A stretch of DNA of 64,000 nucleotides, from contig JAJDDY010000090.1 in the NCBI GenBank assembly GCA_029260075.1, positions 1 to 64,000 of the forward strand, written 5' to 3'. Both the position numbers and the translations under genes were made by a program. Of the stretch, positions 1 to 64,000 are shown in pieces. Position 1 is the first letter of the stretch. Each line of letters starts with the position of its first letter. The DNA comes from Phycisphaerae bacterium (GTDB lineage: Bacteria; Planctomycetota; Phycisphaerae; UBA1845). Below the pieces are notes generated by a model. That model was not told the origin of the DNA. It searched no databases and saw only the letters and a list, made by a program, of their open reading frames with translations.

Positions 1-1
1 A

Positions 2-295
2 GCCCGGTCGCCGCTGATTCAACGTCGCGACAACAGCGAGTCTTTGCAAATCGATGCCGGTGAGGGAGAGACCCGCGCCATTACGCCCCCTGAAATCTCC
101 GCGACCGATGAAGTCGTCCTTAGGTTGATACCGACGTTGGATCGGAGCAAAGGCCTGGGTACGCGACCGGCCGACTCGCCGATCAACGTCTTCAACGATT
201 TTCGAAATGCGAAGATCATAGGTCCCGATGCCGCAAGCCAACGGGCTCGCGCCTTCGTCCCGGAGGACCAACTTCGCCGACGGAGCGAACCATAG
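2..295 (+). CDS. Open frame cut by the window edge, upstream of the transposase
   Basis: The frame is open from base 2 to a TAG at 293-295, two bases before the transposase ATG, so it could be the 3' part of an upstream gene in the transposition operon. The visible product is charged, has no motif I recognise, and shows no membrane segment. The only in-window start candidate is a TTG near 44. The tight spacing is the main argument that it is real; it could equally be a chance open frame in GC-rich DNA. Confidence 0.3.
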   Translation, partial: ARSPLIQRRDNSESLQIDAGEGETRAITPPEISATDEVVLRLIPTLDRSKGLGTRPADSPINVFNDFRNAKIIGPDAASQRARAFVPEDQLRRRSEP

Positions 296-297
296 GC

Positions 298-2685
298 ATG
301 GCCACTGCGATCCGCCAACAAGTCGAATCGATTAGCGATTGCGACCAGTGGTTGCCGATCAATGAGGCTGTGCGGATCACGGGCGAGTCGTTGCGAAGCT
401 GGCAGTTCCGTTGCCAGGCTGAGGAAGCGAAGGCCCGGCGAACCGGCCGACCGTCGCTGGCGGTCAAGGCGCCGACCGGTGATGGTAAACGTTCCGTTTG
501 GCACTTGAGCCGCAGATTCGACGCGCGGCTTGCCCGATCGATCGACCGAAACACGCGCGACGATAAAGACCGGGTGTCGCTACTGGAACGCTTCCCCAAA
601 CACCAGGTCGAATCGGCCTACCGCAAAGCGTTCTGGCTTCGTCGTTGGAACGTCGCATGTCAGCGGCGCCGATCGTCCGACGTGACGGAGAAAACGCTCG
701 CCGATCAGGTGGCGTCGGAAGCACGGGAAGCCGACGCGGACGACTTCGCAATCAGCCATCGTTCATTGCAGGTGTGGCGACGGGCGTATGAGGCTCGCGG
801 GGCGGATGGACAGATACGCGGCATCGCCGGATTGATCGACGGTCGCTCGTTGGCTTCATCGAACGGTCGTACCGGTGATGACAAGGGTTCATCGGGCAAT
901 CGTGACCTTCATGCGATCGACTACTTCTATCGGCTGTACCACACCGAATCACGACAGAGCGTGCGGGTGTGCCATGAAGTCACGGTGCACGAAGCCCGAG
1001 CCGAACGGTGGGCATGGCCGGCGTCATACTCGGCTACGCGTGAATGGTTGCGTCGGTACGACGATCAATCGACCACGTATCTACTACGCCATGGAACCGA
1101 CGCTTGGTGTCGTCGCTTCATGCCCTACCACGAAATCGACTACACGTTGATCGAGCCGGGCGCGATGTACCAGACCGACCATCATATATGCGACTTCTGG
1201 ATCGAGCATGAAGGTACGCAACTGAGGCCATGGCTTACGGTCGTTCAAGACTTGCGGTCGCGGATGATCTGCGGTCACCACCTTGGCGTCAGCCCGCACA
1301 CCGATGCCATTGTTGCGTGCTACCTCAACGCCTTCAAGAGATACGCCATCCCCGAATCGCTTCGGATCGATAACGGCAAGGATTTTGCGAGCCGGTTGTT
1401 GACCGGCGTCACGAAAGCCACGCGCGACCGGCTGCGCCGCGAGCACGGCGCCGACTGGCGTAAGGTGCTGCGACGCGATAGCGACTTGGTCGAGTGTGTG
1501 GATTCTCGGTTCGTCGGCATCACCGAAGAGCTGGGCATAAGCACGGTGTTCGCTATCCCGTACGCGCCATGGAGCAAGGGCACGACTGAACGTTGGTTCG
1601 GCACCTTCGAGGGACGCTGCGGCAAGACGATGGCCACCTACTGCGGCAACAGCGCGTTCAACAAGCCGGAATGCCTCGAAGCGATCCGGCGTGGTTACAC
1701 GTCGGCGCAAAAGCGACGACTCCGCAAGAAACACGGCCGCGACTGGAAGCGCATCGCCGTGCTTAGGTTCGTCGACACGTCCGCAGTGCCCACGCTGGAC
1801 GACGCCAAGCAAGCCGTGGCCGACTGGATCGACGACTACCACCACACGTCACACACTGCGGACGATATGGGCGGGCGAACACCGATCGAAGTGTGGAACA
1901 CCGCGACCAGCTTGCGCCGGGCCGGTGACGCTGAGCTGCTGGCTTTGATGCAATCGCGCGGCGTCTACCGCGTCGGTCCGCAGGGTGTGGCGTTCAAGAT
2001 CGGCGGGACGCGGATGCGGTACGGCGCCGGTTGCCCCGCGATCTATAAGTACATCGGCCGCGACGTGTTCATTACGATCGATCCAAGTGAGCTGTCGGTC
2101 TGCTATGCGTTCACAGCGGAGCGGGATAACCGGCGGTTCGTTGGGCGTCTGGACGCCAACGAGCGAATCAGCCCCATGGCCACGGTTGACGATCTACGCG
2201 ACGCCAACGCCACCGTCGGACGCCGTCGCAAGGTGATGCACAAGGCGCAGCGTGAGTCGGTATCACGAACACGAACGGCGTCGCAAGAGCTGGCCGCGAA
2301 GCGGCGCGAGCGTGCCGAAGAGCTGCGAGCAACCGGCACCGATCAGGGCAGCAACGCACAAATCGTACCCGTCCGCACGGGCTTCGAAGGGTGTGCCCAG
2401 CAGGCGGCGGCGCCACGATCCAAGGGTACGCGAACGGATCGGCGGTCGACCGACCTGTTGCACGCGGCGGATGCGATGGGCTTCAACTACCACCGAAGCG
2501 AGCCGGAGACGCAACCCAAGCGTCGCACGGACACGCTGGATTTGATCACACCGAACATATCGTTGACGAAGGATGATGCGTCGCCCATGGATGGCTGCGG
2601 CGGGAATGATGGCAGGGACGCTGAGACACCACGGCTAGACCTCTTGAGTCTGGTCTCGGGGAATCAGCATGAACGAACAGAATAA
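298..2685 (+). CDS. MuA-like DDE transposase
   Basis: A 795-residue transposase of the phage Mu A / Mu-integrase core type. The N-terminal 80 residues look like the winged-helix end-binding domain of MuA (WLPINEAVRITGESLRSWQ). The RNase H-like catalytic core carries D294 (YQTDHHICDF), D358 (RIDNGKDF) and E431 (GTTERWFGTF), the three metal-binding acidic residues for strand transfer. A Mu C-terminal beta-barrel region follows (about 535-620), then a basic tail that would contact the ATPase partner. Its 3' end overlaps the next gene by 17 nt, so the two are translationally coupled. It is somewhat longer than MuA (663 aa), mostly in the C-terminal tail. The catalytic triad appears intact. Confidence 0.9.
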   Translation: MATAIRQQVESISDCDQWLPINEAVRITGESLRSWQFRCQAEEAKARRTGRPSLAVKAPTGDGKRSVWHLSRRFDARLARSIDRNTRDDKDRVSLLERFPKHQVESAYRKAFWLRRWNVACQRRRSSDVTEKTLADQVASEAREADADDFAISHRSLQVWRRAYEARGADGQIRGIAGLIDGRSLASSNGRTGDDKGSSGNRDLHAIDYFYRLYHTESRQSVRVCHEVTVHEARAERWAWPASYSATREWLRRYDDQSTTYLLRHGTDAWCRRFMPYHEIDYTLIEPGAMYQTDHHICDFWIEHEGTQLRPWLTVVQDLRSRMICGHHLGVSPHTDAIVACYLNAFKRYAIPESLRIDNGKDFASRLLTGVTKATRDRLRREHGADWRKVLRRDSDLVECVDSRFVGITEELGISTVFAIPYAPWSKGTTERWFGTFEGRCGKTMATYCGNSAFNKPECLEAIRRGYTSAQKRRLRKKHGRDWKRIAVLRFVDTSAVPTLDDAKQAVADWIDDYHHTSHTADDMGGRTPIEVWNTATSLRRAGDAELLALMQSRGVYRVGPQGVAFKIGGTRMRYGAGCPAIYKYIGRDVFITIDPSELSVCYAFTAERDNRRFVGRLDANERISPMATVDDLRDANATVGRRRKVMHKAQRESVSRTRTASQELAAKRRERAEELRATGTDQGSNAQIVPVRTGFEGCAQQAAAPRSKGTRTDRRSTDLLHAADAMGFNYHRSEPETQPKRRTDTLDLITPNISLTKDDASPMDGCGGNDGRDAETPRLDLLSLVSGNQHERTE

Positions 2686-3808
2686 AGACGACCGGGCCTT
2701 TGAGCTGTTGGATCAGGACGCTCGCGTCGCACGGACGGCAAGGATGCTAAACGAAGACCAGTCACTCAAGCCGAATCAACGGACAGATATCACCGAGCGT
2801 GTGCGCAAGTTCCTCGATGAGCACCGCATCACGCAAGCGAGCGTGGCACGTGAGGTCGGTATCTCGACGACGACGATCAGCGAAGTGCTGCGGCTACAGT
2901 ACAAAGGCCACACGTCAGACGCCCAGCTCGTAAAGCTGCACAACTGGTTGGAGTTGGCCGCACGGCGTGAGAACATCGTCCACAACCGCGAGTGGGTCGA
3001 GACTTCGGTCGCCCGCGAGATTCTAAGCGTGGCCGGAATTGTCGCGGAGACGTGCAAGATCGGCGTGGTCTTCGGGCCTTCGCACATTGGAAAGACGTTC
3101 ACCCTCAAAGCGGTCGAGGGCGATCAGCGGTTCGGCGACCCGGTCTTGATCCGCGTCGATGAAACGCTGGTGCGTCCGTTCGCACTCTGTCGGGCGATCG
3201 CGGCACGCTTTGAACTGAGTACGAACGGAACGTTTGACACGGTGTTCCGTCGCGTGGTCAAGAGGCTGGAGGGCACGAAGAGGATGGTCGTGTTCGATGA
3301 AGTTGAGCGCGTCGCTTACCGCACGCTCGAAATGATTCGCGATCTGCACGACCAAACCGGCTGCCCTGTTCTCATGTCTGGTAAGCCGACGATCTATGCG
3401 AAGCTGGGCTTCCGCCAGGTCGGTGAATTCTGCGAAGTGACCGACCAGCTCGCGGCGCGAATCGTAATCCGTCGCGACCTAACCGAACGTACACGCGGTG
3501 ACAATCCCGAGCCGCTGTTCTCTGTAGCCGACATTCGCCGCTTGATTGATCGATCGCAACTCAAGCTGCACGTCGACAAGGACGCGGTCAAGTGGCTGCA
3601 AGGTCGCGCTTCCACGCTTGGCATGGGTGGGATCGGCAAAGCCCTGGTCTGTCTCTACCTTGCGTGCAAGGTGGCGTTTGCGAAGGGTAGTGAACGAATC
3701 ACGGTCGACATTCTCTGCGACGTGGAAGACCTGTCGATGGGGCACGAAGACGCCGGACGCATCGAAGAGGTGATGGCCGAAGCGTCGGGCATGAAACGAG
3801 CGGTGTAG
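2669..3808 (+). CDS. MuB-like transposition ATPase with N-terminal HTH
   Basis: A 379-residue AAA+ ATPase matching phage MuB in architecture. An XRE-type helix-turn-helix lies at about residues 50-80 (ITQASVAREVGISTTTISEV), then the ATPase domain with Walker A GPSHIGKT (from residue 136) and Walker B RMVVFDE (D210/E211), and a C-terminal helical domain. MuB binds target DNA as an ATP-dependent filament and stimulates MuA strand transfer. The HTH is found in MuB and not in the TnsC of Tn7 or CAST elements, which supports the Mu assignment. Start ATG lies inside the end of the transposase gene, and the gp16-like gene follows after 3 nt. Confidence 0.9.
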   Translation: MNEQNKDDRAFELLDQDARVARTARMLNEDQSLKPNQRTDITERVRKFLDEHRITQASVAREVGISTTTISEVLRLQYKGHTSDAQLVKLHNWLELAARRENIVHNREWVETSVAREILSVAGIVAETCKIGVVFGPSHIGKTFTLKAVEGDQRFGDPVLIRVDETLVRPFALCRAIAARFELSTNGTFDTVFRRVVKRLEGTKRMVVFDEVERVAYRTLEMIRDLHDQTGCPVLMSGKPTIYAKLGFRQVGEFCEVTDQLAARIVIRRDLTERTRGDNPEPLFSVADIRRLIDRSQLKLHVDKDAVKWLQGRASTLGMGGIGKALVCLYLACKVAFAKGSERITVDILCDVEDLSMGHEDAGRIEEVMAEASGMKRAV

Positions 3809-3811
3809 ACG

Positions 3812-4288
3812 ATGGTGGCAACCCTCCGAACACAATCAGGATCGAGCACCGCACGACAACGACAGGTGCTCCATCAGCTCAAGCGTCGCCTTGGCTGGTC
3901 GGATGCGGAATTGCATTCGGCGATCGGCGTGGAGAGCACCACGCTGCTCTCAGCCGGGCAGGCGAGCGTCTGTATCGGTCGCCTGGGCGGTGGATCGCTA
4001 AAGCACGCACCAGGCACCAAACCCGCCCCGTTCGCCAGGCGACGGCACAAGACCGACGCCACGCGGATGATCGCACCGGACCACGAAGAGCAGATAACCC
4101 GCCTGCTACGCGAGCACTTCGGCAACATGGCCGTGGGTGTGGCATGGCTGCAAAAGAACTTTGACGCGGAGCAACCTCGCGATCTACTGACGGCTAAGCG
4201 AGCCGGGCAGGTGATCCGGGTGCTCAAGGATATGACCGAACGGCGCCAGGCTACCTGCGCCAAAGAGGCCCACTTGGGAGCCACGTAG
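3812..4288 (+). CDS. Mu gp16/GemA-like protein (tentative)
   Basis: A 158-residue protein beginning 3 nt after the MuB-like stop, so part of the same transcript. The N-terminal part (RQVLHQLKRRLGWSDAELHSA) resembles the start of the Mu gp16/GemA family (about 40-residue helical unit ending in a predicted DNA-binding turn), and the C-terminal part ends with an LTAKRAGQVIRVLKDM helix as in that family. GemA-type proteins modulate host gene expression and DNA topology in Mu. The central basic linker (KPAPFARRRHKTD) is unusual. The assignment rests on pattern and gene order only. No Mu structural, repressor or lysis genes follow, so this is a minimal or decayed element. Confidence 0.5.
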   Translation: MVATLRTQSGSSTARQRQVLHQLKRRLGWSDAELHSAIGVESTTLLSAGQASVCIGRLGGGSLKHAPGTKPAPFARRRHKTDATRMIAPDHEEQITRLLREHFGNMAVGVAWLQKNFDAEQPRDLLTAKRAGQVIRVLKDMTERRQATCAKEAHLGAT

Positions 4289-4308
4289 GACGCCGATTGG
4301 CGCAGAGC

Positions 4309-4542
4309 CGAACCGGGTTTGAACCCGGTTCGATGGACATTTTAACCCTGTTCCGACAGACGCTCCCTCCAACCCGCTCAAACGAGCGACCTGGGTTGGC
4401 CAGGGAGCGTTCGTCATATACCCTGTGCGCAGCTTAGATGTGCAATGCGCAGGGTACGGCTGCCCTTTAGAGCCGTTCAGGGCGGAGCCTGTGGCTGATC
4501 GCGGTAGCAAGTCGGAAGCTGCTACTGTTCGCCGACATTCGG
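4309..4542 (+). ncRNA. Array of six consecutive stem-loops next to the Mu-like module
   Basis: No gene lies between the gp16-like stop and tRNA-Cys. Instead six inverted repeats follow one another: 4309-4332 (perfect 10-11 bp, loop of 2-4 nt), 4360-4410 (ACGCTCCCT / AGGGAGCGT with an inner GCTC/GAGC hairpin), 4419-4456 (TACCCTG..CGCA / TGCGCAGGGTA), 4458-4489 (GGCT-GCCCT / AGGGC-AGCC), 4504-4525 (GTAGCA / TGCTAC) and 4532-4542 (CCGA / TCGG). None is followed by a T-run, so they are not ordinary intrinsic terminators. They could be a structured RNA, folded transposon-end DNA, or a stabilising 3'UTR. Type and strand are inferred. Confidence 0.45.
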
Positions 4543-4582
4543 TGGTTAACGTAAGTGTTTGTGAATCAATTGTTTAGAAGAT

Positions 4583-4655
4583 AGGCGGCGGTGGGATTCG
4601 AACCCACGGTAACGGATTTGCAATCCGCCCCCTTAGTCCACTTGGGTACGCCGCC
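4583..4655 (-). tRNA. tRNA-Cys(GCA)
   Basis: Read on the minus strand it folds as a complete cloverleaf: acceptor GGCGGCG / CGCCGCC, anticodon stem-loop GCGGA TTGCAAA TCCG with anticodon GCA, T-arm GTGGG TTCGAAT CCCAC. The discriminator base is U, the identity element for cysteine tRNA. The CCA end is not encoded. Its 3' end points toward the Mu-like module, which ends within about 300 bp. Confidence 0.95.
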
Positions 4656-4793
4656 AGCGGTGCGAAAGATGTTCCGGGAACTCCGTCCGGCTGTCAATAG
4701 TCGCCTGTGAAGATGCATCGGTAGATCGAGGTGTGTACCGTGGTTACGTCCAGCGGAGGCGTAGCGAGGCTCGGTGGGACTAAGCGCGAGGCG

Positions 4794-5030
4794 TTACGGT
4801 TCGCTCGGTGGTGGCGGTGTTTCGGAAGGCGTCGTCGCGTCAGGATCGGATTCGTCGGCCGGATTGGGTTCGTCGTCGACCGGCGGACGGCCGCTCCTTT
4901 TGCGAATGGCATCGCGGAGCACGTACTCGATCTGCGCGTTGAGACTTCGCAGTTCGTCCTTCGCCCATCCGCTCAGATCGTCCAAGAGTTCCGCCGGAAG
5001 ACGCAATAGATAAGATTTCCGCTGAGCCAT
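4794..5030 (-). CDS. Arc-type ribbon-helix-helix protein
   Basis: A 78-residue protein. Residues 4-46 form an Arc/MetJ-type ribbon-helix-helix domain (KSYLLRLPAELLDDLSGWAK, then SLNAQIEYVLRDAI), a dimeric DNA-binding fold. The rest is an acidic Pro/Asp/Ser-rich tail without predicted structure. I chose ATG at 5028-5030 over the GTG two codons upstream. It follows the SPFH gene on the same strand with about 210 bp between, occupied by a palindromic repeat. Small RHH proteins of this type are often found next to SPFH/band-7 genes in planctomycetes and actinobacteria (from memory). It may regulate the upstream gene; no toxin partner is visible. Confidence 0.8.
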   Translation of the reverse strand: MAQRKSYLLRLPAELLDDLSGWAKDELRSLNAQIEYVLRDAIRKRSGRPPVDDEPNPADESDPDATTPSETPPPPSEP

Positions 5031-5040
5031 GGCCACGTAC

Positions 5041-5215
5041 CATTCGGTGAGTGCATGATCAGATCAAACGCGTCGCAACGCCCGAGAAACCTCTTGCCGA
5101 GCCGCGACCGTGAGGAAGCGGTCCGGGCTCGCGGGTAAGAACCGCTTCCACACGGGCGCGGCTCCGTTCATCGCAAACCCTTGATGCGTCTTCTCGCACA
5201 CGTTCCAGGAGCCGT
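5041..5215. repeat. Palindromic repeat, type 2 arms (core 5099-5164)
   Basis: Core GAGCCGCGACCGTGAGGAAG...CTTCC..GGGCGCGGCTC forms a long hairpin. The outer arms (AAACCTCTTGCC on one side, CATCGCAAACCC...TCTTCTCGCACACG on the other) match those at 37021-37180 in inverted orientation. It lies between the SPFH and RHH genes and may lower read-through or stabilise the upstream mRNA. Confidence 0.8.
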
Positions 5216-5243
5216 GGCGCGACCGTGAACGACTCTCGGGGTT

Positions 5244-6152
5244 CTACGTATACAACGTACCCGTGTTGACGATCGGTTGGGCGTGTTCTTGCCCGCACAA
5301 GACAACAAGCAGGTTGGAAATCATGGCCACCTTGCGCTCCTCATCGAGCACGACCGTCTGGTGCTCCTCGAGTTTCGCCAACGCCATTTCCACCATTCCG
5401 ACCGCCCCTTCGACGATTTTGCTGCGGGCTGAGACAATGGCCTCCGCCTGCTGCCGCTGAAGCATGGCCCCGGCGATTTCCGGCGCATACGCGAGATGGC
5501 TGATACGAGCCTCTTCGACGGCGATGCCCGCTCGCGCCACGCGCTCCTGAACCTCTTTTTGGAGCGTTTGGGATACTTCGTCGATGCTCCCGCGTAGCGT
5601 GATGGTGTCGTCTTCGAACGTGTCGTAAGAATACGCCATAGCCAGGTGGCGAAGTGCGGCCTCACTCTGCACACGCATGTAATCTTCAAACTCGTCCACA
5701 TCGAAGATCGCGCGGGCGGTGTCTGACACCCGCCACACCGCAACGACTGCAATCTCGATCGGGTTACCTCGACGGTCGTTGACTTTGATCTGATGACCGT
5801 TGAGGTTTCTCGCTCGGACCGAGACCTTCTTCTTGAGCATCAGCGGATTGGCCCAGTGGAATCCGCTCTTGCCGACCGTGCCCTTGTACTTGCCAAACAG
5901 CACAAGGACGCCAGCCACGTTGGGCTGAAGCGTGAAGAACCCGAAGCAGCAGAACAACCAAAGCAGCATAAGCAGGGCTATCGCGGTGGCCACGATACTG
6001 CCGGCGATGTCCGGCTGTGACCCGGACATCGTCGGAATTGTCGCCCTGAGTACTAGGACTTCCCCGCAACCGAGGGCGACACCGGAAAGTACTAACGCAA
6101 CAACTACCGCCCAACCATTCAATGCCGATCTTTCTATTTCGCGTGTCTGCAT
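5244..6152 (-). CDS. SPFH/band-7 domain membrane protein
   Basis: A 302-residue membrane-anchored SPFH (stomatin/prohibitin/flotillin/HflK) protein. Two hydrophobic segments lie near the N terminus (about residues 12-35 and 50-75), followed by the SPFH domain beginning at TLQPNVAGVLVLFGKYKGTV and a helical C-terminal region with the RQQAEAIVSARSKIVEGAVG signature typical of the family. Such proteins oligomerise in membrane microdomains. The start ATG at 6150-6152 was chosen because a strong Shine-Dalgarno (TTGGAGGAATAGTC) lies just upstream; the longer frame has none. A good sigma-70 promoter lies at 6192-6220. Confidence 0.9.
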   Translation of the reverse strand: MQTREIERSALNGWAVVVALVLSGVALGCGEVLVLRATIPTMSGSQPDIAGSIVATAIALLMLLWLFCCFGFFTLQPNVAGVLVLFGKYKGTVGKSGFHWANPLMLKKKVSVRARNLNGHQIKVNDRRGNPIEIAVVAVWRVSDTARAIFDVDEFEDYMRVQSEAALRHLAMAYSYDTFEDDTITLRGSIDEVSQTLQKEVQERVARAGIAVEEARISHLAYAPEIAGAMLQRQQAEAIVSARSKIVEGAVGMVEMALAKLEEHQTVVLDEERKVAMISNLLVVLCGQEHAQPIVNTGTLYT

Positions 6153-6191
6153 GACTATTCCTCCAAGTAAGATGATCGCGAATCTATATTG

Positions 6192-6220
6192 AAGATATAT
6201 CATAATGATAGCGTTGTCAA
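6192..6220 (-). promoter_or_regulatory. Sigma-70 promoter for the SPFH gene, possible AT-rich operator
   Basis: On the minus strand TTGACA (6220-6215), 17-bp spacer, then TATCTT (6197-6192), about 40 bp upstream of the start codon. The -10 region overlaps an AT-rich imperfect dyad (TATATCTTCAATATA) that could be an operator, for example for the downstream RHH protein. The operator role is conjecture. Confidence 0.65.
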
Positions 6221-6452
6221 GTCCATCTGTGCCTGATCATGGCCGGATCGACAAGTACCGACATGCGAGCGGCGGGACCGGCGCATGGAGCGCTAATGCC
6301 GTTTCCGATAGGGTCGTGCCACATCTCCGTCACCTCCTGTACAAGGAGTGGCCGGGAGAGGTTACTTGCTGACCGAAGAACCCCCCCCCGTAATCGCCCC
6401 CTCGTTAGGGAGAAGAAAGCAAAACGACCTTTCTGGAAACGGCACTAGCTTG

Positions 6453-8138
6453 ATGCGTTATCGGTCCTGTTGGACCCGTCCCGCGTTCCGTGAGCCGATC
6501 GCCGTGGTTCCCGCTACACACGAACTGCAAGTGCTCATAGACTGTGCGGAGGTCGACGCGGCGAGTCGTCGAAACGATGTATCCGCTCGATTTTGGGAGT
6601 TGCTCTTGAGTCAACGCGCTCGCAAGACGGGAGGCGGGTCGGCGAAGGGGTGTAGCCCGCCGACGACGGAAGCATCACCACCGCGCGCGGGACGATGGTT
6701 CTTGATCTTCGGCCTGTTGGTTTTTTGTGCGGGTGCCTGGCGGATGCTTACCCCGTTCGTCCGAACCGCCGAATCCGATACCACCGGCGCCCCGATCGAA
6801 TCTGTTGTCGAGCCCGCCGCCGCGATCCCCATACCTGATGATCTTTCCGATCTCGAACCCGAGCTTGCGCAGGCTATTCGCGCGCATGTGGATGCAGTGC
6901 GCAACCAGCCAACGAACGCCGTTGCGATGGGACAGCTTGGCCTACTCTATGAGGCGCACGGTTTGTTCGGGTTGGCGCTGCGGTGCTATGAATCCGCTGC
7001 GAAACTCGCCGGTGCCCACGCTAAGTGGTCATACTTTGCAGCCGTTCTCGGGTTCGATCGCGGGATCACTGCGGATGTTGAGTCGGAACTCCGGGCGGTT
7101 GTGGCGGTTGAGCCGGACTTCGCGCCGGCGCACGACCGATTGGGTTGGGCGCTGCTGCATCGCAACGACTTCGTCGAAGCCGCTCAGGCGTTTGAGACCG
7201 TCATGCGTTTGCGACCCACGGAGTCGGCGGGATACGTCGGTTTGGGGCAGTCGCGTCTTGCTTCTGGTGATGTGGCGGAGGCGATCGAGTTACTCAACCG
7301 AGCCCTCCAAGTCGACGCCCGCTGCAACATGGCCCACTACCTTCTCGGTCGGGCGTACGCCAAGCTCGGTGACAAGGCGCGATCAGCGGAGCAGTTCGCG
7401 CGGGGTCAAAACGCCGGATCCGTACATGTTGCGGACCCTTGGCTTGCCGAGATTCCTGCGGCGATTGTCGGGCGGACGGCCACGATTCTTCGGGCGGTAA
7501 TCCTCAACGCCACGGGTCGGCGCCCAACGGCCATCGGTTTGATGGAACAACTCGCCCTGAACCATTCGGACGATCCGGAGGTGCTCACCACCCTGGCGTG
7601 GCTATACCTTTCGGCGCGGCGCGACGATGAAGCTGAGGTCGTCTTGCAACGTGCGCTGGCCACCGGTCGCGCGGACTTCCGTGCCCACACGCACATGGCG
7701 GAGATCGCGCGGGATCGCGGACGACTTGGCGAGGCGTTAGACCATATCGAGCAGGCTACCGATCTAGCGCCGAACAAGGCGTGGCCGTTCCACGTCAAGG
7801 GAACCATTCTGGCGCGTATGGGGCGATCTGCGGAGGCGATCGACGCGCTCAGCCGCGCCGCTGAGCTTCCCGAAACGAAGCGTAGTGTTTATGTCCAGCT
7901 CGCTCAGTTGTTGGTGGCGTCGGGCCAGTGGGATCGGGCGATCGAGGCGTTGGAAACCGTGCGGGCGCTCGATCCGCGATCCGTTACGGTACACTTCAAT
8001 TTGGGCATGAGTTATGCGGAGGTTGGACGGTTGGATGACGCCGCCGTGGCACTTCGCGCGGCGCTGGCGCTGGCGCCGGGGCAGCCGCGCATTATCAACG
8101 CCCTGCGAGATATTGATCGACGGCGGGCGGAGCGGTAG
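6453..8138 (+). CDS. Membrane-anchored TPR protein
   Basis: About 561 residues. One transmembrane helix (WFLIFGLLVFCAGAWRML) lies at about 80-97, followed by a Pro/Ala linker and then a long array of tetratricopeptide repeats (for example AVAMGQLGLLYEAHGLFGLA, APAHDRLGWALLHRNDF, AHYLLGRAYAKLGDKARSAE, VHFNLGMSYAEVGRLDDAA), about ten to the C terminus. TPRs are protein-interaction scaffolds. The topology suggests the repeats face the periplasm. It precedes the CRTAC1-like gene, a pairing common in planctomycetes. The start is uncertain; ATG 6453 was chosen since the upstream extension is low in coding character. Its TAG stop coincides with the first bases of a MITE-like repeat. Confidence 0.85.
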   Translation: MRYRSCWTRPAFREPIAVVPATHELQVLIDCAEVDAASRRNDVSARFWELLLSQRARKTGGGSAKGCSPPTTEASPPRAGRWFLIFGLLVFCAGAWRMLTPFVRTAESDTTGAPIESVVEPAAAIPIPDDLSDLEPELAQAIRAHVDAVRNQPTNAVAMGQLGLLYEAHGLFGLALRCYESAAKLAGAHAKWSYFAAVLGFDRGITADVESELRAVVAVEPDFAPAHDRLGWALLHRNDFVEAAQAFETVMRLRPTESAGYVGLGQSRLASGDVAEAIELLNRALQVDARCNMAHYLLGRAYAKLGDKARSAEQFARGQNAGSVHVADPWLAEIPAAIVGRTATILRAVILNATGRRPTAIGLMEQLALNHSDDPEVLTTLAWLYLSARRDDEAEVVLQRALATGRADFRAHTHMAEIARDRGRLGEALDHIEQATDLAPNKAWPFHVKGTILARMGRSAEAIDALSRAAELPETKRSVYVQLAQLLVASGQWDRAIEALETVRALDPRSVTVHFNLGMSYAEVGRLDDAAVALRAALALAPGQPRIINALRDIDRRRAER

Positions 8139-8275
8139 CGCTCGGTCGCACATCGAGTGACGAGTTTACCGAGCCGCGCGCGTGACGGAGCGGACGATTG
8201 AACATCGGTCGCGACAGCCGAAGAACGCTTCCTCACGGCCGCGGCTCGGTAGGAGGATTCTCGCACACGATCTGA
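8137..8275. repeat. Palindromic MITE-like repeat, chimeric arms (core 8171-8247)
   Basis: The left arm (TAGCGCTCGGTCGCACATCG) matches the CTAGTGCTCTGTCA-type end, while the right arm (GGAGGATTCTCGCACACGATCTGAG) matches the other arm type. The core is GAGCCGCGCGCGTGACGGAG...CCGCGGCTC. The first TAG is the stop codon of the TPR gene. Confidence 0.75.
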
Positions 8276-8307
8276 GACGTGGCGACACACTGGGGTTGAA
8301 TGAGTTC

Positions 8308-10098
8308 ATGGCTTCTCGATCTCGATCACAACGCAAGCGTTCGCGGTCCGGCGACGCTGGGAACCGCGAGCCCAAGAAGCCGCCAAAGCGTCGGCGTTTG
8401 AACATGTCGGTTGTAGGCATCGCCTTCGGTGTGCTCGGGCTGGGTATGCTCGCGTGGGACTACGCACGCGATCGCGCGCCGTCCACCGTTGCGGATGCAA
8501 GCATAAATCGCAGCACCGCCGGCCAATGGTTCGACGAGGTGGCTGAGGAGCGCGGGCTCACCTTCCGACATGTGTCCGGCCACGACGACGGATTCTACAT
8601 GCCGGAGATTTTCTCGGGCGGCGTGGGAGTCCTCGACTTCGACTTCGACGGCTATCTCGACGTCTATTTCGTACAAGGCGGGCGCGTCTTGGGCGCCGAC
8701 CCGAACACTCCGGGCAATCAACTGTTCAGAAACCTCGGCGACGGTAGGTTCGTCGATGTTACGGGTCAGGCTGGAGTCGGTGACAAGGCGTATGGTATGG
8801 GGTGTACGTGCGGCGATTTCGACAACGATGGTCGAACGGATATCTACGTGACCAACGCGGGCGCCAACGTGCTCTACCGCAACAACGGCAACGGCACGTT
8901 CACGGACGTTACGGAGCAGGCTGGTGTCGGCGACGACGGATTCGGCACGAGCGCGGCGTTCGTCGACTACGACCGAGACGGAGATCTGGACCTTTTCGTC
9001 GTCAACTATCTTCGTGATGTAATGACGCAGGAGTCGAACTGTTTTTCGCCGCTCGGCCGCAGGGGATACTGTGGACCTCTGGAAATCGGCAGGCCTCATC
9101 CCGACGTGCTCTACCGCAACAACGGTGACGGCACGTTCACGGACGTGACGCGAGCGTCCGGCGTTGCGGCGGTCTTTGGAAACGGGCTCGGCGTTGTTTG
9201 TGCGGATGTGGACAACGACGGATGGACCGACATTGTGGTCGCCAACGACATGACGGCCAATCAACTTTGGATGAATCAAGGGGATGGGACGTTTGTGGAT
9301 CGCGCGATTGAGCGCGGCGCCGCCTATAGCGAGATGGGTGCGGCTGAGGCGGGGATGGGCATCGACGCACGTGACTTCGACGCCGACGGTGACCTCGATT
9401 TGCTAATGACCCACTTCGAAGCTCAGACCAACACCCTCTACGTGAACGACGGCGGGTATTTCAGCGATCGCACGTCCGCCCTCGGGCTGTCCGACAGCTT
9501 TCCGTTCACGGGGTTCGGGACGGCGATTGTGGACCTGGACAACGATGGTTTTATGGACATGTACGTCGCGAACGGGCGCGTGCGGGTCACGCTTGATCCC
9601 CAAGTAGACGTGTCGCGCGACCCCTACGCCGAGCCAAACTTGCTCTTCCGTGGGACAGGCGATCTGACCTTCCGCGAGGTGTTGCCGAGAGGCGGGACCG
9701 AAACGCAGCTCGTGCACACAAGCCGTGGGGCGGCGTTCGCCGACTTGGACAACGACGGCGACGTAGACATTCTGGTCGCCAACCGCGACGCTCAGCCATA
9801 CCTTCTGGAAAACCGCGTGGGTGAGCGCAACCATTGGATCGTTTTTCGTGTGGTGAACCGGCACGGCTCGATGGCCATCGGCGCCCGGGTCGAGATTCGC
9901 GTTGGCGGGCGAACGTTGGTGCGTGAAGTCCGAACCGGTTCGAGCTATTGCGCCAGCAATGATCCTCGCGTCCACTTCGGGTTGGGGTCTGCGGCACGCG
10001 TCGATTCGGTGAAGGTCCGGTGGGTTGATGGTAGTGTGCAGGACTTCGGTTCGCGTGGCGTGGATGACATCATCGATCTTGCGCGGGCCGGCGGATAA
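8308..10098 (+). CDS. CRTAC1-like FG-GAP/VCBS and ASPIC/UnbV protein
   Basis: About 596 residues. An N-terminal hydrophobic anchor (SVVGIAFGVLGLGMLAWDYA) is followed by seven-bladed-type FG-GAP/VCBS repeats with calcium-binding DxDxDG motifs (DFDFDGYLDV, DFDNDGRTDIYV, DYDRDGDLDLFV, DFDADGDLDLLM, DLDNDGDVDILV) and a C-terminal ASPIC/UnbV domain (GSMAIGARVEIRVGGRTLVR, GLGSAARVDSVKVRWVDG). Such proteins are exported adhesin- or integrin-alpha-like beta-propellers of uncertain role. ATG 8308 was chosen because the longer frame runs back through a palindromic repeat. Likely co-transcribed with the TPR gene. Confidence 0.9.
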   Translation: MASRSRSQRKRSRSGDAGNREPKKPPKRRRLNMSVVGIAFGVLGLGMLAWDYARDRAPSTVADASINRSTAGQWFDEVAEERGLTFRHVSGHDDGFYMPEIFSGGVGVLDFDFDGYLDVYFVQGGRVLGADPNTPGNQLFRNLGDGRFVDVTGQAGVGDKAYGMGCTCGDFDNDGRTDIYVTNAGANVLYRNNGNGTFTDVTEQAGVGDDGFGTSAAFVDYDRDGDLDLFVVNYLRDVMTQESNCFSPLGRRGYCGPLEIGRPHPDVLYRNNGDGTFTDVTRASGVAAVFGNGLGVVCADVDNDGWTDIVVANDMTANQLWMNQGDGTFVDRAIERGAAYSEMGAAEAGMGIDARDFDADGDLDLLMTHFEAQTNTLYVNDGGYFSDRTSALGLSDSFPFTGFGTAIVDLDNDGFMDMYVANGRVRVTLDPQVDVSRDPYAEPNLLFRGTGDLTFREVLPRGGTETQLVHTSRGAAFADLDNDGDVDILVANRDAQPYLLENRVGERNHWIVFRVVNRHGSMAIGARVEIRVGGRTLVREVRTGSSYCASNDPRVHFGLGSAARVDSVKVRWVDGSVQDFGSRGVDDIIDLARAGG

Positions 10099-10251
10099 GG
10101 CCACGATAGGAACGCGACCCACGTCGAAGCCGCTGCGCGGGTCCCAACATGCATGATCGACCGCCCAATACCCGGCGCTGGCGTTTCGGGTTCTGACGGC
10201 TGCCCGCCGATTGTGCCACGCACCCGTCGTCCACTGTTTTTGGCAATGGAT

Positions 10252-10280
10252 TTGCATGTTCGCGTGGGTCGTGCTATATT
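10252..10280 (+). promoter_or_regulatory. Sigma-70 promoter upstream of rpmH
   Basis: TTGCAT at 10252-10257, 17-bp spacer, TATATT at 10275-10280. A leader of about 155 nt would precede the rpmH start at 10446. The rest of 10099-10445 shows no gene. Confidence 0.6.
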
Positions 10281-10445
10281 TCTCCGCTCGGCCGGGCCTG
10301 TGAGTTGAGTCCAAGTGTTGGATTCCGGGCTTGTACGCTGTCGCGGCGGTAGCGTCGCGTTGGTCATCGGTTGCAGTCACAAGGTGCGGACCGTCGAAGC
10401 GACGATTCGGTTCACCTACAACCACTAGTAGGGAACGGGTAAGCC

Positions 10446-10583
10446 ATGCACTACCCAAGGCGTAACAGCAGAATCAAACGAGCGCGGAAGCAGGGGTTCC
10501 GAGCCCGCATGCGCACGGTTGGCGGACGAAAGATCATCAATCGCAAGCGCAGAAACGGGGTCCGGAAGGTCAGCGTCATCTAG
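10446..10583 (+). CDS. rpmH: 50S ribosomal protein L34
   Basis: A 45-residue, highly basic protein with the L34 signature [20 protein letters not shown], matching the family core (GFRARMxTxxGRxVLxxRRxxGRxxL). The N terminus [16 protein letters not shown] is slightly diverged from the usual MKRTFQPS start. L34 binds 23S rRNA in the large subunit. A purine-rich ribosome binding site (GGGAACGGG) precedes the ATG, and a promoter lies about 165 bp upstream. In many bacteria rpmH is followed by rnpA and yidD/yidC; no rnpA-like frame is present here, so the usual cluster is broken. Confidence 0.9.
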
Positions 10584-11051
10584 TAACTATGTGGCGTCCC
10601 GCAGTTCCCATTTCTCTTGCGAAGCGGCCCGGCGAATGATGGGCCTGGTCGCAATGCTTTCTGTAGATCACACCGAAGCTTCGAGTGGAGATTGCGCAGT
10701 CTGTGGTCAAGACCGGCATGGCCCCTGGGATAGATGTACCGATGGATCGTCGGCGGGGAGCTGGTGCCACACTCGTCCTACAGTCTCGCGATCGCAGTAA
10801 GCGCGGGGGTTGTCGAGCGCTGTCGCCGCGAGATAGGGAAATATGAAGTTTTGCGGTTCGGGGGATAGCGACCGCACTGATTCAACGATAAGATTCACGT
10901 GGTTCTTGATCGTCAGTGTAGAAGACGCAAGGTGTCTTGCGTCCGCGGCGGTTGCCAACTGGTTCACATCCGCACGAGATCATCCAATCAGCCTACCGTT
11001 TTACGGTCTGCGTCGCGGACAAACCCTTTCTGTGGTTAGAGTCTAAGTCCT
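10584..11051. other. Intergenic region between rpmH and rpsA, no gene seen
   Basis: A 468-bp stretch. Frames on both strands are short and lack the rnpA signature or any recognisable domain. A short inverted repeat (GACGCAAGG / CCTTGCGTC-like) lies at about 10922-10945. It presumably holds the rpsA leader and promoter, but no convincing -35/-10 pair was found. Confidence 0.5.
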
Positions 11052-13010
11052 ATGGTCGATTACAATCTTCTAAGCGAACTCGATAACGAAACCCTCGACG
11101 TCAACGCCGAAGTGGACGCCCTCTTTGCGACCGGCCAAGCTGAGGAAGATGTAGGTCTGTTAATCTCGACGGAAGAGGAGACGTTCAACCCTGGAACGAT
11201 TCTGAAGGGTCGTATCATTGGCATCGCCGGAGACGACGTCGTGGTTGACGTCGGGCTCAAGAGCGAGGGGTTGATCGCCGTCAATGAGTGGGAAAACAAG
11301 AGCGATATCGAGGCTGGCGACGAGGTTCAGGTTTGGCTGGAGAACGTCGAGACGGATAGTGGCCACATCCTTCTGTCGAAGCGCAAAGCGGACCGCATCC
11401 TCAATTGGTACCGCATTATCGAATCACGCAACGAAGGCGACTCGGTCGAAGGCCGAGTGATGCGGAAGATCAAGGGCGGCCTGTTGGTAGACATCGGCTA
11501 CCCCGTCTTTCTTCCCGCGTCGCAGGTCGACATTCGTCGCCCCGGCGATATTGGCGAATACATCGGTAAGACCATCAGCGCCAAAATTCTCAAGATCGAT
11601 ACGGAACGCCGCAACATCGTCATATCGCGTCGTCGTTTGATCGAAGAGGAGCGAACAGCCGCCAAAGAGAAACTCATGGCGGAGATCGAAGTCGGTCAAA
11701 CGCGCAAGGGCATGGTCAAGAACATCGCCGGGTTTGGTGCGTTCGTCGACCTTGGCGGTATCGATGGCTTGCTGCACATTACAGATATGAGTTGGGATCG
11801 CGTCGGTCACCCGTCGGAGGTCGTTAAGATCGACGAAGAGATCGAAATCAAGATTCTCAATATCGATCGCGAGAAGGAAAAAATTGCCCTTGGTCTCAAG
11901 CAACTCCGGCCCAACCCGTGGGAAGAAGTTGAAGCTACCTACGCACCGGGTTCCAAGCTCGTTGGCGAAGTGGTCAACATCGTGAACTACGGCGCGTTCG
12001 TGAAGATTTCGAGCGGCGTCGAGGGACTGGTCCACATCAGCGAAATGAGTTGGACGCGACGCATCACGCACCCATCGGAGCTCATCTCCGTCGGCGACTC
12101 TGTTGAGGTCGTCGTGCTTGAGATCAACAAGGATAAACAAGAGATTTCACTCGGTATCAAGCAGACCCAAGAGAATCCTTGGAGCCATGTGGCTGAGCGT
12201 TATCCGCCGAATACGAAGATCACCGGCCGCGTACGCAACTTGACCAATTATGGGGCGTTCGTTGAGGTCGAAGAAGGCATCGACGGATTGTTGCACGTTT
12301 CGGACATGAGTTGGACCAAGAAAATAAGCCATCCCTCGGAGATGCTTAAGAAGGGTGACAGCATCGACTGCGTCGTGCTGAAGGTTGAGGAAGACAAGCA
12401 GCGAATCGCACTTGGTCTGAAACAGTTGCACGAAGACCCGTGGGCGCGTGCGGTCCCAGAAAACTACATCCCTGGTCAAATCGTGGAGGGTACGGTAACC
12501 AAGATCACGAACTTCGGCGTCTTCGTCGAACTGGAAGAAGACTTGGAAGGGCTTTTGCACGTCAGCGAATTAGCCGATCACAAGGTAGAGGATCCGCATT
12601 CCGAGGTGACGCTCGGAGACAAGCTGCAAGTCAAGATTCTGCGTGTCGATCCGGTCGAGCGAAAGATCGGTCTGTCGAAGAAGCGTGCGGAATGGTCTGT
12701 GGAGCAGGACGCGGAGGCTGCGAAGGACGAAGGTAAGGTACGCCGTGGCGGTCTGGAGCCGGCGGGTGATGACCTTTCCGCGTTACTCATGGGTACGTCG
12801 CAAGACGCAACCCCCGCGGCGCCGGGAGCCGAAACGCCGGAAAAGCTGGACAAGCCGGATGAAGTCGCGGCGGAGCAAGCCGCGACCGCGACTGCGGATG
12901 ACGCAGCCGCTGAACCGGAAGCCGCCGAGGCGAGTACGGCGGCGGATGCGACCAACGATGATGCGCCGGCGGAAACCGACGGCGCCGAACAGACTCCGTC
13001 CGACGCCTGA
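11052..13010 (+). CDS. rpsA: 30S ribosomal protein S1
   Basis: A 652-residue protein with six S1 OB-fold domains: about residues 46-115, 132-200, 218-290, 305-375, 392-462 and 478-548 (e.g. GAFVDLGGIDGLLHITDMSW, GAFVKISSGVEGLVHISEMSW, GVFVELEEDLEGLLHVSEL). S1 binds mRNA leaders on the 30S subunit and promotes initiation on weakly structured or SD-poor messages. The last 70 residues form an Ala/Glu/Asp-rich, probably disordered tail that E. coli S1 lacks. No good Shine-Dalgarno precedes the ATG. A sigma factor gene follows 20 nt after the stop. Confidence 0.95.
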   Translation: MVDYNLLSELDNETLDVNAEVDALFATGQAEEDVGLLISTEEETFNPGTILKGRIIGIAGDDVVVDVGLKSEGLIAVNEWENKSDIEAGDEVQVWLENVETDSGHILLSKRKADRILNWYRIIESRNEGDSVEGRVMRKIKGGLLVDIGYPVFLPASQVDIRRPGDIGEYIGKTISAKILKIDTERRNIVISRRRLIEEERTAAKEKLMAEIEVGQTRKGMVKNIAGFGAFVDLGGIDGLLHITDMSWDRVGHPSEVVKIDEEIEIKILNIDREKEKIALGLKQLRPNPWEEVEATYAPGSKLVGEVVNIVNYGAFVKISSGVEGLVHISEMSWTRRITHPSELISVGDSVEVVVLEINKDKQEISLGIKQTQENPWSHVAERYPPNTKITGRVRNLTNYGAFVEVEEGIDGLLHVSDMSWTKKISHPSEMLKKGDSIDCVVLKVEEDKQRIALGLKQLHEDPWARAVPENYIPGQIVEGTVTKITNFGVFVELEEDLEGLLHVSELADHKVEDPHSEVTLGDKLQVKILRVDPVERKIGLSKKRAEWSVEQDAEAAKDEGKVRRGGLEPAGDDLSALLMGTSQDATPAAPGAETPEKLDKPDEVAAEQAATATADDAAAEPEAAEASTAADATNDDAPAETDGAEQTPSDA

Positions 13011-13030
13011 CTGAGTCGCTGCGATCGGAT

Positions 13031-13957
13031 TTGTTCGATCGCAGGTATCACACGGCTCGGAGGACTGGAACCATCGCTGTCGATACTGACCTTCAGGTTT
13101 ACTTGCGAAAGATCAACGAAGCGGCACTCCTTACAGCCGACGAGGAGAAGGAGCTGGCGACGATCGTGCGCAACGGTCAGTTCGCCGCCGAGCGCTTTGG
13201 TAAGGGCGAGTTGTCCCTGCCTGAGCGTGAGGAGGCTGAGGGTGAGGCCGCGGCAGCGCGGGAGCGGATGGTCAAGTCCAACCTTCGCCTCGTGGTCAAC
13301 ATCGCCAAGAAATACGCCAAACGCGGCGTGCCGCTCAACGATCTGATTAACGAAGGTAATCTCGGGCTCATTCGCGCCGTCGAGTGTTTCGATCCGGATC
13401 AGAACACACGGTTCAGTACGTACGCCTCGTGGTGGATCAAGCAAGCCATCAAGCGCAGCCTGATCAACAGCGACAAACCCATTCACATTCCGGCTTACAT
13501 GGTCGAGATGATCTCTCGCTTTCGCGCCGCAACTGAGAAGTTCGTCGAGAGCGAGGGGCGGACGCCCACCATTCCCGAGCTCGCTGAAAAACTTGAAATG
13601 AGTGAGAGCAAGGTCGGGCACATTCGCGATGCGGTGAAGGCTGTATCTACGCCAAGCCACGATTCGGATGGGTATGGCGGGCAGGCGCTCACGGAGTCGA
13701 TCGCCGATTCGCGTACGCCGCGCCCGGAAGAAGTCATGGTCAACCGTTCCGAAGCCAGCAAGATCGTCGATATTCTCGGCAACATGGACGAACGAGAGTC
13801 CACGATTCTTCGCTTGAGGTACGGCTTGGATGGTCAGGAACCCATGACGCTCAAGCAGATCGGCGCCCACGAGGGCGTCCGCTTAACCCGCGAGCGTGTG
13901 CGGCAGATTGAGTGCGAAGCCTTGGAAAAGATCCGGAAGAATCTCGAACCGTCGTGA
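13031..13957 (+). CDS. Primary-type sigma-70 factor (RpoD/SigA family)
   Basis: About 300 residues with regions 1.2 (DTDLQVYLRKINEAALLTAD), 2.1-2.4 (NLRLVVNIAKKYAKRGVPLN, then the FSTYASWWIKQAI promoter-melting/-10 helix), 3 (HIPAYMVEMISRF, EGRTPTIPELAEKL) and 4.2 (GVRLTRERVRQIECEALEKI, the -35 HTH). Region 1.1 is absent, as in group-2 factors. The start is unclear: the TTG at 13031 has no ribosome binding site. A strong SD (GGAGGA at 13059-13064) is instead spaced 9 nt before an ATC codon at 13073, which would give a protein beginning just before region 1.2. Probably co-transcribed with rpsA. Confidence 0.9.
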   Translation: MFDRRYHTARRTGTIAVDTDLQVYLRKINEAALLTADEEKELATIVRNGQFAAERFGKGELSLPEREEAEGEAAAARERMVKSNLRLVVNIAKKYAKRGVPLNDLINEGNLGLIRAVECFDPDQNTRFSTYASWWIKQAIKRSLINSDKPIHIPAYMVEMISRFRAATEKFVESEGRTPTIPELAEKLEMSESKVGHIRDAVKAVSTPSHDSDGYGGQALTESIADSRTPRPEEVMVNRSEASKIVDILGNMDERESTILRLRYGLDGQEPMTLKQIGAHEGVRLTRERVRQIECEALEKIRKNLEPS

Positions 13958-14005
13958 TCGGACTCGCGCGGATTCCTCATTAATCGACCGATTCCTCTTC
14001 CTTCG

Positions 14006-14081
14006 CTAGTGCGTGAATTCGCTGGTGCGTGAATCCTTTCTCGCATCTTCATTTGAGTGCCGAGAAGGGATTCACGGCACA
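14006..14081. repeat. Hairpin repeats of the GAGAA(A/G)GGATTCA family
   Basis: Two copies in opposite orientation: GGTGCG-TGAATCCTTTCT-CGCATC at about 14023-14046 and GTGCCG-AGAAGGGATTCA-CGGCAC at about 14057-14080. They lie between the convergent sigma-factor and carboxypeptidase genes. Arms pair with each other although their sequence differs between copies. Confidence 0.75.
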
Positions 14082-14126
14082 GCCTACTTCGAACCCACAT
14101 CACGCATCAGAACACGCCGCTGAGTC

Positions 14127-15635
14127 TCACGGCGTCGGTGCAAGCTGGTAGACGTCCGTGTACTTCGCGGTCAGATTCACCATGAAGGGTTTCATCGACG
14201 GTGGTTCACCGGTGACGCGTTCGATAAGGTCGTTGGCCGAGAAGCGTTGTCCGTGACAGTGAATCTTTCGGCGAAGCCAGCTAAGCAATTCGGCGTTGTG
14301 GCCGGCGGCGATTTGATTGTCGAGATCGGGAAGATCCTTTTCTGCTTGGGTGAAGAGCTGCGCGGCGAACAGATTTCCCAGCGCGTAGGTCGCAAAGTAG
14401 CCGAACGCCCCCAGCGACCAGTGAATGTCCTGCAGGCAGCCCTCTCGGTCGTTGGGCGGACGGATACCGAGAAGCGCCTCCATCCGGTCGTTCCATGCCT
14501 CGGGGATGTCCGCCACACATAGTGATCCGTCGAACATCGCCCGCTCCATCTCGAACCGCAGGATAATGTGCAGGTTGTACGTTAGTTCGTCCGCTTCGAC
14601 GCGAACGAGCGACGGGCCTACGGTGTTGATGGCCCGGTAGAAGTCGTCGGGCGACACGTCGCTTAGCGCCTCGGGAAATAGCTCGCGCAGTCCTTGCCAG
14701 TGGTGCGACCAGAACGCTCGTCCTCGACCGACCAGGTTTTCCCATAATCGCGATTGCGACTCATGGAAGCCAAGGGACACGGCGTCGCCCATCGGCGTGA
14801 AGGCGTGCTCGGCGGGTAGGCCTTGCTCGTACAGCGCGTGGCCTGTCTCGTGCATGGTGCCGAATAGTCCCGATGATAGGAAGTGTTCGTCGTAGCGTGT
14901 GGTGATGCGAACGTCCCCGCTTCCTCCGATGGTCGTGCAGAACGGATGCGTAGATACGTCGGCGCGCCCGGCGTCGAAGTCAAACCCCATCGCCTCAGCC
15001 ATTCTTCGCGAAAGCGTTTCCTGTCGACCCACGGGGAAGTCGCGGGCGAGTATGGACGCGTCCGGTCGATGAGTAGCGTTTTGGATTCGGCCCAACAACG
15101 CAACGGTCTGAGCTTGCAGATCGTCGAACAGGGTCGCGATTTCCGCGGCTTGGGCGCCGGGTTCGTATTCGTCCATCAGCGCGTCGTAAGGTTCCGTCTT
15201 GAATCCGATGTGATCAGCCACCTGCTTCTTCAATGCGATGAGTTGGCCGAGCGACGGTGCGAACTCGGCAAACGCTGATGAGTCGCGCGCTTTCGCCCAA
15301 GCGTCTTTGGCCAGGATTGACGTCTTCGCGATAGTGCGTACGAGGTTGGTCGGCACGTTGACGGCGCGATCGAACGCTCGGCGCGTTTCGCGGATGTTCG
15401 TCGCTGCTGCGAAGTCGCCGTCATCGGCTGATGCCCGCTCGAGGAGAGCTCGTGTTTCGTCTGATACGAGGCGTTGGTGGGCGAGCCCGGCGATGAGCGC
15501 GGATTGATCGGCGCGGGCTGTGACGCCCTTCGGAGGCATCTGGGTTTCCTGGTCCCAATCGAGCAGTTCGCCGATCGCGCGAAAGCGTCCGACTTCGCGC
15601 ACGACGTCCATTAGCTTTTCATAGTCAGTTGGCAT
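14127..15635 (-). CDS. M32 family metallocarboxypeptidase (Taq-type)
   Basis: A 502-residue carboxypeptidase of the thermostable CP1/M32 family. The zinc motif is HEXXH (MHETGHALYEQG) in the central region, followed by the downstream glutamate-bearing SLGFHESQSRLWEN segment and the DELTYNLHIILRFEMER motif that are hallmarks of M32. It removes C-terminal residues from peptides with broad specificity, and is expected to be cytoplasmic since there is no signal peptide. Length matches the family (about 500 aa). A good SD (GGAGGGATTTCGGAT) precedes the ATG at 15635. Confidence 0.95.
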   Translation of the reverse strand: MPTDYEKLMDVVREVGRFRAIGELLDWDQETQMPPKGVTARADQSALIAGLAHQRLVSDETRALLERASADDGDFAAATNIRETRRAFDRAVNVPTNLVRTIAKTSILAKDAWAKARDSSAFAEFAPSLGQLIALKKQVADHIGFKTEPYDALMDEYEPGAQAAEIATLFDDLQAQTVALLGRIQNATHRPDASILARDFPVGRQETLSRRMAEAMGFDFDAGRADVSTHPFCTTIGGSGDVRITTRYDEHFLSSGLFGTMHETGHALYEQGLPAEHAFTPMGDAVSLGFHESQSRLWENLVGRGRAFWSHHWQGLRELFPEALSDVSPDDFYRAINTVGPSLVRVEADELTYNLHIILRFEMERAMFDGSLCVADIPEAWNDRMEALLGIRPPNDREGCLQDIHWSLGAFGYFATYALGNLFAAQLFTQAEKDLPDLDNQIAAGHNAELLSWLRRKIHCHGQRFSANDLIERVTGEPPSMKPFMVNLTAKYTDVYQLAPTP

Positions 15636-15965
15636 ATCCGAAATCCCTCCGCTCGCGAGCTCGCTCCAATCTGTGGCGAGTGGGGCGGAGTGTGATCGAA
15701 TCGCGGCGAAGACTCAAGACCCCCACTCAAACACGGCACGAGGGCCATTATTGGACGATTCGGTAGCGGACGGACTGGTTGGGGGCGGCGACGTAGACTG
15801 TGGCTGCGCACGTTGGTCCTGAGCGCGAAGCCGATTGGATACTGGTTAGTTCTAGTCCTCGGCAGGGGTTGTGATTTCCTCTGCGATGGCTCGCGAGTCG
15901 TCGGCGGGTTGGTGCTCGCCCGATTGGCGACCGGGGCGGGCTGGCGTAAATTGTACGAAGAAAAC

Positions 15966-15994
15966 TTGACGGACACCTCCGACGCCTGTATACT
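15966..15994 (+). promoter_or_regulatory. Strong sigma-70 promoter facing a gene-free region
   Basis: TTGACG at 15966-15971, exactly 17 bp, TATACT at 15989-15994, so transcription would start near 16001. No convincing reading frame follows before the terminator at 16857. A second TATACT lies at about 16039-16044. Confidence 0.7.
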
Positions 15995-16000
15995 TTACCG

Positions 16001-16878
16001 GACGAGTTAAGATTTTGGCGGTTTTTTGGGTGAAATGGGCAGACAGTATACTACATCATAATTTGAGACACGATTATCCGTTGTTGATAATTACCTAACT
16101 TTGGCATGGCGTGCGTTTGTTCGCCGGGCCAGTCTGATCCGCCCTCATCAGCTTCATAAAAAACCAGTCCTTCATTCAAACCGCCTCTAATCAAAGCTTG
16201 TACATCGTGCGTCTCTGATTGTTTGCGCAATTCGTTGTGTGGGCTTTCGGTGTGTCTCTGTGCGCGTTTGTTGCGCCTTGGCTGCGCGGGATGTATTGGC
16301 CGATCTACCAGCTATTTCGCGGCGAAACGGGGGTTTCGCTCTTGCGATTGTGGTTTGAGGTACGGTTGTCGATGCGGTTGGGAATCAACAAATCTAGGTC
16401 GCGGCTCCTTAGGGGGGCCTATTGCGGAACGCCTTGGCGCGTGCCGTGCTGCGTGTCGCGATCGCTTGGGGTGCAGAATTTCAGAAGTGACTTGGTGAGT
16501 CATGTTGCCTTGGGGAAAAACCGAAACCTCCTCCTTCCCACCTTGGTAGCGTACGGCGTCGCGGGTATTGACCGGGACTGGACCGCTTGCGGTTCAAGAC
16601 CGTTGATGCCCGCGTACGCCGGCGCGACCGAGGGTGTATTGGGGAAGAGAATCGACGAAGTCTTTAGAACAAGGATGGCCTAGCCGCCTCGGGAGCCCAA
16701 AGGGGGTGCCGAGACACAGGAATGGGCGGTGGTGGGGACCAACGTGCCCAGGACTGTGGTGCAGCTACGGGCGACCGGGCGGCAGCCATCCTTACTTCAG
16801 ATAGTAGCACAGTTATCGGGATTTGCCACCCGAAAAACCATTTTCTACACGAATCGCCCTACTTTGTAGGGTTTTTTT
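16001..16878 (+). ncRNA. Candidate long structured non-coding RNA
   Basis: Between the promoter at 15966-15994 and the terminator at 16857-16878 the DNA lacks a credible protein. Its 3' half is highly structured. 16555-16620 is a hairpin of about 17 bp (GGCGT.GCGGGTATTGAC / GTTGATGCCCGC.ACGCC with G-U pairs). 16673-16791 is closed by GGATGGC..GCCGCC / GGCGGC.GCCATCC and holds two inner hairpins, CTCGG/CCGAG (16687-16712) and CACAG..GGGC / GCCC..CTGTG (16715-16758), giving a three-way junction. I checked against features of RNase P RNA, tmRNA, SRP RNA, 5S rRNA and common riboswitches and saw no diagnostic motif. The 5' boundary is inferred. Confidence 0.45.
16857..16878 (+). terminator. Intrinsic terminator
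   Basis: Stem CCCTAC / GTAGGG with a TTT loop followed by seven T residues (16872-16878). It would end a plus-strand transcript from the upstream gene-free region. Confidence 0.85.
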
Positions 16879-17033
16879 GTGCGCTCCCTGTCTTCGCTGT
16901 CGCGTACGCCTTCGATAGTCCGGTCACGCACGGATTGTCTCGCGAGTATTGTGATACCTGCCCGCGACCACGTTGGCCTATTCACCGCGCCGACAAGTAC
17001 GCAGCATAGTTATCGGCTGTGGCTCGACGGCGG

Positions 17034-17062
17034 TTGTGGGGCCATGCAGTGGTTCCTATACT
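17034..17062 (+). promoter_or_regulatory. Sigma-70 promoter for cysC
   Basis: TTGTGG at 17034-17039, 17-bp spacer, TATACT at 17057-17062, about 40 bp before the cysC start. Start near 17069 would give a leader of roughly 33 nt. Confidence 0.6.
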
Positions 17063-17101
17063 CTCGGTCAACATTCATGAAACCTGTGTAGGAGACAACA
17101 C

Positions 17102-17722
17102 GTGACGAACATGAAAGCGACCAATATCACCTGGCACGAAGGCCACGTCGGTCGAGAAGAACGAGAGAAGCTGTTGAGTCAAAAGGGGGCGCTGATCTGG
17201 TTTACCGGGTTGAGCGCGTCGGGCAAGAGCACTATCGCATACACGCTTGAACATGCCCTGGTACAGCGCGGGCATCTCGCCTACGTGCTCGACGGCGACA
17301 ACATCCGCCACGGGCTCAACAAGAACCTTGGTTTTTCCGCCGAGGATCGAAAGGAGAACATCCGGCGTATCGCCGAGGTGGGCAAGCTATTCGTCGATAC
17401 GGGTGTGGTTACGCTGACGGCGTTCATCAGCCCGTACCGTGGCGATCGCGATGCCGCACGTGAGACCGTGGGCGAAGGTAACTTCTTCGAGGTGTTCTGT
17501 GACACGCCGCTGGCGGTTTGTGAAGATCGCGATCCGAAAGGACTGTACAAGAAGGCACGCGCGGGAGAGATCAAAGGGTTTACCGGAATCGACGATCCGT
17601 ATGAGGCGCCGAACAAACCCGAGATGGTTATCGACACGTCGAAGATGAGCCCGCAGGAGGCAGCCATCAGCCTTTGCGACATGCTCCAAGAGGCCGGGAA
17701 AATCAAGCCGATTTCGGAATAG
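17102..17722 (+). CDS. cysC: Adenylylsulfate kinase
   Basis: A 206-residue APS kinase that phosphorylates adenylyl sulfate at the 3' hydroxyl with ATP to form PAPS, for sulfate assimilation or sulfation. The P-loop GLSASGKST lies near residues 37-45, followed by the family motifs [46 protein letters not shown] and [13 protein letters not shown]. Start GTG was chosen because GGAG at 17091-17094 is spaced 7 nt from it. It stands alone without an ATP sulfurylase (cysD/N) neighbour, so it may supply PAPS from APS made elsewhere. Length is typical. Confidence 0.95.
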
Positions 17723-17792
17723 AATGCAAGCGATTTGAAGGAAACCCTTCGCACGCTGCGCGGGGCTTCCGTCGTTGTCGTTGTGGCGCTAT

Positions 17793-17930
17793 CAGCCTGT
17801 TGAATAAGTGTGGCACCGGCTTCCAGCCGGTGATCCATTAGCGATTTCCGCCTCTTGACCGGGACAAATCCCGTTGTCACGGGCGGGTTCGCGGCGACGT
17901 GATTGAATATCAGACTTGTTCAACAGACTG
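17793..17930. mobile_element. MITE-like element, CAGACTGTTGAACAA ends (copy 1)
   Basis: Imperfect terminal inverted repeats CAGCCTGTTGAATAAG and CTTGTTCAACAGACTG flank about 138 bp with the internal palindrome CACCGGCTTCCAGCCGGTG. No coding capacity. Lies between cysC and the HAD-like gene; the long in-frame extension of that gene into this element is not considered real. Confidence 0.75.
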
Positions 17931-17976
17931 CTTTCGTACGCCGGACGGTCCGGTGGATTCGGATGCGGAAAGATTT

Positions 17977-18645
17977 ATGCGGATTCTGATCGAATTCGAC
18001 GGGCTGATCATCGACCTGGCGCCGACCTGGTACGCCGTCCACAAGACCGTGACGGCGGCGCTGGCTTGGTCGTCACTTGATCAAGGTAGGTATTGGCGGC
18101 TGACGCGCAGGCAGGGGCGACAGGCGGACGTGCTGCCCGGAGCGAGTTCCGTCAAGGTCGATGACTACCACCGGCGGTTCGATGAGCAGGTTGAGTCGGA
18201 CGACGTTCTGTCGCAAGCGACGCTACACGAGGACGTTCGTGACACGCTCTTGGCACTTAGTAAGCACGCCACGCTCGTGATGATTACGACCGGGTCGAAT
18301 CTGGCGGCCCGTAAGGGGTTTCTTGATCGCAATAAGCTTGGCCCTCTGTTCGAGCGGGCAGTCAAGCTCGACCCGGACCCTCGGCGTCGACCGGCGGAGT
18401 TGCGAGTTCTCGCGGGCGGCGATCCGAGAACGATTGTCGTATCCACGGCCGAGACGCTGCTGCGTGCCGCGGGATCTTCCGATCTGTTTGCACTGGGGGT
18501 GTCCTCCGGCGCCTGCCTGCCCGCCCGCCTTCATCAGGCCGGCGCAGCTGTCGTGTTTCGCGATCTCTCCGATCTAACCGATACGTTGGCCACCGGTGCG
18601 CAGGATCTTGTTCGTGCCGGCTTGCTCCCCGCGCCGCTGGGTTGA
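17977..18645 (+). CDS. HAD-superfamily protein with degenerate active site
   Basis: About 222 residues with the layout of a phosphoglycolate-phosphatase-like HAD hydrolase: motif I MRILIEFDGLIIDLAPTW, helical cap, motif II VMITTGS, a basic motif III region (KLDPDPRRRPAELR) and motif IV area RTIVVSTAETLLRAAGSS. The nucleophile Asp of DxDG is replaced by Glu (EFDG), and the acidic residues of motif IV that hold magnesium are missing (STAE instead of GDxxxD). The fold is likely kept, but phosphatase activity is doubtful. ATG 17977 was chosen since the frame further upstream lies in a MITE-like repeat. Possible role in ligand binding or regulation is unknown. Confidence 0.7.
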   Translation: MRILIEFDGLIIDLAPTWYAVHKTVTAALAWSSLDQGRYWRLTRRQGRQADVLPGASSVKVDDYHRRFDEQVESDDVLSQATLHEDVRDTLLALSKHATLVMITTGSNLAARKGFLDRNKLGPLFERAVKLDPDPRRRPAELRVLAGGDPRTIVVSTAETLLRAAGSSDLFALGVSSGACLPARLHQAGAAVVFRDLSDLTDTLATGAQDLVRAGLLPAPLG

Positions 18646-18689
18646 ACGGATCTTGCGGCGGATGGTTGCTTCAAGTCGCAACGATTTCC

Positions 18690-18869
18690 TTCAGGACGTG
18701 TGTGAGAAGCCCCTTTCCGAGCCGCGCCCGTACGGAATTGGTCCCGTTTCAAGTGCGAAGACCGCTCCCTGACGGTCGCGGCTCGGTTCGAAGCACTCTT
18801 CTACAACACCCATTGAGACGGTGCGGTTCTATCGTGAACACCCATTGAGACTGTGCGGCTCTATCGTGA
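18690..18869. repeat. Palindromic repeat (core 18719-18784) plus 32-bp tandem repeat
   Basis: Core GAGCCGCGCCCGTACGGAAT...GACGGTCGCGGCTC. Its right flank runs into two copies of a 32-bp unit (18806-18837 and 18838-18869; ACACCCATTGAGAC(G/T)(G/T)TGCGG..CTATCGTGA) that differ at two or three positions, a recent local duplication. Confidence 0.8.
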
Positions 18870-18935
18870 CATCATGTTGCCAGTCGGCTGGACGTTGGAC
18901 AATCAAAGTAGGCGAGTTCGGCGATATTGCGGCGT

Positions 18936-19382
18936 CTATGCCGACGGATCGACCGGTGGGCTCGGCTGCTGTGGTTGGCGCGGTTTGAGGGCGATGAGAT
19001 TGAGGCGTGCCTCGCGGAGCAGTTCTCCGTTGGAGATGATCTGTACGCGGTAGGGCCCTGGTTCGGGAAACGTCAATCCGTGAAACTGCAGGGCGAGGTT
19101 GGCGATGGAGCGAGGGTCTTTGAACTTGACCTTGCCGCGACCGGCTACGATTGGCGGGCGGGCGTCGTTGATGTCGACGATGCGGATTTCGAATTCGGTC
19201 TCGTCGTAGCCTTCGGTTAGCGCGACGAAGACGCAAAGTTGCGGATGCGAAGCGGGGAACGCGCGGGCGTGGATCTTGCTGAACATGCCGATCAGCGACT
19301 GCTTTCCGGTCATCCTATCGGTGATGATCTGATCGCAGACGATCAACGCCAGTACGTCGGGGGCTGGTTTGCTTGCGGGCAT
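18936..19382 (-). CDS. DUF6941-like hypothetical protein
   Basis: About 148 residues, no signal peptide or membrane segment. It opens with the conserved stretch LALIVCDQIITDRMTGKQSL, IGMFSKIHARAFPASHP, LCVFVALTEGYDETEFEIRI, and continues as a beta-rich sequence (GPYRVQIISNGELLREARL), which I recall as DUF6941, common in planctomycetes and of unknown function. The all-beta, immunoglobulin-like look suggests a structural or binding role. Start ATG 19382 is preferred over a longer frame since the conserved part begins close to it. The C-terminal tail is Pro-rich. Confidence 0.7.
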   Translation of the reverse strand: MPASKPAPDVLALIVCDQIITDRMTGKQSLIGMFSKIHARAFPASHPQLCVFVALTEGYDETEFEIRIVDINDARPPIVAGRGKVKFKDPRSIANLALQFHGLTFPEPGPYRVQIISNGELLREARLNLIALKPRQPQQPSPPVDPSA

Positions 19383-19526
19383 TGAACGTGCAACCTTTCG
19401 TGTAATCGCCTGTGCTATTCTATCCGACAATCGGACTCGGCGACAGGCGGCTGTTTGTTGGGGACAAAGGGACGTAGGGACAGAGGGTTCATCGCAAGAC
19501 CTCTAACACATTTTCTCGCACACGCT

Positions 19527-19695
19527 CTAGTGCTTTGTCACAGCTAAGACTTTGGGTTGCGTTTGTCTGATCAGAGCCGTGGGCGCTAGCCCTCGGACCG
19601 GTCCCACCGCTAGCGCGGAGGGCTCTGACCGGCGCGCCTGGTTCCGCTGGTGCGGGCGGCGACAACCCGAACATTAAGGTGTGACAGAGCTCTAG
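19527..19695. mobile_element. MITE-like element, CTAG ends, type 3 (copy 1)
   Basis: 169 bp with terminal inverted repeats CTAGTGCTTTGTCACA and TGTGACAGAGCTCTAG (13 of 16 match). Internal palindrome TCAGAGCC..CGCTAGC / GCTAGCG..GGGCTCTGA. No coding capacity. The terminal CTAG at 19692-19695 contains the stop codon of the anti-sigma gene on the minus strand. A half copy of the type-2 arm (ATCGCAAGACC...TCTCGCACACGCTC) directly abuts the left end at 19493-19526. Confidence 0.85.
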
Positions 19696-19988
19696 GAGGA
19701 ATCTTTGGAAGGATTCTCGGCGACCGCTGTTGCGATGCGCGAACTGGCTTCGTCGGAAAGCCGAGTCCGTTCTACGTCAGTGACCGATTCGACGTCGAGT
19801 CGTTGCTGGATGGCTGATCGAATGAGCATGGTTTGATGGCGAAACCGGCGGCATGATCGACAAGATATGGCGTGCAGCCTAACGGCCCAGCGTTCGAGGG
19901 TTGGCAGGTTCTGGTCCAGCGATTGCGAGACGAGCCTTGTAGATTCGTCACACTTGAGCGCCAGCAGCATTTTGATACTTCGCCACAT
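19692..19988 (-). CDS. Soluble zf-HC2-like putative anti-sigma factor
   Basis: About 98 residues. The pattern KCDESTRLVSQSLDQNLPT, LERWAVRLHAISCRSCRRF (Cys, His-x3-Cys-x2-Cys) is that of the zinc-binding anti-sigma domain (ZAS/zf-HC2). The remainder is helical with no membrane span, unlike classical membrane-bound anti-sigmas. Its ATG overlaps the ECF sigma stop (TGATG), so it is translationally coupled to the factor it most likely inhibits. The stop TAG lies inside the terminal CTAG of an adjacent MITE-like element, so the last codons may have been shaped by that insertion. Confidence 0.75.
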   Translation of the reverse strand: MWRSIKMLLALKCDESTRLVSQSLDQNLPTLERWAVRLHAISCRSCRRFRHQTMLIRSAIQQRLDVESVTDVERTRLSDEASSRIATAVAENPSKDSS

Positions 19989-20635
19989 CAGCCTTCGTCC
20001 TTTTGAACTTCGCGCAAGAACCAGTTGCGTTCGAGACATTGTCGGAGCGACATTCGCGCACGGTAGAGCCGTGCCCCAAGATTGGTCGTCGTGATCGCCA
20101 GGATCTTACATATCTGCTCGGTCTTCACGCCTTCCATTTCACGAAGCACGAACGCGTTGCGCACACCGTCCGGTAGCTTGGCCATGCATTGGTCCAGGAT
20201 ACGCCAAAAGTCGCCGGCGGACATGGATTCGGTCGTGCTGCGCGGCCAACTGGCTACCTTGTTCTTCCAGTGTCCGTGTTTGTCGAAGAAAACGCGCGTA
20301 AGTTCGTCTTGTTCGCTTGCGTCGTTGGTCGTGCGGTCTCGGGATTGTTTGCGGAAATGGTCGGCGATTTTGTTTCGGAGAATGCCGGTCATCCACGTTC
20401 GCTCCGTCGCTTGACCAGCGAACGTCCCTTGGGCACGCAGCGCGGCAAGAAACGTTTCCTGCACGATCTCCTCAGCCACAGCGTGATCGCGCACGCGAAT
20501 CAGCGCGAAGCGATACAGGGCGTCACCGTGGAGATCAACCCACTCGTTCGGCGAGGATTGCGTGTTTCGTTGGGATGTTTCTGGATTGCGCATTGGTTGG
20601 CCCGGTACGCGCGATCGTGTCGTCGCCCACGGCAT
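19988..20635 (-). CDS. ECF-type RNA polymerase sigma factor
   Basis: Up to 215 residues; an alternative start lies 14 codons downstream (MRNPETSQ). Region 2 is DALYRFALIRVRDHAVAEEI, VQETFLAALRAQ, and WMTGILRNKIADHFRKQSRD for the -10 element. Region 4 is LPDGVRNAFVLREMEGVKTE, QICKILAITTTNLGARLYRA with the -35 helix-turn-helix. A longer than usual linker (about 50 residues with HGHWKNKVASWP) separates them, typical of several planctomycete ECF groups. It is followed directly by the coupled ZAS-type anti-sigma gene, a standard signal-response pair. The signal cannot be inferred. Confidence 0.9.
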   Translation of the reverse strand: MPWATTRSRVPGQPMRNPETSQRNTQSSPNEWVDLHGDALYRFALIRVRDHAVAEEIVQETFLAALRAQGTFAGQATERTWMTGILRNKIADHFRKQSRDRTTNDASEQDELTRVFFDKHGHWKNKVASWPRSTTESMSAGDFWRILDQCMAKLPDGVRNAFVLREMEGVKTEQICKILAITTTNLGARLYRARMSLRQCLERNWFLREVQKDEG

Positions 20636-20710
20636 TCCGACACGTGCGGCTTATGGTACCAGACGCGCGGTTGAGATGGAATGGGGATCGGGCACGTCTC
20701 GGCCAATCCA

Positions 20711-20780
20711 GCACATGGCCGCGCTGCGCTTGGCCATGGCACCCAATGGCTGCGGTACCCAAATCGTTATGGCACCCAAC
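20711..20780. repeat. Palindromic repeat CATGGCC-GCGCTGCGC-GGCCATG (copy 1)
   Basis: CATGGCC / GGCCATG arms flank GCGCTGCGC, followed by GGCACCCAA motifs. A second copy lies at 39911-39945. It sits between the ECF sigma gene and the divergent end of the sulfatase-fold gene. Confidence 0.75.
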
Positions 20781-20853
20781 GCGCGGGACCGCCAAAAGTC
20801 GAGCCGCCTTTTCAGAAACGGCACGAGCACTCACCGCGTGGGCGCCGCCTCGC

Positions 20854-22353
20854 TTATTGATCGTTTTCCCCGTCCTCGCGTTCGTCGTCGACGTATCCCA
20901 TTCCGCGAAGTTTCAATAGTAGTTTTTCGTCGGCTATGGGGGCTACGCCTGGGCCGGGTAGGTTGCCGTGGAGGTAGTCTTGGGGGACGCCGCCTCGGTG
21001 GGGGTCTTTGGCTATCAGGTTTCGTAGGGCGCGGAGTGCGGGGTCGTTGCTGCTCACGGATAGGGGCGTTAGTTCTTTGGGGTCGGTGCTGAGGTTGAAG
21101 GCTCTCGATTCGCGGATGGTGTTGGACATGCCGTGGCGGACGACTGTCTTGATGGGCCAATCCACTTGGCCTCGCCACAGTCCGCCGCCGGCGCAGGTAC
21201 CTTCGCAAAGGATCGATCGCGGTTGTGGGCTTGGTCGTATGGAGACGCCGTCCAAGTTCTTCGCTGGTGGAAGACCGACGACTTGCAGAATCATTGGGGT
21301 TACGTCGATTAGCGATACCGGGATCGATTCCCGCGTGCCGTGGGCGCCGGCGGTCGTTGACTCAGGTCGCGCGGTCTGCGGATAGCGGATCATTAGCGGT
21401 ACGCGGAGCATTTCGTCGTAGACGTTGACCTCGTGCCAGAACCAGTATTCGTGCTCCATCATGCTTTCGCCGTGGTCGGCGGTGAAAATGATGACGGCGT
21501 TGTCGGTCAGGCCTAGATTCGTGTAGGCGTCGAGCAATCGGCCGACTTCGCGATCGGTGTAGGCGATCTCTTCGTCGTAGCGATCGACGTAGTCGTTGCC
21601 GTCGGTGACGTCCGGCTCGCGTGCGTATCGAGGGACGCGGGCGGGGTCGATCGTGACGACCTCGTCGTGCGAGAAGTCGACCGGTTTGTCAGCGGGTGGG
21701 CGATAGGGTCCGTGGGGGTCGATGTAGTGGACCCAGAGAAAGTGCGGTCGATTGGGACTTCGCTTCGTGGTGAGCCAGTCGATGGCGGCGTCCGTGGTTC
21801 GCGCCGCGCGACGCTCGAACATGTCTTCGCGAAACGGCTCGCGTTCGTCGACGCGGTCGTCGTAGTGATCGAATCGCCCACCGAGCGCGCTCGCCGAGTC
21901 AGCCAACACGGCGTTCGATACGACAGCCGCCGTTTGAAACCCGGCTTGCCGCAATCGGTCGGTGATCGTGATTTCGCTTGTGGGAAGTTTCTGTGCGATC
22001 AAGCGGACGCCGTGGTGGTGTGGATAGCGCCCGGTCAGTATCGACATGACGCTCGGGATCGTGCTGGGCGCGACGGAATAGGCTCGCTCGTAGACGTGCC
22101 CGGACTCGAAGAACGCGTCGACGTTCGGCGTGGTCGGTCGGTGGTATCCATACAGACCGACATGGTCGGCGCGGAGTGTGTCGACGCAGATGAGCAAGAC
22201 GTTCGGGGCTGAAGTCAACTGCGTGTTGAAGTTGGTGACTGACTGTTGCGAGGGGTTCAGTCCGTGGACCGGGCGCAACGCGTCGGACAGTCCGCCGGCT
22301 ACGCCGATGGCCAGCATCACACAGCCCATGCCAATGATCGTTGATCGACTCAT
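20854..22353 (-). CDS. Sulfatase-fold (alkaline phosphatase superfamily) hydrolase
   Basis: About 499 residues with an N-terminal signal/anchor helix (IIGMGCVMLAIGVAGGLSDAL). The sulfatase fold shows PNVLLICVDTLRADHVGLYG (metal Asp residues), the nucleophile region SVAPSTIPSVMSILTGRYPH, and FTADHGESMMEHE (metal Asp/His). Classical sulfatases have Cys or Ser (oxidised to formylglycine) in CxPxR; here the position is Thr in TIPSxxS, as in phosphodiesterase or phosphoethanolamine/phosphoglycerol transferase members. A phosphoester or phospho-transfer role on an envelope glycan is therefore at least as likely as sulfatase activity. It is last in a minus-strand group with two glycosyltransferase genes. 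Start ATG 22353 precedes the hydrophobic segment. Confidence 0.8.
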   Translation of the reverse strand: MSRSTIIGMGCVMLAIGVAGGLSDALRPVHGLNPSQQSVTNFNTQLTSAPNVLLICVDTLRADHVGLYGYHRPTTPNVDAFFESGHVYERAYSVAPSTIPSVMSILTGRYPHHHGVRLIAQKLPTSEITITDRLRQAGFQTAAVVSNAVLADSASALGGRFDHYDDRVDEREPFREDMFERRAARTTDAAIDWLTTKRSPNRPHFLWVHYIDPHGPYRPPADKPVDFSHDEVVTIDPARVPRYAREPDVTDGNDYVDRYDEEIAYTDREVGRLLDAYTNLGLTDNAVIIFTADHGESMMEHEYWFWHEVNVYDEMLRVPLMIRYPQTARPESTTAGAHGTRESIPVSLIDVTPMILQVVGLPPAKNLDGVSIRPSPQPRSILCEGTCAGGGLWRGQVDWPIKTVVRHGMSNTIRESRAFNLSTDPKELTPLSVSSNDPALRALRNLIAKDPHRGGVPQDYLHGNLPGPGVAPIADEKLLLKLRGMGYVDDEREDGENDQ

Positions 22354-22399
22354 GATGGCATCACCTTCTTCAATGCGGCGTCTCACGGGCGACCCGACG

Positions 22400-22508
22400 C
22401 AAGGAGAGGAGCGAGAAGGGATTCACGCTCCAGCTCAAAGGAGAGGAGCGAGAAAGGATTCACGCTCCAGCTCATGTTCACGCTCCAGCTCATGTTCACG
22501 CTCCAGCC
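22400..22508. repeat. Hairpin repeats of the GAGAA(A/G)GGATTCA family, with decayed copies
   Basis: Two full units, GAGCG-AGAAGGGATTCA-CGCTC and GAGCG-AGAAAGGATTCA-CGCTC, separated by CAGCTCAAAGGAGAG, then two truncated ATGTTCACGCTCCAGCTC units in tandem. Located between the GT39-like gene and the sulfatase-fold gene. Confidence 0.8.
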
Positions 22509-22566
22509 TTATGATGGACTCACCTTGTTGAGTCGGGCGTCTTTCGGTTGGGTCCGAAAACCAGGA

Positions 22567-24111
22567 TCACCCTGGTGTTACATCGTCAGATTCAGGCTGC
22601 GGCATTGGTTTGGATCGTGGGACGGCTGCGGTCGACGCCGTTGGTGACGCTTCGGCGATGTACAGCGTGCATCGGGCCAGAGTGCGCAGTGGCCGGGCCG
22701 GTTGGTATCGATCGAATCCCTCAACGCGGTCGTTCCAGTGTTCCGCGAGCGGTCGAGTCCGATCCGCCGTGATCAGCACTACGTCGGTAGATGGGTCGGA
22801 CGGAAGTTTTGGCGGTGATAGTTTTCGTTGCAGTAGATAGTATCGCATGGCTGGTGTGTAGCGCATGAGCACAGCCGCGCGATCGCTACCGGCGTGTTCG
22901 TACGCGTCGACGAGCGAGGGCACGTCAACCACGACGTTCGGTTCGGAGGTGAGGTACGGTTGATCGGAGACGTTCGCAAGCTGCTGTGCCGATGCGGCTA
23001 TGACCGCGACGCCTACTGTGACGCCGCAAAGTTGTCGGCCCCACGGTGTTCGCCAGAGCAGGGCCAACTCTACGAGGCCGGACATCACGCAGGCGACGTA
23101 TAGTGGATAGGCGAACATCCACGCACGCGGGCGGAAGGGCGCGGACAGAAGTGTGACCACGACCACCGATCCCAATAGCACGAGTAGCGGTAGGAAGTAT
23201 GACCAGGATCGGTGACGCCACACGGCCAGCAAGTAGGCGGCGCCGCCGAGAATCCAAACGACACTCATTGCGTCGCCGGCGTCGCGCAGCCACACGTCTA
23301 ACGTAGCTCCGAGCATGCGTGTCGGCGTGTCGATGTGATGCTGCCAGACGGCGTAGGGATATCGCGCCGTGGCGATTGCTTCTGATGGACCTTGGTAGAT
23401 CAGAATCGGAAGGTATAGCAGCGTTGTGAACGCGACGCATAGACCGACGCTGAAGATGGTAGCTTTGATCAGTGCGCTTCGTTGTTCGCGGTCGCGTTCG
23501 AAGAGTATCGCCTTCCCGATCAACGCCAGAAACAAACCGACAGCCGGGCAGACCATTATTGGTATCGTGTAGGCGCCCACCGATGCGGTCGCCGCCCAGC
23601 CCAACCACCAGCGTCGTTGGCTTGGCTGATTCGCTAGGCGCACCGTGACGCCGACCAGAAGTGTGGCCATTAACGTAAGCCATGAATAGCCGCGTGCGTT
23701 CGTTGAGTATTCGATCAACTGAGAGGAGCCGCAGACCGTGGCTGCGATAAACAACGCGAGACCATATCGGCTGAACAACATCCAACCCATCCAAGCGGAC
23801 GCGGGAATCAGCGCCACGCCGGCGACGAGCGCGGGTGTGCGTATCGCCGCCGGTGTCGTGCCGAACAGATGACGCGACACTGTCACCAGAAGATTGTGGA
23901 ACACGTGGTTGGCGGGAACGTAGTGGGTGGCCACGTGCCAGGGAGATTGCAAGCCGTACCGTAGGAAGCTGTAGCTTTCGTCGTAGCGCATGGGGTGGTT
24001 GATGAACGACCAGCGGACGGCGGCACCTAGTATGGTCAGTGCAACCAAACTGAGGAGAAACCACAGGCGTCTGTTGTTGGTTTCGGGAACCGTTGAGCAG
24101 GCTGTGATCAT
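22567..24111 (-). CDS. GT39/ArnT-like polyprenyl-linked glycosyltransferase
   Basis: A 514-residue multi-span membrane protein with about ten hydrophobic segments. The first periplasmic loop carries the family acidic motif HPMRYDESYSFLRYG (Asp-Glu, proposed catalytic base of GT-C enzymes such as ArnT/PMT). The C-terminal 120 residues form a soluble periplasmic domain. GT-C enzymes move a sugar from a polyprenyl phosphate donor to lipid or protein acceptors on the outer face of the inner membrane. It lies 62 nt after another GT-C gene on the same strand and upstream of a sulfatase-fold gene, which suggests envelope glycan decoration. The substrate cannot be told from sequence. Confidence 0.8.
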   Translation of the reverse strand: MITACSTVPETNNRRLWFLLSLVALTILGAAVRWSFINHPMRYDESYSFLRYGLQSPWHVATHYVPANHVFHNLLVTVSRHLFGTTPAAIRTPALVAGVALIPASAWMGWMLFSRYGLALFIAATVCGSSQLIEYSTNARGYSWLTLMATLLVGVTVRLANQPSQRRWWLGWAATASVGAYTIPIMVCPAVGLFLALIGKAILFERDREQRSALIKATIFSVGLCVAFTTLLYLPILIYQGPSEAIATARYPYAVWQHHIDTPTRMLGATLDVWLRDAGDAMSVVWILGGAAYLLAVWRHRSWSYFLPLLVLLGSVVVVTLLSAPFRPRAWMFAYPLYVACVMSGLVELALLWRTPWGRQLCGVTVGVAVIAASAQQLANVSDQPYLTSEPNVVVDVPSLVDAYEHAGSDRAAVLMRYTPAMRYYLLQRKLSPPKLPSDPSTDVVLITADRTRPLAEHWNDRVEGFDRYQPARPLRTLARCTLYIAEASPTASTAAVPRSKPMPQPESDDVTPG

Positions 24112-24173
24112 GGGTAGTCAAGGAATCTTCAACAGGCCTCGGGGCGGGCGCAACCGTATCTTGGCTGCACCCA

Positions 24174-25640
24174 TCAATCTTTTTTTCGGACATTCGGAGC
24201 GGGTGCTGAAGATGAGGTGCGGTCGAGATTGGCGGTTTCTACGGGCTTAGTGGTCGCTGCGTGGTCCGCGCCGGTCCAAACCGGAAGCAGTGCGACCAGT
24301 ATCATCAGCGGGACCATCGGGACGCGGAATCTCGGGTCGATCTGTGGTGTGGCGGCGAGGAGCAGTGCGATCGTACACGCCAGGGGAAAATAGGCCGGCT
24401 CGAAGCGAATCGCTCCACGCGCCAGGCGGACCAGGAGTAGGCCGAGCAGGACGAGGTAGGCTGCTGCTTTGACCGAAGATGTTAGGCGTGTTGCGGGGAC
24501 ACCGTTGGCCGGCCAAAGCGCCAGGTTGAGGGGGAACGTCAGAATTGACATGCATCGAGCCGTGCAACAGGCGAGTGTGCGTAGCGGGTCGTCGAGCAGG
24601 TCGGATCGGCCGATGGCTGCGAGTTCGTCGGAGACGGCGAACGAGTCGGCCGTCGTTCGGTTGCCTTGGGCGAGGTTGTCCCAGTGCAGGTTGGCGCGGG
24701 TGGCTTCGTCGATGTTGGGCATGCGCGATCGAAGACGTTCGTCGATCTGTTCCCAGACGGCGTGTGGCGCATTTCGCTTGGACGGATCGAGCGTCGTTTC
24801 GAGATAGCGATCTTGCGTTCGGCCATCGCGCCATAGGGTGACTTCGGTGGCTTTGAAGTAGGCCATGACCACACCGCCTTGGTCCGAAAGTGCGAAGTGA
24901 CCCGACACGTATTGATTACGCGCCATCCATGATCCGACCACGCCGAAGCACGCCACGGCGAAGGCGATTGTAGCGATGCACGACACCTTGGCGCGCGAGC
25001 GTCCGTGGTGTTGTCGACGCGTGCGAAACCATTGAACCATTAGTCCGATCAGCAGGGCGATGGGAATCAGTAGGGCGATGGGTCGCACGAGCACCGCGAA
25101 CCCGGCCAGCGCGCCGGCGATGGTGTATCGAGCGAGGGAGCGGGTTTCCATCGCTCGCTGCCATGCCAACCACGTCAAGAGCATGACGGTGACGAAAACC
25201 GTCGTGGACATCAGCCAGAACGAATAGAACACGCCGTACGGTTCGAGCAGGAACATGTAGGCTGCGATCGTGGCGCGGCGATGGGTCATCCATCGCCGGC
25301 AGAGGATGAAAAAGATAGCTACGTTCAGCACGGCAAGCATTTGCTGAAGGAGCACCATGGCTATGGGGCAGTCGCCGACGATAAGCATCGGACCGGCTAG
25401 AACAAGTGGATAACCCGGCGTGCGCCAGGTGTCTGATGTGAGTGGGGGGGCGTCGGTTTGACTGAAGACCCCGTGGAGCGAGATATTGCGGGCGATGTTG
25501 AAATATTCGGTGCAGTCGAGCGAACGAAATGCGTAGCCCTCGATGCTACCGGTTCGTGCGACCACCGCGCCGAGAACAGCGGCGTGGAACAGGGTCGATA
25601 CGAGAAGTAGCTTGATCAGCGGGCGTTTGATGGACCACAT
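24174..25640 (-). CDS. GT39-like membrane glycosyltransferase
   Basis: A 488-residue polytopic membrane protein. The first loop carries SLDCTEYFNIARNISLHGVF followed by TWRTPGYPLVLA, the pattern of GT39/PMT-like (ArnT-superfamily) enzymes where the D/E pair and RTPGYP motif line the catalytic site. Ten or so hydrophobic helices follow, and the C-terminal tail is soluble and Ser/Pro-rich. It is the first of the pair with the gene at 22567-24111 and probably transcribed with it. The two share architecture but little obvious sequence, so they may use different acceptors. Confidence 0.8.
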   Translation of the reverse strand: MWSIKRPLIKLLLVSTLFHAAVLGAVVARTGSIEGYAFRSLDCTEYFNIARNISLHGVFSQTDAPPLTSDTWRTPGYPLVLAGPMLIVGDCPIAMVLLQQMLAVLNVAIFFILCRRWMTHRRATIAAYMFLLEPYGVFYSFWLMSTTVFVTVMLLTWLAWQRAMETRSLARYTIAGALAGFAVLVRPIALLIPIALLIGLMVQWFRTRRQHHGRSRAKVSCIATIAFAVACFGVVGSWMARNQYVSGHFALSDQGGVVMAYFKATEVTLWRDGRTQDRYLETTLDPSKRNAPHAVWEQIDERLRSRMPNIDEATRANLHWDNLAQGNRTTADSFAVSDELAAIGRSDLLDDPLRTLACCTARCMSILTFPLNLALWPANGVPATRLTSSVKAAAYLVLLGLLLVRLARGAIRFEPAYFPLACTIALLLAATPQIDPRFRVPMVPLMILVALLPVWTGADHAATTKPVETANLDRTSSSAPAPNVRKKD

Positions 25641-26016
25641 GCGATGGCAGCCTGTTCAATATTGTGGCACCGGCTTACAGACGGTGAACCGATAGCGATT
25701 TTCCCCGTCCGGGACGCGCGTCGACGCTGGATTCGACTCCCCCACCTCTAAAGAGATGGGCCACCCGGCAGCGGGTGCCATGCACGCTCGTGCGTGAATC
25801 CTTTCTCGCACCGACACCTCGGACACGCTCGTGCGTGAATCCTTTCTCGCACCGACATCTTTGGGAATCCCTTCCCTTGCACCGCCGGAGCTATGGAATG
25901 CAGGGCGGGAATCCTGATTCGGCGGAGGGACGAGATAGGAATCTCGTCCCAGCATTTGTCCATCGTCCCAGCATTTGTCCATCGTCCCGGTACTTCTCCA
26001 TCGTTCCAGCACGCTT
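25641..26016. repeat. Gene-free stretch packed with repeats and a perfect hairpin
   Basis: From left: decayed CAGACTGTTGAACAA-type element with CACCGGCTTACAGACGGTG (about 25648-25712); a TCCCCCACCTCTAAAGAGAT-GGGCCACCC unit (25738-25765); two GTGCG-TGAATCCTTTCT-CGCAC hairpin repeats (about 25788-25855); a perfect 10-bp hairpin GGGACGAGAT-AGGA-ATCTCGTCCC (25927-25950); and about 3.5 copies of a 19-bp tandem unit ATCGTCCCAGCATTTGTCC (25943-26010). No gene is seen. Confidence 0.8.
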
Positions 26017-27255
26017 CTACCGAACCATCGGTTGACGCTTCCAGTAGGTCAAGGATCGCCATGCCCACTCGACCGGGCCGAATCGGAACCGGTTAAGCCA
26101 TAGTGGCGATGCGATCAACTGAAACGCACAAACGGCCGCGACGATTCCGATCTGCCCGGTTCGCTCCACCTTCCCGAACCAACCGAGCCCATGTCCGTAG
26201 AACACGAAGGTACAAATCACACTTTGAAGCAAGTAGTTCGTGAGCGCCATTTGACCCGTCGACGCCAGGCGTTGCGTCAGCGGACGAAGCACGCTGTGTT
26301 TGCATATCAGCATGATGAGCCCGACCCAGCCGAGCGCGACGAGCAAGCTGCCCCAGTAGTTGAACATCGTACCAAGAAAGAAGCACGCCTCGAAGCTCCA
26401 GTTGTTGGCCTCATTTCGACGCACACCATAGAGCACGATCGGAATGCCGATCAGACCACCGACCAACACCATGACTACATAGAACCTGGTGGATCGCTTC
26501 GCGCTGAAGACGCCCAGCTTGTACAACGCCATCCCGATGAGCATCAACCCGCCGGCGCGCCAGGAAACCTGGATCGCAAACAGTACGATCTCCATACTCA
26601 AAGCGGCCCCCACGCGATAGCGGAACCCCTCCATCCACGTGCCGCGATAGGCGTCGAGCTCGACTTGTATACGCTCGATGTTTGGTCGCCACTCCGACTG
26701 CATCGCTGCCATCACCTTTTCCGGCCAGCTTGACGCCGTTACGTGTGACAGGAGGGAGAGACCCGGTGCGACGGCGAGGATGGCCAAGCCGAGGATGATC
26801 AACACGGTGGGGCGGCAGCCTCGAAACAGATAGGCCAACATTCCGCACATGGCGTAGTGATAGAGCACGTCGCCATACCACACGCCATAGGCGTGCAGCA
26901 GACCGATCATGAGCAACCAACCCATGCGACGGTAGTGCGTACCCGCCGAGTGTCCCGTTGCTGCTTCTCGACGCGACGCCATCAGCACGATGCCGGCGCC
27001 GAAGAGCATGCTGAAGATGGCCATAAACTTCATGTCTACGAGGAGATGACCCATCAGCCAGACCCAATAGTTCGCGCCGCTCAGATCGCCGTAGGTCGTT
27101 GGATTGATGTAGGCCGCACCGATCATCGAAAACGATTGGATGTTCATCACCAGAATGCCCAGCACGGCGAACCCGCGCAGGACGTCGAGCGACTCGATGC
27201 GTCCGGTCTGCATTACCGGCCCGGTTTGGGTTGGCGCGGTCGTAGCTTCGGTCAC
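26017..27255 (-). CDS. DUF418 multi-span membrane protein
   Basis: About 412 residues. It starts with the DUF418 hallmark RIESLDVLRGFAVLGILVMN followed by about nine to ten hydrophobic segments, and ends in the conserved GQMALTNYLLQSVICTFVFY and the short basic tail FRFGPVEWAWRSLTYWKRQP. The DUF418/YeiB family is related to membrane acyltransferases; its substrate is unknown. Start GTG at 27253-27255 overlaps the stop of the CTERM-protein gene by four bases (GTGA) and gives the usual N-terminal length; an internal ATG at 27213 is possible. Likely part of the envelope group below it. Confidence 0.85.
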   Translation of the reverse strand: MTEATTAPTQTGPVMQTGRIESLDVLRGFAVLGILVMNIQSFSMIGAAYINPTTYGDLSGANYWVWLMGHLLVDMKFMAIFSMLFGAGIVLMASRREAATGHSAGTHYRRMGWLLMIGLLHAYGVWYGDVLYHYAMCGMLAYLFRGCRPTVLIILGLAILAVAPGLSLLSHVTASSWPEKVMAAMQSEWRPNIERIQVELDAYRGTWMEGFRYRVGAALSMEIVLFAIQVSWRAGGLMLIGMALYKLGVFSAKRSTRFYVVMVLVGGLIGIPIVLYGVRRNEANNWSFEACFFLGTMFNYWGSLLVALGWVGLIMLICKHSVLRPLTQRLASTGQMALTNYLLQSVICTFVFYGHGLGWFGKVERTGQIGIVAAVCAFQLIASPLWLNRFRFGPVEWAWRSLTYWKRQPMVR

Positions 27256-28001
27256 GACTTGTGTACCATTACGCCATACGTCACGGTCGCACCCTTGCGG
27301 TATCTGATCACGAGGCTCGCAGCACAAAGCAACATGAGGCCCATCGCCGCAAGCCCCCACTGTGATGCAGCCGGTATGCGCCGGACAACGACGAAGTTGA
27401 GTGGAAGCCCGAACAAGAAATCGTCAAAGGCGTTCACGTCCCCGCCGCCCGGGCAAGTGAGGCAGGCCGGTCCGAGCCATAGCAGGCCTCCGACATGGCC
27501 GTTGACGTCGAACTGTGGGACTGCGAAGCGGTTCAGGACATCCACGGCGTAGGTTCCGACCTCGTTCGGGAGCGTAACGTCAAATGTGCCGATGCCCAGC
27601 GCGCCGCCGGACGGAAACGCCAGGAAATCGGTAGGGCAAAAACAGCCGAACGTGCCTACGGTCCATGGAACCGGAAGGTCCGCTTCGATCACCCAGTGAC
27701 TTGAGTTTCCGCTGGGTATCCCGCTGAGGTCAAAGCTAAACGCAGGGCTCAGCGCCAGTGCGGTATCCGTCTTGGAAAAATCGAGCTGGATTCTCTCCAC
27801 CGTAAAATCGTCAGCGCTGAAGCTGTGCAGGATGACCTCGACGGTGATCGTTTCGCCGCCGAGATACGGGCCGACCTTATCCGGGCGAAGCTCCAGCAGC
27901 ACGCCAACCCCCGCCTCGACGCGCTCCGCGCAAACGGCCACAAACATCGACCCGGCAAGCACCAACCCAGCCACCCGACCGATTCTTTTTCTTCTCGACA
28001 T
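27252..28001 (-). CDS. Secreted protein with IPTL/PEP-CTERM-like sorting tail
   Basis: A 249-residue protein with a signal peptide (GRVAGLVLAGSMFVAVCAE), a beta-rich body resembling a cohesin/CARDB-like domain (VGPYLGGETITVEVILHSF), and a C-terminal sorting tail: IPAASQWGL, then a hydrophobic helix GLMLLCAASLVI and basic residues RYRK. This three-part tail matches IPTL-CTERM, recognised by exosortase-type enzymes. The exosortase is not in the window. Overlaps the DUF418 gene by four bases. The closest neighbours act on envelope glycans, consistent with co-assembly of an extracellular matrix. Confidence 0.7.
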   Translation of the reverse strand: MSRRKRIGRVAGLVLAGSMFVAVCAERVEAGVGVLLELRPDKVGPYLGGETITVEVILHSFSADDFTVERIQLDFSKTDTALALSPAFSFDLSGIPSGNSSHWVIEADLPVPWTVGTFGCFCPTDFLAFPSGGALGIGTFDVTLPNEVGTYAVDVLNRFAVPQFDVNGHVGGLLWLGPACLTCPGGGDVNAFDDFLFGLPLNFVVVRRIPAASQWGLAAMGLMLLCAASLVIRYRKGATVTYGVMVHKS

Positions 28002-28167
28002 GACAGCCGCTTTCGTATCAATCGCAAGTTAGACAAACGCGATGACTTTGACGGGTCCATGTTACGCGATCGACCGAAGCAGTGCCAAATCCTCCTTGGC
28101 AACGCCTTCTTGCGGTAGGTTTCGGTAAGAGATGGCCGCCGACCCGAGCGTGATCAAGGTTGTGGCG

Positions 28168-28322
28168 CTAGTGCTCTGTCATACATCGATTGAAGGGTTT
28201 ACCGAGCCGCGCCCGTAAGGAAGCGGACGTTCGAAAGTCGGTGGCGACAGCTTGAAAACACTCCCTCACGGTCGCGGCTCGGATCGGACCAACCCATCAC
28301 TTGAGTCGTGACAAAGCGCCAG
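28168..28322. mobile_element. MITE-like element, CTAG ends, type 1 (core 28204-28280)
   Basis: 155 bp from CTAGTGCTCTGTCA to TGACAAAGCGCCAG, imperfect terminal inverted repeats, with the palindromic core GAGCCGCGCCCGTAAGGAAG...CCTCACGGTCGCGGCTC. It sits in the 384-bp gap between the CTERM-protein gene and the methyltransferase; nothing else is seen there. Confidence 0.85.
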
Positions 28323-28385
28323 TGGACTCGCGGTGGCCATGTTCCGCGACAGGCCACGTTATGGTCTCGGTAGGTGCGTGCCGCG

Positions 28386-29375
28386 CTACGGCTTGCGGCA
28401 TCTGATGTAGGTCCAGCAGGCCTCGAAGGATGGTTGTTCATCGAACAGTCCGGAGAGCGCTTGACGAAGCAAGTCTCGGCGCAAGGTGATGGTGTTCTCG
28501 GAGGGGGTGCGGCCGTCGATACGCTTTGATCCGCCCGCCCAGCCGAGTACGCCCTCGTGATACGTGGCGAGAAACTCGGTCCAATCGGAGACGAGCGCAT
28601 CGACGACGCGGTCGTAGACTTCCACAATCTCGAAGCCGGCGGCGCGTAGTGCATCGACGTAGTAGTCCAGCGGTCGAACGGGAAGGAAGTATTTCTTGCG
28701 CAGGTCGTCGAACTGGGCCAAGCGCTTGTCGTCAGCAAGATCAGGTCGGAACTCTTCGAAGGCATCGTCGTCGCGGACCAGCGCTCGAGCGACCGGTTGT
28801 AATCGTTCGACGGTGTCGTCGATGATCCAGGAATCCGCCGGAGCGTCGGGGTTGTTGATGTTGCCGGATTGGATCAACGCGTGCGCGCCGCTTTTGAGCA
28901 GACGAACCCACGAGGCCAATGTAGCCGGTAGGTCGTAGTACAAGTGAATGGCGTTGGTCGAGCACAAGACGTCGATGCCGCGTGTACAAATCGATTCCGG
29001 CAACACCTCGTCGAGAAGTTGCAGTCGCTTTTCGCTCTTGAGGCGTTGGATCAATCGAAACGCGGTGCGCTCGTCGGTACCGAGCTTTTCCAAGGCGAGT
29101 CGAAGAAACTTCGGCGAAGCATCGACAAGAACGAACCCGGCCTGAATGGACGGAGCGCGCGTAAGAAAATGCTCAACGAGAATTCCGGTACCGGCGGAGT
29201 AGTCGATGATAATGTCGCCGGGCTTGACCAGGGTTTGCAATTCTTCGAGGACCGGGTCGAGGTTGTGGTACCAGCCGTGGTTTTCGACGGTGTCGTACTT
29301 GCGGGCGAGTTCTTCGATGGGGCTTTGAACCCAGGGCTCACCTTGTGGGATTCTCGAAAAGCCTACGGGCCACAT
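28386..29375 (-). CDS. Class I SAM-dependent methyltransferase
   Basis: A 329-residue protein. Motif I is GDIIIDYSAGTGILVEHFL (SAM-binding glycine loop; the acidic residue ending beta-2 follows at VLVDASPKFLRLAL), motif II/post-I lies near IDVLCSTNAIHLYYD, and there is a C-terminal extension unlike common small MTases (about 110 residues, RPLDYYVDALRAAGFEIVEV and a last block with YHEGVLGWAGGSKRIDGR). The acceptor is unknown. A plausible SD (TTGGAG) lies about 11 nt before ATG. The S41 protease gene is upstream on the same strand, 183 bp away. Confidence 0.8.
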   Translation of the reverse strand: MWPVGFSRIPQGEPWVQSPIEELARKYDTVENHGWYHNLDPVLEELQTLVKPGDIIIDYSAGTGILVEHFLTRAPSIQAGFVLVDASPKFLRLALEKLGTDERTAFRLIQRLKSEKRLQLLDEVLPESICTRGIDVLCSTNAIHLYYDLPATLASWVRLLKSGAHALIQSGNINNPDAPADSWIIDDTVERLQPVARALVRDDDAFEEFRPDLADDKRLAQFDDLRKKYFLPVRPLDYYVDALRAAGFEIVEVYDRVVDALVSDWTEFLATYHEGVLGWAGGSKRIDGRTPSENTITLRRDLLRQALSGLFDEQPSFEACWTYIRCRKP

Positions 29376-29558
29376 TTCGTGGATACTCCAAATCTATGTC
29401 GCGACCGGGCTGGTCGCGTGCTGCTTTATCAGTCTAGCTTGTGCATCGATTTCGACAAGATGCGTCGGTACTCTGCCGTATGGGCGAGCGAAGGTTTTCC
29501 CTGCCGTAGCTGCGATGCGTTTCGGCGGAGGGTGGGTGTCGCGCTGGTTAACACGCTG

Positions 29559-30932
29559 CTAATCACGAGTCAGTGTAATGCGCATACGTGTCAACGCTTC
29601 GCGCAGTTGCCTATCGCGCAGTATTTCGTGGGGCGCTACGGAGAGCGTAGTCTGGTCCGCGCTGCGATCGATGTTTGTCGAAGTGAGGTCCGGGAAGCCG
29701 TTCGCTCGTACGCCTTCGGTTCCGATCGGTTCTATGAACGCAGGGTCGTCAATCGCACTACGTGCCGTCCGGATGGCCAACGCCTCTTCGTCGGTCAGTT
29801 CAATCAATACATCAGGAATGACGCCCCACGTGTTGGTGTCGACGTTGTCGGGTGTTCGATGGATGATGCGTCCGTTCGGAAGGCGGTAGTGGGCGATGGT
29901 GAGCTTGATGGCTGCACCGTGCTCGGTGAGGTACATCAATTGTTGCACGCTGCCTTTGCCGTAGGTGCGTTCGCCGACAATCAGGGCCCGTTTGTTGTCT
30001 TGAAGTGAGCCGGCCACGATCTCCGATGCACTGGCTGAACCACCGTTCACCAGGACGGTCAGCGCCCAATCCCTTTGTGTTCCTTCGCTCGTCGCGTGAA
30101 ATTCTTGGATCGACCGGCGACGTGTGACGGTGGACAGAATCATTCCGTGATCGATGAATCGATCGACCATGGCGATGGCTTCGTGCATGATGCCACCGGG
30201 GTTGAATCGTAGATCGAGAATCAGTCCACGTGCGCCGTCTTCGTCGAGCTGGGCCAATGCGGCGTCAAAGGCGACCCTTGTATTCTTGGGGAAGTTACGC
30301 ACGCGTATGTAACCGATGCGGTACTCCGGATCGATTAGGAAATCCCAAGACGAGTCTGATTCCCGTCGCCATCCGCGAATGGTTTGGATCGCCACGGGGG
30401 CGCGGACGATGTCCAGCGCGACGGGTTCGCTGTCATCGCCACGGCCAAGTCGAAGTCGAACAACGCTGCCCACCGTGCCGACAAGAAGTTCTTCAGCGTC
30501 GAATACCGACAGGCTTTTCGCGTTGGCGCCGTCGATCGACAGGATGGTATCACCGGGGCGCACGCCGGCCCGCGCCGCCGGACTGCCCTCGATCGGTGCA
30601 ACGACTTCGATGCGTCCGAGTCGAAGTCCGATGGTTACGCCGATTCCGATATACCCACCGCGCGTGCGCCGTTCGAACGCGGGCAGTTCGTGCGGGGAGA
30701 TGTACCCGCTATAGCGATCGAGCTCGTGCAGCATTCCTCGAATCGCACCGTGTACAAGGCGGTCGTTGTCGATGGTCTCCACAAAGTGTTGGTGGGCGAG
30801 GGCGTCGACCTCGACGAGCGGACCGTAGGTGTGTACGACCGCGTCCTGTTTGGCGGCCATGGGTGGAAGACGCAAGAACATCAGCCCGATGGCCATGAAG
30901 ATGGCAAGCCAAGTAATGCTGTGTCTGGGCAT
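29559..30932 (-). CDS. S41 family C-terminal processing peptidase
   Basis: About 457 residues. N-terminal signal-anchor (SITWLAIFMAIGLMFLRLPP), a PDZ domain (GYIGIGVTIGLRLGRIEVVA, SPAARAGVRPGDTILSIDGA), and the S41 core with substrate-site RGLILDLRFNPGG, catalytic Ser in NGGSASASEIVAGSL and catalytic Lys in GERTYGKGSVQ. Tail-specific proteases cleave C termini of exported proteins in the periplasm. The ATG chosen (30930-30932) starts just before the membrane segment; the longer frame runs into non-coding DNA. Length fits the family (400-480 aa). The 183-bp gap to the methyltransferase holds only a short hairpin (about 29399-29418). Confidence 0.9.
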   Translation of the reverse strand: MPRHSITWLAIFMAIGLMFLRLPPMAAKQDAVVHTYGPLVEVDALAHQHFVETIDNDRLVHGAIRGMLHELDRYSGYISPHELPAFERRTRGGYIGIGVTIGLRLGRIEVVAPIEGSPAARAGVRPGDTILSIDGANAKSLSVFDAEELLVGTVGSVVRLRLGRGDDSEPVALDIVRAPVAIQTIRGWRRESDSSWDFLIDPEYRIGYIRVRNFPKNTRVAFDAALAQLDEDGARGLILDLRFNPGGIMHEAIAMVDRFIDHGMILSTVTRRRSIQEFHATSEGTQRDWALTVLVNGGSASASEIVAGSLQDNKRALIVGERTYGKGSVQQLMYLTEHGAAIKLTIAHYRLPNGRIIHRTPDNVDTNTWGVIPDVLIELTDEEALAIRTARSAIDDPAFIEPIGTEGVRANGFPDLTSTNIDRSADQTTLSVAPHEILRDRQLREALTRMRITLTRD

Positions 30933-31178
30933 GGTGCTCTTCTTCGATCCCCCGTCTAGTCGTTGCCCGTACCTAGCAGCCCGTGGTGAAAGTGACGCGA
31001 GGGTCGATTTGTCTGCCCTGGCGCTATCGGAATCGCAGTCTCGCAGAGCCGTCACGGACTTCTGCCACGGGCTGCTAGGGACGCGGGTCGCCGGCAACCT
31101 GTTGAAACACTGTGCTGTCGCACGAGTGCGGCGTTGAACGAGTGTCCTATTGAACAAGTGTTCTGTTGGACAAGTTTG

Positions 31179-31392
31179 TTAGACAAGTGTGGCACTGGCT
31201 TCCAGCCGGTGATCCATCACGCTTCTTCCCTCTTGACGCGGACGTAATGCTCAGTCACACATCGCCTGACGGGCTTACCGATCCGCGCCCGTAAGGAAGC
31301 GGACGTTCAAGATCCGGTTGCGACCGCTTGAAGACGCTCCCGCACGGCTTCGGATCGGACGACCCCGTTACTCAAGTCGTGACCGAGCACGA
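31179..31392. repeat. Partial CAGACTG-type element next to a type-1 MITE-like element
   Basis: 31179-31244 carries AAGTGTGGCACTGGCTTCCA-GCCGGTGATCCATCA, a half copy of the element at 17793. It abuts a type-1 element (31245-31392, TAATGCTCAGTCA to TGACCGAGCAC, core 31280-31356) in which GAGCC has become GATCC on both sides. The rest of the 849-bp gap 30933-31781 shows no gene. Confidence 0.75.
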
Positions 31393-31781
31393 GCAACTGC
31401 GCACGGCTTGCTATTACAGTCTACGATAGCGCAGCGTAGCGCGCAGGAATGCCCATGGACCAGAAATGCCATCGCCTGGCGCCGCGGTGCGTCCGACGTT
31501 ATCGACCCTGCACGGCGCCGCACCTGAGCCGTTGCCCTGGACTGATATAGATTGTCGCTCTAGGGCATCGCGGCGGCGTGACGACTTGACCGATGGGACA
31601 TGCAGGATTCTAGCACGCCGCGGTCCCGTTTCCGCAAGAACTGCCACACACCTCTGGTCGCGCGTGACAGTTGTTGCGCCTCGACCGGACCGCCGACAGC
31701 AGTTATCGTAACGGCATTCGCGTCCGGCCCGCCCCTTCCGTCCGGTGTCTCGCGTGGCGATTTTCTGGAGATTGTGGATTC

Positions 31782-32204
31782 ATGGCCAAGGAAAAATGGT
31801 ATCAAGCCGGGCTTCGCTTCGAGTGCTCGCAGTGCGGGAACTGCTGTAGTGGCGACCCCGGATACGTCTGGGCGACCAAGGAGGAGGTCGGGCGTATTTC
31901 GAAGTTCCTTGGCCGAACCGATGGGTGGCTTGACCCGAAGCAGATTCGACGTGTGGGCCTGCGGTACAGCCTGACCGAAAAACCTGGGGGGGATTGCATT
32001 TTTCTCAAGCGCGATGGCGATCGAACCGGCTGCGGAATCTACAGCGTGCGACCCCTTCAGTGCCGTACGTGGCCGTTTTGGACGCAGAATCTTTCATCAT
32101 CCGACGCATGGAACGAGGCCCATGTGATCTGCCCCGGAATGGATCAGGGGCCCCATCACGATTTTGTTCAGATTGAAACGACGCGGACGAAGCGGAGCTG
32201 GTAG
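31782..32204 (+). CDS. YkgJ-type cysteine cluster protein
   Basis: A 140-residue protein with the Cys pattern of the YkgJ/UPF0153 zinc- or iron-chelating family: FECSQCGNCCSGDPGYVW near the N terminus and DRTGCGIYSVRPLQCRTWPF later, then CPGMDQGP (about seven cysteines). No signal peptide. Family members are proposed Fe-S or zinc proteins of unclear role. Start ATG 31782 has a GGAG about 12 nt upstream; a longer frame to 31671 has no ribosome binding site. Next to it, after 220 bp, is a short lipoprotein gene. Confidence 0.85.
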   Translation: MAKEKWYQAGLRFECSQCGNCCSGDPGYVWATKEEVGRISKFLGRTDGWLDPKQIRRVGLRYSLTEKPGGDCIFLKRDGDRTGCGIYSVRPLQCRTWPFWTQNLSSSDAWNEAHVICPGMDQGPHHDFVQIETTRTKRSW

Positions 32205-32426
32205 CTAGGGTCGGCGATTGTACCGCGCGAGTCGGGGGCGGTTCGCATTGACATCGGAGCTTGCGCTTTCTGCCAAGTTGCTTGCTATTGAGGCGTTCGA
32301 TTGACCGTGGTTTGGTCGGCGTGAGTTGACACAACCCCAGGTCGGGCTACGATTGGTTGGGCGTGCTTGCGGTGGGTGTACAGCTTGCTCAGGCCGTTTG
32401 TCTTCTCAGCAGGAAAGGATGTGGAT

Positions 32427-32696
32427 ATGACTCGATTCGTGCGACACCTCGCCATCGCGGCGCCGCTGTTGATCTTTGCGGTCGGCGGGTGTGCCTCTGG
32501 AAACTCAGGTCGGGGCTCGTCGTCGGCGTGGCTTTATCCGCATGCCAGCGCGTCCACGCTTTCCCAGTCGCCGCACGAACACCGTCAAGCTATTTCCAAT
32601 TCCATTACGCGCGACCGCCAAGCATTGATTGAAGACCTTGACATTCTCTTCATGACTGAGCGCCCCACTCGCTTGACGCGCTGGCACGATCGTTAG
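32427..32696 (+). CDS. Short lipoprotein with conserved ERPTRLTRWHD tail
   Basis: An 89-residue protein. Lipoprotein signal peptide ending in the lipobox FAVGGC, then a Ser/Ala linker and the helical stretch ISNSITRDRQALIEDLDILF, ending MTERPTRLTRWHDR. I recall this ending as common in short planctomycete proteins of unknown function. The ATG has a good SD (AGGAAAGGATGTGGAT). Encoded alone. Confidence 0.7.
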   Translation: MTRFVRHLAIAAPLLIFAVGGCASGNSGRGSSSAWLYPHASASTLSQSPHEHRQAISNSITRDRQALIEDLDILFMTERPTRLTRWHDR

Positions 32697-32805
32697 CATC
32701 ACGTTTCACCAATCTGATGAAACGGCCGTTACTTCGTAATCCAAATGGACATCAGTGTTTCGCGTTCGGCGTTGCGCTCCTCCCTCGTTTTTCAGTCGCT
32801 TGCCA

Positions 32806-32963
32806 CCAGTGCTGCGTCACAACTTAATCTTCGGGTTGTCACCGCCCGCACCACCGGCGCCGGTCAGAGCCCGCCGCGCTAGCGGTGGGACCGGTCCGCG
32901 GGCTGGCGCCCACGACTCTGATGCCGTCGCATCCCCGTAGATTTGGCTGTAACGAAGCGCCAG
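32806..32963. mobile_element. MITE-like element, type 3 (copy 2, inverted)
   Basis: 158 bp from CCAGTGCTGCGTCACA to TGTAACGAAGCGCCAG, with the internal palindrome CAGAGCCC..GCTAGC, in the opposite orientation to the copy at 19527-19695. The ends have drifted from CTAG to CCAG on both sides. Confidence 0.75.
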
Positions 32964-33001
32964 CAGGACGCTGAACAACAAGAAGCTGTCTGATCGTGCG
33001 T

Positions 33002-33151
33002 CCAGTGCGCTGTCAGACATTGAATGAAGGGCTTACTGAGCCGCGCCCGTAAGGAAGCGGATGTTTGAAATCCGCTGGTAACGACCTAAGAACGTTCCCT
33101 TACGGTCGCGGATCGGACGAACCCGTCGTTCGAATCGTGACAAAGCACTAG
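33002..33151. mobile_element. MITE-like element, CTAG ends, type 1 (core 33038-33115)
   Basis: 150 bp from CCAGTGCGCTGTCA to TGACAAAGCACTAG. The core differs from the consensus on one side (GATC for GAGC). It lies 19 bp beyond the stop of the CsgG-like gene and 38 bp from the inverted type-3 element, so two elements are stacked at this 3' end. Confidence 0.85.
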
Positions 33152-33169
33152 AGGATTCGCCGGTCGATG

Positions 33170-33865
33170 CTACTGGGCGCCGTAACGGCTCACGATTTGG
33201 AATACGGCTTCGTCGAGGCATTCGCGGACGGCAAGGTCCATCGCGTTGCTGATGGAGAAGGATCCGCCGATGCCCCATCGGTGACCGGCGGAAATCCCGC
33301 TCTTGCGCACCTTGCGGCGCACGTCGATGGAATCGAGAATTTCGCCAGTGGCTGCATCGATAACGCGCAGGTCGAGTCCGACTTGTGCGGTCTTTGAACT
33401 GATACCGAGCGCTCCGCCCCAATGCGCGATTCCAATCTGACCGCCGCCGGTTTCGTCGAGTTCTGTGACGGCACCAGCGAAGATTAGCTGGGCACCAAGT
33501 AGTTTGGTCGTTGAGGCCTGACCGCTGGCCGCGCCGTTTTGTTGCAGGTCTTTCTCCGTCATTAGATCGTCGAGCTTGGCGCGCTCGACGACTCGGAAGT
33601 GTCGCGTTTTCACCAAGCCCGTAATGAGCTGGTCGGTCATTCCGTTGCTGATCTCCGAGCCATAAACGAACTTGGTCTTGTTCTCGAATCGGTAGACGGT
33701 AACGATCTTGACGTTGTTGGGGTTGGGCGCCGGTAGCTCTCTGAGCTTCGGTGCTACGCGGCTTCCCGCCGTGGTCGGCGTAGGATTGAACGCGTTATCA
33801 AGATCAGAACAGCCCGCGAGCACACACACGACCGATCCCACAACCGCATACATCATCACTCGCAT
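33170..33865 (-). CDS. CsgG/HfaB-family lipoprotein
   Basis: About 231 residues. Lipobox at VVCVLAGCSDL, then a CsgG-like domain (VTVYRFENKTKFVYGSEISN, LITGLVKTRHFRVVERAKLD, GAQLIFAGAVTEL, GLDLRVIDAATGEILDSIDV). CsgG forms an outer-membrane pore for curli export in E. coli; HfaB is a related adhesin secretion protein. In planctomycetes such proteins usually occur without csgA-F, so a secretion role is uncertain; a generic penicillin-binding-protein-activator/GNA1162-like role is the alternative. The ATG at 33863-33865 has the strong SD GGAGG six bases before. No csg genes neighbour it. Confidence 0.8.
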   Translation of the reverse strand: MRVMMYAVVGSVVCVLAGCSDLDNAFNPTPTTAGSRVAPKLRELPAPNPNNVKIVTVYRFENKTKFVYGSEISNGMTDQLITGLVKTRHFRVVERAKLDDLMTEKDLQQNGAASGQASTTKLLGAQLIFAGAVTELDETGGGQIGIAHWGGALGISSKTAQVGLDLRVIDAATGEILDSIDVRRKVRKSGISAGHRWGIGGSFSISNAMDLAVRECLDEAVFQIVSRYGAQ

Positions 33866-34496
33866 GGCCATCCTCCTTTGTAGGACCATCAGTCTATTGA
33901 TTGGAGAACGGTACGCGTTCTCCGGCGACGTTAGCTATTCGCAGGCTTCAGCAGACCAGCGCATGTCCAACCCAGTTTGGGCTCTAAGTCGCCCGCCGTA
34001 ATTGCTGTGTTCATTCGGAACCGTGCAGCCTTGGTCGGCGCTGCGCGGATTCGTGAACCGAGGCAGTGTACCGGTCTCATTCTGGGAGTAAAGGTAGGAG
34101 GAATCCGACTTCGACCGGTGGGTGCAAGACAGATTCGGCGGCGTCGAGACTGATGAGGGCGCCCCATTCTTCGCGTCACCGCATAACGCACCACATGGCA
34201 GCACAAGTGTCTCGTGACGCGAAGGGTGGGGAACTGCTGCTCTTCGCGTGAACTATCCGTCCCCCACCCTTGGCCTACGGCGAAAAATGGGCACCCGCGC
34301 TCATCGCAAACCCTGTGATACATCTTCTCGCACACGCTCTTAGTGATTTATCGGAATCGGCAAGAAATTCTTCGTATGACGTAGCCTTAGCGAAATGTGT
34401 ATCGTAGTGTTGATCGTTCAGGCCAATTCGGCCCGGGGTGCATGCCGGTCGAGGCGTTGCGCGACCCCCACGCTCTGTTACGAGGAGGAAGAACCC
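33866..34496. other. Gene-free stretch with a half copy of the type-2 repeat arm
   Basis: 631 bp between divergent lipoprotein genes. 34294-34346 carries CTCATCGCAAACCCTGTGAT-ACATCTTCTCGCACACGCTCTTAG, a solo half of the type-2 palindrome. No convincing gene or promoter was recognised in the rest. Confidence 0.5.
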
Positions 34497-35900
34497 ATGC
34501 GTCGACCGTTGCGAACCGCTCTGCTGATCGCTCCATTCTTTCTTGTCGGGTGCGAGTCCGACCCATCGAACGACATCGTCGTTGATGACGTGTTGACCAA
34601 GGGGTTGACGTTTCCTCCAGGCACGAACGCGATCTTGGCGGTCAAGTCGACCGTCGGACGAAGCGCGTCGGCTGGAAGTGCCAAGTCCGCAGCCACGAGC
34701 GCGCAGTTGACGCGCACGCTGGTCATCGATTCGGCCCAAGTTGTGTTCGCGGAAGTCAAGTTACACTCGGCGGCGGACGGTGTCGACGACGGTGGGGAGG
34801 ATGACGACGAGGGCACCAAGATAGAGCTGGACGGACCGTTCTTGGTAGACCTCGTGGCTGAGACTGTGCTCAATCTTGGCACGTCGAATCTTGATGACGA
34901 CGCTGACGATGACGGCGTCCGCGACGTGGATGATAGCGACGACGACAGCGACGGCGTGCCGGACGATGTGGATGACGATGACGACGGCGACGGCATTCCG
35001 GACGTGGACGATCAAACCGTTGGCGAGACCCGGGTCTTTGACGCGCTGGTGCTCCCGCCGGGGACCTATCGGCGCATCAAGTTCAAGATGGATCGCCTCG
35101 ACGCAGACGACGCGCCGGAACCCGACGATCCGATGATCGGACTCAGCGTATTGGTCGCCGGATCGATCGACGGCGTGCCTTTTGAATTCTGCACGGGCCT
35201 CAAGCAATCGTTCGAGTTTCGTTCGAGTGCGGGAATCGTGGTCGACGACGGATCGCTCGCGACGTTCTTGTTGACCATCGACCCGCTGAGTTGGTTCGCC
35301 GGCATCAACGTCGCTCTGGGAACGCTTTCGGATGATGGCGTGCTGCGCGTTTGTGGTGATGACAATCCCGACCTCGTGGACGCTGTGGTTCGTGCGATCA
35401 AGACCAGCGCCCGGCTTGGCCGCGATGACGATGGCGATGGAGACGATGACGACGACTCGGGGGACGATCATGATTCCGACGACGAGGACTCGCGTGATGA
35501 CGATTCGGGAGATCATCGTTCGGCGGATCATCGCTCCGACGATGACGATGCCGATCACGCGTCCGACAATGCGGGTTCTGGCGATGACGGTTCGGACGAT
35601 CATGCGGTGAGCGATGATGGGTCGGCCGACAATGGACAGGATGGAGATGGAGCGGACGAGGACGGCACCGCGGATGATGACGGGGCGGACGACGACGGAA
35701 ACGGTGGAGATGGTACGGACGAGGATGGTGCGGCAGACGATGACGGGTTGGCCGACGACGGCACGGTGGATGATGACGGTTCGGACGACGACGGAAACGG
35801 TGGAGATGGTACGGACGAGGATGGTACGGCAGACGATGACGGGTTGGCCGACGACGGCACGGACGAAGATTCTTCAACCGATGACGGCTCAGGAACGTAG
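34497..35900 (+). CDS. Asp-rich lipoprotein with tandem DxDDDG tail
   Basis: A 467-residue lipoprotein (lipobox FFLVGCESD). The body, about 50-295, is beta-rich and resembles a DUF4382-like exported domain (LVIDSAQVVFAEVKLHSA, LVLPPGTYRRIKFKMDRLDA), interrupted by an Asp-rich loop like thrombospondin type-3 repeats (DSDDDSDGVPDDVDDDDDGD). The last 165 residues are almost only D, G, E, A, T, N and S with repeated ADDDG / DEDGTADDDG units. Encoded calcium binding is the natural guess. DNA of the tail shows a near-exact direct duplication (about 35692-35763 against 35788-35863). SD GAGGAGGAA precedes ATG. A terminator follows at 35969. Confidence 0.8.
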   Translation: MRRPLRTALLIAPFFLVGCESDPSNDIVVDDVLTKGLTFPPGTNAILAVKSTVGRSASAGSAKSAATSAQLTRTLVIDSAQVVFAEVKLHSAADGVDDGGEDDDEGTKIELDGPFLVDLVAETVLNLGTSNLDDDADDDGVRDVDDSDDDSDGVPDDVDDDDDGDGIPDVDDQTVGETRVFDALVLPPGTYRRIKFKMDRLDADDAPEPDDPMIGLSVLVAGSIDGVPFEFCTGLKQSFEFRSSAGIVVDDGSLATFLLTIDPLSWFAGINVALGTLSDDGVLRVCGDDNPDLVDAVVRAIKTSARLGRDDDGDGDDDDDSGDDHDSDDEDSRDDDSGDHRSADHRSDDDDADHASDNAGSGDDGSDDHAVSDDGSADNGQDGDGADEDGTADDDGADDDGNGGDGTDEDGAADDDGLADDGTVDDDGSDDDGNGGDGTDEDGTADDDGLADDGTDEDSSTDDGSGT

Positions 35901-35968
35901 AGACGTTTTCAGAACCGATGGCCGGCGGTGATCGACGGTCGTCTCCGTACGAGTACGACAACACAGAG

Positions 35969-35997
35969 CTCTCCCGTCACTGCGGGAGGGCTTTTTT
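35969..35997 (+). terminator. Intrinsic terminator after the Asp-rich lipoprotein gene
   Basis: Stem CTCCCG / CGGGAG, loop TCACTG, then GGC and six T residues. It lies 70 bp after the stop codon. Confidence 0.85.
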
Positions 35998-36049
35998 CGT
36001 AAGCTCATGGCCGGGGTTGGCGGTTGTTTCGACGACCGTTTGGTGATTG

Positions 36050-36092
36050 CAGGTGCACCGGCTGGAAGCCGGTGCCACACGGTAGAGTTTTC
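36050..36092. repeat. Solo CACCGGCTGGAAGCCGGTG palindrome
   Basis: GCACCGGCTGGAAGCCGGTG-CCACAC, the internal palindrome of the CAGACTG-type element, without visible ends. Lies between the terminator and the convergent methyltransferase gene. Confidence 0.7.
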
Positions 36093-36154
36093 TACGCTGG
36101 TTGAGTCCGGTGCCAAACCGAGGCACTGTCTTCTCTCCTTAGCCGTTCGAGTCG

Positions 36155-36844
36155 CTACGCCGGTAGGTGGCGCTTGTGGGTTTTGATGATTAGGAAGAGA
36201 CCGAAGTGTCGAAGGATCGTGCGTTCGAGCAGAAGGTTAAGCCAATGCAGCGAGGCGAACGGGAGGACGATGATCATTCTCGTTTCCTCGACCACAAAGC
36301 CAGCGCGTTGGAGCATCGCCTGCAAGGAATGGAGTGGGACGATTTTCGGCGAGCCGTCGTCGAAGAACATTCGTCGAAATCCCACCGCACGCAACACGCT
36401 CCGGCCGGCCAACATGAGCTTGGCCATGGGGTTCGTGGCGCATATCACCAGTCGTCCGCCGGGGCGGAGTATGCGGTGGGCTTCGGCGATGAAGCGTTCC
36501 GGGTGATTGAGGTAGCAGATCATTTCGGAAGTGACGGCCGTATCGAACGTGTCGCTGGCGAACGGGACTCGTTCCGCATCGAACGCGAGTGATGGACAGC
36601 CGACTTCGTTTCGCGCCACTCGGCACATCGCCGGGGCGATGTCGGAATGAATCACGTCGGCTTGTCTCGCGAGTCCGGCCGTCACGGCGCCGCTACCGCC
36701 GCCGAATTCAATGCAGCGGCCGGACGCCAGCGGCGCCAGTGCGTCGGCTCGTCGTTGTGTTGCGTAGGAATGGCTGAAGTCGTTGAACGATTCCGCCACC
36801 TGTTCGAACAGGCTGGCTGTTTGTTGGTTGGTCAGTGTGGCCAT
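36155..36844 (-). CDS. Class I SAM-dependent methyltransferase (ubiE/type 11-like)
   Basis: A 229-residue protein. SAM motif I is GRCIEFGGGSGAVTAGLARQ, with acidic residue after beta-2 at VIHSDIAPAMCRVA, and post-motif FASDTFDTAVTSEMICYLNH, HRILRPGGRLVICATNP, the signature of Methyltransf_11 enzymes. The C-terminal third holds a hydrophobic helix (PFASLHWLNLLLERTILRHF) that could contact the membrane, so a lipid or quinone-like acceptor is possible. No neighbour suggests a pathway. The ATG at 36844 begins a continuous helical region and is accepted. Confidence 0.85.
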   Translation of the reverse strand: MATLTNQQTASLFEQVAESFNDFSHSYATQRRADALAPLASGRCIEFGGGSGAVTAGLARQADVIHSDIAPAMCRVARNEVGCPSLAFDAERVPFASDTFDTAVTSEMICYLNHPERFIAEAHRILRPGGRLVICATNPMAKLMLAGRSVLRAVGFRRMFFDDGSPKIVPLHSLQAMLQRAGFVVEETRMIIVLPFASLHWLNLLLERTILRHFGLFLIIKTHKRHLPA

Positions 36845-36934
36845 CGCTGACTGATTTATCGGTGCATGGATGGGGCGACGTTACTTGCTGTAGAGACGAG
36901 ATTTCCGGCGAGGCGATGCTGGGCTACACACGTC

Positions 36935-37185
36935 AACAGCGAGCAAGCGGCAATGGATCACCGGCTGGAAGCCGGTGCCACACTTGGTCGATGGAGTGGT
37001 GGGGTTCCATCGAAGGTCGGGGTTGGAACGTCTGTGAGAAGACGTACTCAAGGGTTTGCGATGAACCGAGCCGCGCCGGTGATGAACCGAGCCGCGCCCG
37101 TGAGGAAGCGGTGTTGACCCGCGAAACCGAATCGCTCCCTCACGGTCGCGGCTCGGCAAGAGGCGTTTCACGCACGTTCTTAGAT
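36935..37185. repeat. CACCGGC palindrome and type-2 repeat with a duplicated arm
   Basis: 36953-36990: ATGGATCACCGGCTGGAAGC-CGGTGCCACAC. 37020-37185: type-2 element with arms TCTGTGAGAAGACG..GGGTTTGCGATGAACC and GGCAAGAGGCGTTTCACGCA-CGTTCTTAG. Its left core arm is present twice (GATGAACCGAGCCGCGCC at 37060 and 37081), a 21-bp tandem duplication, core end at 37154. Confidence 0.8.
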
Positions 37186-37208
37186 CAACCGCCGGTCCGC
37201 TGGATCAA

Positions 37209-38252
37209 TCAGAACAGTTGCTGTTGGTCGGATCCGTTACCATCGGCTGGCTTGGTGAATTTCAGGCCGAGTCGTTCGTATGCGGGTTGGGTCGCCTGCC
37301 GACCCTGGCGCGTTCGAATCACGAACCCGATCTGCAAGAGATAGGGCTCTACGACGTCTTCGAGTGTGTCGCGTTCTTGGCCCATGGTGGCGGCGATGGC
37401 TTCGATGCCCGCCGGTCCGCCGTTGTACACCTGGATGAGCGTCCTTAGAAACTTACGATCCAACTCGTCCATCCCGAGGTCGTCTACCTGCTGAATCTCG
37501 AGGGCTTGGTGGACGATACGTTCTGCCAACGTGCCGTCGCCGCGGACCTGGGCATAGTCGCGAACGCGTTTCAACAGGCGGTTGGCGACGCGTGGCGTGC
37601 CTCGACTGCGTGCGGCGATGGTTTCAAGACATCCGTCCTCGGCTGACAGTTTCAGCTTGGCCGCCGACCGCTCGAGTATGGTCGTCAATTCGTCCGTCGA
37701 ATAAAAAGCCAGATGCAAGCGGTGTCCGAAGCGGTCGCGCATGGCGCCGCTTAGCATGCCGGCGCGGGTCGTGGCGCCGATCAACGTGAAGCGTTTCAAT
37801 GCGAAGTTGACCACGCGTCCGCTCATCCCGCCCTCTATCGTGAAGTCAACGCGAAAATCTTCCATGGCTGGATAGAGGAACTCTTCGACGATGCGCGGCA
37901 GGCGGTGGATTTCGTCGATGAACAGAATGTCGCCGGTTTCGAGGTTGGTCAGTAGGGTCATCAGGTCCGCTTGTTTGGCCAGTGATGGTCCCGATGTAAT
38001 GCGCGGCTGCTTACCGGTCATTTCGTTGGCGATGACGTTCGCCAGTGTCGTTTTTCCGAGACCGGGCGGCCCGTCGAGCAGGATGTGTTCGAGCGGCTCG
38101 CTGCGTTTCGTGGCCGCTTTCATCGCGATGTCGAGTTTGTCGAGTACGGATCGTTGCCCGACCATTTCGTCCATCCGCTTGGGACGCAGTGCGGCGTCGA
38201 TGGGCTCGTCGGCTGATCGAGCCGCGCCGGAGATTAGTCGATCACGTGCCAT
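37209..38252 (-). CDS. ruvB: Holliday junction branch migration helicase RuvB
   Basis: A 347-residue AAA+ ATPase. Walker A is LDGPPGLGKTTLANVIANEM, Walker B ILFIDEIHRLP, sensor 1 and arginine finger region GATTRAGMLSGAMRDRFG, and the C-terminal winged helix (VEPYLLQIGFVIRTRQGRQA). RuvB hexamers drive branch migration at junctions bound by RuvA and resolved by RuvC. Gene order ruvC-ruvA-ruvB on the minus strand is intact, with ruvB 96 bp after ruvA. The short Ser/Gln tail (NGSDQQQLF) is unremarkable. Length matches the family. Confidence 0.97.
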   Translation of the reverse strand: MARDRLISGAARSADEPIDAALRPKRMDEMVGQRSVLDKLDIAMKAATKRSEPLEHILLDGPPGLGKTTLANVIANEMTGKQPRITSGPSLAKQADLMTLLTNLETGDILFIDEIHRLPRIVEEFLYPAMEDFRVDFTIEGGMSGRVVNFALKRFTLIGATTRAGMLSGAMRDRFGHRLHLAFYSTDELTTILERSAAKLKLSAEDGCLETIAARSRGTPRVANRLLKRVRDYAQVRGDGTLAERIVHQALEIQQVDDLGMDELDRKFLRTLIQVYNGGPAGIEAIAATMGQERDTLEDVVEPYLLQIGFVIRTRQGRQATQPAYERLGLKFTKPADGNGSDQQQLF

Positions 38253-38348
38253 AGCGCTCCCTGTCGTTGGTTAGCGTGATGCTATTCGAACGTCGCGTAA
38301 GCTTGGTGTTTTCGCCACTTCGTTGACTCTCGCGGTTGTTGCGGCTCA

Positions 38349-38978
38349 TTATTCAGCACCCATCTTGACGCGATAGGCTGCGCGAACCCAGTCGTCGGCG
38401 GCGTTGACATCCGGGTGGAGTTGCGCGGCACGTTCCAGCCAGCGCTCCGCGTCGGCGCGCGAATCGCCCCACGCAACGAGCACTTCGACCGCGTCTTGTT
38501 GGGCCTGCGAAAACTGTCCCGTCTTGGCTTCACGCGCGGTGCTATCAACTAAGACCAGATCGTCCATCTTTCCTTTGAGCGACGCGACGATGAGTTCGGA
38601 CGCGCGACTTCCGATACCGGGCAAACGGGTGAGCGCCTTCGCGTCGGAAGATTCGATCCATGAAGCAATGCGCCGAACCGGCTCGCACAGCGCCTTGAGC
38701 GCCTTGCGCGGGCCGATGCCCTTGACGTTCACGAACCGTTTGAAGAAATCTCGATCTTCGACGTGCAGAAACCCGAGCATGCGCGGGACCAGATTACCTG
38801 AGCTCTGATTGCCCTCCAGGAATTCCATCGTGAGCAGCGTGACGACCTGTCCCCGGCAGGCTGCCAACTCGCCAACGGCGAAACGTGGTACGAGCAGTTC
38901 GCGCGTGACGCCTTCGCGCTCGATGAGCACCGTATCTTCCGTAACTTCCGCGACGGTTCCGGTTAGGCGTACGATCAT
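38349..38978 (-). CDS. ruvA: Holliday junction-binding protein RuvA
   Basis: A 209-residue protein. N-terminal OB fold (MIVRLTGTVAEVTEDTVLIE), a tandem helix-hairpin-helix core (FKRFVNVKGIGPRKALKALC and LTRLPGIGSRASELIVASLK), and a C-terminal RuvB-contacting helical domain (AQQDAVEVLVAWGDSRADAE). RuvA tetramers hold the four-way junction in square planar form. Its ATG overlaps the ruvC stop by four bases (ATGA). The linker before domain III carries DDLVLVDSTAREAKTG, a typical flexible segment. Confidence 0.95.
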   Translation of the reverse strand: MIVRLTGTVAEVTEDTVLIEREGVTRELLVPRFAVGELAACRGQVVTLLTMEFLEGNQSSGNLVPRMLGFLHVEDRDFFKRFVNVKGIGPRKALKALCEPVRRIASWIESSDAKALTRLPGIGSRASELIVASLKGKMDDLVLVDSTAREAKTGQFSQAQQDAVEVLVAWGDSRADAERWLERAAQLHPDVNAADDWVRAAYRVKMGAE

Positions 38979-39544
38979 ACGGGAACCCCGGCGTTTGAGT
39001 GTCGAGCACCGTCAGATAGACCGCACAACGCGATGGCCATCGCGTCGGCGACGTCTGCGGGTTCGGGCAAATTGGCAAGCCCCAACGACGATTGAATAGC
39101 TCGTTGCATTTGGTTCTTGGATGCCCGACCGTTACCCGTCAGGTGACGTTTGATCTGCGTGGCGGCGTAGCTTCGAATTTCCAGACCAGCCTTGACGCCG
39201 GCCAGTAGGATGACGCCGCGCGCATGACCCATGAGGATGGCTGTGCGTGGGTGTTTGTAATGGGCGTACAGTTCTTCGACGGCGAGAACGGTAGGGTGGT
39301 GTTCTTCGAGCACGGACAGGACGTCGTGTTCGAGTTGGGCGAGGCGCTTTTCGAGTGCATCCCTCTGTCGAAATCGGCAAACGCCCGCGTCGATTACGGT
39401 GGCGGGTGAGTCGAGCATGACTCGGTTCAAATCGCCTCGCGAAGATTCGTCGAGTTTGCTATTTGCGGGGAAGGATGGAGCGCGTAGTACGGCATAGCCG
39501 GTAACGAGCAAGCCGGGGTCGATACCGCAAATAACCGCCTCCAT
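38975..39544 (-). CDS. ruvC: Holliday junction resolvase RuvC
   Basis: A 189-residue endonuclease with RNase H-like fold. The four catalytic acidic residues are visible in CGIDPGLLVTGYAVLR, VLAVEELYAHYKHPRTAILM and EPADVADAMAIALCGL. It cuts Holliday junctions as a dimer, guided by RuvAB. About 40 extra residues near the N terminus (LDESSRGDLNRVMLDSPAT) make it slightly longer than E. coli RuvC (173 aa). First gene of ruvCAB; no promoter was identified upstream. Confidence 0.95.
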   Translation of the reverse strand: MEAVICGIDPGLLVTGYAVLRAPSFPANSKLDESSRGDLNRVMLDSPATVIDAGVCRFRQRDALEKRLAQLEHDVLSVLEEHHPTVLAVEELYAHYKHPRTAILMGHARGVILLAGVKAGLEIRSYAATQIKRHLTGNGRASKNQMQRAIQSSLGLANLPEPADVADAMAIALCGLSDGARHSNAGVPV

Positions 39545-40058
39545 ACGGTGTCACCATCCGCTTTCCGGCTATGGGGCGAACCCGAACCGGACCCGCATGG
39601 TCCGGTCGCTGCTCCGTGCGTGCAAGCGTTGCGACATTGGTGGCTGCTGTCAACCCCGGAGGGCGTGATTCTTGCTACCTGTAGGTGCATCGCAGGATTC
39701 ACGGCACGGCGTTTGTTCATCGCGTATTTGAGAATGGGTGCTTCAAACCGAGCCGCGACTGTCAGGGAGCGGTTGTCGCACTTGAAACGGGACCGCTCCC
39801 TCACGGGCGCGGCTCTGAAAGAGACCTCCTAGACTCGTGCTTAGATGCGGAGGACGCGAATCTAATCTCGATTCGTGTCCCCCACGGCTGAAGCCATGGG
39901 CCACCCGAGCATGGCCGCGCTGCGCTTGGCCATGGCACCCAACGCCAAGCACCCGATGCCAAGTACCCGACGGCCATGACAGGCGACGGCAAACACTCTA
40001 CGCCAAACACGTGGCAGCGGTGGCGGCGAAGAGTCGGGTCACCTCTGTGGAAGGGGCG
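39545..40058. repeat. Gene-free stretch with three repeat types
   Basis: Contains a type-2 palindrome (core 39750-39815, arms ending CTCGTGCTTAG at 39842), a unit of the GTCCCCCACGGCTGAAGCC-ATGGGCCACCC family (39876-39905), and the CATGGCC-GCGCTGCGC-GGCCATG palindrome (39911-39945). No gene is credible here; the long plus-strand frame 39837-40640 is antisense to the lipoprotein gene. Confidence 0.75.
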
Positions 40059-40661
40059 CTAGAACTTGATCGTCCAGCGGCCTTCGACCAGGAAGTGGCC
40101 GCAGCCGACGTGGTGGTGATGGCCGACTTCGACCTTGATCCACTTCGAGCCGCGGCGGTTGAACACGTGCCCGCAGTCGGGACCGTGCACGTGCTTGACG
40201 ACCACAGTTTTTCCGTGGCCGCGATGATTCCTGCGATTGACCACTACCGTCTCGCCATGCCCTCGATTTTTCTTGATCACGGTCGTACTGCCATGGCCTC
40301 GATTCTTCTTGACCACTACCGTTCTTCCGTGGCCAGGTTTTTTCTTGACGATAACCGTCTTGCCGTGACCGTTGTCACGATTGATGACTACGGTGTTTCC
40401 GAGCTGCCAATAAGTGCCGTCCCAGTGGTGACCACAACCAGGGCCGTGATGATGGCCCCCGGCGATAACGACGGTCGTAGAGCCGTTCCAGTAGTGAAGA
40501 TTGCATTCGTGGCCGCACACGTGAACCGGTTCGGGTTCGACGTATGCGACACGATGCGGCCTGTCGTCGTGGACAACGACCGTCGTGTGTTCGCCCCGAC
40601 AACCGACCACAGCGACAGACAAGACCACCGCCGACAATAGAGCAAAGCTGCGACTTAACAT
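40059..40661 (-). CDS. His/Gly-rich repeat lipoprotein
   Basis: A 200-residue lipoprotein (lipobox SVAVVGCRG). After a short acidic part come His-rich clusters (CGHECNLHYW, GGHHHGPGCGHHWDG), then a tandem array of 11-13 residue units of the form NRGHGxTVVVKKN (GHGKTVIVKKKPGHGRTVVV, then GHGSTTVIKKN, GHGETVVVNRR, GHGKTVVVKHV), and a C-terminal CGHVF..GHHHHVGCGHF cluster. Alternating beta-strand and GHG turn suggests a beta-solenoid-like stack with histidine ladders; metal binding is plausible. Start ATG 40661 has SD GGAGG eight bases upstream. I know no close family. Confidence 0.75.
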   Translation of the reverse strand: MLSRSFALLSAVVLSVAVVGCRGEHTTVVVHDDRPHRVAYVEPEPVHVCGHECNLHYWNGSTTVVIAGGHHHGPGCGHHWDGTYWQLGNTVVINRDNGHGKTVIVKKKPGHGRTVVVKKNRGHGSTTVIKKNRGHGETVVVNRRNHRGHGKTVVVKHVHGPDCGHVFNRRGSKWIKVEVGHHHHVGCGHFLVEGRWTIKF

Positions 40662-41640
40662 GATCACGACCTCCGTCAGATACCCTCGAATCCGAACACC
40701 CGCGGCTGAGACTTCCACGACAGGTGTACGGGCGCTTCGACGCTTGGTGCATCACCTAGAACACTCTATCCCCTGTCGACGCTATGGGAAAGAGCAAGCC
40801 CATGCGATTCACAAGAACCGACACTACCTGGTTGCCCGAGTGTCCGCGGGCCGACAGCCGGCATCACATGCGTGCTGTGCTGCCAACAGGCTGCTACTAC
40901 TTTGTCGCGACTCAAGTGACGGGTTCGTCCGATCCGAGCCGCGACCGTGAGGGAGCGTTTTCAAGCTGTCACGATCGGCGTCAAGCGTCCACTCCGTTAC
41001 GGTCGCGGTTCGGCAAACCCGTCATTCGATGTGTGACAAAGCACAAACCCCTTCTCCGGCACTTCCCAGGGGAGCGAGAAAGGATTCACGCTCCAGCGAG
41101 GGGAGCGAGAAAGGATTCACGCTCCAGCGACATTTCCGACGGGGCGAGTAAGGATTCGCGCTCCGGGCACGCTGTCGGAGAAGGTGTCGCGTTTCAGCCC
41201 GTCGCGGTCGGATCGCAATCCTGCTGTAGCCGCACGAACAGCCATCCATCGACGGTTTGAGTCGGCCGACATGAGTCGAGCGGCTGAATGACCACCGAAA
41301 AACACAAACATCAGGCCGTAGCCTGCGATACGGAGGCGTCGCACGTCGGGAAGGTCCGAAAACACGGCAGCTACCATCCCGTCGAAGAAACGCCCGACTC
41401 GAACGACCGACTTTCCAGTCGGTCATCTTGCGTGTGCTGGAACTCCTCGACCGATTGGAAAGTCGGTCCAACAGGGTCTCATAGATGGTGTCGAAGAAGG
41501 GTTATTTCGAACCGAGCCGCGACCGTTAGGGAGCGGTGTTCGCAGGTGAAACCGGACCGCTTCCTTACGGTCGCGGCTCTGTGAGAGACTCCCCAAATAC
41601 GCTCCTAACAGGCTGTTCGCGTCGCGGTCGGACGGCGCTG
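40662..41640. repeat. 979-bp gene-free stretch with two palindromes and hairpin repeats
   Basis: Holds a type-1 element in reverse orientation (about 40901-41043, core 40936-41011), three hairpin repeats of the GAGAA(A/G)GGATTCA family (about 41070-41163; arms GAGCG/CGCTC, GAGCG/CGCTC, GGGGCG/CGCTCC) and a type-2 palindrome (core 41514-41579). A pair of GACTTTCCAGTCGGTC / GATTGGAAAGTCGGTCC repeats lies at 41403-41467. No gene or promoter recognised. Confidence 0.7.
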
Positions 41641-43113
41641 CTACCTGGCGAGCGCCGTGACGACGGACTTCACTTCCGTGTAGTTTTGAAGGGCGTACTC
41701 GCCGAGTTCGCGTCCCATACCGCTCAACTTGAACCCGCCGAAGGGAACGGCTGCGTCGAAGACGTTGTAGCAGTTGATCCACACCGTGCCCGCCTTTAGC
41801 CCGGCGGCCATGCGGTTCGCCTTGTTGATGTCTCGCGTCCAGACGCCGGCGGCGAGCCCATACTCCGAACAATTGCCACGTCGCAGCGCTTCGTCCACGT
41901 CGTCGAACTTCATGGTACACAGTACCGGTCCGAAGATTTCTTCGCGTGCGATGGTCATGTCGTCATTCACGTCGTCGAAGATAGTCGGCTCGACGAAGAA
42001 GCCGGCGCGGTCGAGTTTGTTGCCGCCGGTGGCACACTTGGCGCCTTCGCTTTTGCCCTTGTCGATGTATCCGAGGACTCGGTCGAACTGTTCCTTGGAC
42101 ACTTGTGGTCCTTGCGTTGTGGTCTCGTCGAAGGGGTCGCCGAGTCGCTGCTTCTTGGCCATCTTGGTGATGACGTCCAAAACCTGTTCGTGGGCTTTGT
42201 CCTCGACCAACAGACGCGATCCGGCGCAGCACGACTGTCCCATGTTGAAGAACAGTGCGTGGTAGGCGAACTTGGCCGCTTTTTCCACGTCGCAGTCGGC
42301 GAAGATGATGTTGGGGCTTTTGCCGCCTAGTTCGAGTGTGATGCGTTTCAGATTGCTCGCGGATGCCGTCTTCATAATCTCTCGACCGACCTTCGTGCTT
42401 CCGGTGAAGGCGACTTTGTTTACATCGGGATGAGCCGCGAGCGCAGCGCCGGCTGTGGGTCCGAACCCGGGCACGACGTTGATCGAGCCCTCTGGGAAGC
42501 CGACGTCCATGGCGAGTTCGGCGATTCGTAGCGCGGTCAGCGAGGTTTGCTCGGCCGGTTTGAGCACGACCGTGCAACCGCACGCCAGCGCCGGTCCCCA
42601 TTTCCACGCTTGCATCAGCGCGGGATAGTTCCATGGAATGATTTGGCCGACGACCCCGACCGGTTCGTGCCTTGTGTAGGCCATGAACGGTCCGTTGACG
42701 GGGATCGTCTTGCCGTGGATTTTGTCGGCCCAACCGGCGAAGTATCGGTAGCACTTGACTACCGTGGGGATGTCGACGTGTAGCGCGTCGCGAATGGGCT
42801 TGCCGTTGTCCAGCGTCTCGAGCGCAGCCAGTTCTTTCGCGTTGGCTTCGATGGCGTCGGCGAGCTTGTAAATCAGCCGACCGCGGTCAGCCGCACTCAT
42901 CCGCGTCCACGCCTTCGACTCCAGCGCGCGGCGTGCCGCTTGGACGGCCAGGTCGATGTCGGCTCGATCGCCCTCGGCGATCTGACAAATCGTGTCGCCG
43001 GTGGCGGGGTTGATGGACTCGAACGTCTTACCCGATTGACTGTCGATCCACTTTCCGTCGATCAACATTTTCTTGTCCGCAACTTGGGGCGGGGCGATGG
43101 CTGTGGTCATGGC
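41641..43113 (-). CDS. NAD-dependent aldehyde dehydrogenase (class 1/2-like)
   Basis: A 490-residue dehydrogenase. NAD site motif SIVFTGSTxVGRx is seen as [17 protein letters not shown], the catalytic glutamate lies in [18 protein letters not shown], and the catalytic cysteine in [17 protein letters not shown]. The C-terminal part has [20 protein letters not shown] and [20 protein letters not shown], typical of class 1/2 (retinal/betaine-type) aldehyde dehydrogenases. It oxidises aldehydes to acids in the cytosol. Start ATG 43113 has AAAGGAAA upstream; a TTG five codons before is less likely. No neighbour indicates the substrate. Confidence 0.95.
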
Positions 43114-43430
43114 CGGGTTTCCTTTCAATTACGTTGTGCGCACCCGATCGTACGGCGTGGGCCGCTTCGTGGATAAGGATTGCCGCAAAGACCCCGAAAA
43201 AGTGTGGCACGCTTCGGCAAGCCGTACTGCTATGCAGAGGATACCGCGCGGACCGTGGGATGCCAATTGGATAAGCGGCTGGGCTTCACTCGTGGGGTCC
43301 AAAGGCCTATCCAGGATTGTGGGGTCCCGGCCGTACGGTGTGCCCCCCCGGCACGATTTGTGTGGCCCCGGCGTCTTGCCGATGTTTTGCGGAGCGAAGG
43401 CCACCGTACAATCGATGCGGCAATGGGTTC
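43114..43430. other. Intergenic region, nothing recognised
   Basis: 317 bp. No open frame with recognisable features, no promoter or terminator of note and none of the window's repeat families. Confidence 0.5.
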
Positions 43431-44036
43431 TCAATGGCCTGTCGAGACCGGTTCTTTGGGTGTGGCGGCCGCGTGACCCACGGCGACGCCGTTGTTGCTG
43501 GGAGCCATCAACGCCGCCATGACGCCGTGGGCCGAAGCGGGCGTGGCGCGGATTCCGTTAAAGGTGGTGACGGCGCCCGCTATGTAGAACTCACTCCCCA
43601 TGCAGGATCCGCCGTTGTACATATCGAATTGAACCTTGGCGGTGTAGCGGTGCGACGTGCCGGGCGTTCGCGGAGTGGACGACGGCGTTTCGGAATCCCA
43701 TCGCCATGCGGGGTAGCGAAACGGAATCCAATCCGGCGGCTTGGGTTCCCACCGGGAAAACGACAAAACCTGTGCGCACTGCGTACACGTGAATGTCATC
43801 TTGGATTGAAGGATGCGCCGCGGAGCGAATATGATGAGCAGAACGACGATCGCCAAGACGACCGCGCCGCGCTTGACCCATAGTCTTCGGCGTCGTCGCG
43901 TCGGATCGGCGACGTACGTCGTTGGATCGGCTGGATCGAAGCTGCGGCCACACTCCGGGCAGAGCGGCGCGGGGAGTCCGCGAAGGCGGTAGCCGCAGCC
44001 GGTGCAGCATGCACTGTCGGACATTTCGGGAGCCAT
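43431..44036 (-). CDS. Zinc-ribbon membrane protein, planctomycete CGYxLRGLP type
   Basis: A 201-residue protein. The N-terminal double Cys pair CCTGCGYRLRGLPAPLCPEC-GRSF is the zinc ribbon found in many planctomycete membrane proteins. One transmembrane helix follows (GAVVLAIVVLLIIFAP), then a periplasmic part with another CTQC pair. The C-terminal 90 residues are not recognised. Function unknown. ATG 44036 has AGGA five bases upstream. Encoded alone, divergent from the amidohydrolase operon. Confidence 0.75.
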   Translation of the reverse strand: MAPEMSDSACCTGCGYRLRGLPAPLCPECGRSFDPADPTTYVADPTRRRRRLWVKRGAVVLAIVVLLIIFAPRRILQSKMTFTCTQCAQVLSFSRWEPKPPDWIPFRYPAWRWDSETPSSTPRTPGTSHRYTAKVQFDMYNGGSCMGSEFYIAGAVTTFNGIRATPASAHGVMAALMAPSNNGVAVGHAAATPKEPVSTGH

Positions 44037-44118
44037 GGCTTCCTATTGTAGGCGAGAGTCGCAGACGGACAATGTTGTCGGGAGGTTGCGATTTGTTGGG
44101 CGTACGACGTTGCGATCG

Positions 44119-44280
44119 CCTTAGCAGACTGTTGAACAAGTCCGAGACACTGGCATGTCGTCGCCACTCCGCCGATGGCTACGGGCTGCGCCCTATGATA
44201 AGGAGGAAATCGCTATTGGATCACCGGCTGGAAGCCGGTGCCACACTTTCTTCAGAGGGTAGGGCGGGTTCCACCCGCCG
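44119..44280. repeat. CAGACTGTTGAACAA element end plus CACCGGC palindrome
   Basis: TTAG-CAGACTGTTGAACAAG at 44121-44140 is a well preserved element end. The matching palindrome ATCACCGGCTGGAAGCCGGT-GCCACAC lies at 44219-44247, and no opposite end follows. A GGCGGGT-TCC-ACCCGCC hairpin is at 44262-44278. Further on, GTTTCAATACTG / CAGTATTGGAAAC (44328-44374) forms another hairpin before the operon promoter. Confidence 0.65.
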
Positions 44281-44453
44281 TTCTGCTGTTCGTGCATCAG
44301 GGTCTACGAAGACTCCGGGCGTCCGTCGTTTCAATACTGTTGGTCGGCGTCGGTTTCGTTTCAGTATTGGAAACGGAGGCGCACTGCGAATCATGGTCGC
44401 TTGTAATTAGTTGTGATTCCGCATCATTCCGGGCCTTGAACCGATTCTTCTTA

Positions 44454-44483
44454 TTGATATTCGATGGGTGAACCGAGTATAGT
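44454..44483 (+). promoter_or_regulatory. Sigma-70 promoter of the amidohydrolase operon
   Basis: TTGATA at 44454-44459, 18-bp spacer, TATAGT at 44478-44483. It is the only good plus-strand promoter seen between the divergent zinc-ribbon gene and the first amidohydrolase gene. The leader to the ATG at 44734 would be about 245 nt. Confidence 0.65.
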
Positions 44484-44733
44484 ATTCGCTGGAGGTGGAG
44501 ATTGCTGTCGTGAGCGGCTTCCTGCCGCGCTTACTGCGACCTCCCCTGAAGCAGGATTCGAATCCGCTGCGCTACGGCGTTCGCCCCGCGTGCGGTTCTC
44601 GCTTTCATGGTGGTGCGGTTTGTCTATGCGTTACGTTTCGTCACTGAGTGGTGGGCCGTGTTCCAAGAGCGGCGTGGGAACCGGTCGTAGCGCTTGGTGT
44701 AGTCCGGGCTTTGTACGCAGTGAGCAAGCCTCC

Positions 44734-46302
44734 ATGGATCACCGGCTGGAAAGCGGTGCCACACTTCTTCACCAGACCCTAAAGCGATTTGTGCGTGGCG
44801 TGTTGATCGCTGCTTTTGCTCTAGCTTTTTCGTCGCACGCCGCAGAGGCGCAGTTGTTACAGCGTTCGCTGGTGCTGACTGACGCCCGCATCGTCACCAT
44901 GGCCGGTCCGACGCTGGAGAAGGGATCAATCCTCGTCAAGGGCGGCCGAATCAGCGAGATCGGCGCCAAGGTCGATGCACCGTTCTTGGCCCGCCATCTG
45001 AAGCTTGCGGGAAAAACCGTAACGCCCGGATTCATTGATGCATGGAGCTCGCTTGGTCATACCGGCTCGGTCGGTCAATCGGGTCCGACCGGTGACGTTT
45101 GGGATTCCTTCAATCGCTACGCACGCGACGACTTTCGCCAGGCCTTGCAGCAAGGCGTCACGACGATCTACCTCGCGCCCGGCGGACCGCCCGGTGTGGG
45201 TGGTCGCGGCGTGGTCGTGCAACTTCGTCCACAAAGCGGCGGCGCCGCCGGGGCGGTGTTGGTGGAAGATGCAGCGCTGAGTATCAACATCGGGTCAGGG
45301 CAGTCGCCGATCAAACGCCTCAAGACGTTCAAGAAGGTCCGGGCGGATTTCCGCAAGGCGCTCGACTATCGTCAGTCGCTTGAAGACTACGAAGAGGATC
45401 TCAAGGAATACATTGAGAAGCTGGAAGAGCGCAGCAAGAAGAAGGATGAAGCCGGCTCCGACGGTGATGATCAGAAGAACGGCGACAAGAAGAACGGAGA
45501 GAAACCCGCAAAGGACAAGCCGTCACCCAAGCCTGACGAAGACAAACCCGACGAAGGTGACGGAGATGCGTTGAACAGTGGATCGCTTTGGGCCTCGTTT
45601 CAGCCTGTAAAAAGCGGCAAAAACGGTGATGGTGGGGGCAAGGATAAGGACGACGGCAACGGCAAAGATTCCGGCGACGACAAGAAATCGGACGACAAGG
45701 ACGACGAGGATGAGATCAAGAAGCCGGAGAAGCCATCGCCCGACCGCACGAGCGAGGTGCTTCTTCGCGCCATCGATCGCGAACTAACGGTCCGCATTGA
45801 AGCCCATCGAACCAGCGACATGCTCAACGCCCTCGACCTGGCTGAAGAGTTCAACCTCGACATCATCTTGGAAGGCGCCACCGAAGCGTATCTTATGGCT
45901 GATCGCCTTGCCGAAGCTGAGGTGCCCGTGATTCTTGGTCGCGTTACGCGATCGGGTGTGTTCGTCAACGATGAATACCGTCGACACTCGGCGTCCAACC
46001 CTGCAGCGCTGACCAAGGCAGGCGTTCGATGGACGGTGGCCAGTGGTGCTGCCGATTCCCAGGCTGCGCGATTTGTTGGTCTTAATGCGCAGGTCGCCGC
46101 CGGCCGTGCGGGGGTTGATTGGATGAAGACGGTGACGATCGACGCCGCCCGCATTTTGGGTATTTCTCGTCGTGCCGGACGCTTGGCACGCGGTATGGCG
46201 GCCGACTTCGTGGTGTGGAGCGGCGACCCCAGCGACCCGGGTTCGATCGTGGAACAGGTCTACATCGGTGGCAAGCTTGCGTATCAGGCGAAGGGGCAAT
46301 GA
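44734..46302 (+). CDS. Exported amidohydrolase-fold protein A, metal site lost
   Basis: About 522 residues; first gene of the eight-gene operon. Signal peptide VRGVLIAAFALAFSSHAAEA, then the beta-sandwich/TIM-barrel layout of imidazolonepropionase-like amidohydrolases (ARIVTMAGPTLEKGSILVKG, TVTPGFIDAWSSLGHTG, AHRTSDMLNALDLAEEF, GRLARGMAADFVVWSGDP). The canonical HxH (DxHxH) reads DAWSS, and the usual aspartate on strand 8 is not in its SDS context, so metal catalysis is unlikely. A Lys/Asp/Glu-rich linker of about 110 residues is inserted mid-barrel. The ATG chosen lies in a CACCGGCTGGAAAGCGGTG repeat copy; an upstream in-frame ATG (44626) is possible. Confidence 0.8.
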   Translation: MDHRLESGATLLHQTLKRFVRGVLIAAFALAFSSHAAEAQLLQRSLVLTDARIVTMAGPTLEKGSILVKGGRISEIGAKVDAPFLARHLKLAGKTVTPGFIDAWSSLGHTGSVGQSGPTGDVWDSFNRYARDDFRQALQQGVTTIYLAPGGPPGVGGRGVVVQLRPQSGGAAGAVLVEDAALSINIGSGQSPIKRLKTFKKVRADFRKALDYRQSLEDYEEDLKEYIEKLEERSKKKDEAGSDGDDQKNGDKKNGEKPAKDKPSPKPDEDKPDEGDGDALNSGSLWASFQPVKSGKNGDGGGKDKDDGNGKDSGDDKKSDDKDDEDEIKKPEKPSPDRTSEVLLRAIDRELTVRIEAHRTSDMLNALDLAEEFNLDIILEGATEAYLMADRLAEAEVPVILGRVTRSGVFVNDEYRRHSASNPAALTKAGVRWTVASGAADSQAARFVGLNAQVAAGRAGVDWMKTVTIDAARILGISRRAGRLARGMAADFVVWSGDPSDPGSIVEQVYIGGKLAYQAKGQ

Positions 46303-47618
46303 TGCGTGGACACATCGAAAAACTGAAACGTCCAAAAATCGAAACGTCGACATATCGAAACGATTGCGCATACGGGCTTCGACTTTTCGACTTTTCGATT
46401 TTTCGACGTTTGGTTGTCGTCGCCTTGCTCATCGGTGTGGGCATTGGCGAAGTTGCTGCGGCGGACACTACGGTGTTGGTGGCCGACCGATATGTGGCGC
46501 CGGATGGCACCATTAAGTCTGACATATTGATCGTCGTCGCCAACGGGCGCATCAGTCGCATCGTGCCCGAAGAACCTGAAGGCGTTGATGCGAAACCGGG
46601 TGTAGTCGATCACTATCCCGGCGCCGTAGTGTGTCCCGGATTGATCGATGTTCGTTCGGCTGTTGGGGCGTACGGCTCGAATCAAGAGGAAGCTTTCGCG
46701 ATCGATCCGGGTGCGTCGGCTATCGAGTTGGTGGATCGAAATCATCCGGTCTTCCGAGCCGCAGCCGTCGCAGGTATCACGTCCGTCTTGCTCATGCCCG
46801 GCGACGGCAATTTGATCTCCGGTGCGGCGGCGGTGGTGAAGACTGTTGTTGTTGATGGAAAAGGTGCGAGAAGGGATTCACGCACCAGCAGTTCACGCAC
46901 GAGCAGGTCGCGCAGCAGCGGTCGCCGTGGTGTTCCCGGCGTCGTTCGTGATGACGGGCCACTGGTTTTTTCCCTGGGGCAAAGCCCACTCAGGTTCGAC
47001 CGGGCGCCGACGTCTCGCGGCGGTGCGGTGGCCATGTTGCGCGAGTCGCTGCGCAAGGCCAAGGACGGTGTGGGTCATCAGCGTCTCGTCGACTTCGTCG
47101 GCGGTCGGTTGGACGGCTTGGTTGTCTGTGATGAGGCCATGGATGTGGATGCTGCGGTGAACTTGTTCGGCGGCATGAATTTGTCTCTGACGCTTGTCTT
47201 TACGGGAGCGGCCTCTGACGTTTCCGCCGGCTTGTCTGACGTGTTTCGCGCCACCGCGACGGGTCCGTATGACTACACGATGTCCCCCAACGCGCTGTCT
47301 CATGCGGCCGCCTTGGCGAAAAGTGGCAACCTTGTGGCACTGGTCGCGCGGGCGCCCGGTGGCGCGCCTGACGGGCTACGAGTCACAGCGGCGCTCGCTG
47401 CACGCTATGGACTGGACGCTTCGCTGGCGCGCTCGGCGATGACATTTTCGGCTGCAAGAGCGGTCGGCGTGGCGGATCGCATCGGTTCGATTGAGCAGGG
47501 CAAGGACGCTGATTTTGTGATTTTTTCCGATGACCCGCTTCGATTGGACGCGCGGGTGCTCGCGGTCTATGTCGATGGCGTGCGCGTCTACAGTCGCGAA
47601 CTGGAGGAAACACCATGA
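46299..47618 (+). CDS. Exported amidohydrolase-fold protein B, metal site lost
   Basis: About 439 residues. The ATG overlaps the previous stop (ATGA). The first 36 residues are encoded by a palindromic repeat, followed by the signal segment RRLVVVALLIGVGIGEVAAA. Amidohydrolase layout: RYVAPDGTIKSDILIVVANG, VVCPGLIDVRSAVGAYG (DVRSA in place of DxHxH), AGITSVLLMPGDGNLISGAA, and the end GSIEQGKDADFVIFSDDPLR. Most metal ligands are lost. At about residues 188-210 the sequence GARRDSRTSSSRTSRSRSSG is encoded by a hairpin repeat that is otherwise intergenic in this window. Confidence 0.8.
   Translation: MMRGHIEKLKRPKIETSTYRNDCAYGLRLFDFSIFRRLVVVALLIGVGIGEVAAADTTVLVADRYVAPDGTIKSDILIVVANGRISRIVPEEPEGVDAKPGVVDHYPGAVVCPGLIDVRSAVGAYGSNQEEAFAIDPGASAIELVDRNHPVFRAAAVAGITSVLLMPGDGNLISGAAAVVKTVVVDGKGARRDSRTSSSRTSRSRSSGRRGVPGVVRDDGPLVFSLGQSPLRFDRAPTSRGGAVAMLRESLRKAKDGVGHQRLVDFVGGRLDGLVVCDEAMDVDAAVNLFGGMNLSLTLVFTGAASDVSAGLSDVFRATATGPYDYTMSPNALSHAAALAKSGNLVALVARAPGGAPDGLRVTAALAARYGLDASLARSAMTFSAARAVGVADRIGSIEQGKDADFVIFSDDPLRLDARVLAVYVDGVRVYSRELEETP
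46326..46411. repeat. Palindrome translated at the start of protein B
   Basis: Arms 46326-46350 and 46387-46411 (AAACGTC(C/G)AAAAATCGAAA and its complement TTTCGATTTTTCGACGTTT) pair over 25 bp with two mismatches. It lies just after the ATGA start and before the signal segment. Confidence 0.85.
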
Positions 47619-49093
47619 TCGCCTTGCGCAACGGTGGATCGGCCCGGCGAAGCATCTGTATGGCTGCGATCGGGCTCAGTATTGTTTCGACTGCGGCGTG
47701 GGCGGAGTCGTCCCGCGTGACGGTCATTCGCGCAGACCGATTGTACTTGGGGAATGGGAAGATCGTATCACCGGGTGTGCTGGTTATTCGTGACGGTCGC
47801 ATCGCGGAAATCGGCGTTGACACGAAAACTCCCGATGGCGCCACCATCATCGAAATCGCTGACACGACGGTGACGCCGGGTTTGATTGATGCCAACGCAG
47901 CCGTCGAAGCGTCAGACTTGCTCGCTCCGGATCGCCGGATGCACCCGCGGACCTGGCACGACTTCTTTACTCCGGGTCACCATCACACCGCCACGCCGGA
48001 CTGTTGCGGTTCGACGTGTCCTCGTTCGATGCAGCATGTTAGCGGCACACGATGTATGGCCTGCGGATTCCCCGAGGCGAACACTGAGAATGCGTTTGCC
48101 GTGGGCACGAAACCCCGTGTTTCGCTGGCTGAACAGTCGTCCGAGGTAATTCCGGATACCCTCGTGTTGGATACCACCAACCTCCGCTCGCCCGATTTCG
48201 ATCGGTTGCTTCGCGGCGGTGTGACGACGGTGTTCGTGTCGTCGGATTCGGCTGCGGTCATCGGTGCTCGCGGCGCCATTGTGCGTACCGGTGGACCGGT
48301 GGATCGACGCGTGGTTCGTGCGGCGGATGCAGTGAAGGCGACGATGGGGACCGATCCGTCGTGGCGTGGTGGAGGCAATCGGCCGCCGGTTCGCCGTTTC
48401 GTTTCGTTCCGCAATCGCCGACCTACGACGAGGATGGGTGTGACGTGGGTCTTTCGTAAAGCCTTTCACGACACATTGCGTCATCGCGACGGGGTGGAGA
48501 CGTACGGTGCGGACCCTGTGAGTGATTCGGCGATCGCCGTGCTCGACAAGCTCCTTCGTGGACGCATCCCTCTGCGTATTCAAGCTCGCACCCAACATGA
48601 CATTACCACGGCACTGCGTTTGACGGCCGAGTTCGGTCTGTCGTTCACCTTAGAAGAGGCGACCGAAGCCTATCGCTGCATCGACCTGCTCGAAGCCGCC
48701 GAGGTGCCCGTCGTGTTCGGTCCGATCTACGTTCGGGCACGGGGCGATCGGCGGTTCAGTTCAGAGGTAGAACAGTCACGCTTGCACACCTTCAAGACGC
48801 TCTTGGAGAGCGATTTGATGACAGCGCTCACGGCCAACGAACTCCGCGAGGAAGATGGGCTCGCTCGCCAAGCGATGTATGCGATGCGTTTCGGTTTGAC
48901 GCGGGCACAGGTGTTGCCGGCGGTGACGAGCGTGCCCGCGAAGATCATCGGTGTGGCCGACTCGATCGGTACGCTGGAGTGGGGCAAGCGTGCCGACGTA
49001 GTGATCTGGCAGGGCGAGCCGTTTGACACGACGTCGCGAGCGCTCGTGGTTTTGATCGAAGGCGAAATTGTGCTCGATAGAAGGGCCGGATGA
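47615..49093 (+). CDS. Exported amidohydrolase-fold protein C with Cys/His-rich insert
   Basis: A 492-residue protein; ATG overlaps the previous stop by four bases. Signal peptide ICMAAIGLSIVSTAAWAE. Layout as its neighbours: RADRLYLGNGKIVSPGVLVI, VTPGLIDANAAVEAS (DANAA instead of DxHxH), LLRGGVTTVFVSSDSAAVIG, TQHDITTALRLTAEFGLSFT, GTLEWGKRADVVIWQGEP. The metal site is lost. Directly after the barrel's first strand is an unusual insert, FFTPGHHHTATPDCCGSTCP and HVSGTRCMACGF (three His, five Cys within about 35 residues), a likely separate metal-binding loop. The gap to the next gene is 12 bp. Confidence 0.8.
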   Translation: MIALRNGGSARRSICMAAIGLSIVSTAAWAESSRVTVIRADRLYLGNGKIVSPGVLVIRDGRIAEIGVDTKTPDGATIIEIADTTVTPGLIDANAAVEASDLLAPDRRMHPRTWHDFFTPGHHHTATPDCCGSTCPRSMQHVSGTRCMACGFPEANTENAFAVGTKPRVSLAEQSSEVIPDTLVLDTTNLRSPDFDRLLRGGVTTVFVSSDSAAVIGARGAIVRTGGPVDRRVVRAADAVKATMGTDPSWRGGGNRPPVRRFVSFRNRRPTTRMGVTWVFRKAFHDTLRHRDGVETYGADPVSDSAIAVLDKLLRGRIPLRIQARTQHDITTALRLTAEFGLSFTLEEATEAYRCIDLLEAAEVPVVFGPIYVRARGDRRFSSEVEQSRLHTFKTLLESDLMTALTANELREEDGLARQAMYAMRFGLTRAQVLPAVTSVPAKIIGVADSIGTLEWGKRADVVIWQGEPFDTTSRALVVLIEGEIVLDRRAG

Positions 49094-49105
49094 CGGCGTT
49101 GCACG

Positions 49106-50848
49106 GTGGACCGCACCGAACGTGACGGAGTATGTGCCGTGTTCGGTCGCACACGTTTTGGTGGGAATGGAAACGATATTTCAGGATTATGGTCGAGCGA
49201 ACGGTCCGTTGAGCGACTGATTCCGAAGCGGCTGATCCCGACGGAGAATAGTGTGGATTGTTCAACCTCAATCACGCCGCGACGGACAGGTCGAAGATGG
49301 CTTGTACGTTCGACGGCGGCTGGTGCGATCGGTTGTCATCGGTACGGTGTTGCGAAAAGGCGTGCCGTGCTCGCGACGGTTCTGCTGACGTGCGGTGTCA
49401 CTGTGTCGTCAGCGGTCGGCGCACCACCTGCGAAGGTCGCGCTAACCGGCGGTCGCATTATTCCTGTTGTCGGTGACGAGATCGCCACGGGTACGGTGCT
49501 CATCGAGTACGGCAAGATCACAGCGGTCGGCACGAACGTGGAGATTCCCTACGACGCGATGGAAGTCGACGTGAGTGGCAAGGTCGTGTTTCCTGGAATG
49601 ATCGATCCGCACTCGGCGCGGGCGTTGGACGTACCCAACGAGAACCTCCCGGTCACGCCTTTTCTCGACGTGTACGATGCGATCGACCCATCCCGCCTAT
49701 ATCTTGAAGACGCACTGCGTGACGGAATCACCGCGATTCATGTCATCGTGGCGAACAATTGTGTGATCGGCGGGCTCAGTCGCGTCGTGCATCCGATCGG
49801 CTTGACGCCTGATGAGATGACCATCGCGGCGCCCACGGCGCTAAAAATCAGCGTGACGCCGAAGCGCGGTTTCGACCGCATGACTCAGATCGCCAAGCTA
49901 CGCGAAACGTTCCTCGAACTCGACGACTATCTCGACAAGCTGGCCGAAGAAAAGTACGAAGAATCGCTCGAGGAGAAGGACGAAAAGATCGACGTTGGCC
50001 CCGAGGAGGCCATCAAACGCGGCCACGAGCTGATCGAGCCGACCGACTACGACGACCAACACCGCAACCTCGTCAAGCTCACACGCGGCGACATGAGTTC
50101 GTTCATCTATTGCCGAAGCGCCGGTGACGTGGGTCATGCGGTGAGGATCGCCAAGGACAACGGGTTCTTCGATCGCAGCGTTTTTGTGCTCGGGCATGCG
50201 TCGTACAAGGCTGTCGGCGAGGTCAAAGCCTCCGGGCGTCCGGTTGTGCTCGATGCTCAGTTGGTCCATCGCGAACGCGACCCGCTTACCGGAAAGCTTT
50301 CCGAGACGTTCGTGCCGAAGGTGTTCGCTGATGCCGGTGTCATGTTCGCGCTTCAGCCAAACCCCAACGCGTCACTCGCGGAGCGCTATTTGAATTACCA
50401 AGCCTCCCGGTGCGTACGAAACGGCGTATCGCGACAGACAGCGCTCGAATCAATTACGATCAATCCGGCGAAGATGCTCGACCTCGGCGACCGACTCGGT
50501 TCCATAGAAGTCGGTAAGGTGGCCAACGTGCTGGTGCTCACTGGCGACCCGCTCGACTTCAACACGTGGGTCGATGAGGTCTACATCAACGGTATTCGAG
50601 CGTATCGCCGCGACGATGACGTTCGTCTGAAACAGTTGTTGGGCGACGAACCACCTGAGGTCGCTGAGGAAGGCGACGAGGCTAAGGGTTCGGAGCAGGA
50701 GGACGTCGAAAGACCCGGCAAGAACGACAAAGCAGAGTCACCAGGCAAGAGTCACTCACCGGGCGACGCTGCGGATGACAAGTCGGACGAAAAACCCGCA
50801 GAAAACGCCCCCGGTGGCGATGAAGAAGGCGGAAGCGTCGCGCCATGA
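49106..50848 (+). CDS. Exported amidohydrolase-fold protein D, partial metal site
   Basis: Up to 580 residues from a GTG; the true start is probably nearer to the signal segment RRAVLATVLLTCGVTVSSAVG but no ATG is in frame. Layout: RIIPVVGDEIATGTVLIEYG, KVVFPGMIDPHSARAL (DPHSA keeps one of the two His), ALRDGITAIHVIVANNC, AGVMFALQPNPNASLAERYL (Asn in place of the strand-8 Asp), GSIEVGKVANVLVLTGDPLD. A charged coiled stretch (LDKLAEEKYEESLEEKDEK) is inserted. A long Glu/Asp/Lys/Pro tail follows the last strand. Its stop overlaps the next ATG. Confidence 0.75.
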   Translation: MDRTERDGVCAVFGRTRFGGNGNDISGLWSSERSVERLIPKRLIPTENSVDCSTSITPRRTGRRWLVRSTAAGAIGCHRYGVAKRRAVLATVLLTCGVTVSSAVGAPPAKVALTGGRIIPVVGDEIATGTVLIEYGKITAVGTNVEIPYDAMEVDVSGKVVFPGMIDPHSARALDVPNENLPVTPFLDVYDAIDPSRLYLEDALRDGITAIHVIVANNCVIGGLSRVVHPIGLTPDEMTIAAPTALKISVTPKRGFDRMTQIAKLRETFLELDDYLDKLAEEKYEESLEEKDEKIDVGPEEAIKRGHELIEPTDYDDQHRNLVKLTRGDMSSFIYCRSAGDVGHAVRIAKDNGFFDRSVFVLGHASYKAVGEVKASGRPVVLDAQLVHRERDPLTGKLSETFVPKVFADAGVMFALQPNPNASLAERYLNYQASRCVRNGVSRQTALESITINPAKMLDLGDRLGSIEVGKVANVLVLTGDPLDFNTWVDEVYINGIRAYRRDDDVRLKQLLGDEPPEVAEEGDEAKGSEQEDVERPGKNDKAESPGKSHSPGDAADDKSDEKPAENAPGGDEEGGSVAP

Positions 50849-53628
50849 TGATGGCCACACGGCAAACATCGCAGCGCAGTTGCCCACCGGCGGTTACGGC
50901 TCTTGGCGTCGTCGTATCCATGCTGATACTTATGGCGTCGCCGGTCCGTGGCGAAGCGGAGGCATCGTTCGTCATCCGCGCCGGTCGCGTGATCACGGTG
51001 GCGACGGATCAGCCGTGGTCGTTCGAGCCGGGAATTATTGTCGTTCGCAACGGCCTGATCGAAGCCGTCGGAACCGATATTGCCCTTCCGCCGGACCTGC
51101 CGGTGATCGACCTTCCGGACGCCACGGTAATGCCCGGATTAATCGCAGCCGCCACGTCGATTGCGTCGCGACATGCTGGTGACGAGTCCATCGCCGGCGG
51201 CTACCACGCGGTCGATACCTACGATCCCTACGACAACTACGCCATGGTTCTTGCGGGCGGCGTGACGACCGTTCATCTCAATCCCGGCGATCATCGTTTG
51301 GTTACCGGTCAAGGGGCTGTGGTTCGACTTGGCGGGGCGATGGACGAGCGTGTCCTCCGCGACCGATCCGACCTTACGATCAACTTCGGCGAGGCTGTGT
51401 TTTCGCCGCCCAACGACGTCACCTATTCCGCACCGTCTTCCGCCGACGTGGCCATGCCTCCTGCGGTTCGGCAGCGTCCCAACTCGCGTTTGGGTCAATA
51501 CCTGGCGATCGAAGAGGCGCTGGCGAAGGGCGTTCCTGTTCAATTCGCCACGTGGCATGTGGGTGAGTTTGTACGGGCGTGGCGCGACAACCTCCCATTG
51601 CGTATACAGGCGCAGCGCGGCGCCGACATCGCCGGTGCGGCGACCTTAGTACGTCGCCACGACCGGGCTGCGTATCTCGTGGGTGGCGCCGAAGCTCATC
51701 TGGTTGTGGATGATGTGTTGGCCGCCGATCTTCCGCTCGTATACCGCGTGGCACAGCCCATAAGCGGGCGGGCCAAGGACATCGGTTTCGATCCCAATGC
51801 GTTGGAAGTCGACGTCGATATGCTCTCAGCGCTTAGTGACGTGAAAGTGGCACTCGCTCCGCCGATCGGCGATCCGGCGCAGGGTTTGCGTCTTGCGGCG
51901 GCGACGGCGATGCGGGCGGGGTTTTCACCCCGCCGCGTGATCGAATCCATGACGCGTATTCCGGCTGAGGTGCTGGGCGTGGCCGATCGAGTGGGGTCAC
52001 TGGCGCCCGGTATGGCCGCTGATCTCGCCGTGTTTGGTGGCGACCCGGTGGCCACCACTTCGCACGTTCAGCGCGTATACATTGGCGGTCGCTTGGTATT
52101 TGAGGCGCCGAAACAGTCGGCGGTCGTCGTGCATGCGGGGACGATATGGGTCGGTCCGGACAGGCGTATTATCGATGGCTCGATCTTGATTGAAGATGGT
52201 AAGATCGCCGCGGTCGGTACGTCGGTTCCGCGCCCACCGTTCGCCAGATTCATCGACGCGGGAAGCAATGCGTTCATCACCCCCGGTTTCATTGACGCCC
52301 ACGGACACCTCGGTCTGGAGGGCGACCGTTCCGCCACACCATCGGACATGTCCTTCGCCGGCCTCGTCGGTGCGCCGGACGTGACCGATCGGCGCGTCGC
52401 TCGCGCGGGCGTAACTACGGTAATGGTTTCGCCGTACAAAGCCGCCTCGGGCGGATCGCAGGTAACAGCCGTCAAGACCGGCGGCGCGGACCGTGATTCC
52501 AGAGTGGTTCGGGCTACTGCCGGCGTCTACTTCGATCTTGGTGCCGGTGACCCGATGACCGTCGGTCCGAAGCTTCGCAAGCGACTCGGCGCCGGCACGA
52601 AATATCTCGAAACATGGCAAAAGTACGAGAAGGACTTGAAGGAGTGGGAAGAAAAACAAGCCAAGGGTGAGACCGTCGAGACGAAGGGCGAGACCGAGAC
52701 GGTTGAGAAGGTCGAAGGTGCGGAAGACCCCATTACGGGCACTTGGGCCGTTACCATTTCCGGTGGTCCGCTTCCAGAAGCGCAGAGCGCGACCATGCAA
52801 CTCAAACTGACCGGCTCCGATATCGAGGGTTATATCGACGTCGCCGGCGAACAGGCCAAGCTTGTCGCTACACTTCAGGGCAAACACATTTCCGGTCATT
52901 TGGAAATCGATCAACCGGGCGTTCCGCCGCTGGAGCTAGAGGCCGACATTGTCGAGCCGGACCACATCGTCGGAATATTCAGCATTCAAGGCATCGAAAT
53001 CGACCTCGACGCCACGCGCACGGACAAGAGCGACGTGGAGTTCAAAGTCGTAAGTCGGCGAAAGCGCGGCAAGGATGGCAAGCCGCTTCCTCCGAAGGTG
53101 GATGAGTCGCTCGAGCCATTGCGGTCCGCGTTGACCGGCCACATCGCCATCATTGTTGGCGTCCGTACGCCGCAGCAGATCGAAACCGTACTTGACGTAG
53201 CCAAGGCGTTCGAGGTGGCGGTCGTGCTTCGCGTCGCCGTCGGGGCGGCGGTGGTGGCTGATACGATTAAGGAACATAACGCAGGCGTCATTGTTCCCAC
53301 GACCGTTATACAGCGTCGTCGTTTCCTTCCGTACCACGAAGCAGACGATCTTTCGCGCAAGGGTATTCCCGTAGCGTTCCAAAGTGATGGTGAGGACGCC
53401 GCACGTTCGCTTTCGCTGGTTGGTTTGCATGCCGTGGAGCGAGGGCTGGGTGCCGATGCGGCGCTGGCGGCGCTGACCACCGGCCCGAGTCGGATGTTCA
53501 AGATCGACGACCGAATCGGTTCCTTGGAACCCGGTAAGGATGGCGACTTGGTCATCTTCAGCGGCCCTCCATTCGACGCCGGCAGCCGCGTCTTGCGCGT
53601 CTTGATCAACGGGGAGGAAGTACGATGA
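50845..53628 (+). CDS. Fusion of two amidohydrolase modules (protein E)
   Basis: A 927-residue protein with signal peptide VVVSMLILMASPVRGEAEA. Module 1 (about 40-430): RAGRVITVATDQPWSFEPGI, VMPGLIAAATSIAS (no HxH), GSLAPGMAADLAVFGGDP. Module 2 (about 430-927): ITPGFIDAHGHLGLEGDR retains DxHxH and VAFQSDGEDAARS the SD-type strand-8 Asp, while the histidines of strands 5 and 6 appear missing (VGV at the AHA position). A coiled linker (KYEKDLKEWEEKQAKG) leads into a beta-rich insert of about 95 residues (GTWAVTISGGPLP..LKLTGSDIEGYIDVAGEQAK) of lipocalin- or DUF-like type. ATGA junctions on both sides. Confidence 0.85.
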   Translation: MMMATRQTSQRSCPPAVTALGVVVSMLILMASPVRGEAEASFVIRAGRVITVATDQPWSFEPGIIVVRNGLIEAVGTDIALPPDLPVIDLPDATVMPGLIAAATSIASRHAGDESIAGGYHAVDTYDPYDNYAMVLAGGVTTVHLNPGDHRLVTGQGAVVRLGGAMDERVLRDRSDLTINFGEAVFSPPNDVTYSAPSSADVAMPPAVRQRPNSRLGQYLAIEEALAKGVPVQFATWHVGEFVRAWRDNLPLRIQAQRGADIAGAATLVRRHDRAAYLVGGAEAHLVVDDVLAADLPLVYRVAQPISGRAKDIGFDPNALEVDVDMLSALSDVKVALAPPIGDPAQGLRLAAATAMRAGFSPRRVIESMTRIPAEVLGVADRVGSLAPGMAADLAVFGGDPVATTSHVQRVYIGGRLVFEAPKQSAVVVHAGTIWVGPDRRIIDGSILIEDGKIAAVGTSVPRPPFARFIDAGSNAFITPGFIDAHGHLGLEGDRSATPSDMSFAGLVGAPDVTDRRVARAGVTTVMVSPYKAASGGSQVTAVKTGGADRDSRVVRATAGVYFDLGAGDPMTVGPKLRKRLGAGTKYLETWQKYEKDLKEWEEKQAKGETVETKGETETVEKVEGAEDPITGTWAVTISGGPLPEAQSATMQLKLTGSDIEGYIDVAGEQAKLVATLQGKHISGHLEIDQPGVPPLELEADIVEPDHIVGIFSIQGIEIDLDATRTDKSDVEFKVVSRRKRGKDGKPLPPKVDESLEPLRSALTGHIAIIVGVRTPQQIETVLDVAKAFEVAVVLRVAVGAAVVADTIKEHNAGVIVPTTVIQRRRFLPYHEADDLSRKGIPVAFQSDGEDAARSLSLVGLHAVERGLGADAALAALTTGPSRMFKIDDRIGSLEPGKDGDLVIFSGPPFDAGSRVLRVLINGEEVR

Positions 53629-54983
53629 AACGTGAACACGTCGAAACGTCGATACGTCAAAATGTCGAAAAATCGAAAAATCGGAGAACGGGATCTGCTA
53701 CGTTTCGACGTATTGATCTGTCGCGGTTTCGACATTTTGACGTATCGACATTTCGACGTTTATTGGTCGTTGTTGGTTTGATCGCGGGGACGGCGTCGGG
53801 TGCCGATCCGGACGATTCGGGACGGAAGCTGGCCTTTCGTGTCGGCAAGATCGTTACGATGGACGTTAACGACACGGTGGTCAACAACGCTGTGCTCTTG
53901 GTCCATGATGGCCGGATCGAGCGTTTTGAAAGTGCCAAGGATCTGGCAGTTCCTGAGGGCTATCGTGTGATTGAGGCGAAGAAGCTTTGGCTTGTGCCAG
54001 GGTTGGTCGACGCTCACAACCACACCGCCGGGTCGTTGATGGACCTCAACGACATGGTCTACCTATCCAACCCGGGCCTTCGAACGTTGGAGACGATCAC
54101 GCCCGACAACGAGCTCATCAAGGAAGCCCGCTCGGGTGGTGTGACGACTGTGCTCCTGATTCCCGGAAGTGGAACCAACCTCAGCGGGTTCGGAACGGTG
54201 GCCAAGACGGGAGGGGAAAGTGTGGACGAAGTGGTCGTGCGATCTCCCGGTTCCTTGAAGATCGCCCAAGCGGGCAACCCCGAGCGGTTCTGGTTCGGTG
54301 TGGGTCGCAGCTACATGAACTACAACACGCGGCAAACGCTGAACAAAGCCAAGGACTATCACGAGTCGTGGTTGGCGTTTGAACGGGGCGACACGTCAGA
54401 GAAGCCGGCGGTCGATCTCTACTACGAGGAGTTTCGCGGGCTGTTTGCCCATGAGTATCCCGTTTCGGTTCACACGCAGATCTATCAGGTCGTCATGACC
54501 ACGATCGACATGCTGGCTAACAAGCTCGGGATAAAGACCGTGCTCGACCACAGCACGTTCGACGGGTTCAAGACCGCACCGCTCGCCATCGCAGCCGGTG
54601 TGTATACCATCAACGGACCCCGCCAATATTGGTTCGACCGCTCACAGCGAAAGATGCACGGCAACGCCGCCCGGTGGTGGCAGGCGGGTATGCACAAGCT
54701 TGGAATCAACACGGACGCCCCGGTCGTGCAGGAGAAGCAACTATCCTATCAGGCGGCGATGGCCTGCTGGTATGGGTGGAAACCCTACGATGCGCTGCGC
54801 GGCGTCACGCGGATTCCTGCCGAAGCGCTAATGGTCGATGACCGCGTGGGGTCGATAGAGGTCGGCAAAGATGCGGACTTCGGTTTGTGGACCGGTGATC
54901 CGATCGACCCGCGTTCCTCGTGCGAGCTGACCGTGGTCGGCGGCAAGATAGTTTATGACGCCAGCGTGCGCCGGCGGTTCTAG
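53625..54983 (+). CDS. Exported amidohydrolase F with intact metal site
   Basis: A 452-residue protein; the only module of the cluster that keeps all family ligands. The signal segment RRLLVVVGLIAGTASGA follows an N-terminal extension encoded by a 32-bp-arm palindrome. DxHxH is VPGLVDAHNHTAG; histidines lie in YPVSVHTQIYQVVMTTIDML and VLDHSTFDGF; the strand-8 Asp is in LGINTDAPVVQEKQL. The end is GSIEVGKDADFGLWTGDPID. It resembles imidazolonepropionase-like/adenosine-deaminase-related amidohydrolases that cleave C-N bonds of small metabolites or cyclic peptides. Export to the periplasm is indicated. ATG overlaps the previous stop; the next gene starts directly after the TAG. Confidence 0.85.
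   Translation: MKREHVETSIRQNVEKSKNRRTGSATFRRIDLSRFRHFDVSTFRRLLVVVGLIAGTASGADPDDSGRKLAFRVGKIVTMDVNDTVVNNAVLLVHDGRIERFESAKDLAVPEGYRVIEAKKLWLVPGLVDAHNHTAGSLMDLNDMVYLSNPGLRTLETITPDNELIKEARSGGVTTVLLIPGSGTNLSGFGTVAKTGGESVDEVVVRSPGSLKIAQAGNPERFWFGVGRSYMNYNTRQTLNKAKDYHESWLAFERGDTSEKPAVDLYYEEFRGLFAHEYPVSVHTQIYQVVMTTIDMLANKLGIKTVLDHSTFDGFKTAPLAIAAGVYTINGPRQYWFDRSQRKMHGNAARWWQAGMHKLGINTDAPVVQEKQLSYQAAMACWYGWKPYDALRGVTRIPAEALMVDDRVGSIEVGKDADFGLWTGDPIDPRSSCELTVVGGKIVYDASVRRRF
53639..53758. repeat. 32-bp-arm palindrome translated at the start of protein F
   Basis: Arms 53639-53670 and 53727-53758 (CGTCGAAACGTCGATACGTC-AAAATGTCGAAA and its complement) differ at one position. The loop is 56 nt. Both arms are inside the reading frame, between the ATGA start and the signal segment. 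Confidence 0.9.
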
Positions 54984-56468
54984 ATGAAACATACCCCGTA
55001 CAATGCTCGGTGCAATCCGATGTCTGAGTTTCGAATGACCCAATTGATCAAATACACATTGATGGCTGCGTTGGCGTTGGCGCTTGTGGCGACGACCGCT
55101 GTGGCTGAGGACGTTCACAAGGGATTCGTTGTCGTCAAAGCCCGGCGGGTGATCACCGTATCCGGGGCCGAGTTTTCGCCCGGGATCGTCGTGATTGAGA
55201 ACGGCAAGATTTCCCTTGTGGGTGGCAGCAAGATCGAATACCCGCCGACCGCGAAGATGATTGATGCCGGTCGCGCTACGGTGATGCCCGGTTTCGTTCA
55301 TCCGCGTACGCGGTTCGGCTTGGCGGACTACCGGCGCAGCGGCGTCAACGGCGACCAACATGTGACCGACGAAGTTTATCTATCGGAGATCGACTTCGAG
55401 CCAATGTTGGAGTCCGGCTATACAACCGTCTGCTATATTCCGGCGGGTGATGGCATACCCGGTGTGGCCGCAGCGTACAAGACCGCAGGTCCGAAAGACT
55501 CGCCCGACGACGAGGAAGACCGGCTTGTCGAGGGCTCGTCATATCTCGCCGTCTCTCCGAAATGGGGCAGCAAGGGCAAGAAGACCCTGCGCGACGCGCT
55601 GAAGAAAGCCGAAGACGAGATCGAAAAGGTCAAGAAGGCTCGCGAAGAATGGGACAAGAAGCAGGAAGAGAATAAAAAGAAGGCCGAGGCGGAGAAGAAG
55701 AAGAACGATAAGCCCAAGGATGAAGACGGCGACGGTAACGGCGAAGATAAGGCCCGTCGACATCGGCGATCCGATCACACATTTCGTGTTCAAAAGGACG
55801 GCGACGAAGAGCCACCCGATAAGCCGAAGAACGGTGACAAGAACGGCGAGAAGAAAGAGGCTGACAAGCCCGAGGAGTTCAAACCGCCGAAGATCGATCC
55901 GAAACACCAACCGTTGGTCGATCTGATCGAGAAGAAAGAGGGGTCGCGCATGATGATCCGCCTGACGCGCGCGTCGGCGCTGCTTCATCTAGACGACGTG
56001 CTTGAGCAGTACGACGAACTTCCCTATGCGTTGTATCTCGCCAGTTCATTCCGGAGCGACTACCACCATATTGTGGAACAACTCGGCGAGCGGGAGGCCA
56101 TGGTCGCCATTCGCCCGGAGATTCGAAATCTTCCAAATACGACGTTCCGGTACAACTTGACGGACCGCCTTGATCGGGCGGGGTGTACGGTCAGCACGGT
56201 ACCGTTCGCTGACACAAGAGTCGAACTCATGCGCGTGCGCGAGCGAATGCTCGACCTGATGCGCGCCGGGCTATCGCGCAAGACCGCGATCAAGTCGCTA
56301 ACGCTGAACCCTGCCGAAGCGATCGGTTTGGGTGAGCGGCTTGGCAGTTTGGAAAAGGGTAAGGATGGCGACCTGCTCTTCTTCAGTGGCGATCCGTTAG
56401 ACCTGAACTCGCAGCTTGAACGGGTCATGATCCTTGGAAACATAGTCTGGACCGCGGACAAAGATTGA
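54984..56468 (+). CDS. Exported amidohydrolase-fold protein G, metal site lost
   Basis: A 494-residue protein beginning immediately after the TAG of gene F. Signal peptide YTLMAALALALVATTAVAED. Layout: ARRVITVSGAEFSPGIVVIE, VMPGFVHPRTRFGLADY (VHPRT instead of DxHxH), ESGYTTVCYIPAGDGIPG, GSLEKGKDGDLLFFSGDPLD. Metal ligands lost. A Lys/Glu/Asp-rich linker of about 110 residues (KKAEDEIEKVKKAREEWDKK..) with coiled-coil character and a basic patch (ARRHRRSDHTFRV) is inserted in the barrel at the same place as in proteins A and H. ATGA overlap with the next gene. Confidence 0.8.
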   Translation: MKHTPYNARCNPMSEFRMTQLIKYTLMAALALALVATTAVAEDVHKGFVVVKARRVITVSGAEFSPGIVVIENGKISLVGGSKIEYPPTAKMIDAGRATVMPGFVHPRTRFGLADYRRSGVNGDQHVTDEVYLSEIDFEPMLESGYTTVCYIPAGDGIPGVAAAYKTAGPKDSPDDEEDRLVEGSSYLAVSPKWGSKGKKTLRDALKKAEDEIEKVKKAREEWDKKQEENKKKAEAEKKKNDKPKDEDGDGNGEDKARRHRRSDHTFRVQKDGDEEPPDKPKNGDKNGEKKEADKPEEFKPPKIDPKHQPLVDLIEKKEGSRMMIRLTRASALLHLDDVLEQYDELPYALYLASSFRSDYHHIVEQLGEREAMVAIRPEIRNLPNTTFRYNLTDRLDRAGCTVSTVPFADTRVELMRVRERMLDLMRAGLSRKTAIKSLTLNPAEAIGLGERLGSLEKGKDGDLLFFSGDPLDLNSQLERVMILGNIVWTADKD

Positions 56469-57976
56469 TGACGATGCCATTATTCAAATCTCAACGTCGT
56501 GTCTGTGGGTGTGACTCCGATGTGGTGTCCCGGCGATTGCTCGGACACGCCTCACGTTTTGCTGCGTGGATGATGGCCATGCTCCTTGGCGTGTTGGTCG
56601 GTGTGCCGGTCGGCTCGAACGCAGCGTCGGCGCAGGTGATCGAGTCCATCGACGCGCCCGATCCCAAGCCCGAACCGAAACCCGAAGAGGGCGACGACGC
56701 CGAGCCTGACGATTCGAAGAAGTCGGATAAGACTGAGGCCGGCAAGAAAGAAGACGAATCGGCTGACGAAGAGGAGGATGAGGAGGAAGACGCGGACCGC
56801 TATCTTGCGATTACCGGCGCCGTGATCCATACCGTCACAGCCGGGGATTCATTCGGCAAGACGATCTTGACCAAGAACGGAAAGATCGATCAGATTGGTT
56901 ACGATCTGGATATTCCGGAAGAGGCCGAGCGGCTGGACGCGACCGGCTTCCACGTTTATCCGGGTTTGGTTGCCGTGGGCAGTCGGGGGCTCCTGGCGTC
57001 GCCGCCGGAAGATGATACGAATGTCTACGCGCTCAACATGACGCTCGCGCTGGCCGCCGGCGTTACTACGGCCGTCAACGGCAACAGCGTGGGGAAAATG
57101 ACGTACGGGAGCGTCGACGATATCATCGTGCGGCGCGAACTGTTCACGTCACTCAAGTATTCATCACGCCAGCCCACCGCCCGGCGCAAGCTCCGTGAAG
57201 CGTTCGAAAAGGTTCGCCAGTATCAGCGGGACCTCGAGGCGTACGAGGAAGAAAAGAAAACCGACGAGGACGCCGAGGAGCCGGACAATAAGTGGATCAG
57301 CGGTCAGTACAAGACGTGTCTGCAACTCATGAAGCACGAGGTGACGGCCACCTTCGACGCCAACGACGATTACGACATCGTAGCCTGTTGCCAACTGGCC
57401 GAGCGGTACAACTTCAAAGCCGTGATCAAAGGTGCGACCGAGGGTTGGACGGTGGCGTCGCAGATGGCCCGGGCTGGCGTCTCTGCAATCGTTACGCCGC
57501 GCACAACAGTTGCACGCGACAGTCGGTCTAACCGCCCGAACGGCTCGTCCATCGAGAACGCCGCCATCTTGCATCGCCACGGGATACCCCTTGCGATTGT
57601 TCCTCGCACGACGTCCATCACGCTGTGGGGTGTGGCCGGAACCGACCTGTTGCACCTGGCCATGGAGGCTGCGTTTGCGGTTCGAGGCGGGCTTCCGCAA
57701 GACGCCGCCATTCGCGCGATCACGATCGACGCCGCGCGCCTGTTGGGCATCGATCATCGTGTCGGGTCCATCGAGGTCGGCAAAGACGCGGACTTCGTGA
57801 TCACGGACGGCGATCTGCTGCACTATATGACGCTCGCCCGCTGGACCATCGTGAACGGCCGCATCGTCTACGACAAGGACGCCGACTCCCTCTTCGAGCA
57901 CATTCGCAAAGGCGGCGACCGGGATGCGCCACCGCCCGACGACTATTGGCCGCACCGTCTTGGCGCGGGTCAGTAA
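56465..57976 (+). CDS. Exported amidohydrolase-fold protein H, metal site lost
   Basis: A 503-residue protein, last gene of the operon. Hydrophobic export segment FAAWMMAMLLGVLVGVPVGS, then an Asp/Glu/Lys-rich linker (EPKPEEGDDAEPDDSKKSDK). Layout: GAVIHTVTAGDSFGKTILTK, HVYPGLVAVGSRGLLAS (no DxHxH), ALAAGVTTAVNGNSVG, HRVGSIEVGKDADFVITDGD. Metal ligands lost. A charged helix EKVRQYQRDLEAYEEEKK is inserted at the same place as the linkers of A and G. The unusual tail GDRDAPPPDDYWPHRLGAGQ is conserved-looking and could be a docking peptide. A 365-bp gap follows. Confidence 0.8.
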   Translation: MMTMPLFKSQRRVCGCDSDVVSRRLLGHASRFAAWMMAMLLGVLVGVPVGSNAASAQVIESIDAPDPKPEPKPEEGDDAEPDDSKKSDKTEAGKKEDESADEEEDEEEDADRYLAITGAVIHTVTAGDSFGKTILTKNGKIDQIGYDLDIPEEAERLDATGFHVYPGLVAVGSRGLLASPPEDDTNVYALNMTLALAAGVTTAVNGNSVGKMTYGSVDDIIVRRELFTSLKYSSRQPTARRKLREAFEKVRQYQRDLEAYEEEKKTDEDAEEPDNKWISGQYKTCLQLMKHEVTATFDANDDYDIVACCQLAERYNFKAVIKGATEGWTVASQMARAGVSAIVTPRTTVARDSRSNRPNGSSIENAAILHRHGIPLAIVPRTTSITLWGVAGTDLLHLAMEAAFAVRGGLPQDAAIRAITIDAARLLGIDHRVGSIEVGKDADFVITDGDLLHYMTLARWTIVNGRIVYDKDADSLFEHIRKGGDRDAPPPDDYWPHRLGAGQ

Positions 57977-58341
57977 CGACCCGCGCAGCCGAAACTGCCG
58001 GGTCCTTGGCCAGGGGTGGCCATCTCTTCAGAGGTGGGGACGCGAATCCATTGTCGTTTCGGATCCTCGCGGTAGGTGCTCCGTCACAGCCAAGACTACG
58101 GGTTTGCGACGGCACCAGAGCCGTGGGCGCCAGCCCGCGGACCGGTTCCACCGCTAGCGCGGCGGGCTCTGACCGGCGCGTCTGGGGCCGGTGGTCCGGA
58201 CATCGCCAACCCGAAGATTAGGGTGTTCCGTCGCACTGCGGCCTTGGGCTATCCAATCCGTCAATTGATGGCAGATACGGCACGCCGTCTCACGCGCTGG
58301 AGGACGCATGGGGCGACCGGAACCACCGGAGGAGTATCGTG
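57977..58341. repeat. Gene-free stretch: CCACCTCTGAAGAG unit and type-3 MITE-like element
   Basis: 58008-58048 is a reversed unit of the GTCCCCACCTCTGAAGAGAT-GGCCACCCC family. 58073-58236 is a type-3 element (GTGCTCCGTCACAGCC..GGTGTTCCGTCGCAC, palindrome CCAGAGCC..GCGCTAGC / GGGCTCTG). No terminator for the operon was seen. Confidence 0.75.
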
Positions 58342-58977
58342 ATGAGCGCAACCAACAACCAGTATCGGCGTTCGCTTGCTGCGAGAGTGATGGTTCCGAC
58401 GGTCATCTTATCCTTTGTCGCGTGCGCCACCAACGGACCGATCTTCGCCCCAAGCCCTACTATTGCAGATGCTGGTCACTCCGGCGTCATCCTGCAATCT
58501 GAAGCTGGTCAACCGGGCGCCGGGCACAAGCGACTCGAAGTGTTCATCGGAAACTGGAAGGCGGTGACGCAAATTTGGCATTTTCCAGGCGATCCACCCG
58601 CAACGCAGAAAGGTACGATCTCCAACTTTTGGATGCTCGACGGGCGCTTCGTCGGACAGGAGTACAAGAGTCGCGGCATCGAGCCTCAATTTCAAGGGCT
58701 TGGCGCTATTGGGTTTGACAACGTCACGAAGAAATACACCGTCGTCTGGCTCGATTCGATGAGCACGTCCATGGTCACTGAACAAGGCGAATGCGATGAC
58801 ACCGGAAGGGAATTTACGTTTCACGGAACGCATTCGGACGCAGACACGGGCACTCTCGTTGCGACCAAGACCGTTGTTCGATTCATTGACACAGACCACT
58901 ATGTGCATGAGGCGTTCAGGGTGGACGCGAACGGAGCGAGCAGTAAGACGCTCCAAGTCATGTACGCCCGCAAGTGA
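58342..58977 (+). CDS. DUF1579 domain protein, exported
   Basis: A 211-residue protein with a signal peptide or lipoprotein leader (VMVPTVILSFVACATNGP) and a DUF1579 domain: HKRLEVFIGNWKAVTQIWHF, TISNFWMLDGRFVGQEYKSR, GLGAIGFDNVTKKYTVVWLD. The domain is a small beta-barrel of unknown function, common in planctomycetes. The strong SD GGAGGAG seven bases before ATG 58342 fixes the start (a GTG precedes it by one codon). Encoded alone. Confidence 0.85.
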   Translation: MSATNNQYRRSLAARVMVPTVILSFVACATNGPIFAPSPTIADAGHSGVILQSEAGQPGAGHKRLEVFIGNWKAVTQIWHFPGDPPATQKGTISNFWMLDGRFVGQEYKSRGIEPQFQGLGAIGFDNVTKKYTVVWLDSMSTSMVTEQGECDDTGREFTFHGTHSDADTGTLVATKTVVRFIDTDHYVHEAFRVDANGASSKTLQVMYARK

Positions 58978-59427
58978 CTACGGAATGCGCTTTCATCGGG
59001 ACGTCGCACACTCCGTACCGAGTTGATCGCAACGTTTGTCGCAAGTTCGCTACCGGTCGGGCTCGTTCGATCCGATCCGATCCGATCCGCGACCGTGAGG
59101 GAGCGTTTTGTGAGCTGTCACGATCGGATTTCAAACGTCCGCTTCCTTGCAGACGCGGCTCGGTAACGCCGTTCCTCGATGTGTGACAGAGCGCAATCGA
59201 GTCGCAATGGCCCCGCGCCGTTTCGTGTCCCCCACGGCTAACAGCAGGCTAAACAAGTGTGGCACCGGCTCCCAGCCGGTGATCCATTGACGATTTCTCC
59301 CCCTTGATGGGGACGCGCTTGGTTCTCACGTGCGGTTTCGCGGTGACGCGCTCAAATATTTTCATTGTTCAACAGTCTGCTAACGCCATCGCCCACGCAG
59401 CCCGTCTATCGACGGTTGAACGCACGA
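58978..59427. mobile_element. Type-1 element and a nested MITE-like element
   Basis: A reversed type-1 element (about 59030-59195, core 59094-59161, with four TCCGA repeats at its left) is followed by a CAGACTG-type element at 59241-59379 (ends CAGCAGGCTAAACAA and TTGTTCAACAGTCTG). The latter interrupts a GTGTCCCCCACGGCT|..GCCAT..GCCCAC unit of another repeat family and is flanked by CTAA on both sides. Confidence 0.8.
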
Positions 59428-60255
59428 TCACCCGAGTGGAATCAGCGTTCGTTGACGATTCTTGAACACCGCCAGGTTTTCGATACCCCCATCGGGAAGC
59501 ATCGCCGCACCATGGTCGAGGCCTGCCCCGACATCTTCCGCGCGGTGGGCGTCCGACCCGAGTGACATGCACGTGCCACCGAGCTCGGCGTATCGTCGAA
59601 CGGTGTGTGGACCGGGCATGGTCTCGTCGAGGTTTTGCCGGAGCGTCGACGTGTTGATCTCCGGAGTCAGGTCAGCATCGATGCACGCGCGTAGGATGTC
59701 GTCGATCAGATCTTGCCCGCCCGACACATCGAAGTCCCCGAAGAACCGTTGCGTATAGCGCTTGGCCAAGTCTAAGTGGCCGAGCACGTCGAACACACGC
59801 CCGCGCGTGGCGGTAAGTGATGCGGCTGTTCTGGCTGCATCGAGTACGGTTTCGAGATACCGCCGAGTCCCCGTCGCTACGTCGACGTCGGACCATTCGC
59901 GGCGATGGTGTATCGGTCGACCGCCGAAGTAGTGGACGCTAAGAATGACGAGGTCGAATTCGTGGCGATCGAGGAAGTCAAGGATGAATGTCATCCGTTC
60001 CGGTTGATAGCAGACCTCAATGCCTTTGCCGACAACGATCGTTCCGGCGAACCGCTGGCGCAGCCCGTCGATTTCCGTCGAGTAGGCTCTGTCGTCGTAG
60101 ACGCACTTCGTCCAATCGTCGGGGTGTGTATCAAAGTGTTCGGTGAAGGTCAGTCCAGCCAAGCCAAGGTCTACGGCGCGCCGGACGTTGGCCGCCGGTT
60201 CGGCTTTGGAATCAATGGAGAATCGGGAGTGCAGGTGTTGATCGTACAGCTTCAT
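59428..60255 (-). CDS. PHP-family histidinol-phosphatase-like enzyme
   Basis: About 275 residues. The PHP metal motifs are visible: MKLYDQHLHSRFSIDS (HxH), GLTFTEHFDTHPDDW, LVILSVHYFGG, VFDVLGHLDLAKRY, and MSLGSDAHRAEDVGAGL. The layout is that of HisK-type histidinol phosphate phosphatase (PHP class), acting with three metals in the cytosol. Start ATG at 60253-60255 fits the family (about 270 aa) and has TAGG upstream; the longer frame is not supported. No his genes are nearby, so the substrate could be another phosphomonoester. Confidence 0.85.
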   Translation of the reverse strand: MKLYDQHLHSRFSIDSKAEPAANVRRAVDLGLAGLTFTEHFDTHPDDWTKCVYDDRAYSTEIDGLRQRFAGTIVVGKGIEVCYQPERMTFILDFLDRHEFDLVILSVHYFGGRPIHHRREWSDVDVATGTRRYLETVLDAARTAASLTATRGRVFDVLGHLDLAKRYTQRFFGDFDVSGGQDLIDDILRACIDADLTPEINTSTLRQNLDETMPGPHTVRRYAELGGTCMSLGSDAHRAEDVGAGLDHGAAMLPDGGIENLAVFKNRQRTLIPLG

Positions 60256-60410
60256 ACGCCTACAAGTCCCTTCGAGAAAATATTCGACGCCGTGTGGGCA
60301 ATATCCCACTATGGGCGATGGGTCGCAAGTGCGAACCCTGACTCCCAGGTTGACCGCCCCCTTCCGCCGGCCGTCGAGTCGGTTATGATCGTTGCGTCGA
60401 TTGGAGGAGC

Positions 60411-60854
60411 ATGATGAACGATGAACAACCGACCGTTGGTGTTTCCACCCCAACAACGATCTATTGCCCGGGGTGTGGGCAGCCCATGCGCATCGCCCGC
60501 GAGCACCTCTGGACTCAGGTTGCATGTCCGCATTGCGCTCGCCGCCTCGACCCATGGCGGTTGATGAGCGTCGGCAGCCCTCCGCCCGCGCCGCCTGATG
60601 GTTCGCCGCAAGGGCAGATGGTTGTGGGCGCGTACTCGCGGCGGAACCGTTGGATTGCTGGGGCGCTTGCTGTCCTTCTTCCCGGGTTTGGCGTTCACAG
60701 GTTCTACATGGGCTTTGTCGGGATGGGCGTTTTGCAAATCGTAGCCACGTTCGCGACGTGCGGAATCGTCGGACCCATCTGGGGTTTCATCGAGGGTATT
60801 CTTTGCTTCTGCGGATCGATGAACGACGTCGACGGGCTGCCATTGCGCGATTAG
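60411..60854 (+). CDS. TM2 domain protein with zinc ribbon
   Basis: A 147-residue protein. N-terminal zinc ribbon IYCPGCGQPMRIAREHLW, VACPHCARRLDP, a Pro-rich linker, and a TM2 domain (RRNRWIAGALAVLLPGFGVH, RFYMGFVGMGVLQIVATFAT, with two membrane helices and a final SMNDVDG loop). Role unknown. SD GGAGGA is close to two adjacent ATG codons (60411 and 60414); the second gives better spacing. Divergent from the PHP gene. Confidence 0.85.
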   Translation: MMNDEQPTVGVSTPTTIYCPGCGQPMRIAREHLWTQVACPHCARRLDPWRLMSVGSPPPAPPDGSPQGQMVVGAYSRRNRWIAGALAVLLPGFGVHRFYMGFVGMGVLQIVATFATCGIVGPIWGFIEGILCFCGSMNDVDGLPLRD

Positions 60855-61063
60855 CTGTGTGTTACGTTTGCCCACCGATGCGGCGCCGGTAGACGGCGAG
60901 CGCGTGTTGGTGGTTCGTCGTACAAGGGGCGATCGTACGCCGGAGCACAGTCGCGGCTCGACTGACTTCGCCAATTCCCATAGAGTTTCCCTACCGGTTT
61001 CTTGATCAAGTTTGTGTCGACGCATTGATCCGTGTCGCTACGCCTCGCGCAGGAGTTCACAAG

Positions 61064-61690
61064 ATGGAATTCTCAGACGTCGTATCCGGTCGCCGATCGG
61101 TGAAGAGCTATGACGCTGCACACACGATTTCCGACGACCAGCTTGCGACGTTGTTCGATCGCGTCTCGCTAAGTCCGTCGTCGTTCAACCTTCAACACTG
61201 GCGATTCGTCGTCGTGCGTGACGCCCAGCGCAAGGCTGCGATGCGCAAGTTGTCGTACGGACAAGAGCAAGTGGAGAACGCTTCTGCGTGCATCGTCGTG
61301 GTCGGTCGGCTTGTCGCGCACGAAGATGCTCCGACGATCATGGCTGAGGCGCCGCAGAGCGTTCGGGAGTCGTTGATTCCCATGATAAACGGATTGTACG
61401 CCGACAACGCCGCCCTCCGCCGCGACGAAGCCATCCGCTCTGCGTCGCTGGCTGCGATGACACTGATGCACGCGGCGTACGACATGGGCTATGCGACGGG
61501 TCCGCTTATTGGTTTCGACTCCAAGGGCGTCAGCGAACTCGTCGGGCTCGATGCGAACCATATTCCCGTCATGCTCGTTGTGCTTGGTAAGCAGACCGGC
61601 ACTATGCGTCCCAGATCGTTTCGCCATCCACTAGGCGATATCGTCAAGCTCGAAGCAATGGACGGAGCTGGGCTATCGCCGTCCGACTAA
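61064..61690 (+). CDS. Nitroreductase-family flavoprotein
   Basis: About 208 residues. The N-terminal FMN-binding region is VVSGRRSVKSYDAAHTISDD and LSPSSFNLQHWRFVVVRDAQ, the central part RSASLAAMTLMHAAYDMGYA, and the end IVKLEAMDGAGLSP, as in NAD(P)H-dependent nitroreductase homodimers. It reduces quinones, nitro compounds or similar electrophiles. Start ATG 61064 with AGGAG eight bases upstream is preferred over an earlier alternative start. Downstream lies a chimeric MITE-like element. Confidence 0.85.
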   Translation: MEFSDVVSGRRSVKSYDAAHTISDDQLATLFDRVSLSPSSFNLQHWRFVVVRDAQRKAAMRKLSYGQEQVENASACIVVVGRLVAHEDAPTIMAEAPQSVRESLIPMINGLYADNAALRRDEAIRSASLAAMTLMHAAYDMGYATGPLIGFDSKGVSELVGLDANHIPVMLVVLGKQTGTMRPRSFRHPLGDIVKLEAMDGAGLSPSD

Positions 61691-61850
61691 TGCATCATTA
61701 ACCCTAGACTTGCGGGTTTTGTTTGTGTATTCAGAGCCGTGCCCGTAAGGACGCGGACGCTCGCAATCCGGTCGTGACAGCTCGAGAGTGCTCCCTAACG
61801 GTCGTGGCTGGGATCGGATCAACTGTTCCTTGAGTCGTGACAAGGCGCCC
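61688..61850. mobile_element. Chimeric MITE-like element (type-3 left, type-1 right)
   Basis: The left part (TAATGCATCATTAACCCTAG, then ACTTGCGGGTTTTGTTTG before CAGAGCCGTG) matches the left arm of type-3 elements. The right part (GGTCGTGGCTGGGATCGGAT, then GAGTCGTGACAAGGCGCC) matches type 1. Core 61734-61809. Confidence 0.65.
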
Positions 61851-61887
61851 GCGCAGCGTCCGATTTGAAGGTGCATGCCAGCTTCAT

Positions 61888-62712
61888 CTAGTTGTGGATG
61901 TGAACAGCGGTGGAATCGAAGGGCCGTTGACGGGGACACATGATCGTTCCGGCGACGAGGAGCAGTGAGGCCAAGGCGACTAAGCCCCACGTCGACGCTG
62001 CTGGCACATCGATGTTGAAGCACTGCTCCGGAAGTTCGTCGCAAAGTTGCCCGACACAAGGTTTTGGGCTTGCGATGCAATGCCCCGTCGCGTCGCAAAC
62101 TTCCAGGCCGTTGCAAAACAGGGTGTCGTCACAGTCTACGTCTACGACGCATGTTCCGGCTCCAACGGTCACTGTTCCCGCGTTAAGCGTCGTGGGTACT
62201 CCTTCCCACGAACTCGGGCCGAAGGACGTGACCAGCCTGACATCCCAAACACCTCGGGCGTCGTCGCTGGCCAATATACCGAACTGCGTCAACGGTCCGG
62301 TGTAGGTCAACGGTTGCGGCAGAAAAACGCCATTGTCGTCGATCGATCCGTTCAGGAAGAACGAACCGGAAAGATCGGTGTCGAACGGGGTGAACCCGCC
62401 CGCTGCGGGCCATGCGTCGCCGACCTGAATAATATCGTTGATTTGTCCGCCCGTTGCCGGCGTGAAGATGACCAATCCGCGTGCATTGAACCGCGGTATG
62501 ATCTCGAGAAGAATGGTTACGCCGAAGGTCGATTCGTTGTCGATCGTTCCGCTCACCACAAGTGAGGTTGTGGAGTTGGGCGGCATGGCGATCCGGCTTA
62601 CGGAAAGCTCGGCGGCGTTGCTAGGCGCGGAGTTGGCCGACCAAACGGCCAGAACGGCAGCCCAATACGCCAACATAGTCACGCCTGCATTGGGTGGTCG
62701 TCGGTAGACCAT
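61888..62712 (-). CDS. Secreted protein with IPTL/PEP-CTERM-like sorting tail (second)
   Basis: A 274-residue protein. Signal peptide MLAYWAAVLAVWSANSAPSN, then a beta-rich body with GTIDNESTFGVTILLEI, a Cys-rich stretch TCVVDVDCDDTLFCNGLEVC, CDATGHCIASPKPCVGQLC, and the sorting tail VPAASTWGLVALASLLLVAG followed by basic residues (CPRQRP). The CxxDxDCDDxxFCNGxExC motif recurs in secreted planctomycete proteins. The tail matches the one at 27252-28001, so both are probably processed by the same exosortase-like enzyme, not present here. Confidence 0.75.
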   Translation of the reverse strand: MVYRRPPNAGVTMLAYWAAVLAVWSANSAPSNAAELSVSRIAMPPNSTTSLVVSGTIDNESTFGVTILLEIIPRFNARGLVIFTPATGGQINDIIQVGDAWPAAGGFTPFDTDLSGSFFLNGSIDDNGVFLPQPLTYTGPLTQFGILASDDARGVWDVRLVTSFGPSSWEGVPTTLNAGTVTVGAGTCVVDVDCDDTLFCNGLEVCDATGHCIASPKPCVGQLCDELPEQCFNIDVPAASTWGLVALASLLLVAGTIMCPRQRPFDSTAVHIHN

Positions 62713-63144
62713 TCGCTCCGTTCCTCTTGTTCTTTCTCAGTCAAAGCGACCGTGAGCGGCCCGGCCCAGTCGCCCGCTGCAACGCGCCAAGAAGTGACGC
62801 CGTTGGTTACCACCTGACGTCTGACTTCGATGGGACAGGATCGGTGGAATTGAGAAAGATTCGGTAGCGTGCCACGCTCCAACCCTCCCGTATTCCTGCC
62901 GTACACGCCCTGCCGCTTACCTGAATACCCATGCACGAATTCTCACGCGGTCACATTGTAGAGAAATCGTCCGGGAAATGGAAGGATTTTCTTGTCTCTA
63001 CTGCGGTCGCCCGCGTTCTGGGCCGTGTTTCTCGATTAGGACCGCGCCGATAGGGGTCATGGCGAGCTAAGCGCGGGGCGTTCGTGCGACGCGCTCCTCT
63101 GAATGGAGAGAGATCAGACCTGCGACGGTCGCGCCGTCCGATCA
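62713..63144. other. Intergenic region, no gene recognised
   Basis: 432 bp with no clear frame, no terminator with a T-run and no member of the repeat families until the element starting at 63145. Confidence 0.5.
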
Positions 63145-63281
63145 CTAGTGCTCCGTCGTACATCGAATGAAGGTATTACCGAGCCGCGCCCGTAACGAAG
63201 CGGCCGTTTGAATGCCGGGAAGCGCTCCGTTACTGTCGCGGATCGGACGAACGCGTCATGTGGGTCGCGACGAAGTTCTAG
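63145..63281. mobile_element. MITE-like element, CTAG ends, type 1 (core 63181-63246)
   Basis: 137 bp from CTAGTGCTCCGTCG to CGACGAAGTTCTAG, with the palindromic core GAGCCGCGCCCGTAACGAAG. The terminal CTAG (63278-63281) holds the stop codon of pilT read on the minus strand. Confidence 0.85.
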
Positions 63282-64000
63282 AGCGTCTTGATTCCCTTCA
63301 CGGCGGAGGCGAGCGCCTCGCGGTTTGGTGCGTGGTCCATGGCGGTGTCGTAGTGGACGAGTTCTTTTTGGATGAGTTCGCAGAGCGAATCGGTGAACGA
63401 ATGCATGCCGGCTTCTTGACCACCCGTGATCACGCCCGGTAATTCGTTGTCTTTCTCGCGAAGTATCTTGTCTTTCACGACGGAGTTGTTCAGCAGAATT
63501 TCGGTGGCGGGGAATCTCTTGGTTGACTCGATGCCCGCGAGCAACCGTTGACACATGATGGCTCGAAGGCTGTTGGCCAGGGAGGAACGGATGAAGGCGT
63601 GCTCGGAGCGCGGGAAGAATTCGAGAATGCGACTGAACGACTGTGTCGCGTCGCTGCAGTGCAACGACCCGAGCACGAGGTGCCCTGTCTCTGCCGCTTG
63701 GATTGCCGCCATCATGGTCTCTCTATCGCGCAGCTCTCCGATGAGAATACAGTCGGGGTCTTGGCGCACGACGTGGCGAAGGGCGTCTTCAAAATCCGTA
63801 ACGTCGATACCGACCTCTCGCTGCGAAATGATCGACTTCTTGGATGTGAACGTGAACTCCACCGGGTCTTCGATGGTGATGATGTGCATGCCGCGCGTTT
63901 CGTTGATGGTGTCCAGCATCGCGGCGAGCGTGCTGCTCTTGCCCGATCCGGTCACGCCGCTAATCAGGATCAATCCCTCAAAACTCTTGGTGACGACTTC
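63278..64000 (-). CDS. pilT: PilT/PilU-family twitching ATPase, 5' end outside the window
   Basis: The C-terminal 240 residues of a type IV pilus retraction ATPase; the frame continues past the window edge. Visible motifs are Walker A GVTGSGKSSTLAAMLDTIN, the Asp box IITIEDPVEF, Walker B DCILIGELRDRETM, His box LHCSDATQSFSRILEFFP and the conserved LRAIMCQRLL. The GELRD motif distinguishes PilT/PilU from the assembly ATPase PilB. It hydrolyses ATP to depolymerise pilin. The TAG stop lies in the terminal CTAG of a MITE-like element. The last residues (HAPNREALASAVKGIKTL) look diverged from the usual tail. Confidence 0.85.
   Translation of the reverse strand, partial: EVVTKSFEGLILISGVTGSGKSSTLAAMLDTINETRGMHIITIEDPVEFTFTSKKSIISQREVGIDVTDFEDALRHVVRQDPDCILIGELRDRETMMAAIQAAETGHLVLGSLHCSDATQSFSRILEFFPRSEHAFIRSSLANSLRAIMCQRLLAGIESTKRFPATEILLNNSVVKDKILREKDNELPGVITGGQEAGMHSFTDSLCELIQKELVHYDTAMDHAPNREALASAVKGIKTL

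Follow-up and report, generated by a model that had tools for sequence, protein, structure and literature searches.

Among the large structured RNAs described in bacteria, the classes OLE, GOLLD and ROOL have structures supported by covariation and form RNA-only complexes, and the genes for GOLLD and ROOL belong to phages and prophages and often sit close to tRNA islands (as given in the available part of PMC12286853). From the Planctomycetes, the Rhodopirellula-1 motif is listed as a candidate RNA, also present in Proteobacteria (PMC2864571, from the portion that holds the table); the table passage shows no Rfam number for it. The accessible portions of the literature searched, on structured and non-coding RNAs of Planctomycetes, Planctomycetota and Phycisphaerae and on large bacterial RNAs, contained no RNA like the one described here; a survey published in 2017, with 224 candidate RNAs, was covered only through the families that are in Rfam.

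The window analysed is a 64000-base stretch (G000:C89:1-64000) within a 4.9-Mb assembly. A sequence-only reading of it had proposed a candidate new non-coding RNA between a promoter and a terminator, and comparison with related genomes supports such a candidate. Like OLE, GOLLD and ROOL, the predicted RNA is long, structured and non-coding, and its function is unsettled. It differs from them in lacking an Rfam match in a scan of the whole library and in the simpler form of its conserved part. In addition, no phage or plasmid match was found for it, in contrast to GOLLD and ROOL, which the part of the source available describes as phage-borne. The features of the locus are as follows.

15966–15994, plus strand: sigma-70 type promoter motif, TTGACG-17-TATACT
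15999–16878, plus strand: predicted transcript, its start (about 16000) placed by the distance from the −10 box and the onset of conservation, its end by the second terminator
16017–16023, plus strand: 5′ arm of helix P2 (GGCGGTT), which closes domain D1
16035–16148, plus strand: P3 region, AUGGGC (16035–16040) opposite GCCCUCAU (16141–16148)
16179–16185, plus strand: 3′ arm of P2 (AACCGCC)
16190–16505, plus strand: middle region, differing between genera in both sequence and length
16507–16517, plus strand: D2 leader GCCUUGGGGAA, which most homologs conserve
16535–16636, plus strand: D2, a long interrupted hairpin
16535–16542, plus strand: C-rich element UUCCCACC, whose possible pairing partners are the D3 loop GGUGGGG and, for part of the element, the base of D2
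16670–16796, plus strand: D3, a long unbranched hairpin with internal loops, the subject of covariance models R1 and R2
16731–16740, plus strand: apical sequence of D3, GGUGGGGACC, identical in 11/11 homologs
16856–16878, plus strand: predicted intrinsic terminator 3′ of D3, a stem (16856–16872) followed by T's

Homologs of the RNA were sought by sequence and by structure. A blastn search of 60 relatives with the window RNA returned one true homolog, L003 in genome G031, and L003 in turn matched 10 of the 51 genomes of the family. On inspection, six of these 10 (G031, G065, G002, G032, G069 and the genome of the window) contain full homologs. The six served to build a covariance model of D3 (R1), with which 114 genomes of the order were searched; it identified 11 genomes, all of one family, five of them new (G001, G011, G013, G025 and G062). 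All five new loci keep GTGGGGACC, and in three of them CTCCC(A/G)CC also occurs, some 220 bases upstream and beyond the region modelled in R1. A second model (R2), built from all 11, was applied to 397 genomes of the class and recovered the same 11 together with two matches of about 25 bits, as chance predicts. These searches scored first-look candidates per genome (31 with R1 in the order, nine with R2 in the class), so that absence from a given genome is weak evidence.

A pattern for the D3 loop matched in 25 of the same 397 genomes. The 18 extra loci found in this way had neither a promoter nor a C-rich element at the right distance, and 17 of them, along with the two weak R2 matches, reached at most 15.9 bits when rescored with R2. 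When the C-rich element and the loop were combined in one pattern and sought in a collection of named genomes, six contigs were returned, all from Planctomycetota or Phycisphaera (G032, G013, G069, G062, G031 and G065).

Five other loci were rejected as full homologs, none having D3: L002, a stretch of a lon-like ORF, and L039, L041, L042 and L045, which contain a short repeat similar to the D2 5′ arm. Four further family genomes have this repeat (CTCCCGCCTTGGTCGC..TTCAGGGTCGCG) but nothing else of the RNA (L039 1501–1541, L041 1501–1529, L042 1501–1531 and L045 1501–1527), and it is perhaps dispersed. The similarity to L002 involves 33 bases of the variable middle (16433–16465 in the window), 91% identical to L002 1501–1533; in G027 the latter are on the opposite strand, inside the lon-like ORF, and the resemblance may be due to chance or be a remnant.

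The RNA is thus carried by 11 of the 51 genomes of the window's family, distributed over seven genera, with one match per genome. Within the seven carrier genera, 11 of the 12 genomes examined have it, and the genome in which it is missing is 71% complete. It was not found in the other 40 family genomes, for which both real absence and missed matches are possible. An APS kinase gene tree (30 rows, including 7/11 carriers) gave no resolution on whether the carriers form a clade.

The promoter consists of a −35 box TTGACG (15966–15971) and a −10 box TATACT (15989–15994), separated by 17 bases. The pattern TTGAC-N17/18-TATACT occurs once in the 64 kb, at this site (mean in shuffled sequences 0.01). 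Each of the 11 homologous loci has exactly one TTGAC promoter, close to the sigma-70 consensus and with a spacer of 16 or 17, upstream of the D2–D3 core; the second box reads TA(T/G)N(C/T)T across the loci, and in all 11 sequence conservation begins directly 3′ of the promoter. The promoter, P2 and the terminator were searched for when the homologs had already been seen. At the 3′ end, a run of five to seven T's directly follows D3 in 8/11 homologs. The exceptions are G011, G065 and the window, the last of which has a second terminator in its place, with the stem at 16856–16872. This was the one terminator-like site in the region searched, a number that alone is not above chance (shuffled mean 1.7). 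Both ends claimed by the sequence-only reading, the TTGACG-17-TATACT promoter and the closing terminator, are therefore borne out, the former as unique in the window and shared by all homologous loci, the latter as a site that taken singly lies within chance. The predicted RNA is about 800–880 nt in the window, and from the conserved start to the end of D3 the length is 592–904 nt over the 11 homologs.

The earlier claim that the stretch contains no credible protein also holds. The list of ORFs has no credible gene between promoter and terminator, the longest plus-strand ORF being 154 aa, and no coding frame common to the homologs was found. Translated similarities were scattered over many frames and both strands, as expected from similarity at the DNA level.

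Comparison of the homologs reveals a conserved 5′ domain, D1 (approximately 16000–16186), which was absent from the earlier description. It is closed by P2, in which 5/7 pairs are changed on both sides among the 11 sequences (slid controls, 1–4). In D2, 13/25 pairs are changed on both sides (slid controls, 1–4). Both counts derive from MAFFT alignments, the P2 columns and the D2 structure having been picked on those same alignments. Tests that do not depend on an alignment gave concordant results: own partners in P2 outpaired swapped partners (p = 0.001), and for D2 the own-partner score was reached in 0 of 10,000 permutations. The other putative helices of D1 did not show covariation. P3, the 3′ side of which is AUGAGCGG or CCGCmCUC in most relatives, is conserved without covariation across the homologs. 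A helix P1, crossing P2 as a pseudoknot, was rejected (p = 0.12), its score being reached by 110 of 500 shuffles and equalled or bettered by a slide of +3. In most homologs, D1 as a whole folds no better than shuffled sequences (z between −1.9 and +0.8). The distance from D1 to the core varies with the middle region.

The D2–D3 core is strongly structured. The region 16520–16885 has a minimum free energy of −173.8 kcal/mol (z = −6.6 against shuffles), and D2 and D3 together outfold dinucleotide shuffles in 11/11 homologs (z from −2.9 to −8.5). In D3, 17/32 pairs are changed on both sides, with slid controls of 5–9 in an alignment (A5) that was fitted to the model structure. The hairpin that had been noted at 16555–16620 is real and forms part of the longer conserved stem D2. 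The three-way junction proposed at 16673–16791 needs revision: the element exists and is conserved, but folds of single sequences and the 11-sequence model both yield an unbranched, interrupted hairpin, D3, in place of a junction. Conservation and covariation, which the sequence-only reading had named as a check on a new RNA, are thus both found, with 11 homologs and, judged by slid and shuffled controls, covarying P2, D2 and D3.

Two partly exclusive pairings are open to the C-rich element at the start of D2, with the D3 loop and with the base of D2. A kissing contact between D2 and D3 can form in most homologs, but did not covary (p = 0.34); because the paired sequences vary too little, this contact is unproven. 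The motif UCCCRCC within the element is conserved in 9/11 homologs. Other bacteria are known to use C-rich seeds that target ribosome-binding sites, and the RNA could by analogy be a large base-pairing regulator in which UCCCRCC binds the purine-rich ribosome-binding sites of target mRNAs, is hidden by the D3 loop or the D2 base in the off state, and is mainly protected and presented by the fold. The conservation of the motif and its capacity to pair in two partly exclusive ways agree with this. However, the element is predicted to be paired, two of the 11 homologs depart from the motif, and the size of the RNA and its three conserved modules exceed what a seed requires. We consider such a regulator rather unlikely. 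A role as a CsrA sponge was also considered and rejected, the count of GGA not being consistently above that in shuffles.

The absence of the RNA from known families was examined with Rfam 15. At gathering thresholds, the only match in the window was tRNA-Cys, on which ARAGORN concurs. In a permissive scan of 15900–17100 the best match was isrK (RF01394), which scored 24.5 bits where the gathering cut-off is 50; two others were weaker, both with E > 2. The isrK match (16801–16877), at half the gathering score, covers the terminator only and lies outside the conserved RNA. None of the ten other homologous loci had a match up to E = 1. An Rfam hit was what the sequence-only reading had named as a result that would count against a new RNA, and the scans were negative for the window RNA and the ten other loci. 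OLE, GOLLD and ROOL are included among the Rfam families, and their models were matched neither by the window RNA nor by these ten loci in the whole-library scans.

The same reading had left room for a diverged known RNA, although it found no match to RNase P RNA, tmRNA or SRP RNA. The latter finding is confirmed, since the genome has its RNase P RNA, tmRNA and SRP RNA on contigs C2, C8 and C52, and not at C89:16000–16880. The case of 6S RNA is less simple. Rfam detects 6S (RF00013) neither in the window nor elsewhere in its genome, and under strict filters a 6S RNA was found in 35 of 60 relatives and, among the eight carriers included in those 60, in G002 alone, so that 6S appeared rarer in carriers of the RNA than in other family members. 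The two RNAs also share some properties, both being free-standing and D3 being a hairpin with a large internal loop, but the window RNA comprises three modules and 592–904 nt. With laxer filters, 5/11 carriers have a separate, full-length 6S-like match (25.9–39.5 bits, all below the cut-off of 46.4). This weakened the apparent anticorrelation, and replacement of 6S was rejected; the pattern largely reflects the sensitivity of the model, and with 6S-like loci elsewhere in these carriers the window RNA is unlikely to be 6S. Together with the absence of any Rfam match to the RNA itself, this largely refutes a diverged housekeeping RNA of the 6S, RNase P, tmRNA or SRP type, which is now highly improbable. 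More generally, the 6S model of Rfam has very little sensitivity in this Planctomycetota family, with scores from 68 bits down to sub-threshold values and the filters deciding the outcome.

The genes flanking the RNA were called by ORF, with a Pfam scan of 20 of them. A gene for an M32 carboxypeptidase (M32 peptidase) adjoins the RNA in the window and in G011. Upstream, G031, G002, G025 and G062 have a TPR lipoprotein gene, as does G069 judging solely by sequence likeness. Downstream and oppositely oriented, a Gfo/Idh/MocA oxidoreductase gene was identified by Pfam in G002 and G069 and by likeness in G025 and G062. Also downstream are genes for beta-helix or repeat proteins (G031 and G065) and an outer-membrane efflux protein (G032). 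Near the RNA lie genes for Zip and nitroreductase proteins in G001 and for a patatin-like protein in G013. As the neighbours differ between lineages, the RNA is best regarded as a free-standing gene, a constant element amid changing surroundings that is neither a leader nor bound to one operon. The window also contains, at 17797–17926, about 130 bases between imperfect 13-base inverted repeats (CTGTTGAATAAGT and ACTTGTTCAACAG) with an inner GC-rich palindrome (ACCGGCTTCCAGCCGGT), which resembles a small element of the mobile or REP-like kind.

In the window, the next gene downstream is suggestive of a different role. The APS kinase gene cysC starts at 17102, about 220 bases past the terminator, and the RNA might be its cis-acting leader or a riboswitch. 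Yet the terminator separates the two, other genes or convergent genes follow the RNA elsewhere, and D3 was not found at the other cysC loci of the family available for comparison. The link to cysC was accordingly rejected; the context contradicts a leader, which we hold to be the least probable of the explanations considered. The patchy occurrence of the RNA (11/51 family genomes) could alternatively indicate a mobile or defence-linked RNA, such as a retron, an intron or a CRISPR-associated or phage RNA. Against this, there is one match per genome and the RNA is stable inside genera; no reverse transcriptase or nuclease was present among the 20 scanned neighbours, and no match was found in the plasmid and phage collections or, by pattern search, in viral contigs. 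An origin of this kind is very improbable.

The locus thus combines the three marks of a free-standing ncRNA gene, namely its own promoter motif, covarying structure (D3, D2 and P2) and independence from its neighbours. From these comparisons of sequence, we give a probability of roughly 0.6 to the reading that it encodes a large structured ncRNA, free-standing and trans-acting, probably a folded scaffold, of a family absent from Rfam. The RNA would be made as a single transcript, folding during synthesis into D1, D2 and D3, and would serve as a folded scaffold, with a protein bound to it or as a particle of RNA alone. D2 and D3 would dock onto each other, with the C-rich start of D2 and the invariant G-rich D3 loop as possible contacts, and the variable middle would be a tolerated spacer. 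A scaffold or particle is preferred over a simple antisense RNA because of the size of the RNA, its single copy, its stability inside genera and its lack of a gene partner, although the choice between scaffold and regulator is a judgement. It is conceivable, if doubtful, that the RNA represents a new large ornate class of one Planctomycetota family, working as a particle, of RNA alone or with protein, or even as a ribozyme, in which D3 serves both as the intrinsic terminator and as a docking element and the C-rich strand switches between two states, on the D2 base or the D3 loop.

To our knowledge, few bacterial ncRNAs of this length with covariation-supported structure have been described. 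Three such large RNAs proved to form unexpected RNA-only assemblies, according to the available part of PMC12286853. The RNA described here would add a further large-RNA family, in a phylum for which the literature searched holds no such RNA, and it offers a defined predicted transcript, with boundaries and a structural model, that is ready for synthesis and testing.

Follow-up and report, generated by a model that had tools for sequence, protein, structure and literature searches.

The window analysed here, a stretch of DNA of 64,000 nucleotides, contains eight consecutive plus-strand open reading frames, A to H (44464-57976), encoding nine amidohydrolase modules, since E is double. One of these modules, F, is metal-competent and the other eight are dead, and the set combines this composition with conserved order, near all-or-none inheritance, export signals and tight junctions. 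We consider it probable that the octet forms a secreted hetero-oligomer whose sole catalyst is F, with the dead subunits shaping, gating or regulating it.

All eight proteins matched Pfam PF01979/PF07969 (Amidohydro_1/3) with scores above the curated cut-offs, which bears out a preliminary description of this DNA as carrying eight adjacent plus-strand amidohydrolase genes, one of them with two modules; none of the eight reached an NCBIfam equivalog cut-off. Identity with HutI (TIGR01224) was rejected, with 35 bits for F and at most 63 for the others vs a curated cut-off of 298, and so was identity with Xaa-Pro dipeptidase (NF051886), with 63.5 bits for F and 75 for E, the best, vs a cut-off of 500. 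A known anti-phage defence system was likewise discarded, PADLOC matching none of the eight proteins. The positions of the genes and of their main features are collected in Table 1.

Table 1. Genes, metal ligands and inserted domain of the octet, with positions in the window.
Feature	Position	Strand	Evidence
Gene A: exported dead amidohydrolase module	44734..46302	+	Pfam; HxH position DAWSS; ortholog census
Gene B: exported dead module	46299..47618	+	Pfam; ortholog census
Gene C: exported dead module	47615..49093	+	Pfam; ortholog census
Gene D: exported dead module	49106..50848	+	Pfam; ortholog census
Gene E: single chain with two dead modules	50845..53628	+	Pfam; census; AlphaFold2 model
Inserted domain of E2, an eight-stranded beta-barrel (E residues ~632-727)	52738..53025	+	AlphaFold2 secondary structure
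Gene F: exported, only module with complete metal site	53625..54983	+	Ortholog ligands
F ligands H131 and H133 (DAHNH)	54015..54023	+	Ortholog alignment, census
F ligand H283, beta-5	54471..54473	+	Ortholog alignment, census; 3OOQ alignment
F ligand H309, beta-6	54549..54551	+	Ortholog alignment, census
F ligand D364, beta-8, NTDAP	54714..54716	+	Ortholog alignment, census
Gene G: exported dead module, lysine/acid-rich insert	54984..56468	+	Pfam; census
Gene H: exported dead module, acidic N-terminal segment	56465..57976	+	Pfam; census

The start of gene A is uncertain: its frame is open from 44464, the ATG at 44464 lies far upstream, the ATG at 44734 falls inside a repeat, and the signal peptide starts at about 44.79 kb. 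This 32-bp repeat occurs at 44217-44248 and 44735-44766, with 94% identity between the copies, and contains the palindrome CCGGCTGGAAGCCGG; the latter copy covers the candidate start codon. The true start of D probably lies well downstream of 49106. The barrel of A holds a lysine/acid-rich insert, and D, the best conserved of the dead modules, ends in a charged C-terminal tail. Conserved motifs were found in C (LRIQAR, LEEATEAY and LRDEDGL) and in H (GAxEGWT and WG(L/V)). In the leaders of B and F, palindromic elements built on the 8-bp unit CGTCGAAA / TTTCGACG occur in frame with the codons (46305-46420 and 53623-53770); the copy in B forms a hairpin, that in F gave a folding z of -6.25, and the genome holds 16 near-copies vs 0 for the reversed control. 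These elements resemble the Rickettsia-type palindromes that are inserted in genes.

The genes are closely joined. Four junctions (A/B, B/C, D/E and E/F) are ATGA overlaps, against the five reported; G/H proved to be TTGA, or a 1-nt overlap if H starts at ATG 56468. The reported zero spacing is found at F/G, where TAG is directly followed by ATG, and the only loose junction is C/D. Across loci, start/stop overlaps of 4 nt or 1 nt were frequent at A/B, B/C, E/F and G/H, and their predominance throughout the phylum at A/B, E/F and G/H counts in favour of a complex.

To assign the metal site, ligand positions were set by alignment to 3OOQ, the nearest solved relative. The five ligands of F were invariant in 16/16 aligned orthologs and in every scored F copy (112-114 rows, 80 loci), and all five are found together in F and in none of A, B, C, D, E1, E2, G and H. 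The ortholog census revealed that these eight modules have lost the metal site throughout the phylum, each retaining a metal ligand at no more than two of the five sites, and A, E1, G and H at essentially none. In orthologs of A, for example, the HxH position is of W/S type, and the beta-5 histidine is replaced by Glu, the beta-6 histidine by Gly and the beta-8 aspartate by Gly. Re-reading the HxH position of the window's dead modules returned the motifs already listed for it in the preliminary description (DAWSS, DVRSA, DANAA, DPHSA, AAATS, HPRTR and AVGSR). That description had also seen an intact DxHxH motif in both F and the second half of E, and had allowed for one or two active subunits. 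Its statement holds for F, the one conserved active type, and fails for E2, which has HxH alone: among orthologs the first histidine of E2 is kept in 23/85 and the second in 73/85, the beta-8 position holds Asp in 35 of about 88, and no ortholog has the histidine at beta-5 or beta-6. With E2 dead in every ortholog, the census rules out a second active site there. Homologous clusters in which the dead modules keep full metal sites were looked for in the 80-locus census and not found.

AlphaFold2 modelled E (mean pLDDT 81) as two amidohydrolase modules, E1 at about residues 40-424 and E2 at about residues 425-927. Comparison of the modelled E1 with 3OOQ gave a VIA-align Z of 41.6 and an rmsd of 2.6 over 348 residues, with no ligand left in E1, showing in a predicted structure that the fold has been retained. 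In E2, the inserted barrel is preceded by a long helix (570-606) and has a GTW near its first strand; its sequence is conserved in the E2 of relatives, with no significant Pfam match and with a few PDB sequence matches that appear to be low-complexity chance hits. In appearance this barrel is lipocalin-like. F was modelled with modest confidence (mean pLDDT 64), and the best fold matches of that model were 3OOQ, an amidohydrolase of Thermotoga maritima that was also the best PDB sequence match of F (E 1.8e-51).

The distribution of the octet was followed by scanning 84,980 species genomes with an F profile, which gave 215 related loci, and the best 80 of 215 were read. The order A-B-C-D-E1E2-F-G-H on one strand was present literally in 76/80 of these, with all eight genes in 47/80, and the four exceptions resolved on inspection into one D/E open frame and three very diverged copies of C. 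Among relatives of the window's genome the full order was found wherever contigs were long enough. The preliminary description had proposed looking in other planctomycetes for a conserved gene order coupled to the same dead sites, and both are borne out by these loci. The NCBI record name is Planctomycetota for 73/80 loci, and we provisionally read the few under other names as misnamed MAGs. Of 392 Planctomycetota genomes sampled evenly, 105 had F, 108 had D and 100 had both, the overlap being taken from a comparison of the two lists; among 60 close relatives D was found in 17, namely the 16 genomes with full F and one fragmentary assembly (G017); the distribution is therefore patchy yet near all-or-none. 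That the genes are kept or lost together suggests that the inactive copies do work within a common machine. Flanking genes gave no clue to function, none being generally conserved and no neighbour, transporter or receptor recurring beyond single lineages.

Export was judged from a hydrophobic segment ahead of each module, a heuristic and not SignalP. By this measure the signals described for all eight genes are conserved in most orthologs (A 51/54, B 55/56, C 36/44, D 62/63, E 65/68, F 90/91, G 70/74 and H 62/71). A separate signal peptide on every gene would also suit dead modules that act as independent secreted binders (scavengers, sensors or buffers), passing small molecules to F with no stable complex, and so would the pocket-region motifs peculiar to C (LRIQAR/LEEATEAY) and H (GAxEGWT) and the extra beta-barrel in E2. 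Such binders, however, would need neither all-or-none presence nor a fixed order across the phylum, and the octet lacks a conserved neighbour such as a transporter or receptor; we think this alternative unlikely.

The history of the modules was examined in trees. Module trees run parallel (r 0.66-0.91 over 48 loci), and in the unrooted tree each module forms its own clade, except for some stray fast-evolving A sequences. With four other, long-branched amidohydrolases of the same genome as outgroup, 46/46 dead modules fell in one clade adjoining the active modules (bootstrap 92, SH-aLRT 91). This support is good, not decisive, and the metal site was probably lost once, anciently, with diversification afterwards. 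The preliminary claim that catalysis was lost while fold, order and coupling were kept is strongly supported. A multi-enzyme pathway, in which some of the seemingly dead modules work through a different metal or shifted ligands, would draw on the single positions that are partly kept: besides the second HxH histidine of E2 (73/85), the first HxH histidine persists in 61/80 orthologs of D and the beta-6 histidine in 49 of about 76 of B, and the beta-5 position of C is Gln in 65/75. But at most two of the five ligands survive in any one module, and essentially none in A, E1, G or H, and the single dead clade suggests one old loss, making such a pathway quite improbable.

Several observations count against a complex. 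A and B are the fastest evolving modules, under weaker constraint than F, C or H, and F has been multiplied in one lineage group. It occurs in 2-5 tandem copies in 12 loci, with ligands kept and the other genes single-copy; in L095, L097, L099, L101, L103 and L106 amplification of F alone was seen in otherwise normal octets. The fixed stoichiometry proposed earlier was accordingly not upheld: since tandem copies of F with intact ligands stand beside single copies of the other genes in some lineages, stoichiometry need not be 1:1. Moreover, the octet is split in two genomes. In one (L048, with L111), A-B-C together with a fragment of D are remote from D-H, in a manner suggesting breakage by a partial duplication in D, and in the other (L080, with L112 and L113) A-E and F-H are on different contigs, implying that operon contiguity is not strictly needed.

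The behaviour of F also bears on the idea of a structural assembly at the surface or envelope (sheath or scaffold), for which the activity of F would be secondary or serve maturation. A fold kept without catalysis is in keeping with such a structure, as are the charged stretches of low complexity found in A, D, G and H; against it, F is the most conserved module, its ligands are invariant, and it alone is amplified in some lineages with its sites intact, and we hold this explanation to be decidedly improbable. In close pairs of complete loci (restricted to L032/L035, L037/L038 and L039/L040, as elsewhere some entries compared wrong genes), dN/dS was 0.05-0.25 for every module, indicating that the dead modules are maintained by purifying selection. 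Recent tandem duplication and decay, which would explain tandem paralogs that lack catalytic residues as degenerating leftovers, is scarcely credible and is refuted by the orthology of the modules across the phylum, by dN/dS well below 1 and by the undisrupted copies in the window.

The octet is not the only set of this kind in the window's genome, which carries two more members of the clade. A tandem amidohydrolase pair on contig 62 (L109, 1431-4189) has one full metal site and one dead module, and this active + dead composition was found in 10/10 loci read, from ten genomes. An exported three-module fusion on contig 88 (L110, 2049-6380) is arranged dead-active-dead; in other fusions that were read, an active and/or a dead module was recovered, parsing being incomplete for some of them. 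The octet modules, the pair, the fusion and 3OOQ form one clade vs the four other amidohydrolases of the genome (98/86, with this small, long-branched outgroup), and the dead modules of the octet share one clade with the dead partners of the pair and the fusion. Active/dead pairing is therefore a recurring design (1+1, 1+2 and 1+8), and inactive partners are the rule among enzymes of this clade. Such sets offer a natural series for asking how and why enzyme complexes gain inactive subunits.

What was demonstrated is genomic coupling; that the products assemble, what each dead subunit does, and which metal and substrate are involved are inferred. In the secreted hetero-oligomer that we favour, eight polypeptides of one ancestral fold would be made from one operon and exported by their signal peptides to the periplasm or envelope, where they might assemble via the interfaces used by related homo-oligomeric amidohydrolases. 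F, a putative zinc-type amidohydrolase of the 3OOQ group, would be the only catalytic subunit, probably cleaving a small amide (a dipeptide-like or N-acyl compound), and A, B, C, D, E1, E2, G and H may form a chamber around F, recognise or gate the substrate, or activate F. A wider reading, which we offer tentatively, is that a homo-oligomeric amidohydrolase became a fully specialised hetero-oligomer, a secreted nine-module machine found across the phylum, as one of at least three active/dead designs whose dead subunits descend from a single ancient inactive ancestor. Because about a quarter of the sampled Planctomycetota genomes carry the octet, it is likely to represent a significant, unstudied secreted activity of the phylum.

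To our knowledge, eight dead modules to one active, ordered across a phylum and exported, go far beyond known cases, single dead-paralog partners being already known. Our literature search found no paper on the octet cluster or on planctomycete amidohydrolase arrays, nothing resembling eight dead modules per active one, and no paper on Thermotoga 3OOQ / TM0814. The closest protein, 3OOQ (deposited as 'amidohydrolase'), is the best fold match of F and of the dead E1 and shares the ligand pattern of F, but it is a single-module active protein for which dead partners are not known. Xaa-Pro and Xaa-Arg dipeptidases and ochratoxinase-type enzymes (3MTW, 3BE7, 3N2C and 4C5Y) belong to the same superfamily branch and include secreted or dipeptide-cleaving examples; they differ in being homo-oligomers with every subunit active, and F matches them much more weakly in sequence than it does 3OOQ. 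That related amidohydrolases can form high-order oligomers, as in the D4 homo-octamer of ochratoxinase (PMC11342369), counts in favour of a complex. Trypanosome AdoMetDC/prozyme and deoxyhypusine synthase resemble the octet in that a paralog without catalytic function stimulates an active enzyme (PMC5201418, PMC3663545). They have, however, one dead partner, are cytosolic and eukaryotic, and are of unrelated fold. In ClpP/ClpR and proteasome-type hetero-rings, a homo-oligomer has given way to a hetero-oligomer that includes specialised, inactive subunits; these rings differ in fold from the octet, which sets one active type against eight dead modules, includes one fusion and is exported in all its parts.
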